From assembly GCF_032854445.1 (NCBI RefSeq), contig NC_088301.1, forward strand, positions 52,313,187 to 52,377,186: a DNA stretch of 64,000 bases, written 5' to 3'. Positions 1-64,000 of the stretch are shown one piece after another. The notes beneath the pieces were generated by a model that had not been told where the DNA came from, did not search any database, and worked only from the letters and a program-made list of their open reading frames with translations. The DNA is from Liolophura sinensis. Its lineage: Eukaryota > Mollusca > Polyplacophora > Chitonida > Chitonidae. The translations under genes were made by a program, and so were the position numbers. Numbering within the stretch: position 1 is the first letter of the stretch; every line of letters starts with the position of its first letter.

Positions 1-203
1 AAATAAAAATCAAAATTCTTTATCATACATTGTTCATGTAAAATGCGCCGTATGTGTTACCGATAAAAACACTTCCTGTCATGCAGGGACCAGACCATCG
101 GGAAACTCAATTTGTTGACAATATGTTAAGAAATTATACTTCTTTAAGAGTGTGTTACACAAATCTAAGAGGGTTCGGCTATGAAGCCATTCCAGCTAAT
201 ATC

Positions 204-351
204 GTGGGAAGGTCTGGCAAAAACCTGCGGATGGTCGTGGGTTTTCCCCGGTTCTGCCCCGTTTCGTCCCACCATAATGGTGGCCGCCGTCGTATAAGTG
301 AAATATTCTTGAGTACGGCGTAAAACACCAATCAAATAAATAAATAAATAA
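204..351 (+). mobile_element. SINE-A, 5'-truncated, with 15-bp target site duplication
   Basis: The 3' two thirds of the SINE-A family: GGGAAGGTCTGGC, then a stretch around CCACCATAATGGTGGCCG, then AAATATTCTTGAGTACGGCG and a (AAAT)n tail. It is flanked by the direct repeat ATTCCAGCTAATATC at 189-203 and 352-366. The paralogous block at 6735-6760 carries one ATTCCAGCTAATATC and no insert, so it is a pre-insertion site. Confidence 0.93.
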
Positions 352-480
352 ATTCCAGCTAATATCATGAAAAAGTGTACATCAGTATGTTTAATTAGTA
401 CATCTAGTGAGTCGTTCTTTGATATTGTTTTAGTTTAGAATATCATTTTTTTTCGTAATTACATCCGTAGTCTGGAATAT

Positions 481-772
481 TGTTCAAAGATGTATTCTTT
501 TAAAGATCTAATGATCGGAAAATTACATGCAGTAGTGAGATACGCGACTTCCAGTGGTCAAAGGGAAGTAATTCATATTGCTTTCTATCGAATTACCTCC
601 CTTCGACCGTGACTCTTTCGACACTTAGTTCAAAGATGTATTCTTTTAAGGATCTAATGATTGGAAAATTACATGCAGTAGTGAGATACGCGACTTCCAG
701 TGGTCAAAGGGAAGTAATTCATATTGCTTTCTATCGAATTACCTCCCTTCGACCGTGACTTTCGACACTTAA
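481..772 (+). repeat. 146-bp direct tandem duplication (two copies)
   Basis: The stretch beginning CAAAGATGTATTCTTTTAA at 485 recurs at 631 almost unchanged through the hairpin AAAGGGAAGTAATTC...GAATTACCTCCCTTCG and into TTTCGACACTTA. The right block A copy (about 6870-7012) has one unit only, so the duplication arose in the left copy. Near-identity of the two halves suggests it is recent. Confidence 0.9.
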
Positions 773-1180
773 TGTAAAATCGGTTGTACTATAACACCGT
801 TTATAAGATCAGCTGAATTTTATCAGAAAACACATTAAGGATGACCTAAGACACTATTAACATATAGGAACAACGCAAGCGAAAGTGTTAACCTCAGTCG
901 GTTCTCCTAAACGGTATTTCTACTTCGCGGGGTAATATTTAGGCTATTTATTTCACTTGTTTTTCAATAATATTTGAACTAGACGACAGCGGGCCAGTTT
1001 TATGGTGGAGGACGAGTGACAGGCTATAATACCGACCAGACTGTAAGAATGAAAGAATATTTATAGGGCCCATATCCACATATGTCTTCATATTTTGTTA
1101 CTTGTGATATTTACCTACACTTTGTAAAGAGTTTGAATCTTTTGTGCCATCATGTTGGTAATTTTGTCACACTGAAGATA

Positions 1181-1217
1181 TTTATTTATTTATTTGATAC
1201 GTGTTTTACGCCGTACT
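1181..1217 (-). mobile_element. SINE-A, minimal 3' tail insertion
   Basis: About 37 bp matching only the reverse-complemented SINE-A terminus (TTTATTTATTTATTTGAT, then GTTTTACGCCGTACT). Flanked by the 11-bp direct repeat CACTGAAGATA at 1170-1180 and 1218-1228, as expected of a severely 5'-truncated target-primed insertion. It lies in the 1035-1435 stretch missing from the right block A copy. Confidence 0.8.
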
Positions 1218-1739
1218 CACTGAAGATAAAGAAAAGCATTGCCTTTAATGTGCAGACGTTAGAATGCATGACTGTTTTATTAGCCTTTTTATCTAGTCTC
1301 TCCACTGCATCAGATCACAACCAAGATAAGACATAATTTATCACGTTGCTCTTAATAGTTTTAAAAACATCAACTCAAAAGCATGTCAAAAAAGAGGAAG
1401 TTTTTTCAGCCGAATTTGTATGTTGTCACAATCTGGGCCGGGCCAAACTGTCACAAACTATTACAGGTTTGTCACAGACTGTAATATACAGGTGCATAAG
1501 CTTCTTTCTAAATTGATCGTTTAGGCCTATAGAACTCGTCTGTCACATTCTAAAAGACTACAACAAATAAAGAGTAAGAGTAAAGAAAAAAAACACCATC
1601 TCTCAAAATTAACTTTATTCAAAGTTCCTTTGCTGAGCATTGACTGAAAATAATTGCTAAAGGGATAATTTTATATTCATACTTACGTATTAAACTGTAC
1701 TTGTAAGCGCAAATATCCGTGACTTTCACTTTACATACA

Positions 1740-3765
1740 AAACTCCAGCAAAAAAGTATGGAAGACGAGAACGACCATAATCCCCAGCCGCGCGTCATGC
1801 AAATACCAATATATATTCCTTTTCCACCGAAACTAGATCTCTTGGGTAATGTGGCAACTAACTGGAAGCGTTTTAGAACGGAGTTGTGGTTGACGGAGAT
1901 GTCAATATTGGGGTCAAATGCTATTCAAAAAATGGGACTAGTGACTGTTAAGCATTTTGAACAAATCTGTTAGCAGTGACACAGAAAGTGCTTGAACTCC
2001 ATACAACAACAACGCCAGAATCTACACTGACATGGAACGGCACAGAAACTGACTTTCATCATGTGTTTGAGGGAGAAGGTAAGTTAGCAGATAAACTTGT
2101 GCTTGAGGTTAAATCAGATGCTCAACCAGTGAATCTCCCGACACATAAACAACCTGTTGCTATTAAGGACAAGGTCAAGGTCGAATTGGATAAACTCACC
2201 AAACTAGGTATTGTCGCTCCGGTGGACAAACCAACCGATTGGATATCGTCAATGGTGGTTATAACTAAGCCCTCTGGCAAACTACGTCTGTGTATAAGTC
2301 ACTGACTAAAGCTTTCAAGAGAAACCATCACTCAACTCCGACAATCGACGGTATACTACCAGACCTCAACAAAGCAAGAGTGTTTTCAACAGTAAATGCG
2401 AAAAATGGTTTCTGGCATATAGAACTCATTGAGGATAGTAGGCCTACTTATCTCACAACATTTGGAACTCCTTGGGGTCGTTTGTTTGGCATGATTAACT
2501 ATGTTCAGGAGTTTGCATCTGGACATTCAGGAATTACCCTGCGTGATCTTCTGAAATCTGACACTTCTGTGGGAGTTTCTATGGTACAGCCAAGTTCAGG
2601 GACAAGCTTTTGAGAAAATCAAAGAGACTATCCGTTGCTTCTGTCTTTCAGTGTTTTGACGACCAAAAGGAAACAGTGTTGCAGTGTGACGCATCTGAAT
2701 ATGGACTGGGTGCTTGCATTCTCCAGGATGGACACCCGATTACGTTTGCCACTCGGTCTCTAACCTCGACTGAGGTAAACTTCGCTCGGATTGAGAAGGA
2801 GCTGTTATCCGTGGTGTTTGGATTTGAGAGATTTGAAACCCACCTGTACGGACGGAAATTCTTGTCGAATCAGACCACAAGCCTCTGGAGATCACATGCA
2901 AGAAAAGTCTACAAGGTGCACCTAAAAAGACACTCAAATCGATTCAGCAAGCAACTGAATCCGACATGACACTGACTCGGCTCACCAGATTGATCCTACA
3001 TGGTTGGCATGAGCAGAAAGATCGTCTTGACCCGAGTCTACAGGTCTATTTTCCATTTAGAGAACGCCCAAAATGGTGTTATCTTCAAAGGCGGACGCCA
3101 AGTGATATTGTCCTTTCGAGATGAGCTTACTTCAACAGTACACTCAAGTCATGTTGGTGTGCAGGGTAGCCTGAGACGAGCGCGAGAGACTATTTATTGG
3201 GCCAATATGAATCGTGACATTGAGGAGTACGTGAATAAGTGCATATTCCAAACAGTCGATTGTGAATAAATCACCGATGAAACCATCTCAACCAACTCCT
3301 GCTGATCGAGCTGTTTCGGAAGGCGTCGCGAACTGGACAGTCCTTGACATTCCAGAACAACCACCAGTGGAAGGGTTATTTGTAAACCAGCCTATCGGAA
3401 GGATTATGTAAATATTGTGTTTTAATGTGTTAACTTTCTTCAAGAACTGAATATCGTATTGCTAGAGGCATTTCTGTGGTTTCGCTTAATCGTTAAATGA
3501 CTTTATGGGTGTCTTTAAAGACATTTTTTTCCATGGACTGTTTATAAGTGAATCCTTTATGTTATTCGGCGAATTGTATGTGCAATGAACATTTCACTTC
3601 GCGTGGACTTTTCAGTGATGATTGGACTTTGAATTGTGTTCAGATTTGTGGATATTCTCAGTTAGAGTTATTATGAACATTTTTGTTTCATTAATCATTC
3701 AGTTTTAATATTTTAACTAATTGGATGTAAAAGCCAAAACTTCTATTTTTTTTATGAAAAGGGGA
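1740..3765 (+). pseudogene. Ty3/gypsy gag-pol relic with three internal deletions
   Basis: A decayed LTR retrotransposon of the Ty3/gypsy group, which would copy itself through reverse transcription. About 1758-1905 reads as a Gag-like N-terminus (FPPKLDLLGNVATNWKRF). It jumps at about 1905 to a protease/RT linker (NAIQKMGLVTV). At 1976-2480 is the RT fingers region (PTDWISSMVVITKPSGKLR, then TPTIDGILPDL, KNGFWHIEL, YLTTFGTPWGR). A second jump near 2483 removes the RT palm with its catalytic YxDD. RNase H follows at 2640-2960 (QCDASEYGLGACILQDG, IEKELLSVVFGFERFETHLYGRK). The integrase zinc finger is at about 3100-3260 (HSSHVG, RARETIYWANM) but lacks the last Cys. A third deletion removes the integrase core; a short pol C-terminus reaches about 3420. 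Frame changes at about 2295, 2605, 2865 and 3265. It cannot encode an active polymerase. Confidence 0.93.
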
Positions 3766-3945
3766 TGTAACGTTAATATATGCATATTTTCTAGAGTAAC
3801 GTAATTACAGAGTGACCTCCCTTACACCATATACTTTGTATTGATGTTGTTGACAATAAAGTTAGCTGTGGCGGAAGACACGGCGCTCGCTAGTTCGGTG
3901 CTAGTTATGAACTCTTACAAACTAACCAGCTAACGAAACAGGGTA
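3766..3945 (+). mobile_element. Candidate 3' LTR of the Ty3/gypsy relic
   Basis: A purine run (GAAAAGGGGA, ending at 3765) resembling a polypurine tract precedes TGTAACGTTAATATATGC, a plausible LTR start. The following 180 bp (to the region of AACGAAACAGGGTAACC) have no counterpart in the paralogous block at 7560-7590, and block B homology resumes at about 3945. I found no second copy at the 5' side (1600-1740), so the 5' LTR is missing. The exact right border is uncertain. Confidence 0.5.
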
Positions 3946-4860
3946 ACCGATAATAATTAATGCAATAATTTTAGTTAAATATCACAATTTTAAATATTAA
4001 AAAAACAAACCCACGTGATACAGTCAATAGGAATTCAGGAAATATTTTACTTGCATGCCTTGCAAATGTGACAATGAAACTACTGCATACAGTTATTCAA
4101 TATACTATTTTGCATGCAGATAGCAAAAATAATGGTGTCCGTACTTTTGTTTTAATATTATCACCATTGTTGTCAGTGAATATATGATTCATCTGTATCT
4201 GTTTGGGGTGAGCTGAGTTGCTGATGAAAAAAGGGAGATCATCTGGGCGAGCACTTTTCATGCTGACCTCCCTTTGACCGTGGAGTGATTATGAATCGTG
4301 TTTTCGAGAGATAACATGGAACGACACTACACTTTCACGCCGGCCATTTTTTGTAACGATGTTCAGCTACAAAGCACATCCCGTTTCCTCATCAAACTGA
4401 ATTGTTAATTTCTGAATTAGGTGAACAGCTAATTAAGAAAACCTGTACTGCAATAGAGAAAACATTTCCATCATCTCTGTACTAGGTAACCTGTTTAGTT
4501 AAAGTAGTCCCTCACATTATGTATACTTGTGTGAAGAACACGGTGCTCTTATCGTGACAGAGTTTCTTTGTTTGTGTAGAGAGATCGTGCTACAGGATCA
4601 TGTGAAGCATGTGAATTGAAGGCATATAATCAATATCGGGGGACAAAGCTCTTCTGCCGTCTGAATGCAGGGGCCATGGCTACATGTCTATCGTATGGGC
4701 ATAAAAAAAATGTATCAGGAGTACCGTGGCCTATAATACACAGCACATTTTAATACCCATTTTCTAGTACATAGGTCGCCACGATATGGCTGAAATATTG
4801 CCGATGTGGCGTTAAGCCATAATCATTCATTCTAGTACATAGGCAATATATAGGCCTATA
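3945..4860 (+). repeat. Tandem unit, block B, left copy
   Basis: Closely matches 7586-8510: GATAATTAATGCA, then ATATCACAATTTTAAATATT, AACAAACCCACGTGATACAG, and on through AACTGAATTGTTAATTTCTG to GAGTACCGTGGCC. Differences are substitutions and small indels plus the 54-bp SINE-C insertion at 4776-4829. No gene is recognised. Confidence 0.85.
4776..4829 (+). mobile_element. SINE-C tail, 54 bp, with 14-bp target site duplication
   Basis: The insert reads ACGATATGGCTGAAATATTG, then CCGATGTGGCGTTAAGCC and a CATTCATTC end. It is bounded by the direct repeat TTCTAGTACATAGG at 4762-4775 and 4830-4843. The paralogous site at 8475-8500 has a single related GTGGTACATAGG and no insert. The sequence resembles a tail I remember as common in gastropod DNA (recollection, not a search result). 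Confidence 0.8.
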
Positions 4861-5954
4861 CATATATAAGATGCCTAAACTTCGAAATAACTTGCGACCT
4901 ACGCTGTGCATTTGCGGTCAAAGGGAAATAAGCACCTGAATTTGTTACCTTCTTTTCAAGCCTTACCTCCCTTTAACAGCTAATGTGCAGATACACGGTT
5001 ACATGTACCGTGAACTGCGTTGAGTTGACGATCACACCTCATTAAGTATGTAAAAATCAGTTAACTGAACGACATATAGCTTAGCCGTGAATTTTTATTG
5101 AATTGAACCGGGTATATTTTAGTTAATAAACTTTATAGTGTATTTAGGTTGCAGGAACCCTACGTAACGTTCTGACCAGGGACACCAATCTGTTTCCAGT
5201 GCTGGAAATCATTCGCAATAATTCGGAGATAAAAATGTAACAATCCATTTAAAGATAATTTATACAAGATACATTATTTTGAAAAATAACATCAAGCTTA
5301 AACTGATGACAAAACACCAGTTCTTGATATTGAAAGGCTCAGTTATGGTACAAGTGTTAACCTTGTGCAGTTCTAAACTAGAGGGTAAAAATGAAATATG
5401 CAGTTGTTAATTGATGAAATCTATGTACACTAGTCGATGAAAGTCTAATGAAGCAATAACTAAATTTAAGGAAAAACAAATTATCATTTATGACCACTTT
5501 ATGCACTACCCTAGAAGATATGGGCTTTGGTGTTAGGGTCCAGGGGAGGTAAACACTTAAGTTTTACTTTTTTCCCCCACTCTTGCTTACCTCCCTTTGA
5601 CCATAGACGTACAAGTATGATATAATGAAACACCCATCAGCGACACAGGTGGCGGCCGCAACGCCATAGACAGATGGAACAAAAAATTCCAAATGAAGTG
5701 AATGCATTCTGTATTGGTAATATATCAAATATGCAGACTAAAGATATTCAGTGTGTATTCAATTTTTTTTAACGTTATACATACCTGTATCCAGTGAGGC
5801 ACGTATATGCATGAAGGAACTGGTAAAAGTTGAAAGTGTGTCCCGTAACTAATCATCGTGTCTCACACATACTATTGCATTCTGTATCACTGTTCACGAG
5901 GTAACCAATTCATAGTTAACTGAAAAGTTTTTGTGTCCCGGTTATAATTGTCTT

Positions 5955-6207
5955 GATTTATTTGATTGGCGTTTTACGCCGTACTCAAGAATATCTAATT
6001 AAAATCAGATCGTATGCATATCGCTTCGCTAACAACTTGTGCCTGGGTGGGAGGAAACCGGGATCATCTCCAGGTTGCTGGCAGACCGTCCCACGTAGGG
6101 CCGGAGAGAAAGCCGTCATGAACTTGACAGCGATTGCATTGACGAGAGGCTCCGGTGTATTTGCACCGCTCTGGCACGCTAAAAACCTCAGCCACGGAGC
6201 CCCTCCC
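5955..6207 (-). mobile_element. SINE-A, near full length
   Basis: Reading the minus strand from 6207: a tRNA-like head (GGCTCCGTGGCTGAGG, then TTAGCGTGCCAGAGCGG), CAATGCAATCGCTGTCAAGT, CTTTCTCTCCGGCCC, CAACCTGGAGATGATCCCGG, a diverged central part, then GAGTACGGCGTAAAACGCCA and TCAAATAAAT. The head suits an internal RNA polymerase III promoter. This is one of two copies here that keep the head. No clear target duplication was found. Confidence 0.85.
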
Positions 6208-6555
6208 CCCCCTTCCCCGGCTCTGGTTATATTTTGCGCTGTAATCAAATTGTCTCCCTTCGACCGTTACAGCGATTGAAGTGTCGGAATTCAAGGAATT
6301 GACTGGCTTGAGCCGCAGATTTGCTACTTTCCCAACATTCCGAGAATTTGCAGCATAAAAATATTTGTCGGAATACAGCGAATATTGTGACTTGAACACC
6401 AGAACTGCGCCATTCCCGATTTTCCGACTTTTAATACTGGGAAGACCGCTTCTCGTTTGGTTTCCAACTTAGTAACAAAAATATCCAACTTAGTAACAAA
6501 AAGTTACAAGGTGGTGATAAAAGAGAATTAGAACTAACACCTTTTAATAAATACA

Positions 6556-7400
6556 TATCAAAATTCTTTATCATACATTGTTCATGTAAAATGCGTCGTA
6601 TGTGTTACCGATAAAACACTTCCTGTCATCATCAGGGACCAGACCATCGGGAAACTCAATTTGTAGATAATATATTAAGAAATTATACTTCTTTAAGAGT
6701 ACGTTACACAAATCTAAGAGGGTTCGGCTTTGAAGCCATTCCAGCTAATATCCTAAAAAAAAAGTATAGGCCTACATCTGAATATTTAATTAGTACATCT
6801 AGCGAGTCGTTTTTTATGTTGTTTAGAATATCATTTTCTCGTAAATACATCAGGAGTCTGGAATTTTCTTCAAACATGTATTTTTTTAAAGGTCTAATAA
6901 TCTGTAAATTATATAAAGGAGTGCGATACGCGACTTCCAGTGGTCAAAGGGAAGTAATTCATATTGCTTTCTGTCAAATTATCTCCCTTTGACCGTGACC
7001 ATTTCGACACTTACCGTGAAATCAGTTGCACTAGTACACCGTTAAAAAGACCAGCTGAATTTGGTTAGAAAACACATACATGATGACCTAAGATACTTTT
7101 AACATTTGGCGACAAAACAAGAGAAAGTGTTAACCTCAATCGGTTCTCCTAAACGATATTTCTACTTCGCGGGGCAACATTTAGGCTAATTGACTGTTGT
7201 TCTTTCAACAATATTTCAACTGGAGGACAGCGGGCCAGCTTTATGGTGGAGGACGGGCGACAGGTTCAGACTGTCACAAACTATTACAGGATGTAATATA
7301 CAGGTGAATAAGCTTTTTTACAAAATGATCGTTTAGGCCTATAGAACTCGTCTGCCACATTCTAAAAGACTACAGCAAATAAAGTAAGACTTGAAATCGG
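6556..7400 (+). repeat. Tandem unit, block A, right copy
   Basis: Counterpart of 8-1600 without the SINE inserts, the 146-bp duplication or the extra 400 bp at 1035-1435. Identity remains obvious by eye over hundreds of bases (for example AGAAATTATACTTCTTTAAG and GAGGGTTCGGCTTTGAAGCC). It supplies empty sites for dating the insertions in the left copy. Confidence 0.85.
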
Positions 7401-7585
7401 ATTAAAAAAGAAAGACAGAAAGAAAAAAAATTCTATCCCTGGTTGTGCCTTCCAGATGTAATTAAAATAATCATAATAATAATAAAAATGCACAGGAACA
7501 TTATTATGGTCGAAGGGAAGTAATTTGATACCGTACTGGAATAACATGGATTATTTCCCTTACACCTCCATGTTTGGTTGTGTGA

Positions 7586-8510
7586 GCGATGATAATTAAT
7601 GCACTACTTTAAGTTAAATATCACAATTTTAAATATTGAAAAAACAAACCCACGTGATACAGTCAATAGGAATTCAGGAAATAACTTCATGCAAATGGAA
7701 TTCCTGCAAATGTGACAATGAAACTACTGCATACAGTTATTCAATACACTATTTTGCATGTAGATAGCAAACATTATGATGTCCGTACTTTTGTATTTAT
7801 ATTATCAGCATCGTTGTCAGTGAATATATGATTCATCAGTATCTGAGATAACTGGGTGCAAAGTGGGGTGCTTGGGGTGAGCTGAGGTGCTGATGAAAAA
7901 AGGGAGATCACCTGGGCGAGCACTTTTCTTGCTCACCTCCCTTTGACCGTGGAGCGCTTTCCAATCGTTTTCTCGAGAGAAAACGTTGAGCGACACTACT
8001 CTTTCACATAATTTACGTCCATTTTGTAAGGATATTCCGCTACAAAGCGCATCCCATTTCCTCATCAAACTGAATTGTTAATTTCTGAATTAGGTGAACA
8101 GCTAATTTAGAAAACCTGTACTGCAATAGAGAAAACATTTCCATCATCTCTGTACTAGGTCACATGTTTAGTTAAAGTAGTCCCTCGCATTGTGTATACT
8201 TGTGTGAAAAGCACGGTGCTCTAATCGTGACAGAGTTTCTTTGTTTGTGTAGGGAGATCGTACTACAGGCTTCGTTTGGCCTGGCCGAGAAACCCTGCAC
8301 ACAAACAAAGAGCAGCGTGTGAGGCGTGCAAATGCATGTGAAGTGCAAATCAATACGGGGGGACAAAGCTCTTCTGCCGTCTGAATGCCGGGGCCCAGGC
8401 TACATGTGTATCTTAATGGAATAAAAAAAAATGTATTAGGAGTACCGTGGCCTGTAATACACAGCACATTTTAATACACACTTTGTGGTACATAGGCCAT
8501 TTATAGGGGG
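7586..8510 (+). repeat. Tandem unit, block B, right copy
   Basis: Counterpart of 3945-4860. It directly follows block A (7400) and a short AT-rich spacer, whereas in the left copy the Ty3/gypsy relic lies between A and B. It also carries sequence around CTTCGTTTGGCCTGGCCGAG (8268-8320) that the left copy lacks. Confidence 0.85.
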
Positions 8511-8586
8511 GAAACTATAGGTTTACATTTATTATGTTTTTGGCTTTGCGGTTATAGTCTCTAAGCTATAAAGTCTTTATCTTTTG

Positions 8587-8705
8587 ATAAAAAATTTCAC
8601 TAAAAAAAAAATAAAAAAGAAAAATAAAAATAAAAAAAGAAAAACAACAAAAAAAAAAGAAAAACAAGACAACAACCCCCCCTCCCACCAAAAAAAAACA
8701 ACAAC
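8587..8705 (+). repeat. A-rich low-complexity tract
   Basis: Almost pure A with scattered T, G and C, then CCCCCCCTCCCACC and (CAA)n. The poly-Phe reading on the opposite strand is a composition artefact, not a protein. Confidence 0.9.
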
Positions 8706-8709
8706 AACA

Positions 8710-11320
8710 ACACAAAAACATACTGCAAAATGAATAATTCATATATGTCTGTTGTATATTCGGCCTGAGTAAATTTTTCTTTTGCAGCTTTCTCAAATAA
8801 CCTATTATAGGCCTATAAGCGATTGTAGCACTGTAAGGCAAGTTTTGAAACGAATAATAAAGGCTTTGATGGCTTCGAAGTGATACAGAATTAATAGGAG
8901 AAATCCGAAAAATAGCATGAGTTTCACTACGCTTTAATTGATGATTCAAATGGTAGAATGCATGTAATGCTCAAGCCTATGCTTTTGTGCCAACAAGTTC
9001 ATGCACGTCTAACACAGTACAATATATATGTTGTTGTTGTCATTTCAACAAAGCTCGTCGGAAAGCTGGGATCATAGTGGTTGTGTGTCAGTTCTGCGAC
9101 AATCCCCAGATTCCACCACTTTACAGAGACGAGGTACTGGTCGGAAAGTGGAAAATTTTGGGACTTAGACACCATATCAGCGACATTCCTCACAATCCGA
9201 TTTCTCCGTGACATTCTGAAAGCGCACTTGCATAGCTAAATGAGCCCACATTGTACACCCAGTTATTTGCTGCCTAAGAATTCATGTCGTGAATTGGTGT
9301 GTAAAAAAATCCTTTGTAATGAAAATATCTAGGGCCTTTGTGAAATTTCTTTTATTTTTAATGACTTCTTGTATAGAATAGGTCGAATCATTCATGGACA
9401 TCAAAAGTCTATGAATCATAATTTTACCACCATTAAAACATATTAGCCTAGGGCCTATTACTTACTACCAAGCACGTTAGACCGCGAGATCACCAGGCAA
9501 ATATAAGAACATAAATGATAATATTATTATTTATAAGTGTGCTGTTGGTCAGTTCCCGGCTGTTCCTCTCGAATGTGGTCCTATCTGAATGTTGGGAATG
9601 TCGAGGCTAAAGCCGCAGTTCTGCGACATTCTCCACATTAAGGCGATAGCAGTGGCCGTGACTGCGGAAGTGAATCGGGGGAATGTTGCTATTTTAGCAT
9701 CACATCGGCGACATTCCCCATAATCAGATTATAGGCCTACTGGCTGCATTGTTATAAAGACCCATGACAGTTTTATGCTGCATACCATGCATACAGACCT
9801 ACGCAAACAAATTTGTGAGCCATTGGTTTAGTGAATACATACAACAAAGAAATCGAATATTTTGTGGTATGGAACACGAGGATGTGGCCTATGCTGAATT
9901 TATGTTGCCATACATGTCTTTTGATAGACTAATGTAGCTACGAGATATTATATAATATACAGGCTATATTATACCATACAATCTGTAGGCCTACATATAC
10001 ACCATCCACAAAACACAGAACTCTGCACGAGATTAATTCGGCTTTTCAAAATAATTTTAAATATGATAGTTTAACCTTACGATGTATTATCTGTAACCGC
10101 GTAGGATAAATTCATCGTATGCACGCATATATTTGGTCTCACATTGCTTTTAGTTAACAATTAACCAAGATTGCAATGTAAGGGAGGAAATAGTGGTAGG
10201 TTTCTCCCTGATTACTTCCCTTTGACCATGGATCGGTTTTTTGTCCTTCGCTTAAGTATGGGAGATGTGTTTCAAAAATCACCAGTCCCCCGTGCTTATC
10301 TCCCTTCCACCATGATGGCGGCTCTTGAATGCATTACCGTCTAAAAACGATATTAACAGTGTATCAGTCTATCACACGGGTCTGGTGTAATAGATAGACA
10401 TCAAGGAACTTGTAACACGAATATTTACCTCTTGTTCTACGCCTGTTCATTCTGTTCTGTTGGAGGTTTTCATACTGAAACAGAAATCTACATACGGTAT
10501 CGGAATATAACAAACATCAGTTTTACCGCTTATTTACATGTGTTCAACTTTTAATATTTTGGCCTATATAGATGGCAACAGCTTCTTGGCTAATATATTT
10601 TTGTTTTCAATATAGGCCTAACGCTTGTGATCATCTGTACTTCTGAGCTAAAGTCATCGGCCTCTGTAGCTAGTAATAACGATACACGCTGCGTTGATGT
10701 TTGAGCGAATGCACATTGCATGAAATGTGTATTCTACTGATTATGCTATAGCCTATTCTGACAACGACATTCCTTTGTTCGAGATTTACCAAGCCACTGG
10801 GCAGAGCACATGGATTACCTCCCTTTGACCATGACATGCATTTTAACGCCCCCCAGTCAGAAAATACCAGCTAGTGGCAAAGTTGACTTGATATCAGTCT
10901 CGGAGATAATAATATGCCATTTTGTAACACACTCTACTTTTATCTTTCTAAGGATTATTGTAGAAAGTTCATCTCCGCATATGTGATAAGTGTCATTTTA
11001 AACCAAACATGCAACATTAGATACCCCCTAAAACAACCCAACTTTCCTCTCATGCATGCACGCGTATTATTGATGACACACCGTATCTTATTGTTCAGTA
11101 AGGTAGGCCTTGTCACAATGATGTGATTATATAGTCCGTTGTAGCTTCCTTTGTTAGGGCGCCATTATACATATGGAATTTGGCAGAACATTTGAATATC
11201 TGCACATTAATGTCAGTGTCACTATTTTACACAGCGCAGTTCATCAAAATAACCCTCAGAACACTGAAAATATACACAACATATTAAGATTATATTCGCA
11301 TCTAAATCCTTTCTAATTCT
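8710..11320. other. Non-coding interval
   Basis: Apart from the CGACATTCC repeats and hairpin arms listed separately I see no gene here. The few open frames of 70-75 codons are unlike known proteins. AGGCCTA is unusually common (for example 8810, 9738, 9986 and 10612). Confidence 0.6.
9088..9727 (+). repeat. Two related CGACATTCCCC-type repeats
   Basis: 9088-9210 (TTCTGCGACAATCCCCAGATT, later ATCAGCGACATTCCTCACAA) and 9618-9727 (TTCTGCGACATTCTCCACATT, later ATCGGCGACATTCCCCATAA) share the same start and end motifs about 100 bp apart. They look like two diverged copies of a short element of unknown type. Sequence at 6290-6425 has similar wording but is weaker. Confidence 0.45.
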
Positions 11321-11333
11321 GTCTTTTCTAATA

Positions 11334-11761
11334 TTTATTTATTTATTTATTTGATTGGTGTTTTACGCCGTACTCAAAAATATTTCACTTATACCACGGC
11401 GGCCAGCATTATGGTGGGAGGAAACCGGGCAGAGCCCGGGGGAGGGGGAACCCACGACCATCCACAGGTTGCTGACAGACCTTCCACGTAAGGCCGGACA
11501 GGAAGCCAGCATGAGCTGGACTTGAACTCACAGCAACCGCATTGGTGAAAAACTCCTGGGTCGTTCACCAGTGCGGTCGCTGTGAGTTCAAGTCCAGCTC
11601 ATGAACTCACAGCGACCGCAGTGGTTAATGACCCAGGAGTGAGACCCATTGGTGAGAGACTCCTGGGTCATTAACCACTGCGGTCGCTGTGAGTTCATGA
11701 GCTGGACTTGAACTCACAGCGACCGCAGTGGTTAATGACCCAGGAGTCTCTCACCAATGCG
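11334..11761 (-). mobile_element. SINE-A with palindromic amplification of its head
   Basis: 11334-11560 is an ordinary minus-strand SINE-A (TTTATTTGATTGGTGTTTTA, CGCCGTACTC, a stretch around CAGCATTATGGTGGGAGG, GGACTTGAACTCACAGC). Beyond that the head is repeated in alternating orientation, ending in a perfect inverted repeat: arms 11647-11697 and 11709-11759, 51 bp each, with an 11-bp loop. The whole block, including the rearranged part, is bounded by the 13-bp direct repeat GTCTTTTCTAATA at 11321-11333 and 11762-11774. The rearrangement is therefore part of, or later than, a single insertion. Confidence 0.92.
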
Positions 11762-12140
11762 GTCTTTTCTAATAAGACAATGGCATGTTTAAAGCTGATC
11801 TTTTTAAACACCGTTGTTCCGCTTCATCACTCATCTAAGAAACAACAAACATTTTGTATCGCTCTAGCGCATTAGACTCACAGTTTGCGAAGTTTCTGAC
11901 AATAGACTAATTGTGTCATATTACTCGTTAATTCAAACTCACGCTTTCTGATTAAAACCTTTATTTTATTTTTTCTAATTTTAAGCAGTTGTGAATGCTA
12001 GTTGACGACGGTATTAGTGTCGTCTTGTATATATATATGGTACGCAAGAAAACAAACATTACTCTCTATGTTGTATGTCATTTATAATGTATTCATCTAG
12101 AAACCAGATTTTGCTGATGGACTAAGCATCCAAGACGCCT

Positions 12141-12360
12141 GGCCCCGGGATCACGAAGCAATCTTGGATTTAAGTCAAAATTTCATATCACCTTTAAATT
12201 GTTATTTCTTATGTAACAAGTTCAAAATATTACTTTTCAACGTAAATTCTGGGTAAGTTACTGTAGAACAAATTTTAGTCGAAATGACGGAAAGGCACAT
12301 TCAAAGTTTAATGATTAAAATTTTGACTTAAGTCAAAGATTGCTTCGTCATCCCGGGCGC
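12141..12360. mobile_element. MITE with about 44-bp terminal inverted repeats
   Basis: Left arm 12141-12184 (GGCCCCGGGATCACGAAGCA, ATCTTGGATTTAAGTCAAAA) is mirrored by the right arm 12317-12360 (TTTTGACTTAAGTCAAAGAT, TGCTTCGTCATCCCGGGCGC) with few mismatches. The 130-bp AT-rich interior has no open frame. The form is that of a short non-autonomous DNA transposon. I could not settle a target duplication or superfamily. Confidence 0.75.
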
Positions 12361-12364
12361 TGAC

Positions 12365-13680
12365 CCTTTGCAGTGTTTTCGTGTTACTGTTTATTAAATG
12401 TGAATTTGACTCAGGTAATCCGACAGGAGGCCGCATTTCACTGATGAGTGAGCTTTTGTCAATCTTCACCTTAATGCTTTAGTTTTGCTTTAATATTGTT
12501 ATGGGTGAAGCAATGGGCCAAGATTTAAATTAGATATACGATGAACCGTTTTGAAAAGAAGAAAATCCGAAAAACTGATCTGTGACGAACTTAAAGATTG
12601 GCGCACTGGCTGTCGTGGTGTAAACGTACCCTACACCCCTCGGTATGGGTAGGGGAATAATTCCCCTTCAATAGAATTTTACAGTTCGACTTAATTGTAC
12701 GAACTCGAAATTTAACTGCTGTAGGTCGAGATCATTGTGCCCCCTCCCCTCAACCCCCACCCCCACCCCTTATGCAATGCTTTCCATTTCAGACAAAACT
12801 TTAGATCTTCACGATGCCTGTTGAGGATTTTATGGGGAACATTCTGTGCACCATCATGCACGTTACGTGATATTGCTGCGCTTATCTGCAGATGGTTTAC
12901 GAGAACATCTTTCAGTAAGCGATCAATACACTAAATTTTCTCCACTGTTTCTCCGCATTCCTGCGGTAACGGCCGGCCTGGAAGTACATACATTAAGGTG
13001 ACTATTCAGTTTTACCATATCTACCATGTTGGCTTTGACTATTAGGTATAACATTGCAACGAATCCTTTTGTGTATAGTTAATTGCGTAGATAATGGCAA
13101 TGGCATGTCACACGTTCAAAACGGATTGCAGTCCTCCAAGGACGTACACTTTAAAATACGATCAAGGCAAAAGCACTAGTGGGGATATCTCGACGATATT
13201 GAAATAGGTGAAAGATTAGTCAGGTGGTCACTGGTTTCATAATATAGAGGCTGATTACCGCAATTTTGTCATAAGCGGAACTCGATATTTCATACAAAAA
13301 TATCCAGAAACAAAAATACCTTGCATGGATATATCGAAAGGTTTAAGACAAGTCTGGATGAATTTCAAATCCGTTCTGAACACATGAATTCCACGTAAAG
13401 ACGACTCGTTAGATTGATTTACTTATACGAAGCACTTATGAGAACGTTGATGTGGGCTTTAGAGAGATCTGAAGGACATCTTACGCCGAAATGATATTCA
13501 TCTGTTCTGCAAGGATGATCCATTACTTAAAGCTTAAGCAGTTCCCAGACAGTTGGAAACTTATTTTGGTGCTTTATCCGAAGATGACAATATATTTTTG
13601 TGTGACAAAAATGTTGCTAAAGAGAAATTAGACATAGCACGAGCAATAACATGGATGCACTTGTTCGTTTGTCACCAGAC
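12365..13680. other. Non-coding interval
   Basis: I see no conserved coding sequence. There is a C-rich run at 12738-12770 (CCCCCTCCCCTCAACCCCCA). Nothing else is recognisable. Confidence 0.55.
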
Positions 13681-13689
13681 AAGATTAAA

Positions 13690-13985
13690 ATTGAAAAATT
13701 GTAATTAAACTTAAGAATACACAAGTTTAGATCATAGGTAAAATGTGTGCTTCAAAAAGTTTCAGGGAAATAGGTTCATTACTTAAGGAAGTAGTTGCAT
13801 GGTCAAAATCTGAACGCACGGAAAAGCACTATCACACAAAGTCTTAAATGGGCGTAATTATGAAAGTAATTACCGGATTGACATTAAACTTGGGCATGCG
13901 CAAGTTTAGATGACAGGCAAGAGGTATGGTAAGTTTCATCAAAATCTGTTCAGGAGCAGTAGTTTAGGAGGAGAGGCGTGAAAAA
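13690..13985 (+). repeat. Diverged direct repeat pair (about 95-bp units)
   Basis: 13697-13795 (ATTAAACTTAAGAATACACA, AGTTTAGATCATAGGTAAAA, later AAGTTTCAGGGAAATAGGTT) and 13882-13975 (ATTAAACTTGGGCATGCGCA, AGTTTAGATGACAGGCAAGA, later AAGTTTCATCAAAATCTGTT) share order and spacing, about 185 bp apart. This is probably part of an old dispersed element of unknown class. Confidence 0.6.
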
Positions 13986-14634
13986 AATCGCCGTTAAATT
14001 CTTGAGGTGGGGGTATTATACTATTATGTATGTATCTACACACTCACATTGTACACCGTGTTAATGATTGATCGTGGATTAACGTTACATCGTTAATATT
14101 GCAGCCACATCACGGTGAGAACATGTTTAAGCCAGGAAACAATAAATTATTTCTGATGCGATAAGAGCACCCAGAATAAAATAAAATACAGGGACATTTT
14201 TAAAACCCGTTACAACTCAAAAGCGAGATACATCTAGAATGCCAAATTCCTATTTTTAACACCTATAATCTTGCAAATTGGAATTGAGAAATGTATATTA
14301 GAATTATATGTGACTGTATAAATGAATTTCGCTTAAATAATTAATGACAGCATTGCCATCGACGTTGTAAAATAATTCATATTCACTACATAGAACATGA
14401 GCAAAATGTACACAGTCAATTAGGATATTTGAGAACGAAGTCTACACGGTCAACCAGGATGTTTGAAGCCAAATGGGGCATCACAAACAACACACTCTAT
14501 GACGATGCCCCAATCAAGCGAGAATAAAATTGTGACTAGTGACCTTGGGGTCATGGTGGTGTAACATAACCACTGCTAAAAAGAACTTTCTATATGCAAA
14601 ACAAGCTTATTATCTACCACTTCTATGCAACTGT

Positions 14635-15265
14635 CGTGACCTGATTCGCAACATGTCAATATCGTGACCTGATTCACAACATGTCAATATCGTGACCTGA
14701 TTCACAACATGTCAATATCGTGACCTGATTCACAACATGTCAATATCATGACCTTATTCGCAACATGTCAATATCGTGACCTGATTCACAACATGTCAAT
14801 ATCGTAACCTGATTCACAACATGTCAATATCGTGACCTGATTCACAACATGTCAATATCGTGACATTATTCACAACATGTCAATATCGTAACCTTATTCA
14901 CAACATGTCAATATCGTGACCTGATTCACAACGTCAATATCGTGACCTGATTCACAACATGTCAATATCGTAACCTGATTCACAACATGTCAATATCGTG
15001 ACATTATTCACAACATGTCAATATCGTAACCTTATTCACAACATGTCAATATCGTGACCTGATTCACAACGTCAATATCGTGACCTGATTCACAACATGT
15101 CAATATCGAAACCTGATTCACAACATGTCAATATCGTGACCTGATTCATAACATGTCAATATCGTAACCTTATTCACAACATGTCAATATCGTAACCTAA
15201 TTCACAACATGTCAATATCATGACCTGATTCACAACGTCAATATCGTAACCTTATTCACCACAGA
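14635..15265 (+). repeat. 28-bp satellite, about 22 units, with 138-bp higher-order period
   Basis: The unit is GTGACCTGATTCACAACATG plus TCAATATC. Variants alternate: GTGACC, GTAACC or GTGACA followed by TGATT or TTATT, and a short form CACAACGTC lacking AT. A five-unit block starting with GTGACATTATT at 14860 repeats at 14998 in the same order, including the 2-bp-deleted unit, giving a 138-bp period (5 x 28 minus 2). The array ends at the SINE-B starting at 15284. A decayed unit (TATTGCAACCTGATACCACA) lies beyond that SINE at 15640. Confidence 0.95.
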
Positions 15266-15283
15266 TAAGCATTATAACCTACT

Positions 15284-15639
15284 GGCCCCGATAACACAGT
15301 TGGTAGAGCGTCCGCGAGCGGTAGATCCAGGGTCAATCCTGGGTCGAGTCACACCTAAGACCTTAAAAGAGGCAGTTGTAGCTTCCTCGCTTGACGTTCA
15401 GCATGAAGGTGATACTACAACGACTGGTGGTATCAGTATAATGGCTCGGACGGGGCGGCTTACTTGCCTTCAGTAAGGCGTCTGGATGAAGCAGCACTAG
15501 ATAAAAGAGTGGTGAAATCCGTCGTGCAACAAGGAGGCACATTGCATGCACTTTACGGACTCCTTCGTCGTCACTGAAAAATTTGTTAAGTACGACGTCA
15601 AACCTCAAGCACTCACTCACTCACTCACTCACTCACTCA
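15284..15639 (+). mobile_element. SINE-B, full length, tRNA-headed, (CACT)n tail
   Basis: The head GGCCCCGATAACACAGTTGG, TAGAGCGTCCGC and GGGTCAATCCTGG matches the layout of tRNA A and B boxes, so transcription by RNA polymerase III is expected. The body includes CTTCCTCGCTTGACGTTCAG, ATCAGTATAATGGCT and GAAGCAGCACTAGATAAA. It ends GTTAAGTACGACGTCAAACC, then (CACT)7. It appears to have landed in the 28-bp satellite: the flanks ATTATAACCT (left) and ATTGCAACCT (right) are similar and could be a target duplication. Confidence 0.88.
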
Positions 15640-15644
15640 GTATT

Positions 15645-16190
15645 GCAACCTGATACCACATAAACACATGTTAATTATCCACGTATTGACGTTCCATACT
15701 ACCGTTATTACTGAGGTGTTCCCGTGGATTTGTTTTTGTACAGGGTAATTCTGTGACATATGTTTACGACTATTAACCGTTTTAAACTCCACAATACGAC
15801 ACTTTTTAACCAGAGAACTTTTTGTCTGTTTGTGCCCATTTGTATGCGCATATGAACAGGGCTAAGAAATCAAGCAGTGCACACAACTCTGCCTGCGAAG
15901 AACTTCATTCTTCTGTCATTAGAAAAACCTGGCCGTAAGAGAGTTCATATTTTTTTTGTAACTGGACAAGAAACAGATACTACAAGTAGAAAAAGTAGCT
16001 TCTTTAGTATTACGGGGTTTCAGTTTTGGCCTTCAAATTTATGTTATCATATATAGCGCGGCTGGCTAGGTGTATCCCTTTCACTTTGTTGAAGAAACTG
16101 GGTTGGTTACACATGACTGCTTGCAGCTCTGAAGCAAAATTTCGAGTACTTACTACATGCTACCCACACTATTTTGGCTACAATCACAGA
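15645..16190. other. Non-coding interval
   Basis: After the decayed satellite unit no gene or repeat is recognised. It ends at a perfect AT palindrome (ATTAATTTAATTAAATTAAT) at about 16191. Confidence 0.5.
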
Positions 16191-16192
16191 AT

Positions 16193-16300
16193 TAATTTAA
16201 TTAAATTAATTTAATGCTTTATTTATTTATAGTGGATTGCCCACAGCCAGTGGCCACGAGGGGTTTTCCTCAACAAGATTATTTACATTTAATTGCAACA
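16193..16300 (-). mobile_element. Possible 3' end of a non-LTR element
   Basis: On the minus strand the sequence around CCCCTCGTGGCCACTGGCTG continues into GGGCAATCCACTATAAATAA and ATAAAGCATTAAATT, which looks like the 3' terminus of a LINE or SINE with an (AAAT)n tail. Only one copy is in the window, so the assignment rests on its form alone. Confidence 0.35.
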
Positions 16301-16557
16301 TTTGAAATATGGTATTTCGAAAATGATTCTGCTAACTTACAATTATATTGTAATAAAATAGAATAAAGTAAAAAAGTAAAATAAGCACAAGAATTAAGCC
16401 TTACAGATATTCACAATAAAAAATTATGACCAATTACAAATTAAATGGTTAAACCTTAGATTGGAATAAATAAATAGTATTGTCTACATAAGTAAATGTA
16501 CCTGTACATACATGCATGCTTGCATATTAAGTAAAAACTACAACAAGAACCACCACC

Positions 16558-16800
16558 ATGCCACCCAAACCTCAGAATTCTGACAACCCTGACAAAAGAT
16601 TTACAACAAAAGCCAGTCTAAAGGTCTAGACTACAGTGATCCTTGCGACGTGGGAGAAGTAATAGTTGAGACTGAAGGGGTCGATGAGCACAAAAAGTTC
16701 CGTGATTTTATGATGAATTCAGTGAGTGACATTCAACATACACTATACAAGGTACATGTAAACTCGGCAAAGTTCACTCGAGCGCCTCTCTTAGCTTGAA
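16558..16800 (+). pseudogene. Possible ORF1 remnant of the downstream LINE
   Basis: After ACCACCACC an ATG opens a 23-codon frame (MPPKPQNSDNPDKRFTTKAS) ended by TAG at 16627. A second frame from 16650 gives a charged, helix-prone stretch (HKKFRDFMMNSVSDIQHTLY) of the kind found in LINE ORF1 proteins. It lies 0.7 kb upstream of the endonuclease-RT frame on the same strand. There is no diagnostic domain. Confidence 0.3.
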
Positions 16801-17523
16801 AGAGCTCAAAAGTCTCCCATGTCTAAAGATTCATCTTTATTTGTAACCAAAGATCTGGTACCCGGAGACGGGCGTCGAAAGAACAATGCTAGGGATCTGA
16901 GGAATAGATACTACATGGAAGGGAAAAAGGTGTGTTTTTCTTGCGAGGAAAAATCTTTGTTGGACAATAAGGAAGTGTCTATCCCCGAGAACTAGCGACT
17001 CGCTCACTGAGTATGAAAATAAATGCCCCCTCCCTTTGTTTCTCAGTTGGTAACTTTGGACAATGTGCAGCTTCACTTTCCTAGTTTCACTAGTTTGCAT
17101 GCACGCTGCTTTACTGTAAGACGATGCACAGTGAAAACCGGTCAGACACTGCTCGTGACCCCTGTGTCGTAGTGTGCAGTGTGCGCACGCTTTTCAACTC
17201 TCAACAGCTAATCATTATATCCACCCACACTGCACGGGCTATGTGCCTTCGACTTTATGTTGACACCTCATGTTAATACATCCACTTACCTTGTCGTGTG
17301 ACATGTAGAAAATCCTACACAACCGTATGGTTAATTTTTAGTTTTTTTTGTGTAAATATTGTTGCTCTTTTGCAAATCGGCTTTTCACTTTCTTTGTATT
17401 CATTATGTATTTTTTCAAATGTATTACTTCTCCATGTGTGCCTTACACCCATAATTAACAGTCATCCTGGGTATTTTATATGGAATAATTGTACAGAATT
17501 ATTCACATATTACTGAACTGAAT

Positions 17524-19690
17524 ATGGATAATGACACAGACTCTTCTATGTTTGTTCCACCTCACAATTCATTCTCCCGCCTGCCATTCCATAATGTTCC
17601 CTACATAACACCTACTTCCTCATCAATTGCCTTGTCCACCGTCCCAACATATAATCTTGATATTATTGACCAGATGTGCTTCAATCCAATTGAACTGAAT
17701 GGATATGATGCATCTAAAACTCATATTGATGACAACGAACATGAAATTGCATATTGGAGTAATTTAGACTATACTATAGCTCTAAATGTTCCACTCAACA
17801 CCAAGAAACCCTCGATTATGACAATCAAAATCAGTTTTCAACCTTTCATTTAAATGCCCGTAGCTTAGCAAAAAATTTGGCGAAATTACATGCCTTACCC
17901 TTACTCAAAGTCATAACTTTTCAGTCCTTGGATTTTCGGAAAGTTGGCTCAACCCGTTAACCGAATGCTTGTATTCCATGCCAGGCTACACTTTATATTC
18001 TGCCTCCCGAGATAAACGGAAGGGAGGAGGTGTTGCACTCTATGTTTATAGCCCTTTTGAGTCTTGCAAGATATGCGATGATCTTTCTTTTTTCGATGAA
18101 GATTGTGGATATAAGTGGAGATCACTGCTCCATCAAATTTCTATGTTGGAATTATTTATCGCCCCCCAGGCAAACACGTGTGTCTTTTTAATGAAAAACT
18201 AAGCACAGCCCTTTGAAACATCAACTTACTCTTTTCGAAAAAACACTTCAGAACAAGTCAATCTAATGGGACGTGGTAAATGCAAGAACATGCCTAAATG
18301 TTTTAATATTGATGGGTTATCTGTTTCAGATAAAAGTATCATTTCCAACAGATTTAATGAATTTTTCGACTCTTGCTTCCAGTTTGGATGCTGATATACC
18401 CCAAGCCCTAAACATTTTTTTCAGATTTTCTAGGTGAGCCTGTAGAAGAAAACTTTCAATATTCTCCTTAACATATAGTTAATTTGTTCCTTATGTCGGG
18501 ATGTATGCCGCCTTCGTTGAAATCTGCAAAAATGACCCCCATCTTTAAAGGTGGTGACGCCAATAACATTACAAACTACCGTCCCATATCGGTATTACCT
18601 AGTCTGAGCAAAATAATGGAAAAATGGTTGTAAACATGATGAATGATTTTCTGACAGCCAATGATATCAATTCGCCCAACCAATTTGGTTTTAGACCTGG
18701 GCACTCTACTACACATGCGGCGTGCACTCTATACAACTACCCCGTAGGTGCCAAAAACGGCAAAAACGACATTCTGTCATGTCTTTCCTTGACCTGTCAA
18801 AAGCTTTTGACACTGTCAACCACAAAATCCTTCAACAAAAACTCGAATACTATGGGTTTCGAGCTCACAGTGCTCAATGGTTCGAGAGCTATCTATTTGG
18901 CCGATCCCAATCAATTTCCTTTGAAGGAAATATGTCAAAAGACCGTGAGGTAGATTGTGGTGTTCCCCAGGGCTCCATTCTCGGTCCTATATTATTGTTA
19001 TTGTTCCTTTACATCACAGCATCACCAGATATTCTGGATTTTACATTATTTGCTGATGAGATCAGTGTCTGCACTTATGCGCCTACACGCTGTATCCACT
19101 ATATCTGTAGAGTTGCATAAAATATTCGATTGGCTGACAGCTAACCGCTTGTCCCTTAATATTAGTAAAACAAAATACATGCACATAAATGTATCCAAAA
19201 ATAAGGCACTTCCGCCACCTCTATATTTGCATGGCGTAGAAATAGCCAGCCTGCAAGAACACGAGTTCTTGGGAGCCTATTTTAATTCAATGAACATCTT
19301 ATATTGACTTTGTTAGTAAGAAGGTATCCAGAAATATTGGCATCATCAAACTAATGCGAGCAAATGTCAAAAAAAAAAAAAAAACAACAAAAAACACTGC
19401 TTATTTTGTACTACTCTCTAATTTTTCCTCTGCAAATATTTTATGGGGTAACACGTCCAATATTTAAGAACCACAAAATCCTCTCACTTGCACAAATACA
19501 CAGATACTCATCCTTGCTACTCGCACATCTGACGTTCACAATTACCCAACTGGATCTTATTCTTTCAATCTCAAAACTTCAAATGTATCCACACATTTCA
19601 TCAGATCATCAGCCCCAAGGGAATGGAACAGGCTTCCTCAAAACCTCAAAGTAATCAATGTCGCGTCTTTATTCAAATCCAGGTTGAAAG
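17524..19690 (+). pseudogene. Non-LTR retrotransposon ORF2 (endonuclease + reverse transcriptase), decayed
   Basis: ORF2 of a LINE would nick target DNA and reverse-transcribe its own RNA there. An N-terminal part runs from ATG 17524. At about 17840-18170 is an AP-type endonuclease (FHLNARSLAKNLAKL, LGFSESWLNPLTE, ASRDKRKGGGVALYVYSPF) cut short by frame changes. RT follows at about 18500-19280: TPIFKGGDANNITNYRPISV, NQFGFRPGHSTTHA, FLDLSKAFDTVNHKILQQKL, DCGVPQGSILGP, then FADE at 19049-19060 where FADD is expected. C-terminal wording (DWLTANRLSLNISKTKYMHI, HEFLGAYFN, later YYSLIFPLQIFYG) reaches about 19660. A poly-A run at 19367-19382 interrupts it. Motifs fit the Jockey/CR1/L2 group; I cannot place it further. 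At least four frame shifts. Confidence 0.9.
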
Positions 19691-19699
19691 ATTTTTTTA

Positions 19700-20155
19700 A
19701 TTAACAATATTTGATCCACATTAGTCATACAATCTACGAGAGAGAAAGTGTCACACAAAAACGTTCTAATTCTACTCTGGTTAAACACATGTTTGAATAT
19801 TATCCTTTCCATAATTTTCCCAATGCAACTAAGCAACTATATTGGCCTATAGTTTGATGGTTGATGTGGGTCATCTTTTTTTTCTAAACAGCGATAATAT
19901 TTGCGATTTTCCAGCTTTTTGAAAATTGCCTGCTCGTCAAAGACACGCTGAAAAGATATCTTAGCGGTTCATATATACGGTTGGCTTTGATCATTCGATG
20001 ACATGTCAAATCATTACCGACTGCTTTGTTTATTTTGACGATAGATATCATATGAATCATTTCATCTTTAGAAATTTCAAATATTTTTCCTCTCATACTC
20101 TCAGAAAAATAGTTAAAGAATCTGCCGAAACGTCTGTTTGAGATAAGGAAAGAAA
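19700..20155. other. Non-coding interval between LINE and PLE fragment
   Basis: On the minus strand 20096-19884 has faint RT-like wording (FEISKDEMIHMISIVKINKA, then a stretch ending KSWKIANIIAV) of the type preceding RT in non-LTR elements. It is about 70 codons long and probably another LINE scrap in opposite orientation. Confidence 0.4.
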
Positions 20156-20158
20156 TCC

Positions 20159-20720
20159 TTACTTGGACAGCAATATACCGAAGGGCCCTGTATATGGCGT
20201 GTACATATCTCGCCTGGTAGCATTTGTTATATCCTGTGTGTTATGTGACGATGTCAATCAACGTTACAAGTTATTACTGCAAAAACTAGTGCGTCAAGGT
20301 TATTCCATCAAACGCCTAAACTCTTCAGTTTCTGACGTTTTACAATCAGTATAATTCTGTTGTAAGGACATTTAGATATAGACGGAGCGTAACCCACGGA
20401 TAGGGACTTTATATTCATCATGTTGAATTAGATCGCCATATAGGATATATAAACAGCCGCAATCAAAGCGCAACTGAACTGAGATACATATTATTTAAAT
20501 ACTGATTTTACTTATTCGCCTAGAGCATACCTTGCGTCTTTCCAACATAATTGAAAACTATTATCTGCTTCTCTTTGCGCGATTCCGTCCTATTTTTTTT
20601 TAATTTTATATGCCCTCTTAGTTCTTAGTTTTGTGTTGAACATCGCTTTGGGAAAAGGCTTTGTGATTATTGACCTGGAAATTCCATTGTTTTATGTTTT
20701 AGATGCGGGCTTTCTATCCC
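20159..20720 (+). mobile_element. Penelope-like element, 5'-truncated 3' fragment
   Basis: 20159-20352 encodes YLDSNIPKGPVYGVYISRLV, then VLCDDVNQRYKLLLQKLVRQ and GYSIKRL, the C-terminal part of the RT found more completely at 42285-43048. Similarity continues beyond the stop: CAATCAAAGCGCAACTGAAC, CTGCTTCTCTTTGCGCG and a GATTATTGACCTGG stretch parallel 43380-43640. It is broken by stops and an extra T-rich run. Confidence 0.85.
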
Positions 20721-20724
20721 ATTT

Positions 20725-21675
20725 TTTCGGCTTGAGATGTCTCGCCTAGGGAAACTTCCGAGGCTAATTACATGACTTTATATCTAAATCCCTTGTGGCT
20801 GTCACATGTAATTCCGTAAAGTAAAGCGTACGATACTTGCTATAATGTTCCACTCAGTCTTCGCTTGCCAAGAAAGTAATAATTAGACATTAATTGTGCA
20901 TATTGGTAATTAATACAATCCTTACAGCCTGCACTTCTTTTCCTTCTAAATTATCGACAGAATAGACACTTACTCATTACAGTACTCGTGATAGAAGAAA
21001 ACTGAAGTGTTTTTTATGTTGACCACAGAGTTGTTTTTTGTTAGCTTTTTTCCAGTACAAAATGTTTCCTTAAGAATCAGTTATAAACCTTCTGTGACAC
21101 AACAGGCACTTCCTGAAATAATCAGTTACCCAATGTTACAAACAACTTTTTCAATCATCGTTGTAAACTAGGCTGTTCTTTGAACAAGGTGCCAATGTCC
21201 CGTTAAAACTTGATTTTAAGAATTATAGATCTACGCTTAGGCCTACAGGTTATCCTCGAGCTGTCGGATCCCACTTTCACAAAAGATTCGATATTGTAAA
21301 TAACAACGAATTGCGTCGCTATGACCTGCAACATACGTCACTTAAGAAATAGTTGCGAGAAGCATGACTGTGAAATGGGTCCATAGGAAGCACGGGAGCA
21401 ACGGCTTAGAAGGACGACCCTTGTTCGGTTTCTACAGTGTTTATACGGTAGGATATCATTTTCTGAATTCCCAAAACCCGAAAGGAGAAATGTTAACAGA
21501 CAAGTGCGATTTCGATCTCCAACTGGTACATAAATGTTGTGAATTAATAAACAAGAATCAAACATCGGAATGCTTGTGCAAAAGTATGGATGAGATTAAT
21601 TCTGTGATAAATCCGGAATTAGAATATGAACAATATTCTAAACCCATGTCAGTGAATTACAGCTGAACAACACTT
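20725..21675. other. Non-coding interval
   Basis: An open frame of 100 codons on the plus strand (21364-21666) has no domain I recognise. It is Cys-containing (HKCCELINKNQTSECLCKSM) and could be an exon, but no splice or family evidence supports it. Confidence 0.4.
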
Positions 21676-21679
21676 ACAT

Positions 21680-21905
21680 CGTATCTATGTGACGAAACGG
21701 ACATTCGTATACCAGGCGTCAACCAACAAGGACGTTCCAGGTCAATAATCGCAAGGCCAATTCCCAAAACAAAGCTTAAAACAAACTACCAAATAACAAA
21801 GAAAGTATATAAAATACGAAAATAGGACGGGATCATACAAAGAGAAGCTGTCAACAGTTTTCAGTGATGTAGGGAAGGAGCAAGGTATGGTCTAGGCGAC
21901 TGAGT
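21680..21905 (+). repeat. Dispersed repeat D, copy 1
   Basis: Reads ACATTCGTATACCAGGCGTC, a stretch around GGACGTTCCAGGTCAATAAT, CGCAAGGCCAATTCCCAAAA, then GAGAAGCTGTCAACAGTTTT and GGTCTAGGCGA. The same blocks in the same order occur at 62762-62975 and, more diverged, at 24870-25055. A partial copy is at 22145-22235. No coding capacity; class unknown. Confidence 0.65.
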
Positions 21906-22144
21906 GAAATTAACATTTGAATCGTGTATTATGCCAGAGTATAAGTTGTCGATAACAAAATATGTATCTCAGTTGCACTTTGATTGAAACTGTTCATCTA
22001 CCCAAGGTGGTGATCTAATCCAACAAGATACAGCCTCTAGCCCTGGGTTAAGAGGAATTAGACACAATCATGAAGCAAAGTGCCAGAGATTCTGAACGTT
22101 CTGTCCATATTTACTTGCATGAGAAGTGCACTCTTTGTTAAACG

Positions 22145-22235
22145 TAAGAAACTTGGAGTGACTCTATCCGTCGAAACAGACATCCAGGTACCAGCCGTAA
22201 ACTAATGACGTTCTAAGTCAGTAGTCGCAAGGCGT
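22145..22235 (+). repeat. Dispersed repeat D, partial copy 2
   Basis: CAGACATCCAGGTACCAGCC, then a stretch to GACGTTCTAAGTCAGTAGTC and GCAAGGC matches the first third of copy 1. Confidence 0.5.
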
Positions 22236-22239
22236 TTGA

Positions 22240-24490
22240 TAACCTTGACACACTAGTTTTTTGCAGAAATACCTTGTGGCGTTGATTAAATTCGCCATCC
22301 AACACGCAGGATCTAACAAATGCTACAAGGCACGCTATACTGTAGACGGATGCTGAGGTGTTTTTTCAGATCTATAATTCTTTGTCTGGCTTGTTGTCAG
22401 AAATATATGTTTTTTGAACGTTCAAATATGTTCTTACAAGGTTGTGTACAATCAGAATTTTCGTTTTCTTCAAACTAATTCTACAATGACTCAAAAATAC
22501 TTCTTCAGACATGCAGAGTATCAGGTCATATAGTAAAACAACTCTTCCAATTCTAGCATATACAGGTATATATTATTAAATATTTTGTTCAACTTGGGTC
22601 GCAATGCATTGTCTTATGCTTCATATGTTTCAGCTCTACACTTCAGTGACTATCTAAACTGTTAACAGGAAATGCTAGAGACGTTATTTTTTAATCCAGT
22701 GGTCGCACTGTAAAAGTTTGTGGCGGATTTAGCCTGTGTTTGAGCAAAGAGAAGCAATTAACCTAACTGGACCTTCCGACAGCTGGTGTTATATCTACTG
22801 CAAGTACTTATTATACAGTTTCTAATGTCCTTAGAGTGATCATGTGAGTCCTATCCTGCAGTGTGTGTGTGTTTACATCCTTTACTGGTAATATACAGAA
22901 TTATATTAAAATAGGTACCCCGCAATCTTGGTTTTTACATAAAACTATTTTCTGCTTATGTAAACATATATTCCACATGTCCAAGAAAAAAAGGTTTGAG
23001 AAACACATTTTATCGATTGAAAGGCGGCTTTCTTTGAGTTGGTAATAGAGTCTGCCTGAAGCTATTATTGACAAATTCATTTTGACTGTATCTGCAAAAT
23101 ACCATAGGCTGCCTTTGATGAAAGCAAGGAAATAAATGCATAGGTTTTCCATGAATTCATTTTGACACCACTTCATGATTCTAACCGCCGTCTCGATATA
23201 GGACATATAAACCCACTAAATCGGTCGATGTGTGTGCATTACCTTTTCAGCAAATAGTTCGCCAAACAGCTTTCATGTGGACCAACGCCAATTATCGACT
23301 CAAGCGTTGAGGCCAAGGTTTGTAGGAACTAGAGACCTAAGGCAGAGTTGTGCAACTGCGTTTTTACAGCAGCCAGGCACAGCATAGAGCAGGGTTGCAG
23401 CAAGACAATATCCAGCAATCTGTTATAGTAGGCGTTGCTTCACACATACTGTTTTACATGTGATGCAGATTACAGCCGATGTGTAAACATATATTACCGA
23501 AATTATCACATCATATTCTCTCGGGAGTTATTCACTTTACATGGACCCGTACTTCCAAGCACTGGCCTCGTCCCTGAAATTAAGCGAGGCTGGCGAAAGG
23601 AGGCATCAGTAATGTACCTTGCAAACTACCACTGAACACGCTGTATTGTAGGATATGAATGATGCTGATTTTTCCACAAAGGAGAACGAACCATTTTGAT
23701 GACCTGTTTTCTGGTAAGTTGTTTAAATTTCTGTGCTGACCGAAATGTTTTCTGCATATATGTGTATCACTGAGGCAATGGATATGTTTCAAGTCACAAT
23801 TTCAACATACTAGTTTCACATCTGTTATTGAGTGATATACATTAAAGGATAAGTAGATTTTGGGTATATAGCAATTGATACATTGGAAAAACAACTTACT
23901 GCGTTTTGACATTATGTAATAGCAGATGGTATGAACTTTTCAATCTTTCATAAGTTGTATTGGTCATTTGCAAAATTTAAACAGCTTTTAATTTACAAGA
24001 GTTTAAATATTTATCATATTAATCTGGGTTCTATGCCAACTTCAAAGAGAAAAATCTGTTCTGAATCGCTAATATAGTTTTTTATTTTTCCTGGGTTAAG
24101 AGTTAAATGCAATATTTAAATACCGACTGAAGAAATATATACTTTACTTGGCCGACATATTGTAGATCAAATCATTTTTGTACACTGATATACCAAGTGA
24201 ATCTGTCATTTGTATTCGTTCTCTCCGCTTTCTGGTTCAGTGTGCATTATTAATAATGTTTTAGAGCATTTTATACGTTCATAGAAGTTACATTCATGAT
24301 TCATGATTGAGCTGCAGAAAACTCACCAATTATGAGTCTGTCACGACATTGGTGGAACTGTGTGTGCGGGGAAATGTATCTCTTTCCCAACAACACATGG
24401 TTGACACTATACGAGATTGCAAATACTGATCCTTTCGTTTTTTGATCATGGAATCATAAATAGAAACCATATTTAAAGGAGAATTGTTCT
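22240..24490. other. Non-coding interval
   Basis: AT-rich sequence with only short, unrecognised open frames. No repeat family of the window is evident. Confidence 0.55.
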
Positions 24491-24500
24491 TATTTAGGGA

Positions 24501-24545
24501 ATGTAAAATATTCTTGAGTATGGGGTTAAAGACCAATCAAATAAA
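24501..24545 (+). mobile_element. SINE-A, minimal 3' tail insertion
   Basis: About 45 bp of the SINE-A end (AAATATTCTTGAGTATGGGG, then GACCAATCAAATAAA) between 11-bp near-identical flanks TTATTTAGGGA (24490-24500) and TTATTAAGGGA (24546-24556). Confidence 0.75.
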
Positions 24546-24869
24546 TTATTAAGGGAGAATAGTTTGGAAATAACAGTACATATATATGTATAGTGAACAG
24601 CAAAATAAATCAAAGTCCTAAAAATAGTAAATGTCATAACAATACTGATTGTATGACATCATGACTCCAGACATGACACACGGTTTGGCGTCAATACAAA
24701 TTTAGACACAAAAACAACCAATAACGTAATACCATGAATTTTGCACATGCATGTACGGTTTTTGGCGAACAACGTGCGCTCTCACTCCAAAACATCCTTT
24801 GTAAAAGGGTTACATCACAACGACCTACTTTATTATTCACTTATACACTTCACGCAAACGATACAAAAT

Positions 24870-25055
24870 TAAGCGTGATTTCTAGCATTCGTGTGCCACT
24901 CGTCAGCCATAAAGGGACGTTCCAAGGCGAGTTCCCAATAGAATATGTAAGAAATACTGTAAACATGTACCGGTACAGTAAATAAAGCTGGTAACAAGTA
25001 AGAGAGAAGGAGTCAATGATACAGGGAAGACACTCAGTATTCTAGGCATGGCATT
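24870..25055 (+). repeat. Dispersed repeat D, copy 3 (diverged)
   Basis: Shares AGCATTCGTGTGCCACTCGTC, AGGGACGTTCCAAGGCGAGT, TCCCAATAGAATATG and GTATTCTAGGC with copies 1 and 4 in the same order. The Tc1-like fragment follows directly. Confidence 0.5.
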
Positions 25056-25370
25056 CATTGAAAGGTAGTAAGTCTCCAACAGATGTAGCCAGACACTCTG
25101 GATGCCATATTCTGACCATCAGGCGACTTGCTCGGTGCAACAAGCAAACAGTGATCGTTGTTTGTCGTCCTCGTTGTCGCCGACCAAGGGTGACAACTCC
25201 TGCACAAGATGCATGGATTCATCCGTGTGACTCATATAACGAATGGAATTCAATCAGCAACAATTATAGCAGCCTTAGTTCACGGGCGAATCGACCAGTA
25301 TGTGCTGATATCGTTAGAATGCCCATTAAGGTGATACACGTTTCTAACAGGACTGTAGCTATGGCAGTAT
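25040..25370 (+). pseudogene. Tc1-like transposase fragment (DNA-binding part)
   Basis: Would be the N-terminal DNA-binding region of a Tc1/mariner transposase. The paired-type helix-turn-helix is visible: DVARHSGCHILTIRRLARCN, then RPRCRRPRVTTPAQDAWI with the GRPR-like hinge. In the next frame THITNGIQSATIIAALVHG continues the second helix-turn-helix. The DDE/D catalytic domain and terminal repeats are not found, so it is a dead scrap with a frame change near 25225. Confidence 0.8.
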
Positions 25371-25374
25371 AATC

Positions 25375-28200
25375 CTCTGACAGACTGCAGTTAGTTAGGA
25401 ACTCTAGTAATGCAATGTCAACATCAACTTTCAGCCCTATTGTGAATGTTTCTTTCAATAATTAAGTGACTTTCATTTTGTAAACTGATCTTAACTTGAC
25501 CTCACTTACTTTTAATGGTCGCTATATATCTGAGTTTCATTGGCTGCATAGGAAACATTGGTATGGTGAATATGTGTGCGTGAGTGATTTACCACATGGT
25601 GCAACTCATCACTGGAAACATTATGTTCTGAAAGTAGTATAATGTTATTAGCATACTGATTTATAAAAACTACATGTAAATCACGGGGATGGCGTATGAA
25701 TTCTGATTCTAAAATGTTTTTAAGGTGTTCAGTTTTCAAAAGTGTATTAAAAGATACATGGACATTAAAACATCTCATTTTAGTGCAAGGTAAGACTTTA
25801 AGTTCAAACTAAGAAGACACCTGTGGATTCTATACGTGAAATATTTTGATTGAAAGGATATGAGAAGTCTTGCTAAATGAATATCAAATTAGTTAATTAC
25901 CGCTGCACAGTACATAAAAGTACACAATAAGCGATTGATAAGTTCTGAACACTGAATACTCAACTTCTCCGTAAGACGAAAAAGCGGTAAACCCTCTCCG
26001 TTAAGCGAAAATTGACGAACCTTTCCACATGTGATTCACAGATTTTGCAAACACTGAATTGAAAATAACATCTCTGCATTCTTTTCACATAATTCTGTTT
26101 AAGCCATGGTTCTACTGGGCGAGCAGTTCGATGCTATTTATACATTTACGTGAAGAGTTAGAATAAGATCCTAAATGATATAAGTTGTCCATAAAAGAGG
26201 CCATATTTCGCCGGTTACGAGCTACCATTTGCCAATTATCACACTGTCGTCTCTGCTGGCAAATATGTACTACATACTTTCAAGGCCCTAAGGCAGTGAT
26301 CCTAATGTAGATGCGTAGAGGCAGAAAATGGCTCATTCAGTTGGTTTATATATTAAGATCTCTTGTTTCAAATCTTCATTTCCAGATCGAATTTTAAATT
26401 CGTGTATGTAATCTCAATAAAGAATTGCACCGCGTTTCTTTGTTCGGTTTGTTTCATCCGCTTATATGTTTGAAACGGGCTATGTACCGGTACGAAAAAT
26501 CCAGAATCAAGGTTAGCTTAATAGTGGATTTTCTGTGTACAGTTTCATGCTTCAGATCTAGTTAAATCTGCAGGTGTGGTACTCTGGCGAGAGTTAGTTA
26601 CACTATATATTCTGACAATCTACAGACAGTGCCAGTGCTAGATAGATGGGACTTCTTCCCTGCTCGGATAAAGGCCAATATCGCATCTGGGTTCTTAGGC
26701 CTAGCGGCTATGTAGAATTCGATCTACCGCGAACAAATGGTTCCGAGATGTGCTCCAGTCATTTCAGAAAAGTAAACATATTTATCTGTACGGTTTCCTT
26801 CCGATTACACGACGTTAAGGCGAGTGACAAATATCGACTTTCCGTCTGAGATCGTGGATGATGCTCAAATATCTAATTCACTTTTTTTGACATATGTGTC
26901 ATGTTAAAATCAGAAATGGAATCTGACCGCTTTCAGTAAAATTATTTGTTTTTGTCTTTGGTTTTTATAAATTACCGGAAACGGTAAAACATTAGATATC
27001 GTATTTGTCACCGTTATTTAGAGAACTCCTTCAGGCAGTCTGAAGATTGTCTGGTTAACATTGGCTGGTTCGTGCTCTCCTGTGACAGGCATTAGTAACG
27101 AGATACTGTAATTCTCAGTTTCGATAACACGCGGGACTGGCGTAAAACACCGTCATTTTAATCATCATATGATTTATGTTTTTAACAATGGGATTCACCG
27201 GAACAAACAACGTCGTTATTCAGCATGTACACATTTGCTCTAGATATGACACAGCCATGACATGTTGTATATGATTTGTATAGTCAGTTTTTTCTTCAAA
27301 CAAAACGTAGGCGTCCACAGTATCACAGATACAACGTCTTAAGGCAATCTAAAAGGGAGACTCTTATGGGAGACTTCTATGGTATGGTAAAAGAAAATGA
27401 TTCTGCATGCCCTCAGTATACGATAGTGACGGTGAACTTGCTTTCCCTGGAAAATCATGCACACCACTCAATCAACGGCTCAATCAACCAATAATGCCAA
27501 AGCCTAGTTTTCAGCCTATCGGCACTAGGCAAATATTTTAGTTCATGAAAGTCAAGCATTCAGGTATTATACCTGACATTGTAACAGGAGTCTGTCTTAG
27601 TGCCTTCCTCTCAGTCCTAAGAGTAGTTGAATCCTCATCTATGTGTAGCTTTCTGTCAGCAATCTGAATTAGTCACTGGGAACATGGAATCGATATACAT
27701 GTTAGGCACCACATGTACAACACTCAAGCCACATGGTCACGTTGTCGCATTCACTGGCACAGATGGTAACGATGAATCATTGCGCACTGACTCAACACCG
27801 TGGTTTCTTCACCCAGACCTTAAATATAGGGCTGTGGCAGGTTGAATCGATCATGCACCAATCAAATAACTCGACATAACTCGTTCATCGTTGTTGACCC
27901 CGAAACCAGTATATAGCCGACAAAACTTTACGGTAGCCCTAGAAAAATTTGAGCATGACGTTGGTATGAAATGATTTTCATTATGCTGATACAAATTCAT
28001 TTTACTTGTCATTAGAAGTTAACGGCATAGAATACAGCTGACATGTCACCTCACGATTATCTGAATACTTTTGGTGTGTTATAAGCTTATGGTCAGGTAG
28101 CCGTAGTATTTCATAATTCAGTGCATTCAGCACTATATTGCTTGTTGCGTACCACAATATTAGCAGGAAGTGGGCGAACACAGGCATCTTTTGCATTAAT
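25375..28200. other. Non-coding interval
   Basis: No recognised gene. Open frames are at most 88 codons and have no familiar motif. A weak echo of the SINE-A tail (GGCGTAAAACACCGTCATTT) lies at 27133. Confidence 0.5.
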
Positions 28201-28206
28201 ACGACA

Positions 28207-28455
28207 ATCTGGGCCCAGTTGTTCGAAAGTGTATGAGTTAATACTGGTATTAAGCCATATTTTACATTGAAAATTTTAGCCAAACACTGTATCCAATGCT
28301 GTTGTCCAAAGACAAAATATAACAGCGGCAGTTTTAGTTCACATTTAATATAATATAACACAATTTTCATTAGGTTAAGTGCAAAATTTAAGAATTGGCT
28401 TTATGTTAATACTGGTATTAAGCCTTATACCAGCTTTGAACAATTGGGTCCAGAT
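28207..28455. mobile_element. MITE with about 50-bp imperfect terminal inverted repeats
   Basis: Left arm 28207-28255 (ATCTGGGCCCAGTTGTTCGA, then TTAATACTGGTATTAAG) is the mirror of the right arm 28404-28455 (TTAATACTGGTATTAAGCC, CTTTGAACAATTGGGTCCAG, AT). Each arm also contains the palindrome AATACTGGTATT. The roughly 150-bp interior is non-coding. GGGCCC...TTGTTC ends are familiar from MITEs of several invertebrates, by memory. It lies 200 bp upstream of the THAP transposase relic. Confidence 0.72.
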
Positions 28456-28655
28456 GTAATAATGCGTATACATATATATGATACTCATTCTCAGTCATAA
28501 AAATCTTTATGTTTAACATATCGGGGCAGCCGTAGTTTTAACCTAAAGTTTGTTCATTCAATACATATTTATCAGGGGAGGTTATCCCCAGGTGGCGCTG
28601 TCCTCGCTGCTGACTCAAGTTTTCATTTGCCATTATCCCTGACATTTCTGAGGTC

Positions 28656-30760
28656 ATGTCTGGCCTTTGTTGTGTCCCACATGGCAATGGCCAAGGGTGG
28701 CATGCCTTCCCATCTAACGCTCAGATGAGAAAGAGGTGGATCAAGGCCGTGAAACGGAGAGAGCCGAAGTGGAAGCCATTCAAATGGATGACAGTTTGCC
28801 GGGCTCATTTCGCGGAGTGTGGTTATTTCAAGTAGACCACAGAAAGTACCGGTAAGTGTTGTCAAAACTGTTTTAAAGCATTTCTTTGGTGGCAAATGCA
28901 GGGTAACAAAAGCCGGGAGAGATATGAATGTTTTTAGAATTTGATTTGAATAACTATGTCTACTTTCTCCGTACAAGAGATGGCAAGTGCTCGATACATG
29001 AAATATAGCAAAACTGGGTGACATTGTTTGTATTCTGTTTAAATTAAACGAGAATATGTCGCACAAATCTCATCTAATGTGGCGTTCCGTAAGATTAAAT
29101 GAATATTATATTATATGTTGTCTTTTTTACTTTACTGACAAAGATCCAGCCAAACATCGTGACTTACAGCCCAACACAGTCCCCCATATTTTTTCGTGGA
29201 AACGATCGCCTACAGTGTCAGCAAGAAAGAGGGCGCAAAGAAGGGAAGAAATAAAGGAGGAGATAAAGAGAGTAGAAGAGGAAAGGATTATAGCTTTGGA
29301 TGTTTTATGGGCTGGGGTAGACGCGGAGACAGACGCTGGAATGGATAGTGGGCAATGGGAGAAAGAAAGTAAGTCTGCCCAGCACTCTGCCATCATCTTT
29401 CCCATCCATAATGTCTCTGTGTGTTAATGTCCAGAATATTTGCATCGAATGTGCTCTGCACTAAGCAGCTTAAGCTGAGTAAGTTATTGTTTTATACTTG
29501 TTACCTGTAAACTCTGATATATCTAGTGATATGGTATCCCCAAATATGTATCTTCTTACCATTGATGTCACTGGATCAAATCAGATGGCTCAAACCATAA
29601 GTGAGAAATCATGCCTCCACACCATAAACATGAATAAGCCTTTCCTCTTGAAACGTTTTGAGTTACACTTGTCATGATAATTTGCTAGCCACTGTCATGA
29701 GACCCGCCCTCCCTTCCAAAAAACATTTGAAATTATCTATAAATGCCAAAATTTAACATTTGTTTTTTTTTGTTCACCAGCAGTTTCCATGCCTATAGGT
29801 GTCCAGGAAGTTGCCTCACAGACTGTACACAGGGGATTTGCATCATCAACAGATTTTATTTTTGATCCAAAAAGATTTCATTTTTACACTAGCCCTTATG
29901 ACATTTTCAAAACTATATTTTATTGTTTAGGGGAGGCTGCATTTGAGTTACATTATTTTTATGACATTGTTCCTTCAATGTATCAGGAGACCAGTTTTAT
30001 TTAAGGCTTATGAAATTATGTTTAGCTAGAACAAATTATGAATTAAGTGGTATGTTTGTTATGAGTGAGAAAGAAGTTGCAAATATTTTCATTACATGGG
30101 TTAATTTTCTGTATTTTCAGTTTAAAGATATTGATTGGTGGCCATCCAGAGATCTAGGTCAGTTTTATTCTCCATCTGATTTTAAGGAGAAATATCCAAG
30201 AACTAAAGTCATTGTGATGGAACTGAAATTCCAGTTCAAAAACCCCATCAGCCAATCCTTCATCAAGGAACTTATTCCAACTATAAGAACAGAAATGCAG
30301 CAAAGTTTCTTGCTGGTATTACACCTGGAGGCTTAGTCAGTTATGTGTCAGATTAATTGGTGGTGCTGCCAGTGATCATCAAATATGTGAGAGAAGTGCT
30401 CTCCTCACTAAGTGTGACCCAGGAGACTCGCTGACAAAGGTTTTAATGTCCAAGACTTGTTTATACCATATCAGGTTCAACGTTCATGTGAACATTCCAC
30501 AGTTCTTTGCCAAGAAAAACAGAATGCCCAATAATTCAGTCTTAGCGACAGAAAAATAGCTTGTAAAAGGGTACATGTGAAACATTTTATAGGTCTGGTT
30601 AAGACATTTAAAATTTTGAGCTTTTAGCTCAAAGCCAGCTACTCTCTCTTTACTTTGAGCTTAGCTTCTGTCCTATCTAACTCCATGCAGATAATTTCAC
30701 TGATCTCTACAACTTGAGCCTGTCCTTATATTTTGTACTTGCTGGTTAGAAGGTCAGTTA
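28656..30760 (+). pseudogene. THAP-domain DDE transposase, decayed (ISL2EU/DDE_Tnp_4 type)
   Basis: Would bind transposon ends through a THAP zinc finger and cut DNA with a DDE nuclease. Exon 1 from ATG 28656 gives the THAP front half (GQGWHAFPS, then RKRWIKAVKRREPKWK and TVCRAHFAECGYFK); the second zinc Cys of the usual CCVPxC is Gly here, and TAG follows at 28833. Exon 2 (about 29144-29368, donor AAA|GTAAGT) gives the THAP end (HRDLQPNTVPHIFSW) and a coiled coil (RREEIKEEIKRVEEERI). Exon 3 (acceptor CACCAG at 29780, phase-compatible with exon 2) gives FHFYTSPYDIFK, then after a frame change MKLCLARTNYELSGMFVMSE and NFLYFQFKDIDWWPSRDLGQ. In the next frame come the first catalytic Asp (VDGTEIPVQ), YSNYKNRNAAKFLAGITPGG and VSYVSD-stop, then GGAASDHQICERSALLTKCD, ADKGFNVQDLF (second Asp) and RKIACKRVHVKHFIGLVKTF, where Lys replaces the expected Glu. 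At least four frame breaks and one stop. Confidence 0.93.
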
Positions 30761-31490
30761 AATTGTCTGCGTGGAGTTAAATCTCACTGAAGCTGAGCTC
30801 CAGAGAAGGAGAGATCAGCTCGCTACTGAGCTTAATCATCTCACAGCCTTGTTCTTTCACAGTGTGATATTTTAACTGTATAACTGTAGCCAAGTGAAGT
30901 TTGGAGATAAACACTTCTTTTGAGTATGCCATTGTATGCCGTCAAAACACAGCTGAAAGAAAACATTGCTCTACTCACAATATTTGCTTTATTTGCTACC
31001 ATACATAAGTAAGTATGTAAGTCATGCTTTAGAGCAATATTTTCATTATGAAACGCAGGATTTATATATAATGTAGGTGTATCCAAAACATTTGTTGATG
31101 CATTAAGTACAGTAATCTACCCACATCAGGTGTGGGTTCAAACCAAACCGTGAGCATGGAATTGCAGAACACACTGTTTTGCTGCTTGTGGGGCCTTGAT
31201 AACACTTGTGTGGCTGTTTGTTCATTCTCAAATTCATGGAAGAGAGTGCACTTGTCTTCCACCTAAGTGTGTGGGACAACCCCTCAGCAAATGCCAAAGT
31301 TCAGTGTTTTCTCCTAGCTCTCTAGTGTCCCCCACCTTCAATACTGACCATAATTGCCTAAGTGAAAAATTGTTGAGTATGGCGTTAACCAACAATCAGA
31401 TAAACAAACTTAGATGGAAATAATACATACACAAGGACTGGGAAAACCATTTCCAAGTGCAGTTTTGATTATTCAGATTCTCTCACTGAA

Positions 31491-31735
31491 GGGGGCATCC
31501 GTGGCTGACGGGGTCAGCGCTCCAGTGCGGCGTAATGACCCAGGTGGGTCCCACCAATGCGGTCGCTGTGAGTTGGCTCATGCTAGCTTCTTCAGCTATA
31601 TGTGGGAAGATCTTCCAGCAACCTGCAGGTGGTGGTGGGTTTCCCCCATGCCCTGCTGGGTTATCTCCCACCATAATGCTGGCTGTCGTCATATAAGTTA
31701 AATATTCTTGAGTACGGCGTAGAATAAAATAAATC
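31491..31735 (+). mobile_element. SINE-A, full length
   Basis: The complete element: tRNA-like head (GGGGCATCCGTGGCTGACGG, GGTCAGCGC), CAATGCGGTCGCTGTGAGTT, CTAGCTTCTTCAGC, CAACCTGCAGGTGG, ATAATGCTGGCTGTCGTC, AAATATTCTTGAGTACGGCG and AATAAAATAAA. Flanks TCTCACTGAA (31481-31490) and TTTCACTGAA (31736-31745) form a 10-bp target duplication with one mismatch. It sits between the two convergent genes of the 28.6-34 kb transposon and therefore postdates that element. Confidence 0.93.
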
Positions 31736-32049
31736 TTTCACTGAATAAAATGCAAAATATGTGCATTCCGTAGCGGCCTTTAGTGACTACTCCTTCATGA
31801 TTTGAACTATTAAATATGCTATATCCATTGTGTTTCAATCTTCAACACACACTGAGCAGCACATTCTTTCATATATTACAGATTTTTTGTACAGGCCTGC
31901 TAAAGTTATACCTACATACATTTTTGTACAAAAATTTGTTAATAATGGCTTGTTCAAATGATTATTTTAGAAGTTGTCCAGTTTTGCTAACGTATGTTCT
32001 ACAAAACTGCTGTTATGACTAATATCAATTATTTCCATTCCCATTTTAC

Positions 32050-33964
32050 ATACGATGCTTGCCTTCTAATTTCCTCTTCAATTTCCTGGATTTGTAGGTC
32101 ACTAATATGTGACACCTGAAGTACACAAAATACAGCAAACTAAATAAGTGTTATTAAAATAATAACCTTCATCATATGTGACACTGAAGTCACTGATATG
32201 AGTAACCTAGCAATTTATCAATTTCGGGTGTAACAGTACACTTTTCTCAAGCAATTCATTGATGAGAGTATGCAGTTAATGCTGAGGTCAATAATTATAC
32301 TGTACTGTGGTCATCGTACCTGGAGTTTTAGAAAATGATCTTCCATTGTCATCTCCATGTAGTGATGTTCAAGATACAAGGCAGCTGTATGTGCAGGGTG
32401 CACTTCTGAATTATGAGCCTCCTGCCTTTTCCCTGCAAGATGGGAATGAAACATAATGGAAAGTGGGAACCACACCTGAGCAACACTTATGTGATGTTTG
32501 CTTCTTGTCTCACTATTTTACATTCACTTTGTATGTAAAAACTAATATCTGCTGGATTATTGATTTTTGTCATGATTTACAATTCTAATCATATTTATAT
32601 TTTAGACTTATATATTTATACTAGACCTTACTGATTATAGGCTACAGAGGCGACCAAGGGCTATCATGGGTATAGATGCTTACCTGTGTGCAGGTGACCT
32701 CTGTCAAAACTTCGCCTGTGCCGTGGAAGGACGTCAGGGCAACGAGCACCCAGGTTACATGCTTACAATGTGCAGATGGGCCCTGCCCAACTGCACTTCG
32801 CACTGGGTCTCCTGAACAACTCCATCGGTATTAAGGCTGAAATCCACTTGATATGACGTATTTTTCTTCATCTCTGCCCAGACTGCTGCTCTGATATACA
32901 CACTGGTATCCCCGTTGAAGAAACGATCGTAACGAAGATATCTGGAGGAAAAATATCACAAACCGAGCTTCAGTAGGGTTTATGTAAGGCAAATATGTTC
33001 AATTTACACACGATGAGATTTGGCATGAGAAATTATTATTATGATTATAACCCCCATGGTTTTAAACGTGTTCAGTCTTTACTGTCGACCTAAATACCGT
33101 ATATGATATATTTATTAAGAATGAGTATACCTCTGCTGGTACAACTGCTGAATCTTGTCGTACTTCTTGTCACAGCTGTACAAAAACTCCTCTATTCCCT
33201 TATGTGTTATAGGGAACTCTTGGTGACGGCCATGATGGAGGTCTTTGTACAATCTACAGTCAGGCAATGTCATACTGAACTCTGGCTCTGGTTCTACGTT
33301 AGTGCTAGGCCTGTTTGCATCATCAAACGTTAACCTGTGAAAAATATGTTGAGATCATTTAACAAAAATAGAATATACCTAGAAAATCTCATGATATTTG
33401 TACTGTAAAAGACATCCCACGGAGCATATTATAGACGAAAATGAAAAGTCGTGGTCATGTACATAGGGCCTATATGTGGGAGGTAATAGTTAGAATGGAG
33501 AAACTTTAACCTACCTATCAACCAAATCCTTTTTTTCAGCCCGTCAATTTCAATTTCCTCTCTCGTAGCAATTCTTTAAGTTCCTGTAGACTTTTATCTG
33601 TATATCTGCATTCACTTTGTTCGAACATTATTGCAGCGCGCTTCCGAAATGCGTAAACAGCAACGTTATTTGATATAATAGAGTTGTCGGCCTTGGACCA
33701 TCGGAAGTCCGGGGTGCATGTTGCGCCGTCTGGTGGCGGTGGTTTCGCCGATTCTCCATTAAACACAAAAAAACCTTCATAACCTTCATAAGTCCTCCGG
33801 TCGTGGGTTATTTTGAGTGTAATTTCAGTTTCTCGAACCCGGATTAGGGGTATGTCATCTTCCACTTGTTGCAATTCACGCCTCACCCCGATTTTGTGCA
33901 TTGTCTGTGGTAGAAGCGAAACTGACTGTAAGTGCTTATAGCAAAGAGTTTGAAAATATAACAT
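32050..33964 (-). pseudogene. SAP-SWIM-YqaJ-like accessory protein of a DNA transposon, spliced, broken
   Basis: Read leftwards. Exon 1 (33964-33515) ends in a SAP motif (RYTDKSLQELKELLRERKLK, LTG, then after a one-base slip EKKDLVDR). Exon 2 (33334-33131) is fully open (LTFDDANRPSTNVEPEPEFS, later KGIEEFLYSCDKKYDKIQQL). Exon 3 (32941-32684) carries YLRYDRFFNGDTSVYIRAAV, then a SWIM zinc finger (TQCEC, shift, GQGPSAHCKHVTWVLVALTS) and GEVLTEVTCTQ. Exon 4 (32432-32320) gives KRQEAHNSEVHPAHTAALYL. Exon 5 (32115 to about 32050) gives VSHISDLQIQEIEEEIRRQA, the run-up to a YqaJ nuclease domain. Introns have GT-AG ends (CTCCAG|ATATC, GAG|GTATAC, CACAG|GTTAAC, CACAG|GTAAGC, TTGCAG|GG, TTCAG|GTGTC). 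The join of exons 3 and 4 is out of phase, so a small exon may be missed. The nuclease core is absent. The SAP and SWIM shifts suggest a pseudogene. Confidence 0.88.
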
Positions 33965-33969
33965 CTAAC

Positions 33970-36900
33970 ATATTCGAGATATTGTATAGAAAGTCACGAT
34001 GTACAATATATATAATAAACAATAATTACACTAGTAAATAAAACAAATCTGTATGAATGAGAATCATCACTGGGAGGGCATCGATGTCTTACCGTTTTCA
34101 TGTCACTTTTACGGTCAACACGTCATACTAGTTTTGCTCTATTTAATGGATGCGGATATAGGTTAAATATTAATGTATTATACATGACAATTTTCCATGC
34201 AAACACAGACTGCGTGTTTATTTTTTTTCAACCATCAGAGTGAGAACTATTTACTTAGACGAGTATTTCCCCAAGAAATCATCTATGAGAAAAGTTACCT
34301 GTCACAGTTTAAAGGATATACTGTCGAAAATAATCAGATGTTTGGAGTTGGTTCAGCTGAACTAACGAAACGCCATTGGTCTATATTTTTTGTCATTTAC
34401 GACAATTAAAAGAGGAAATCCGTCACTGATGTAAACTGTCCTCCCGACGAGATAACATGCAAATGAGGCAGCACGGAGATTCCCACAAAGTAACCTTCGC
34501 TCGTGGATCACACATCTACTAACCAACAATATGACGGATTGAAATATTATCTACATTTCTGTCGCCCATGTTCTATAAAATATTCGCAATTCCCAACGAA
34601 ATGTACGGCAGAACTGAAATTACAAGTTGTTTAGTAGGCTGCATAATTACAACACAACACCGTGTGAGATATTTGAAGTTAACTGAACGGCTCCAGTCAT
34701 CTACACAACAGATCTCGCTACAAGGGAGGGTAATTCTGTCAGAAAGTCAATCTTCGGTCATGTTTTGTAAATATAGCGACATGAAAGAACCGATAAAACT
34801 GATTATGCGATTGTGAACTCAAGGTCAAATATTTGTCAGTAGTCCTCTGGAAGTCTTAACTATGTGTAGATGACGTTAAATACTGGAGCACAATTTTTCC
34901 GCCGTCGGCAATATGTCCCTTTAACGACGCAACCCATGTAGCCTTGAAAATGCACTCACAGAGAGTATTGTGGGCAAATGCTGAAAATACAAGCATCTGT
35001 AGAGCAGCAACATTTTTATTATTGTTCAGAGTGAATCTGTACTGTATGAATTTGGGGAATGTGACACTCGGAGAAAAACTTCCCTTTCCCTCTGAATCTT
35101 GTAAACTTGTGGACATGTGAAAATTAGTTGTGGATTATAGACGGGTTACTGGCCTTTAATAAAACAATGTTAAAAATATTAACATTTGTAAAGAGATGTG
35201 AGCGTTCCACGTTGAGATAGGAGTTCAGCTAAAATGTATGGAACCATAATTTAGCATTTGTTGGGTATTTTCCTGTATCCCTGTTTTATATATTGGTAAT
35301 CTGACACCATTTCACCCCGTTACATGTTTCTCTATTGATTTTGTGTCTCTTTGGCCTGAATTACTGAAGCCATTTTCATTGTAAATCTATTTTTGTGAAT
35401 ATGACTTAAGGATTACGTTTCAGAACAGGCTTTGAAAACTGATCAATGGGATTAGCAAGACAGATAAAAGTTCAGTACCACATAGCAATGAAGGTCTAAT
35501 GTTCAATAAAGATAAAAAGTTTGACATAACAGTGCAGACAGATTCATTTTACCGCTTTAACTAGCATACATATACTATTTCAACACTCCCAAGTTCAAAG
35601 GCTGTCGTCCTACAAACTAAACGGTTGTCTACAGTTAGCAGTGTGTTCAGCGTTTTAATATGAATATTGTTGTGTGTGTAAACGAATTCCTCAATATCAA
35701 TGATCATCAAAGAACGATGTATACGCTAGTTACTCTGAAATATTAAGGTGAAATTAGTGTTTGGCCTAATACCACAAAACGTGGTCTTCCCTTCCGTACT
35801 CTCATATATGTGAATTTCATTCGTGAGGATAAGGTTAAACTTTTGCGTAAAACTGTCTACTTGTCTAATTAATGACACTGCATGCAATTTACCTTGCACA
35901 TAATGTACAGCTCAGATTGTTTTATCGACAAAGGTTTGATCCGATTCTTGCCGTAAATGAATTCGTTAATACTTGCTTCTGAAGACATGGATTGATACTA
36001 CAAACAAGAAAGCATTAGGTAAACAGCTGCCAGACATATAAAAGGGTTACAAAAGCAGAACAAATTAAATCTAAACTACTTTCCGGGGAGTCAACAAGTT
36101 GAATACAACTTCAACAATATAATGTTTTAAATTAAATCGAGGTGATATCCTCGGTCAAGATTTTATTCATTAACCTTTTTCAAACCCGTTGTGTCAATGT
36201 GGAGAGTTGATCATAATCTTTACACACTCAGGCGACAATGCGTCCTAAAACGTTATGATACTTCTTGAAAACTCTAGGTGTAAAAGTAACTGCACGAATT
36301 TAACATTAAGCCTTCTTGTGCAGAATTAATTTAAAACTGGATATTTCTGTGTGTTTAGATTTGTCTGTAGGAATTCGTGTACACAGACTGTAAACAAAAC
36401 AAAAAATGAATATGTACACGTGTTAATAATTCCATTAAGAAATCTCTGCTCAAAGAAAGTCGCAGTCTCATTAGCATTAGAGAACAATGTTAAATTCCCA
36501 TGTGTACAAAGTGGATTGTTCTTCTGTAGCGCAATCAGAAGATTAAATGGTAACGTGAGAGTGAACAGAGTAGCGTAAGAAGCGAACGAATGATTATTGA
36601 TGTATACGTGTAGTGTGAGTAGCAGCTGAGGACCCGTGACGCTGTATCTCCAAGGTAATTAGTAAACAGGTGGTATGAGTAATTGCAGCCTGGGACCCGT
36701 CAGCGGTATTATTGAAGAGAAGCTCTACAGCCGACAACAACCATCTCGCTACAAGAATCACGCTAACATCAAGCCATTATCAAACACTGGTAGTCTGATC
36801 CATCCCTGTACCCATAATTTCCCATTAACGTGAATGGTGCAGTTTCAACAAAAAGCTCGATATAATACGTGTGTCCATGCATTCTGTCCTGCATATCCTT

Positions 36901-39900
36901 TGCCTGCGACTATTGACTGTATAAATGTACAGTGATAAGTACGATGTTGAAATGCATTTTATACACAATGGCTTTTTGCCACCGATACGGCAGTTGACTT
37001 AAATACCGCGGTAATCGCGAAAATATGAACTTGAAGAAAAAACGGCCACCAATATTTATTTCATTATATAGGGTTCATTAGACTATATTTGTGATGACAA
37101 GTATATCAGTTTCAGTACAGATGATACTCAAAGTTATCTAATGCACCCGGTTATCGTCATGTGATATCCGTTGCTTCAACTTGAGGCTAATGTACTTCGC
37201 CAACTATAAAACCATTGGTCAGTGTTTACCACCGGGCAGAGATCCCAGGTAAACACTAGCCAGTGCTATAGGTAAGAATTCTAAGGTTGTTTTGTGTTGT
37301 GCAAATTTCTACTTCTTTTTAATAGCTTCACTATTTCTCCAGCTCACATGCCAGTCTGTCATGGTGACAGAAGGTAATAATCATACTCATTTGAGCGATC
37401 ACTTGTCATTCATGCACTGTGCGGTTGCCGTGCAATCACCGAAAGTAAAGCGTAAACTGCCCTCTGATTATCTGACTGTGTGCCGTGCTTTAAGAAATCC
37501 CTTGTTGACCTTTTCAAAAGGCTTTCTAAGGAGACCACTTCCAGGTGATTTTCTCGTTTAGACTGTCGTCAAATACCGTCCATTCTGACGTTCATGAGAG
37601 CCTTAATCGATGATTCAGTTCAGACGACTCTTTGTTCGCCAGCTCTGTTGTAATTCTAGCTACTTCTGAATGTCATCTCCTTTACTATAATATTGTTGGC
37701 CATAATATTTACCAGAATCTAGGCTGATCTTAAGACTTCTACTTGGTGGTACTACCAAATCGTTTGCCTTTCAGCCAGCTTATAGATCAATATGTACGTA
37801 ACAGGTAGAATAGGAACAAAGCATCTTTACTGGTACAGTTGTGAAATGACAAATTAAATCCAACAGTTAACTGGAACACAAAAAATATATGGACAGCGCA
37901 TGCTCTTACGGGCATTATATGTAAAACACACTACACCGGAGCTCAGTAATTAGAACGTATCGCTCTGACCTTAATTCAGTTGACAGTTATCCTCTGTTCA
38001 CACAAACCAGGTACATCAATCTATCTGTTCGTGCACATAGTTAAAACAGCGGGCCTCGCTTTGGGTACAAACCTGTGGCTGGATCGATTGGAGAGAGAGT
38101 TGCCGAAGGTGGTAGGCGAGTGTAACCTTGCAGGAGAAAGTGAACGTGGTGCGCACAACTCGTTAATATACCGTCACGTACTTTATACATAGCCTCCGCC
38201 GTGCGGTAAACCTACCCTGAAAAGGTGTTCGTTGTTCCTGCTTGTCGCCAGACTATCCTTAGAAATTAATACGATGGAAGTGTCTTTGATTCGACGCATG
38301 GACTACAGCATAATGACAACCCACGTTTTACGCATTTACTCTATTTACACGGAGCTTTTGGTGAAGGATTCTACCCCATTGTCCTCCTGTGAGCATGTGT
38401 CAAAATAGATCCATAAAGCTTCTCATAAATAAGGTGATAACAGTAGGCATCCATTGATTCGTGTGCATGATGAAGAATTCTTTGTAGTAACCTACATATG
38501 TACCGTATGCAACAGGGATTGCATTTGAAACAATTGCATGTTCACGTGACTCTTGTGATAGTCGGACATCTACGCTATTCGAAAAAGTACATCTTCGCCA
38601 CGAGAATGCTTGCTGCTATACGGTTTGATAAAGCCAGACTTTACAACAACTTCCTGGATGGTAAGTCAAAAACTGAGATTCACTTCATTTTCTTCTTTTC
38701 CATCCACATGCGCTTAAGATGTTTATCTTAAAACTAGCAATAGTCATATGAACATAGATATCTTGTGTCACATGCTCAAAAGACAACTCATCGCCTTTAA
38801 ATGAAAATAAAGGCCTCTGAATTCCTTGAAAAGTGTCAAGAAAATCTTAATGCTCACTTTCTCCTTTAATCAACTTTGGTAATTTTGGCATAATTAACAT
38901 GTTCTCTTTGGAGGCTCATCCCTCGTACTCGGAATATTTAAATTTTCATCCATCCTTCCAAAATAAAAAGATCGTGTCAATACAAAAGGAAATACTTGTG
39001 TAGATCATAAACACAAAAATCAAACACCGTTTTAAACAATTATTTTTTGCAAATATATGTCTTAATTAAAAATAATTAGTCATGAAAATTCCAAGTGAAT
39101 GTTGGATTTAATTAGATTGTTATTGATGGCATTCTCAACGTTCTCATAAGACCATCATTGTAAAGGGAGACAACTGAAACGAAGGATGTGGTAGTTACTG
39201 CACAACTAGCTTCTTTCGAACCTCCAGTTATGTTCATTTTTTATACATTTTGTTAATTTTGTTTTCTTTAATGCCCATTAGGGTTCAGTCTTTCTGCTGG
39301 AAGCCCTGTTGTTTTTATTTAGATAATCATTTTACTCCAAAATTTTGCACTTATTCCCTAGCCATTACAAATACATGCTATTGAAATCTTGTCATCTTAT
39401 AACACTCAATTCAACCCTTTTGGCCATATGTCACATGACTTCGAGGATTATATTGGATTATTTGCAATTTCATCGGAATACTTCCCCCTAGAACGACCGA
39501 CTCTACAGATTTCATTCTAACATAGAGGTGTTCTCGAAAACCTTCTCTGTAAGTTATTTTATTTGTGCAAACCAGGCCTCTGTGGTCCTTTTTAATTGGT
39601 CTCGTAGTACCATTGGACATCCGAATGCATGGAGTTGGTGTCTTATAGACAGGAAATCTGGGCTTGAACCCCCGCGTCACTGAAAGGGACGCAACAGCTA
39701 TATATTTTATTTTGTTTGATTTGTTGTTCAAACCTCTGTTTCGTTCACATAGTGAATGTGACATACACAGATATTCGTGTGAGAAGCCAGTTACGGTCGA
39801 CCGATTCTCCTGCAATTATTGCAATTGTGCCACGTAGCAAAACTGGCAAAACGGCCTCGACAGCATAGGCTACATGTAGAACGGAAATAACGCCTGGCGC

Positions 39901-40400
39901 ACATTAGGCCTATCTCTTTTCTAAAGTTTACTCGTCAGTCCTGTTGCCAAGGCCGATGTGGAGACAGAATTGGTGTAATTCAAAATCCGGCTTTTGCGAA
40001 GGAGATTTTTACTAAAAATTTCTCCGACGTTGGAACGGGGTGCAACAGGAACAATACTGAAATAAAGCGCCCTCAGTGCTCTTTTCCCAATTACACATTC
40101 GAATCCAGCTTGGGGTCGACTACATTGAGGCGGTCACATGACAACACTAGTGAAACCCAGCAACATTGAAATCCAGCAACATTGAAACCAAAAATACGTC
40201 CATTTCCGTTTTTACTCCCAAGTTTATAATGCTAGGCATATATTACCAGAACTCCATTAAAGGGAATACAACAGAAGCGTGTGATGGACACAAAGTATGT
40301 CCCAACCTCCTGGAAATTATTTTCAAACCCCACACCTGCTGCACTAGTCCTTCTTGATAATATAAAATGGTTATTTTTGTAGCCTGGCGCTTAGCACAGA
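33970..40400. other. Non-coding interval
   Basis: No gene or family is recognised over 6.4 kb. A left hairpin arm CAAGGGAGGGTAATT occurs at 34720 and AAAGGGAGACAACT at 39163. The 134-codon minus-strand frame at 39815-39411 has no known motif; its DNA contains GGGGGTTCAAGCCC (minus strand, 39675-39662), like a tRNA B box, so it may be a SINE head. Confidence 0.5.
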
Positions 40401-40412
40401 GAGGTTGGAAGA

Positions 40413-40616
40413 AGGAAACAAGACTGGTTGGCCATGTGTCAGTATAATATGATTGGATGGGACTTCATGCCCATTGTTTTCACAATGACACTTCAGTGGC
40501 GGCATGGACTCGACCTGCTACAAGAAGACACAGTATGTGTGCACACGTTTAATGACTCATCACATGACTTCAAAATTGTTAAGTACGACATAAAACCACA
40601 GGCATACATACATACA
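40413..40616 (+). mobile_element. SINE-B, 5'-truncated, diverged
   Basis: Matches the SINE-B body and end in order: AAACAAGACTGGTTGG, TGTCAGTATAATATG, CGACCTGCTACAAGAAGACA, CATGACTTCAAAATTGTTAA, GTACGACATAAAACC, ending (CATA)n in place of (CACT)n. Confidence 0.75.
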
Positions 40617-40624
40617 TTTGTTGA

Positions 40625-41690
40625 TAAATATTGCTCGTTCTATTTTATAGAACTTAACGGGAGATGAGTGCTAAGAAGACATTTCCGTTGTCTTGATTGT
40701 ATGTGACAATTGAATAGACTTGTCATACTAACAAAAACTAGAGACGTTGCTTGCAGTTTCCTGAATGATAAATGCAGATGTCTACCTTGAAGCCTTTATA
40801 CGACGACTGCGTGATCCAGGATGTACTGAGCGTACCCGAGATACATTTACTGATTCAAGGACAATGGGTGTGTTGCTGATTTATATCTCCTGGAGAGTGA
40901 TGTTTATAGGAAATTTCACATGCTTTTTGTGACAGGTGTGATATTGGTGCACGGCAATCTCTACTTGCTATTGTGACAAAAGGTCCACTGGGCAATTCAC
41001 GTACCTCTGTATGTACTGAAATTAATTTCCCATGAGCATAAGTAACGAGAGATTAATTGAGGTTTCCCCTTATTTGCCTTCCTTTCGCACTCAATCAAAT
41101 AACCGTGTTTATACGATAGGGGGTTCGTCTAATAGCTTTAAAATGGGCTTAATCAAGACCAGTAAGCCTATGTTCGTAGGGGATGTGTTCAACTTTGCAA
41201 TAATGTGTAACTTATATGTGATGGTTCCTTTGCAGTGTGTTGCAGCGGTTGACCTAATTTTCTCCAACTATAGGTCTGACTAAATCTCATTTATTGGGTT
41301 ATTATAAAAGTCTCAATAGGCGATCCATTATATGGAACAGCTGGAATCATTCACATAATATGAATCTGGTCATGCCACTCTGATCGAATTTTCGGAAATG
41401 TTTATGACGTCAATAATGCCTCATCAAACTGTGTGCAATTTAGACCTTGATAAACGACAGTGCCTGAGTGGTGAAGTAGTGGCTATCTGAGAAGTGCAAA
41501 ATCCTTGATGACTGGGTCCTTCGCCTCTTCTGCTATTGACTGGCATATAACAGGAATGCATGCTGCACAGAATAGCTGGTCAGAGATTTTGCCGATACTA
41601 CATTTGACAACGATGCCCAAGTCTGAAAGAATATAAAGGGGAAAGATTACCTGCAAAACATGACCACGTACAGTATCAAATTAAGCCTGT
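40625..41690. other. Non-coding interval
   Basis: I see no gene or repeat. The 83-codon open frame at 41032-41283 lacks recognisable features. Confidence 0.5.
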
Positions 41691-41699
41691 GGCGTGATG

Positions 41700-42280
41700 A
41701 TAGTTCATTGCTATAGTATTGTAGACCTAGTGGTTCACTCACCAGTATCGCATTTGTATATTTAGAGGTTCAAACCTCATATCTGGAAGCCCTATTGTAA
41801 TTGTTCGGATTCTTCTTATTATTAGGGGTCCATGCAGGTAGTCCTGCGGGACACCTATTGAGATCGTTCGTATTATTATTAGGGACCCCGTTCTCTCCAA
41901 ACGGGATTTTTATTGTAATAGTTGTGTTTTCTCTTATTGTTATTTTTATTATTATTTTTTTTTGGTTATTATTGTTATTATTATTTCACCGATTTTGTGA
42001 TCGCGCTACTGTCTAGACGCCCAGACCGTTTGACCGGTTGGCTTGAAACTTTGCTGTAAACTTACCCTGTACCTGTTATCAGTCCAGCAATTCGTTTTCT
42101 TTCTATGTCACGTTTTTTGGCAGCCATTTTGGATTTGTAGCAAATCGTTTAAACATCTTTTCCAAAAGCACTGAACGGATTGTTCTGAATTTTGATATGC
42201 AGGTAGACTCGTCCGAGCTTGAATAAGTTTGAGAGAATCGTTGACGTCCGGTTAAAACTTGAGAAAGTCGCCAATTCTCT
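41700..42280 (+). repeat. Repeat E copy 1, with tRNA-like head and hairpins
   Basis: Starts with a tRNA-like segment (CCTAGTGGTTCACTCACC, later GAGGTTCAAACCTC). Then come GC-rich hairpins (GTCCTGCGGGAC at 41840-41851; CCCCGTTCTCTCCAAACGGG at 41886), a (TTATTAT) run, and a body CATTTTGGATTTG, AAATCGTTTAAACATC, TTCCAAAAGCACTGAACGGA, TTGATATGCAGGTAGAC. The body recurs at 43830-44110 and 44570-44890. This copy abuts the 5' end of the Penelope-like element. Confidence 0.7.
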
Positions 42281-42284
42281 CGGT

Positions 42285-43800
42285 ATTTACTAAAACAGGT
42301 CACCGTTACATTAATGTCAGAAGCAATCCGGCTTTCTTTAGTTCTACTCTTTATAAAGGTTACCACTCATGGGATGTTACATTATTTAATAAATTACTTG
42401 AATTTCTCATTAATAACATCTATGTGAAATTCGGAGATACCATTTACCAACAGTGCATAGGTATTCCAATGGGTACCAATTGTGCGCCTCTTTTGGCAGA
42501 CCTATACCAGTTTTCATATGAATACGACTATATGCAGAAATTACTTAAAAGTAATATCTTTAAAGCTCGATCCTTTTCATTTACCAAGCGGTATATTGAT
42601 GATCTACTGGCGTTAAATAATCCCCATATTGCTGAAGCTGTGAAGGAAATCTTAATTGGATTTAAAGGAGGCAACAGATAGTCCTGATGATACATCTTAT
42701 TTGGATCTATATCTGTACAAAGACGAACAAGGTCTCCTTTCACGCCGCCTTTACGACAAAAGGGATAATTGCAAGTTTGATATTGTAAATTATCCTTATT
42801 TAGATAGCAATATACCAAAGGGTCCTGCATATGGCGTATACATATCTCGCCTTGTAGCATTTGTCAGATCTTGCGTCAATTGTGATGACTTTAATCTGCG
42901 TCACAAGTTGCTAGTTAAAAAACTAGTTTGTCAAGGATACTCCATCGAACGCCTTCATTCTAAGTTTCTCAAATTTTACACTGAGTATAACACTCTCGTT
43001 GGCAGGTATGGACAAAATGTTCAGAATCTCTGGCGATCTGCATTGTGATCAACCACATAGACGGCGCTGTTATCCCTATTTACATATCTATCACGTACAT
43101 GGTATTTAACAACATAGATGGCGCTGGTTGCCCAGTGTAACCGTCTATCTTGTATGTCATGTGTAACATCATAGATGGCGCCTCTTGTAGCATGAGGTCT
43201 TCACATATTAACGGGAAAGACGTAATCGTCCGTTACTTTTGAATCACAATCTGATCGGTTAGGGTCTGTAACGCTCGTCATTTTCAAACTGTATCTAATA
43301 CCGCTTAACCTGGGGCTAGGGGCCTTAAAGGTAGCCATGCTAATTACATCAGCATGATGCCTTTATGAACAGTTGCAATTAAAGCGCGACTGAGATACTT
43401 GTTTAATTGTCATTTGACATGGAACTCATTTACGGACTACGAATTTGAACTTTGATATGGAATTCATGCCTGGAATATTCATTGTCTGCCCGGCATCATT
43501 GAAAACTGATGACCGCTTCTCTCTTGTTTGTTACCGGCTTTATTTCTTATTTGCATAATTTCCTACATACCTTTGTCTTTGGGAGTTAGTGTTAAAAGTT
43601 GTTTTGGAAATGGATCTTGCGATTATCGACTTGGAACGCCCTTTACGGACTACGAATGGTATAGAAATGTCGGACTTGACGCTTATATTTATTGCTTTCT
43701 GCTGCACTGTCCATGGTTTCCTGAAACGGTTGTGCCATTACTTATAGCTATCATGTCTAATATTTGATGGCGTACAATGATGAATACAACAACGAACGAC
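42285..43800 (+). pseudogene. Penelope-like retroelement, 5'-truncated RT plus 3' hydrophobic frame
   Basis: An RT that would copy the element's RNA. 42285-42670 gives FTKTGHRYINVRSNPAFFSS, YVKFGDTIYQQCIGIPMGTN (RT motif with GIPMG), CAPLLADLYQFSYEYDYMQK and the catalytic RYIDDLLALN. After a frame change at about 42660 come SYLDLYLYKDEQGLLSRRLY, DSNIPKGPAYGVYISRLVAF and RHKLLVKKLVCQGYSIERLH, ending TGA at 43046. Another frame at 43528-43767 (LFLICIISYIPLSLGV, FGNGSCDYRLGTPFTDYEWY) has counterparts downstream of the 20.2-kb copy, so it belongs to the element. I assign it to Penelope-like elements from the motif wording; a DIRS-like or other RT group is not excluded. The N-terminus and any GIY-YIG domain are not seen. 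Confidence 0.82.
43056..43185 (+). repeat. 56-bp tandem repeat, three units, after the RT stop
   Basis: CATAGACGGCGC at 43056, CATAGATGGCGC at 43113 and again at 43169, each followed by diverged sequence ending near GTA or GTCTATC. Regular spacing of 56-57 bp in the element's non-coding part. Confidence 0.7.
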
Positions 43801-43829
43801 GTGGACCCCGACGAAACTGCTTTGCAGTT

Positions 43830-44110
43830 CTAGTTATCTTTTTTGAGGTTATTATTATTCCTCACGATTTTGTTTCTGAATTGTAGAAAATTGGTAAGAG
43901 CTAGAATGTTGAAATCTTAACACATGATAGATCTCTGTCTAAACCTTTGCGCCGTGACTTTTGGTGACAATCGGTCATGTGACATGGCAGCCATATTGGA
44001 TTTTCTTCATAAACCCGACCCTTCTTTAAAAAGCTTCTTCTGGATAATGGCTGGACCAATTTGCTTCAAATTATATACCATTCTATTTGGCATAGCTCAA
44101 TATTAGTCGT
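43830..44110 (+). repeat. Repeat E copy 2
   Basis: Begins with the perfect palindrome AACTGCTTTGCAGTT (43817-43831, AACTG CTTTG CAGTT), then TTATTATTATTCC, CACGATTTTG, and the body GGCAGCCATATTGGATTTTC and GGATAATGGCTGGACC. It directly follows the 3' end of the Penelope-like element, mirroring copy 1 at its 5' end. Confidence 0.6.
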
Positions 44111-44569
44111 ATATGAAAATATTTTGAAATAATGCATTTTTAGTGTGTTTAAATATCCAAATTAATTAATTAGGATACACAGATAACACCGGCATTAAAA
44201 GCATTGCTTTTTGTTTCGAACAATAGACAAATGTATGGCATATATTGTGTATGAAGTTTGCGTGACATGAAAGCACGTGGCATGAAAAACGTGAAAATGT
44301 TTTGAAAGTCTTAAAGTGAAAAAGTGCAAAATAAATTACACTGAAATTTTAACACAATATAACCCATAGACAGCGAAATAAAGTTTGAGAAAGAAATTGG
44401 AATCTAGTTAAAAATCACTTCCGATCGCCATCTTGACAAAGGCAAAATATGGACATGCAACAAATGTTAATAGATTTAAATGAGCAAATAATTTAGCCAT
44501 ATGTTGTTTAGTATGCTTAACTTAACTTATGTGTGTTCTATATGATGAGAGAAAACCATCCCCAGGCGT

Positions 44570-44890
44570 GTCCCAGGTATTATTTATCCAAATTTTTGAA
44601 ATCGCTACAGACTAAACAGTTTGATCAGTTGACGTGATATTTTGCAGTGAAATCCCCCAATAACTGACGTTGTGCGATCTCCCATTTCGTGTTTTCCATA
44701 TGACGTGGATTGGCGGCCATATTGTATTTATATGAAATCATTTAAACATCTTCTCAAGAATCACTTAACGGATTGGTCTGAAATTTGACATGCAGGTAGG
44801 CCGTTGGTGTCAATAGGTTTCGAAAAATCGTTGAGTTCCAGTTAAAAATTTGGAAACTCGCCATTGATCAAAGATGTGACTGGTTTTGAA
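44570..44890 (+). repeat. Repeat E copy 3
   Basis: CAGACTAAACAGTTTGATCA, GTTGACGTGATATTTTGCAG, GGCGGCCATATTGTATTT, AAATCATTTAAACATCTTCT, CACTTAACGGATTGGTCTGA and ACATGCAGGTAGG match copy 1 block by block. No GC hairpin head in this copy. Confidence 0.7.
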
Positions 44891-44899
44891 ATTTCAATT

Positions 44900-47800
44900 T
44901 TTAGCGTACTCTGGTGTAGTTCAAGCCGCTGATTCAGAATCTGCTTTTATTTTTTGACTATCTTTGTAACTTTTTGAGATATAGTCAAATAAGCTGAAAC
45001 TTTTAATGACCTGAAACTCGAGAACTATGGTAACTACAATCAGTAGTTTTCTCGCTAAATGCGCACAAGCCAAAGTACGCAATTCGAGAGATACAAATTG
45101 AAACACATTGATTTAGCCTGGAGACATATATCGTGTATGTGTTCTCTTGATTATGTGGTTTGTACTGCAGTTGTGATTGGCTAACCCTGTGCCACTGAAC
45201 GGCGAAGATGATTGACTTTGGGAAATTGACATTAGGCAGGTCACACCGGGCTTGTATTACTCACACCAGCCAGTGATGTCATAGTTCAATCCCAGCTTAC
45301 AGAATTTGTCACGTAATTAAAATTTTATGAATTTAAAAATCGCTGTACGCTGCTTGGCAGATATCTAGCTAATTCCTTGCAATTTTGCCTGTCTGGGAAA
45401 CATAAACTGTGACCAGTCAATCAATGTTTTCCTGAAGTTAGTTGAAAATTTTGTTACATGACACATATATTATTCACGTCGTTAGCCTTTATTGTATGGT
45501 GTCTTGGTGAAGTGTGTTTGTAACTTACTTCAAACACACTTAAACACAGATGACTCTTGCTTCTTGCAAGTAGGTAACTTCATGTAGGAACTTTGTTAAA
45601 ATGGATCAAACCATTATATTTGTCAGTTAATAAGTAGATAAGGTTTGTACTAGTGGCACAGAGTTTATTAATGATCTACTGGAACGCTCAGTTTGGTTGA
45701 CGGCTGTTATACGAATATCTGTTTCGACACATAGATTTGTTATTTTGCTTGACTATCTTTGAATATGCATTTGAAACATTGATTTGTGTTTGAAGTTACA
45801 ATCCCTACAGAAATTATTTCTTCTCAGGTATAAGTAACGTCTAATAAAACTAAGTGTGTTTCACGATGAATCCATTTATTATTAATTATAGTCAATGCAG
45901 GAGTAAGTTTCATTAATATGAACGTTTGCAAATCATCAGCAAATCATCAACACCAAAAAGTCTATTTAATTCTGTGCTCACATGTTCTAATTGGTACAAG
46001 CCACATAAATTGTTAAACATTTTATTTTGAGTAATTCAAGGGTAATATAGAGTGAGTTTGGAATCTATGGGTAACCAGTAAATTAACCAGTAAAAAGTCT
46101 TGAAAGATTTTAGCGAATCTTAACGAACCTGAAATCAAGTGTGGTAGTAGGTGTTTTTTTTTTCTGAAGGTACAAAAACCAGCTGCGACCAAAAGTGATC
46201 GATGGCCATCGTGAGTAAATTCGAGCATTGTCGTACGAGCACCGTATATTGACTTACTATACTAGGCCGGGAAAGAGTCGAAGTGTCAGTTTAGATGCAA
46301 ATTATTTCTTAGGTTTCCATCGACCACAATTGTCCACGATCTAAAGATCGCTACCATTCACCGTGGGCCTAAATAGATAGTCATAGCTCTTGCTTGGTTG
46401 GCGTTAATTGACAAGAGACCAGTTTTCACCGGTTGGGTGTCACCGTTTGCTAACTATATAGATAAAAGAATGTTGTTGTCGCTGCTGTATGTGGTTTTGC
46501 TCGCTACGGTGTCATTTTATAGTGACACACGCGCTGCATAAGCAGCGTAAGCAGTGCTCATTATTTGCATTAATCCAGTAACGCGGTCATGATTCATTTA
46601 TATCGGCACTGCCTCTGCAACCTAATTCATAGCAAAGTACACGTAAAAAATTTTTGATAGGCTCGTAGGATACCATAGTTCCCGAAGCCATTCTTCATGT
46701 GGAAACCTGCAGTGGATTGACCTACTGTTGAATGAGCAGTTGTGTAGAATCTGTGTTGTTATTTTTTATTGTTGTTTAACACCCTACTCTCCTAAGACAG
46801 TGGCAAGGTTTTGGGCTGATAGAAAACGGTGTGTCCATAGTAAACCACAAACCTTTTGTCAAATTACTGACCAAGTTTCTCACAAATGTGCAAAGCAAGA
46901 GATCTGCAACGAAATTTTTGCAAGATTACAAAACAGAAGCTGCCGAGCACTTTCGAACACTTACTACCGCCGGTGACAATTAAAGAATTCAGAACGGGAT
47001 TGAACACACACGTAGTGTATCTAGAGTCAAAACGGATTTTCGTATACAGATTATCAATAATCGCAAAACCAATTTCCATAGCAACATTCCACGTAAACTA
47101 CCAAATCACTAACAACCATAGTAACAATCACTATGAAAAGTAAGAAATTCGGACGGATTCTTGCAAACACGCAGTGTGACCTAACGACTGAAAGGCAAGC
47201 GCTTGTACCACTCAACTGATTTGCGCTCCCTGCATTGCTAAACATACGGCTGTACGTGCATGGCTTGCCAAATGCGTTAGCTCACAGATTTCTTCATGCG
47301 ATAATTTCAGAGCACCTGCCAGTTGATGACTTTATGTAGGGTGTGTTAAGTCTTAAGTTTTGGCGGTGAAGGCATGCGCGGCCCGTACAGGTGTATCTAT
47401 GACACGCAATGGCCGACTTCTCTGCCACCAGCTTAGTCATGGAGTAGGAGGTGATTAGATACCATATCGATCTGGAGGCTGATAACTAGGCTTTGCCCTT
47501 CCGGCGGAGCAACAAGCCGGAAGCCAATGTGATGTTGTGGAAAATCACGCCGATATATTTGATTATTGTTCTAAGCCGGCGCCTACATTGTAAAACGGAA
47601 AGCTGCAGCGAATAGAACTGGGGCTTCGTGAACATGATGACACCTTAATGGTTCACTGATGTGACTACAGATGACTCATCGTTTGTGTCTTTAATAATTG
47701 CAGACAAATTCGACACACGATCTCGAGAGCTCCATATTCTGTCACAATACTTCATGGGTGAAATCAGTCAAATGAAACTTACATAAGATAAAGCTTTGAG

Positions 47801-49350
47801 GTCTGAGGATTGTAATCAATATGTAAACAGTTCTAGACGTTAGTGCGGTAAGTCGCCCCTGGTTACTTGTCTCTGGTCTAAGTTTGGTCTATTAGTTGTA
47901 TAATAGTTTCCTGTATATTGCTCTGCTAACTGATATTTTGGGTTGATTCGGATATAGGTCTTGCATTTCTTGGTTCTTTTGTTGTTTACGAGAGGTATAT
48001 AAATGTCTGACGCACATATGGATTGGTTATACAATTATTTCTTTTTGGGGTAATGTAATTGGCTTGTTATCTCCATTAACACTGCCATCTCATACTTGGT
48101 TAAGGGCCTGGAACTATTGGGATATGTGTTGTTGCGAGTTCTATACCAGATACAATCATAAGAAATGGGAGACGTATACTTACTTTGTAAATGCAACAAT
48201 AGCAATGATTTAACTCATCCTTTGTAATTGTGGACGAATGTATGAGTTTGGAAAGCCTTTGCTGAGTGTATTATACCGACAATGCAAACGTGTTCTCATG
48301 TACAGCTTCTCGGTTCGCCTCAGCGTGCATGGAATCAAACGCTAAAGAGCTGTGTTGAAGGTAGCCCATTTTAATGAATGGTTTCCATCACGACGGCACA
48401 AGCCTCAACTGCAAAACAACGGCACAAACGAGTTGATTTTGCGGTGGACTATAGGTCGAATGGCAGCATGAGGGATTTCATGTGTCATTCTGCTAAACCA
48501 AATATCACCACAAGATTTTTCAGTGCAGTAGTTCCTACATTTACACTTTTTCACATATGCAGGGATTGTGTAAATATTTCAGTGACATACACGCCATATG
48601 TAAAATATACCATTTATTTTCCTGCATGTACTCGTTGATATAATGCATTCACAAACAATCTATTCCAGTGTAACACTGAAACATAACAGGTAAAATCCGA
48701 CTGAATTTAGCCAGCAGAACCTACAGCATAGAATGGATAATGTGCTGTAAGATCATCTAGTGAAGTCTGTATTATTAACTTTGTACTAGAGATATCGATG
48801 CAGTGTAAACCCATCACGAACGTCAGATGTGTTTGCCAAGTGACAACAACGCTGTTTATTTGCTTAGAGACTATGTTTACCCACTTTACCCAATGTCGCT
48901 CGGTGACATAGAAGCTTCGATGTGAGAAGCAGTAGGGTATAACATCAAAACGTGTATTTTTTTCTCTCCATGTTACTCTGAAAACAGCGTTATACACACC
49001 CTTGGGAAGGTGGTTTCATGAGTGAAAATCACATTATAATCCCTGTTGTCGGAGCAGATACTACAATAACAGATTTTGTATGCCCTGTCTTATGTAAATA
49101 CAGATCAAATGTCAATGAGCGAAACACTCCTGGTCGACACTCGTCCGTTTGGAAATGCTAAGCATTTTTTAGTTAAATATTGTTTAATATAAGGTATTGA
49201 TTTAAGGATCACTCCAACAGAAGACTCATAAATATACCTGCTGAACTATTTTACCCTGTCTGTCACATTGATGCCTCTATATAGAGGCTGTCCACGCATG
49301 TAGTCAAGTAAGAGGTACTTCGTATGTGAATATGTGTTTTACTCTATGTT
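44900..49350. other. Non-coding interval upstream of SSUH2
   Basis: No recognisable coding exon. It should hold the first exon(s) and promoter of the SSUH2 gene if these lie within the window, but I could not identify them. A perfect 11-bp hairpin AAGTGTGTTTG/CAAACACACTT lies at 45510-45541. Confidence 0.5.
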
Positions 49351-49355
49351 GACAG

Positions 49356-56089
<6,734 letters not shown>

Positions 56090-56650
56090 TAGATTTCATA
56101 CAATGTGAATACATCAACAATCTGTGATCACGAAATGTCTTTACGTGTGACCATTTGCCAACCATCACACTGTCGTCGCTGGTCTTGGTTTTTCTGTATG
56201 CTGTACACCCTAAATTATATTCAGAGCAGATTACGATCTTCTGCGAATTCAGATTCACATCAGACCAGATTGACATCTGACATCACTTTACACACTTAAC
56301 TAGGAAAACTGGGTGTCATGGTTTAAATATTTTGTCTGCCGGAGTTTGGAATATTGATGTATAGGTCCTAAGTTGTGCACACATCTCACAATTGCACTGC
56401 ATGGATATACATGTTGCGAAAGATGTAATGAGGTGTATCGTGAGTTATGGTAGATTTCCATTTCGAGACGACAGGTTGTCAGGCACAGGTCTATGTTTCC
56501 CGAGTTTTCAAGTAAAGGGTATATAACTAGGACGGTGTTCCTATGTACAAGTTTTTCATTCTTTATCGTTAGGTATACAGTTATATTGTCAACTTCTGGA
56601 ATACAGTCTAGCAACACATGAACCAACAGGTTTCTTTTAACCACACAGGT

Positions 56651-56871
56651 CCGCATAGCACACTTAGTAGAGCGCCCGCTTCTGGAGCGGTTGATCTAGG
56701 GTCAATCCTGGTTTGAGTCACACCTAAGACATTACAAGACCTTCAGCATGAAAAAACGTGGAAATCCGTCCCACAACGAGGAGGCACATTACATGCACAT
56801 GATTCGCCATATATTGTCATATGACTGAAAAATTGCTAAGTACGACGTTATACCCCAAGAACTCACTCAAT
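56651..56871 (+). mobile_element. SINE-B with internal deletion
   Basis: tRNA-like head (CACACTTAGTAGAGCGCCCG, GGGTCAATCCTGG) and the end (CGACGTTATACC, CACTCAA) are present. The middle part from GCTTCCTCGC to the AGCAGCACTAG block is missing. It lies 560 bp downstream of the SSUH2 stop. Confidence 0.88.
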
Positions 56872-56923
56872 CTTTTAACCGCTGTTGCGTTGAACATGCT
56901 GAATAAAACTCAGAGGTCGGTTG

Positions 56924-57020
56924 TATTTATTTTTTGATTAGTTTTTTACGCCATACTCAAGAATATTTTACTTATACGACGGCGACCGTGCCGGATGAAA
57001 CCGGGCAGAGCCAGGGGAGT
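56924..57020 (-). mobile_element. SINE-A, truncated
   Basis: TATTTATTTTTTGATTAGTT, CGCCATACTCAAGAATATTT, CTTATACGACGGCGACC and CCGGGCAGAGCC, with the CATTATGG block deleted. Confidence 0.8.
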
Positions 57021-57023
57021 GGT

Positions 57024-57072
57024 GTTATTTTCATTTGCTCCGAGCCTTAGGCAAGGAACAAATAAAAATTAC
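57024..57072. repeat. Short fold-back element
   Basis: GTTATTTTCATTTGCTCC ... GGAACAAATAAAAATTAC: about 18-bp arms with a few mismatches around GAGCCTTAGGCAA. It directly abuts the truncated SINE-A. Confidence 0.55.
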
Positions 57073-57079
57073 ATCACGA

Positions 57080-59370
57080 ATTTAATAAATTTGATACTAT
57101 GGGTCACGAATTGTATATTCTATTCATCCCATGATTTATTTTGAACGGTTTTAGGTGGTTAATAGTGAAGACAATGTCTGTTTGTTTTGACAAATATGTA
57201 AATGAGATATCGATATATTTGAAACGGTTGGAACCGAACACACATTTCACTAAATATAGTTCTGGAAAACATTAAATGAATCTGTGATTTTTGTGACCAG
57301 AAAAGATAAAACAGTCCATTAGTGAACGATACGATAGCCAGATTAAATTTTATTCAAAAATATCAGCATTCTTAAAAGTTCATTTATCAAAACATTTGGC
57401 TCCAAAACAGTGACCTAAATCTATGTCATATATCTATGACAACTGGTGTCACGCGATGACATGCAGGGTGCAAGGAGCGGTGATTTCGAAAAGTATACTG
57501 AACGAAATCTTCAAAGTTAGGTTTTTAACGCGAACAGTTCATCGCAAAACTTATTTACTGGTCTTACTATCCATCTTGGAACTTGCAGAATGCGACAAAA
57601 TAGTGTTTAAGGTGTTTTAAAGGGTTTGATTTTGGTCCAGTTTTTGGACTTTCTGTGTGGTATACGTGATTTTGAATCTAAAGGTCACAGTGTGACCAGT
57701 TGTCGTGTTCGATGCGGTAAGTAGAATGGACTAGATTTAAGAATAATCTTGAGGTACATCAGTTGCAGACCAGTTCATACACACGAGACAACTCTTTGTT
57801 GCTCTACAAAGTAGTATGGGAAGTTTGTAGGTGTTCAATTTCGTGAAAATCTGATACCGAGGCATTCTGCTGTCGATGATGGTTGAACTCATGTTTGTGT
57901 GCACCTTGTTTTCGGGGTACAAGCCGGGGTCAAGCACTTCATGTCGTTTCATCAAATTTTGCTGTTTTCTCTATTTCCCGAAGATAAGTTCTATTCCCAT
58001 CCAGTGTCAAAAACCGGTGGAAACCAGTGTCACGGTGTAGTAAGTGATCGCTACCGTGGCTTTTTTTTTTACGACAGCAAACAATAGAAGTAGTCCGGTA
58101 CGTAGTACGCTTTTGTGTATGCATGGAGTTAATACCTCCGTGATGTATGCAATGTAAGTTCAGGTGACCAGTCAAATCTGCAGATATTTCATATAACGCG
58201 TGGAATATTGAAAATTTACGTCACTGTTATTATATCAAGGACAAGGGCAAATTATGGGATAAATCTGTACATATTACAACTAATATAATCGGAAATTGAC
58301 TAGGGTTTGATGTCTAATATGGCAGTTGTCTGTCCAATGGCCCGTTCATAGATCTGTTTGTATTCATTTTCTTTTGAATGCAACTCGTGTTACAGTATTT
58401 ATCCAATTTCTATGAAACTTGATGAGCATGGCTGGGATAATACACACTTGTGCATGTGATATTGGGGTTACCTTGCATTATTTATTAACAGAGTTATCGG
58501 CTATCCAAGATTTAATCTGAACTTAAGAAAGAAAGTGCTCTTGAGGGTTTTGTAACTCATAGTTTTGTCGGATTGTGTGAAACTTGGCACACGAAGGAGA
58601 AGACATACAGATGTGTATGCCCTGTGTGAGTTACGTTTAAGGAGGGGAAGTGTTTGTAAACGCAACTCGTTCATTCTTCAATTAGAAGCTTGACACATAT
58701 GCTGAGGATGATATATAGGCAGGAATGAGAATTTTTACGCGAATTATTTTCAACGCTATCGCATTTTGTAGATAGAATATGAACGTGCAAATTCGTCCTG
58801 AACGGTGTTAGATGAAACCCCTCACGTGGATTCGATTCGATTAAATCGTGCGGCGCCGGAGTATTCGCTATCTTTTGATGTATCTTGCTTACATGAAAAC
58901 AGCCTTATTTTATAACTGTTTTGAAAAAGGTTCACAATGCCTTTATTCTTGGCGGCTGGAATGCGTACTTTAGACCCCATTTCTCTTCTTAATACACAAT
59001 CGAAGTCGACCTCTGGAGTGGTTTCTTGTAGTAAAGGTCATTCAATATAAAGGGTCACTAAGTGCATCTATCATGAAAATCTGAACACGTCAGTTATTCG
59101 ATGTGTGTTAAGTTGGACCGAGTTGTGTGGCTGCATACATGGTTGACAATTTATTTTGATACGTTCGTTCTTTGTGTCTTCATGTATTGAAGACGGCATT
59201 GACTTAGTTTAGAAAGGACATAATTTATTACTATTCTTCCAGACAATCGTTGAAAAAGATATATCATATGCCGATAACGCCAAGTTGAACTTGTATATAT
59301 AACAGGTTTATTGTTTGCTTTCAATAGTACTGTATTTCTTTAGGTGTTTGGTCAGTTTTTCTTAATGATT
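57080..59370. other. Non-coding interval
   Basis: No gene is recognised. 58375-58680 is bracketed by GCAACTCGT at both ends and contains TTTCTATGAAACTTGATGAG and GTGTGAAACTTGGCAC, wording that suggests an old dispersed repeat in two diverged halves. Confidence 0.45.
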
Positions 59371-59375
59371 TCTCC

Positions 59376-59724
59376 GGACCCGATGGCTCAGCTGGTAAAG
59401 CGTCCGTTTCGGGACCGATAGATCCAGGGTCAATCCTGGTTTGGGTCACAGGAGGCCTTAAAAGAGGGAGCTGTAGCTTCCTCGCTTAACGTTCAGCATT
59501 AAGGAGATAGTTAAACGACTGGTTGACTCGTATCAGTATAATGGCTGGCGTGGGGAGGCTTACTTCGGTAAGTCGTCTCATTGAAGCAGCACTAGATAAA
59601 TGAGCGAAATCCGTCCTGCAACAAGGAGGCACATTACACGTGCATGCACTTTACGGACACCTTTGTTGTCATATGACTGAAAAATTGTTAAGTAGGACGT
59701 TAGACCCTAAGCACTCACTCACTC
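59376..59724 (+). mobile_element. SINE-B, full length
   Basis: GGACCCGATGGCTCAGCTGG, TAAAGCGTCCGTTTCGGG and GGGTCAATCCTGG (A- and B-box-like). Then a body around CTTCCTCGCTTAACGTTCAG, AACGACTGGTTGACTCG, GAAGCAGCACTAGATAAA and CAACAAGGAGGCACATTACA, ending AGTAGGACGTTAGACCC and (CACT)n. It is the best-preserved copy of the family here. Confidence 0.92.
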
Positions 59725-60180
59725 TTAGTTTTTCACTATAAGTCTCATTGTCAAAAAACTTGGTAGATAGATGATGACGGTTAAGCATTTTCATCAAGAG
59801 TCAGAAGAATAACTTTACTGAAGAAGATTTGACAGAGTACAGATTTCGTTGCTCGCTTGGCTCTATGAGTATTAGGAACGGAGCCAAGTACTGACCGTCC
59901 CGGTATATACGATTAGCCGTGCGCTGCCACTAGTGAGATGTGTTGTCATATCCTCGGCATTGAAAGGGATTAATGAAAACACATTACTGGGAAAAGTCTC
60001 AGTTTGTTTCAATTGCCAAAGATCTTTTTAAAAAAAATATGTAAAATGTACATTAATTAATTATATAGTTGAATACACGACCGAACTCAAGATATGCACA
60101 AGACCTGATAGTAGGTATTCTCGGTTTCCCCTCGCATTCAGCATAATTAAGGGAAAGTGGAGCCAGGAGATAGACGTGAG

Positions 60181-60256
60181 TTTCCTCAGGGCTCCCATCA
60201 AAATGCTGGTCGCCGTCGTAAAAGTGAAATAAAACACCAATCAAATGAATAAAATA
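60181..60256 (+). mobile_element. SINE-A, truncated with internal deletion
   Basis: TTTCCTCAGGGCTCCCATCA, AAATGCTGGTCGCCGTCGTA, AAAGTGAAAT, then directly AAAACACCAATCAAATGAAT: the ATTCTTGAGTACGGCG block is missing. Confidence 0.8.
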
Positions 60257-60259
60257 ACT

Positions 60260-61725
60260 AATTGGCTGCAATTACTTGGGATTATGCCAAGTAATCGTGC
60301 CCGGTGTGGTCCACTATTGGAAGGGACTGTCAACTATGATGTCTCTATCATAACGTTTCAGTGAGTCAGCACTAACATATATTTGTAGTCAGTTTGCATT
60401 TTATCGAGGATACATTGCCGTAATATGACCATAATAATACTGAACCCTAATGGGAAAGAAAGCAACTGATAAGTACCTGAAGGCACTTTTCTCCATGGCC
60501 ATCGTATTTATTGGTTTCTGGTAACTGTAACTACAGTAATTTTCCTTTTCAGACTGAGATGTGCATTTTGTTCTCATACGTCGATTACTTTCATGTGTTA
60601 CAGTAGAACATCAATTTACATTACATCATTTGTAGCTTTTTATTTCGAATTGGCCTGTAAACTCCATGCTACAAATATTGCGGAGAGTGACAATAAACAA
60701 GGAGCAAACAGCAACATACACTCGCTATCTACCAACACGACTTGATAACCTAGGAACATATGGTAAAGAGACTGCTGGTGGTGAATCCGATGTTAAGGAT
60801 GGATTTCGAATCAATTTTCTCTGGTGTCTTTTTGTGAAGTCGCATGTATCCTATCGGTAGAGAAGAGACATCGCCCCTGCAGCTTCTATACACTATCCTA
60901 CTATCAACATGGAATGGTACCATGTAAACACTTTAACCTATTTAAATTTCCTAATCATGTAGAAAACTTTGAATGGAACCTCACAGGAAGTAGCCAGCAT
61001 CATATTCCTAACTATTCCAGACGGATTCCTTTCTCCCTCAAAAACAACAAGAAAACAAGAACATCAAAATTGCTTGAGGCAATGATTTATTTGACTCAGT
61101 GTTCCATGTAGATTGATCCATAGTTCATTTGAATGATAATGAATAGAAGATAATGACAATGATTAATCTTCAACTATAGATCGCTTTATAAAACAGCAAT
61201 GCAGTGTATTCTCACAAGAATTGAGTTTTTAAACTCGTGCTTTGTTAAAAAGGTTTTATTCAGACTTTATTCAGTAGTTATTCTGTTCAGTTGTCATTAA
61301 TCAGTCTTGCGGAGTGGAATAGGATATGTAGGTCTATGGAATGGAATTACCAATGACAGTCCGTCGCCATGCTTTAACTGGAATTAAAAAGGCAATGATA
61401 AGTTAATGAAAAATATCACGTTAATTGTAGTTTTAAAATTCAAATGGCAATAAATTAGAAATATTATCCCTTTTTACAAGCTAAATGTCCATGCACAGGC
61501 ATATCTGGATGAAGATCTGGAATGTTGCATACTTAGGAAGCTTACAGCAAAACGTTTTGACAGGCAGCTTTGGCCCACAGCTCATCAGATTTACGTACAG
61601 TTATCAATGACTCACATTTTCTCCATATAAATTATTATTGCCACATACTTTAAGCGTGAACCCACAAGTATCGCTTCAGTGAGTTATTTTAGTGATACAT
61701 CCTCTATTATTGACATAAATAAAAC
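60260..61725. other. Non-coding interval
   Basis: No gene is recognised. Minus-strand AATAAA hexamers near 61270 and 61258 could serve the chitin-binding gene as polyadenylation signals. Confidence 0.45.
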
Positions 61726-61731
61726 TGATGC

Positions 61732-62450
61732 TTAGACTACTTGCCAATTCTTTGTGCCACATGGAGCACAAATGATTGAAAGATCCGATTCACATTCCAT
61801 GGTGCGCGGATCGAATCTGAGCCCTTCGGGGCATTTGAGAATGTCGCCATCTTGACTGCCATTTTCACATCGGTAGTAGTATTCACAATCAGTGCTTAGG
61901 TCAGGGTAAAAACCGGTTGGTAATTGCTTTGCTTGACACGGATCTATTTCGGCTTGCTCACACATCATTGTGTCCGGGTTGTATTCCTCACCATCCGGAC
62001 ATTCTGTAAAATTAATTTTACGAACATTTATGTCTAATAAATATGAATTCAATGTTTGTTATGCAAATTTATATCTCGTAAAGGCCTTAGTTACAGATTT
62101 ACACTTTACCAGTCCAATCATGTAGGATGACACTGTCTGGATTTCACAAGCTCAAACTTTGCCTAATTGCACTTTAACGTCCTCAGTTTCATTATATGGA
62201 AAGCCGAACTTTTAAAATCACTATCCTCGCTGTGACAGAAAGCAAACAAAACCCAAATCATTTAAGTGCGACTTACTAGTAGATCCACATCCATTGATAG
62301 GGGCCCAATAGTTGCAGACGTTGTACCACGTGTTGAAGACTAGCCCTCCTGGGCAGTCGTGAAGGTAAGGCACTCCATGCGAACATTGGTAGAAGGAACG
62401 TGGATTTAAGGGATTACATATGTATTGCCCATGCCAGCGACATTTTATCT
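61732..62450 (-). CDS. Chitin-binding (peritrophin-A/CBM14) protein, last two exons
   Basis: Such secreted proteins bind chitin through small disulphide-linked domains. Exon n-1 (62450-62277) encodes KCRWHGQYICNPLNPRSFYQ, CSHGVPYLHDCPGGLVFNTW and NVCNYWAPINGCGST, one domain with the usual Cys spacing and the FYQC aromatic core. Exon n (62003-61732) continues KCPDGEEYNPDTMMCEQ, the end of another unit, then a further domain (DPCQAKQLPTGFYPDLSTDC, EYYYRCENG, LKCPEGLRFDPRTMECES) and a short tail GTKNWQVV. Borders are CTGCAG|AG, TA|GTAAGT and TTTTACAG|AA; phases agree (1/1). The start, a signal peptide and earlier exons are not found to the right. The gene may run out of the window. Confidence 0.9.
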
Positions 62451-62761
62451 CTGCAGAAAGGGAAACATATAAACATTGTCAACTTATATCAACTTGTGAA
62501 AGGTTATTTAGGAGGAGGTAATGGAGGAGTGATAAACTTGCTCGCCTTTTAAGCCCAAGGTGATGTGGGTTAAACCATATTCTCTGACAGGGATTTTCAG
62601 GGTTCTCTTGCTTTTATTGTGCTCAGAGATATGGTCCAAAAAACAGGTCGACGGCACACTTGTGTCTGGTCTTATGAAGTTCGATGGAGGCCAATTGCTT
62701 TCTATACTAAAACGACGTATATCGAATATGGAACAGTTCGCCTGTAACTTGCCAAATATTA

Positions 62762-62975
62762 AGGAGTCTAAAGCGACATGCGTATGATCGTTAACCATAA
62801 CGGACTTTTCAGGTCAATAATGAGGAGGCAATTCCCAAGGCAATGTTCAACACAAACCACCATGGAACTAAAAAGGTTTATAAAGCTGAAATTTACCACG
62901 GACTCATATGAAGAGAAGCAGTCGAGAGTTTTCATATGACAAAAAGACGCAAGGAATATTCTAGGCGAATAAATT
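62762..62975 (+). repeat. Dispersed repeat D, copy 4
   Basis: CATAACGGACTTTTCAGGTC, AATAATGAGGAGGCAATTCC and CAAGGC, then GAAGAGAAGCAGTCGAGAGT and ATTCTAGGCGA: the same order as copy 1 at 21680. A Penelope-like fragment follows 45 bp on. Confidence 0.65.
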
Positions 62976-63019
62976 GACTCTGTATACAAATCTTCTGGTA
63001 TTGTGTTAAAGGTTCTACA

Positions 63020-63290
63020 CATGGCGTGTACATATCTAGCCCTGTAGCATTTGTTAGATCCCATGTGTTATGTGACGATTTCAACCAACGTCACAAGTTA
63101 TTACTGCAAAAACTAGTGTTTCACGGTTATTCCATCAAAAGCCTTCACCCTAAGTTTCTTAGGTTTTACAATGAATATATAATTCTCTTGTACGTACATA
63201 TGGAAAGGGCATCCAGAATTATGAAAATGAAAACCCCTAAGTATGCAGCTAATTACAAAAAAACACACAATCGCCGTTTCGTTCCATAAT
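63020..63290 (+). mobile_element. Penelope-like element, 5'-truncated fragment
   Basis: 63020-63190 gives HGVYISSPVAFVRSHVLCDD, FNQRHKLLLQKLVFHGYSIK and SLHPKFLRFYNEY, nearly the same part as at 20.2 and 42.8 kb. After that the frame gives a non-matching tail (MKTPKYAANYKKTHNRRFVP). The break point lies within a few residues of that of the 20.2-kb copy. Confidence 0.85.
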
Positions 63291-63294
63291 TTCC

Positions 63295-64000
63295 AGGGCA
63301 AATATCTGATTCTTACTGACCCACTGCTATATAGTGATTTCTGTACGTGTTGTGTACGGAGGTAAAAGCATTCTGTAATATAGTGTGAGCATATGTTAAT
63401 GTAAATGGAACAGACATACATAAAGGTACATAGCCTACAATAAACCATAATACTTCATTCATTTACATGATTTACGTGACAAATCCGTTCGTAAGAAGGC
63501 GTATGCTATTTATACATATTATGAACAGCATCATGGAAGTCTTTAAACGACAACTGTAAGTAGTAATTCGAACAGAAGTCAATGTTTAATACGCATTAAG
63601 CAAACATTAAACTCATGTTTGCCGATGTGATTTCTGACACATAAAGAATATTTCAATCATGTGTAACAGCATCCTGGAAGTATATGGCGAAAGCAATAAT
63701 GTCCCCCCGACCGGTTTGAGATGTCAAACATCACAACCTATCAAAACGCCCATAACTTTGATGAAAATGGACTAAGCCATGATTCAATTTAGGACAACCA
63801 ATAGTCTGGAAAACTATGAAAGTCCTAACAAAAATAGTCGCAATTTCGCCCTGAAATGAAATGAAACTGACAGAAACTTGAACTGAAATTTGTCAAAGGG
63901 AATCTATGTACCAATTCATCACGATGAACCGTTTTGCAAAATGCCCAGAAAACTATACGAAACAGCAGACGAGTGGCCTAGACGGTTGACATTTAATGCT
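63295..64000. other. Non-coding interval at the right edge
   Basis: I see no recognised coding sequence or repeat; no earlier exon of the chitin-binding gene was found here. Confidence 0.5.

Follow-up and report, generated by a model that had tools for sequence, protein, structure and literature searches.

A probable relic of an ISL2EU-group transposon with a SAP-SWIM-YqaJ partner gene in the genome of Liolophura sinensis

Two broken genes placed tail to tail

The window, a 64-kb stretch of the Liolophura sinensis genome, contains two convergent broken genes (Table 1). The plus-strand gene encodes a THAP and DDE transposase, as the original prediction had claimed, and both domains were recovered with Pfam. 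One of the two DDE motifs that had been read, ADKGF, is literally present (30421-30444, plus strand). The other, VDGTEI, is not; the frame reads HCDGTEI directly after a stop, indicating that the earlier reading spanned a frameshift. In a transposase tree restricted to families of the L. sinensis genome, the window transposase clustered with families B, D, and E with support of 100/100, on a long branch (1.62) and with 41% of the columns filled.

Table 1. Features of the two genes and of the element that encloses them
Feature	Position	Strand	Evidence or remark
ISL2EU-type element, inferred extent	28563-33757		5195 bp; terminal motif and sister-family end geometry
Flanks of inferred element	AAT 28560-28562 before, ATT 33758-33760 after		matches ISL2EU target A|AT|T
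Left terminal motif TCCCCAGGTGGCGCT	28585-28599	+	22 nt inside inferred end; rank 1 of 64 kb
THAP zinc-finger exon	28656-28835	+	Pfam THAP 2.7e-7 over 28656-28832; in-frame stop 28833-28835
Transposase linker exon	29137-29424	+	tblastx 52.5% over 40 residues vs L021; no Pfam match
Transposase piece upstream of HTH	29783-30001	+	own-genome search: 2 places, window and C12:28633932 (56%)
Open frame with HTH_Tnp_4	29965-30333	+	Pfam 1.4e-4, under curated cut-off
DDE_Tnp_4, first catalytic Asp region	30207-30353	+	Pfam 2.3e-9; HCDGTEI, out of frame vs preceding part
DDE region with ADKGF	30421-30531	+	frame reading; used in tree row; alone no Pfam match
DDE_Tnp_4 C-terminal part (RVHVKHFIGLVKTFKIL)	30535-30624	+	Pfam 1.1e-4, 22.3 bits vs cut-off 24.8
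Dispersed repeat between both genes	31494-31724		matches in 13 of 20 compared loci; best 77.6% over 241 bp (L037)
Partner exon 5, YqaJ lead-in (VSHISDLQIQEIEEEIRRQA) then C-terminal tail	31930-32115 (low end approximate)	-	core deleted between 32038 and 32041
Partner exon 4, open, phase 0 at both sides	32320-32475	-	splice sites, frame; tblastx vs L021
Partner exon 3, SWIM finger CEV...CKH, damaged and lacking one base	32684-32941	-	tblastn 3.4e-7 vs family B SWIM exon
Partner exon 2, phase 2 at both sides	33131-33334	-	splice sites, frame; 61% over 18 residues vs L021
Partner exon 1, SAP domain, internal frameshift	33515-33636	-	Pfam SAP 0.0091 alone over 33539-33901; tblastx vs L021 from 33628
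Right terminal motif CCACCAGACGGCGCA, inverted	33722-33736	-	21 nt inside inferred end; rank 2 of 64 kb

The minus-strand gene, referred to here as the partner, consists of five exons joined by GT-AG splice sites with consistent phase, which bears out the several phase-consistent introns predicted for it. The SAP domain that had been proposed was found; its Pfam score is weak for the single piece (Table 1) and reaches 8.5e-6 with the exon pieces set side by side and X at the breaks, and in a genome-wide SAP search the window place fell under the cut-off (19.8 bits, E 0.535). The proposed SWIM finger, like YqaJ, had no match in a Pfam scan of the window, but its exon is homologous to the one encoding SWIM in sister family B, for which Pfam does report SWIM (5.9e-6). 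In the window finger the second Cys of C-x-C is Val, and one base is missing relative to the related locus L021, where the counterpart reads CECSNGQSPSTRCRH. The YqaJ lead-in (IQEIEEEIRRQA) is on the minus strand as predicted; the YqaJ core is absent. The scanned partner pieces gave no Myb/SANT match, having SAP and SWIM instead.

The true start codon of the partner is uncertain; an ATG common to the window and L021 lies at 33628. A 142-residue frame running up to 33964 was rejected as the partner start because DNA similarity to L021 ends at 33640 and the inferred end of the element is 33757. Residues 70-121 of the query 33539-33901 were matched in the genome search with the SAP exon, and some residues upstream of exon 1 may belong to the partner.

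A search of the genome (609 Mb, 632 contigs) with a transposase exon returned two places, the window and L021, and so did a search with the SAP exon. From 28796 to 33640, blocks that partly include introns align both genes with L021 in the same order, in agreement with the prediction of two convergent broken genes in one transposon. Window positions 32038 and 32041 align with L021 positions 5059 and 5497, so that L021 retains about 437 bp at the deletion point of the window; these encode the YqaJ core (Pfam match at 5199-5417, 7.9e-7). In each of the two genes, third codon positions take more than one-third of the changes between window and L021 (p 0.0027 and p 0.0056). Taken by themselves, neither the lead-in and tail blocks of YqaJ (p 0.39) nor the SWIM block (p 0.13) show this signal. 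L021 retains neither the terminal motif nor the DDE core.

Terminal motifs, probable target site, and sister families

DNA identity was dropped as a means of placing the ends: the left flank contains a dispersed repeat (28300 to at most 28465) that lies outside the inferred element and is unrelated to it, and a DNA search with 33720-34300 matched only itself. A pairwise search for terminal inverted repeats gave a best score of 23 against shuffle maxima of 21 to 27 (right side beyond 33850 only), the best score of a further pairwise comparison was reached by 15 of 200 shuffles, and alignment of the ends of the window element with those of families B and D yielded no convincing match. We infer the exact ends and target site of the window copy from the terminal motif sites and the end geometry of the sister families, which place the element at 28563-33757 between AAT and ATT. 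Its right end begins with GG and its left end with AC. The bounds originally predicted, 28656-33964, ran about 207 bp too far on the right and started about 93 bp inside these ends.

The motif matrix of 15 bp was built from six ends of families B, D, and E. None of 100 Markov sequences reached the first and second scores of the window, although the B and D sites had been chosen once a scan had already brought up the two window sites as well, and the E sites by eye. A matrix from B and D alone again ranked the window sites 1 and 2, a result reached by 0 of 60 controls. Single-family matrices ranked the left motif 1 to 4 and the right motif 1 to 5 in 64 kb; those from family A or E alone were reached by 2 to 10 of 60 controls, as was the left site with family B alone (10/60). 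The motif may be similar to the core site of CTCF in animals. A literature search pairing ISL2EU with CTCF found nothing.

AAT precedes both ends of the window element and 11 of 12 ends tabled for families A, B, D, E, and F, where chance would place it within the allowed distance at about 0.13 per end, and where the AAT is partly circular for the THAP-side end of B and the SAP-side end of D, both single-copy, because those ends were set by AATGGGG. The table omits L024, with ATT at its second end, and the D THAP end, which has no unambiguous AAT. All 10 full copies of family A are flanked by AAT...ATT. The B/D-type end plus motif pattern, which includes the AATGGGG used for setting ends, occurs eight times in the genome and not once in the reversed control, with 0.001 expected from composition.

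Younger and fuller relatives, which had been suggested as a check, exist in the same genome, with both genes next to each other. Young family A, whose copies share about 99% identity and whose element length is about 5790 bp, has THAP, HTH, and DDE all above cut-off, and 8 of 11 copies have no stop in the compared stretches; YqaJ is whole in families A and B. Family B (L022) carries SAP (4.4e-9), SWIM (5.9e-6), and YqaJ (7.3e-20) opposite HTH and DDE, and its THAP is seen in L044 (3.8e-9). The unusual partner is therefore a clade trait: a SAP and SWIM partner with introns, described in the original prediction as the less familiar part, is usual for the clade of the window in this genome. A literature search found no text connecting SWIM or SAP with a YqaJ transposon. 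The N-terminal module of the partner is SAP in families B, D, and E, whereas family A has PHD in its place.

Identity of the element and rival explanations

The window element is very probably an old, inactive copy of a cut-and-paste DNA transposon of the ISL2EU group (PHIS superfamily), spanning about 28563-33757 and belonging to a subgroup whose partner is SAP-SWIM-YqaJ. The ISL2EU identity originally proposed agrees with the THAP, HTH, and DDE_Tnp_4 transposase, the tail-to-tail YqaJ-type partner, the inverted terminal motifs, and the probable A|AT|T flanks. The description as autonomous does not hold for this copy, a relic from which the YqaJ core has been deleted. The two genes are parts of one element; both genes, their common relative, the sister families with the same order, and the inverted terminal motifs are an established part of the explanation.

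The pair could instead be a dead THAP transposase and a decaying SAP/SWIM gene of the host that came by chance to lie tail to tail. In favor of this, 10 of the 28 YqaJ places in the genome have no listed transposase (tblastn found none at three of them, L024, L027, and L037), nor does a SAP and SWIM pair at C8:2.859 Mb. However, L021 has the same pair in the same order, and the inverted terminal motifs enclose both genes. The possibility, raised with the original prediction, that the two genes never co-occur is contradicted by the 17 of 28 YqaJ places arranged tail to tail with a transposase that starts at most 2.4 kb away (the Pfam list gives 16 and the transposase-exon search adds L021; at one further place the transposase has another orientation) and by the convergence of 8 of 29 SAP places, window counted, with a transposase. 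L021 and families A and B tell against two unrelated relics, which are extremely improbable. Only slightly less remote is another PHIS element (Harbinger, Pangu, Nuwa, or Spy) beside a YqaJ gene of viral origin. A clam genome paper counts YqaJ, in the text available, among endogenous viral elements (PMC7826175), and Viral_alk_exo is a second model matched by YqaJ domains, in three families, but a THAP transposase, an AT target duplication, and a YqaJ partner are ISL2EU characters, and Myb/SANT partners are described for four other groups, with none in Spy, in the portion of PMC4482050 available.

Within the ISL2EU reading, the role of the partner can be understood in several ways. In a living element, the THAP-HTH-DDE protein would bind the ends through THAP, perhaps together with the partner, and would cut at A|AT|T, leaving a 2-bp AT duplication. 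The partner would bind DNA via SAP and SWIM and carry a lambda-exonuclease-type nuclease. Its nuclease may, tentatively, resect the donor site after the break, and repair would then restore the element there by copying. This is the most likely single reading that involves the nuclease; a helper role without need of a nuclease is about as likely. By analogy with the Myb-like protein of Harbinger, it is quite conceivable, at somewhat under an even chance, that the nuclease is dispensable and the partner a DNA-binding helper in end binding or targeting. Copies without YqaJ exist (L044, 98.8% identical to L022; L043 and L045, 99.5% identical to each other, with no SWIM match and a best YqaJ match of E 0.06; and the window copy), and the variation of N-terminal modules points the same way. 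However, copies without the gene could move in trans, and residues of catalytic type (D92, E102, and K104) are invariant in a YqaJ alignment of five families, which matches the solved exonucleases 3syy (2.1e-16) and lambda exonuclease (1.7e-5).

It is doubtful, though conceivable, that the partner is a modular targeting nuclease, with a constant SWIM-YqaJ core and an exchangeable N-terminal chromatin or DNA module (SAP or PHD, depending on the clade), and that it acts on ends with the CTCF-core-like 15-bp motif; the transposons would then exploit or disseminate insulator-like sites at their two ends.

Selection on young copies was considered and rejected. Family A variants are mostly nonsynonymous (26 to 7 in DDE, 24 to 8 in the partner, and 8 to 2 in PHD) with no third-position excess, suggesting that the copies decayed neutrally once inserted; such an excess was likewise missing from pairs of families C, D, and F.

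Relation to known elements and implications

ISL2EU itself is an already known kind of animal transposon. The available portions of PMC4482050 and PMC9179366 describe two genes, a THAP/HTH/DDE transposase and a YqaJ-domain protein, with duplication of an AT target within A|AT|T, terminal inverted repeats that measure 6-259 bp and usually start with GG, and a mean length of about 4840 bp for autonomous elements. The window element shares the two-gene layout; its probable AAT and ATT flanks would fit a duplication of AT in A|AT|T, and its right end, but not its left, would start with GG. Its inferred length, like that of family A, exceeds this mean, and unlike ISL2EU it is broken, with lead-in and tail the only parts of YqaJ left. 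Those portions of the two papers do not mention SWIM, nor that of PMC4482050 SAP. PIF/Harbinger has a related DDE transposase and a two-gene layout, but its partner is Myb/SANT and its target TWA, whereas Spy, of the same superfamily as the window element, has one gene, no target duplication, and an AAATTT insertion preference (PMC4482050, in the part available).

Within a single genome, position and common ends tie genes of the SAP-SWIM-YqaJ and PHD-SWIM-YqaJ types to ISL2EU-type transposases. The accessible text of PMC7826175 assigns expanded YqaJ genes of a clam to endogenous viral elements. In the present genome, 17 of 28 YqaJ places stand tail to tail with a transposase. With family A, the role of a nuclease in a cut-and-paste element could be put to the test in cultured cells.

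Two broken genes as one element

On the plus strand, the predicted THAP and DDE matches were recovered (see the table of features), and on reading of the frame the transposase gene is broken by an in-frame stop directly after the THAP piece. A motif originally read there as VDGTEI is present as a DGTEI region, but not as the literal string: the frame gives HCDGTEI, and VDGTEI bridges a frameshift. The minus-strand partner gene, predicted to be spliced with phase-consistent introns, is indeed readable as five exons from about 33636 to 31930 (-) with GT-AG sites. The phase of its SWIM exon holds only with one base restored that is absent relative to L021, a relative of the element in the same genome (C12:28.63 Mb). 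SAP was found in the partner but is weak alone (Pfam E = 0.0091; 8.5e-6 with the pieces set side by side), whereas SWIM had no Pfam match in the window and was recognized by homology of its exon to that of family B, one of the related families in this genome (E = 3.4e-7). The lead-in to YqaJ is present in the window, but the YqaJ core is lost there and kept in L021 (7.9e-7).

As had been proposed, the two genes belong to one element and not to two. When one exon of the transposase and the SAP exon were each searched against the genome (609 Mb, 632 contigs; the window is C7:52313187-52377186), both returned the same two places, the window and L021, the SAP match in L021 being weak (E = 3.4e-4). 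L021 and the window are colinear in blocks between 28796 and 33640 (DNA identity 58-80%) and are damaged in a complementary manner. No DDE match was found in L021. At the point of the lost YqaJ core, window positions 32038 and 32041 align to L021 5059 and 5497, with 437 bp between them in L021.

The aligned blocks of the two copies cover 130 codons of the transposase, with 112 differences, and 142 codons of the partner, with 123. Third positions are in excess in both genes (p = 0.0027 and 0.0056, respectively); the excess is absent in the YqaJ lead-in and tail blocks alone (p = 0.39) and in the SWIM block alone (p = 0.13). Coding constraint thus probably acted on both genes during some of the time since the window copy and L021 separated. 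Young copies decay neutrally.

Features of the window outside the partner gene
Feature	Position	Strand	Evidence
THAP	28656-28832	+	Pfam 2.7e-7
HTH_Tnp_4	within 29965-30333	+	Pfam 1.4e-4, under cut-off
DDE_Tnp_4	30207-30353	+	Pfam 2.3e-9
DDE_Tnp_4, second piece	30535-30624	+	Pfam 1.1e-4, under cut-off
RNase H of reverse transcriptase, retroelement remains	2562-2966		Pfam 3.4e-20
Tandem array, 28-bp unit	14634-15263		22.7 copies, 91% matches
RVT_1, retroelement remains	18695-19117		Pfam 4.6e-16
Reverse-transcriptase-like frame, retroelement remains	42256-43045		Reading of frame; no Pfam match
CxxCxGxG-rich frame (probable host exon)	53425-53730	+	DnaJ_CXXCXGXG 2.9e-4, under cut-off; runs into TA repeat
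Chitin-binding CBM_14 (probable host exon)	61735-62058	-	Pfam 4.3e-14

Co-occurrence and families in the genome

The pairing would be doubtful if the two genes never co-occurred elsewhere. Profile searches gave 28 YqaJ places (PF09588) and at least 152 transposase matches (PF13359; 150 of 282 candidates scored). In at least 17 of these 28, a transposase lies tail to tail with the YqaJ gene, the two starts being no more than 2.4 kb apart (the PF13359 list supplies 16 of these transposases and the transposase-exon search 1); 10 have no transposase among the matches listed, and tblastn found none in three of those ten (L024, L027, and L037). At the remaining place, L025, the transposase has another orientation and is contained in a segment (3272-4762, roughly 1.5 kb) that is absent from the 96% identical L024; this is a different DDE_Tnp_4 gene inside a YqaJ element, and L024 may be the empty site for its insertion. 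Among the matches listed, 8 of 29 SAP places (16 over the cut-off), one of them in the window, have a convergent transposase no more than 6 kb away. One of the 51 SWIM places is the family B exon (C4:9945753). Another adjoins a SAP place 1 kb away on the same strand (C8:2858939-2860039), with no transposase or YqaJ among the matches listed, and is either a decayed element or a host gene.

Domains in families of related elements (Pfam)
Family	Loci	Transposase	Partner
A	11 copies	THAP 1.9e-17, HTH 6.3e-12, DDE 1.3e-38	PHD 5.5e-11, YqaJ 4.3e-14; SWIM 0.034, under cut-off, motif CSCPAGIDGQCKH present; no SAP match
B	L022, L044	HTH and DDE (L022), THAP 3.8e-9 (L044)	SAP 4.4e-9, SWIM 5.9e-6, YqaJ 7.3e-20 (L022)
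C	L023, L035	THAP 1.4e-9 (L035)	
D	L039, L046	HTH found; no THAP match in the frame scanned	
E	L043, L045	THAP 7.2e-10, HTH and DDE found	

With tblastn, the family B SAP exon was matched in L043, L045, and L046 and its pre-SWIM exon in L039, L043, and L045. The window transposase clusters with families B, D, and E (support, 100/100). Because these are the families with SAP, SAP-SWIM-YqaJ is a clade trait in this genome; the combination, originally singled out as the less familiar part, is thus not an oddity of the window copy. ISL2EU elements with THAP-DDE and YqaJ are known (PMC4482050, PMC9179366). Literature searches found no paper tying SWIM or SAP to YqaJ transposons; SWIM is absent from both of these papers and SAP from PMC4482050.

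Family A is a young ISL2EU-type family, about 99% identical, with a PHD finger in the partner (e.g., L028 7169-7558(-)); 10 of the 11 copies fetched are full length (about 5.79 kb, identity 98.5-99.7%). L043 (C2:5.18 Mb) and L045 (C2:10.04 Mb) are 99.5% identical. Each has an open transposase exon of 389 residues, a SAP exon, and a pre-SWIM exon, which is cut short in L043. SWIM had no match in either, and no YqaJ match was convincing (best E = 0.06). AAT precedes three of their four ends and TAT one.

Element ends and the terminal motif

Terminal inverted repeats had been expected outside the genes. A plain search of the window found none above shuffled controls; an inverted 15-bp motif was found instead. 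With a matrix built from six ends of families B, D, and E, the highest scores anywhere in the window fall at 28585(+) and 33722(-), and 0 of 100 Markov controls reached the first or the second score. Because the motif sites were picked after a scan had already shown the window's sites, so that the choice was not blind, the test was repeated with parts of the set. The window sites rank 1 and 2 with B and D together and 1 and 4 with D alone (0 of 60 controls each). They rank 4 and 1 with B alone, 1 and 5 with A alone, and 1 and 4 with E alone, scores that 1 to 10 of 60 controls reached.

AAT precedes 11 of the 12 tabled ends (families A, B, D, E, and F); copy comparison bounds the ends in A, E, and F and, in B, the end on the SAP side, and the other two were set by their own AATGGGG. 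AATGGGG followed by 14-20 bases and the motif occurs 8 times in the genome, against 0 in the reversed control and 0.001 expected from composition. Five of the eight can be assigned: four are at or beside known B and D elements (C4:9.953, C6:25.593, C7:53.380, and C1:69.792 Mb), and one (C6:73.391 Mb) is a repeat of the D end. The spacing of sister ends places the window element at 28563-33757, flanked by AAT and ATT; because the plain repeat search was negative, these ends are considered putative.

The terminal motif (e.g., CCGCTAGGGGGCGCA) differs by 2 mismatches from the CTCF core consensus, CCASYAGRKGGCRCY, at window sites 28585-28599 and 33722-33736. Such sites occur at both ends of A (L028) and B (L044) and at one end each of the D copies L039 and L046, pointing inward in B, D, and the window and outward in A. 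The ends of E, C, and F and L021 do not reach the consensus at 2 mismatches. The background was 3 other sites at ≤2 mismatches (L022 8193, L024 7050, and L027 5260) in the 15 sequences scanned. CTCF motifs are reported to be frequent in promoters of an annelid (PMC7854359).

Possible roles of the partner

DDE_Tnp_4 proteins are cut-and-paste transposases. The transposase here would cut and paste the element. Staggered cuts at A|AT|T would produce the AT duplication, as proposed in PMC4482050. In an alignment of YqaJ from five families, D92, E102-x-K104, Q142, and Q146 are retained, and the alignment matches solved exonucleases by sequence, namely, lambda exonuclease and ORF 37 (SOX). Together, these residues and matches make nuclease activity of the partner YqaJ probable. 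Judging by their domain families, SAP and SWIM are predicted to bind DNA. The partner might contribute to transposition through donor-site resection, end binding, or targeting.
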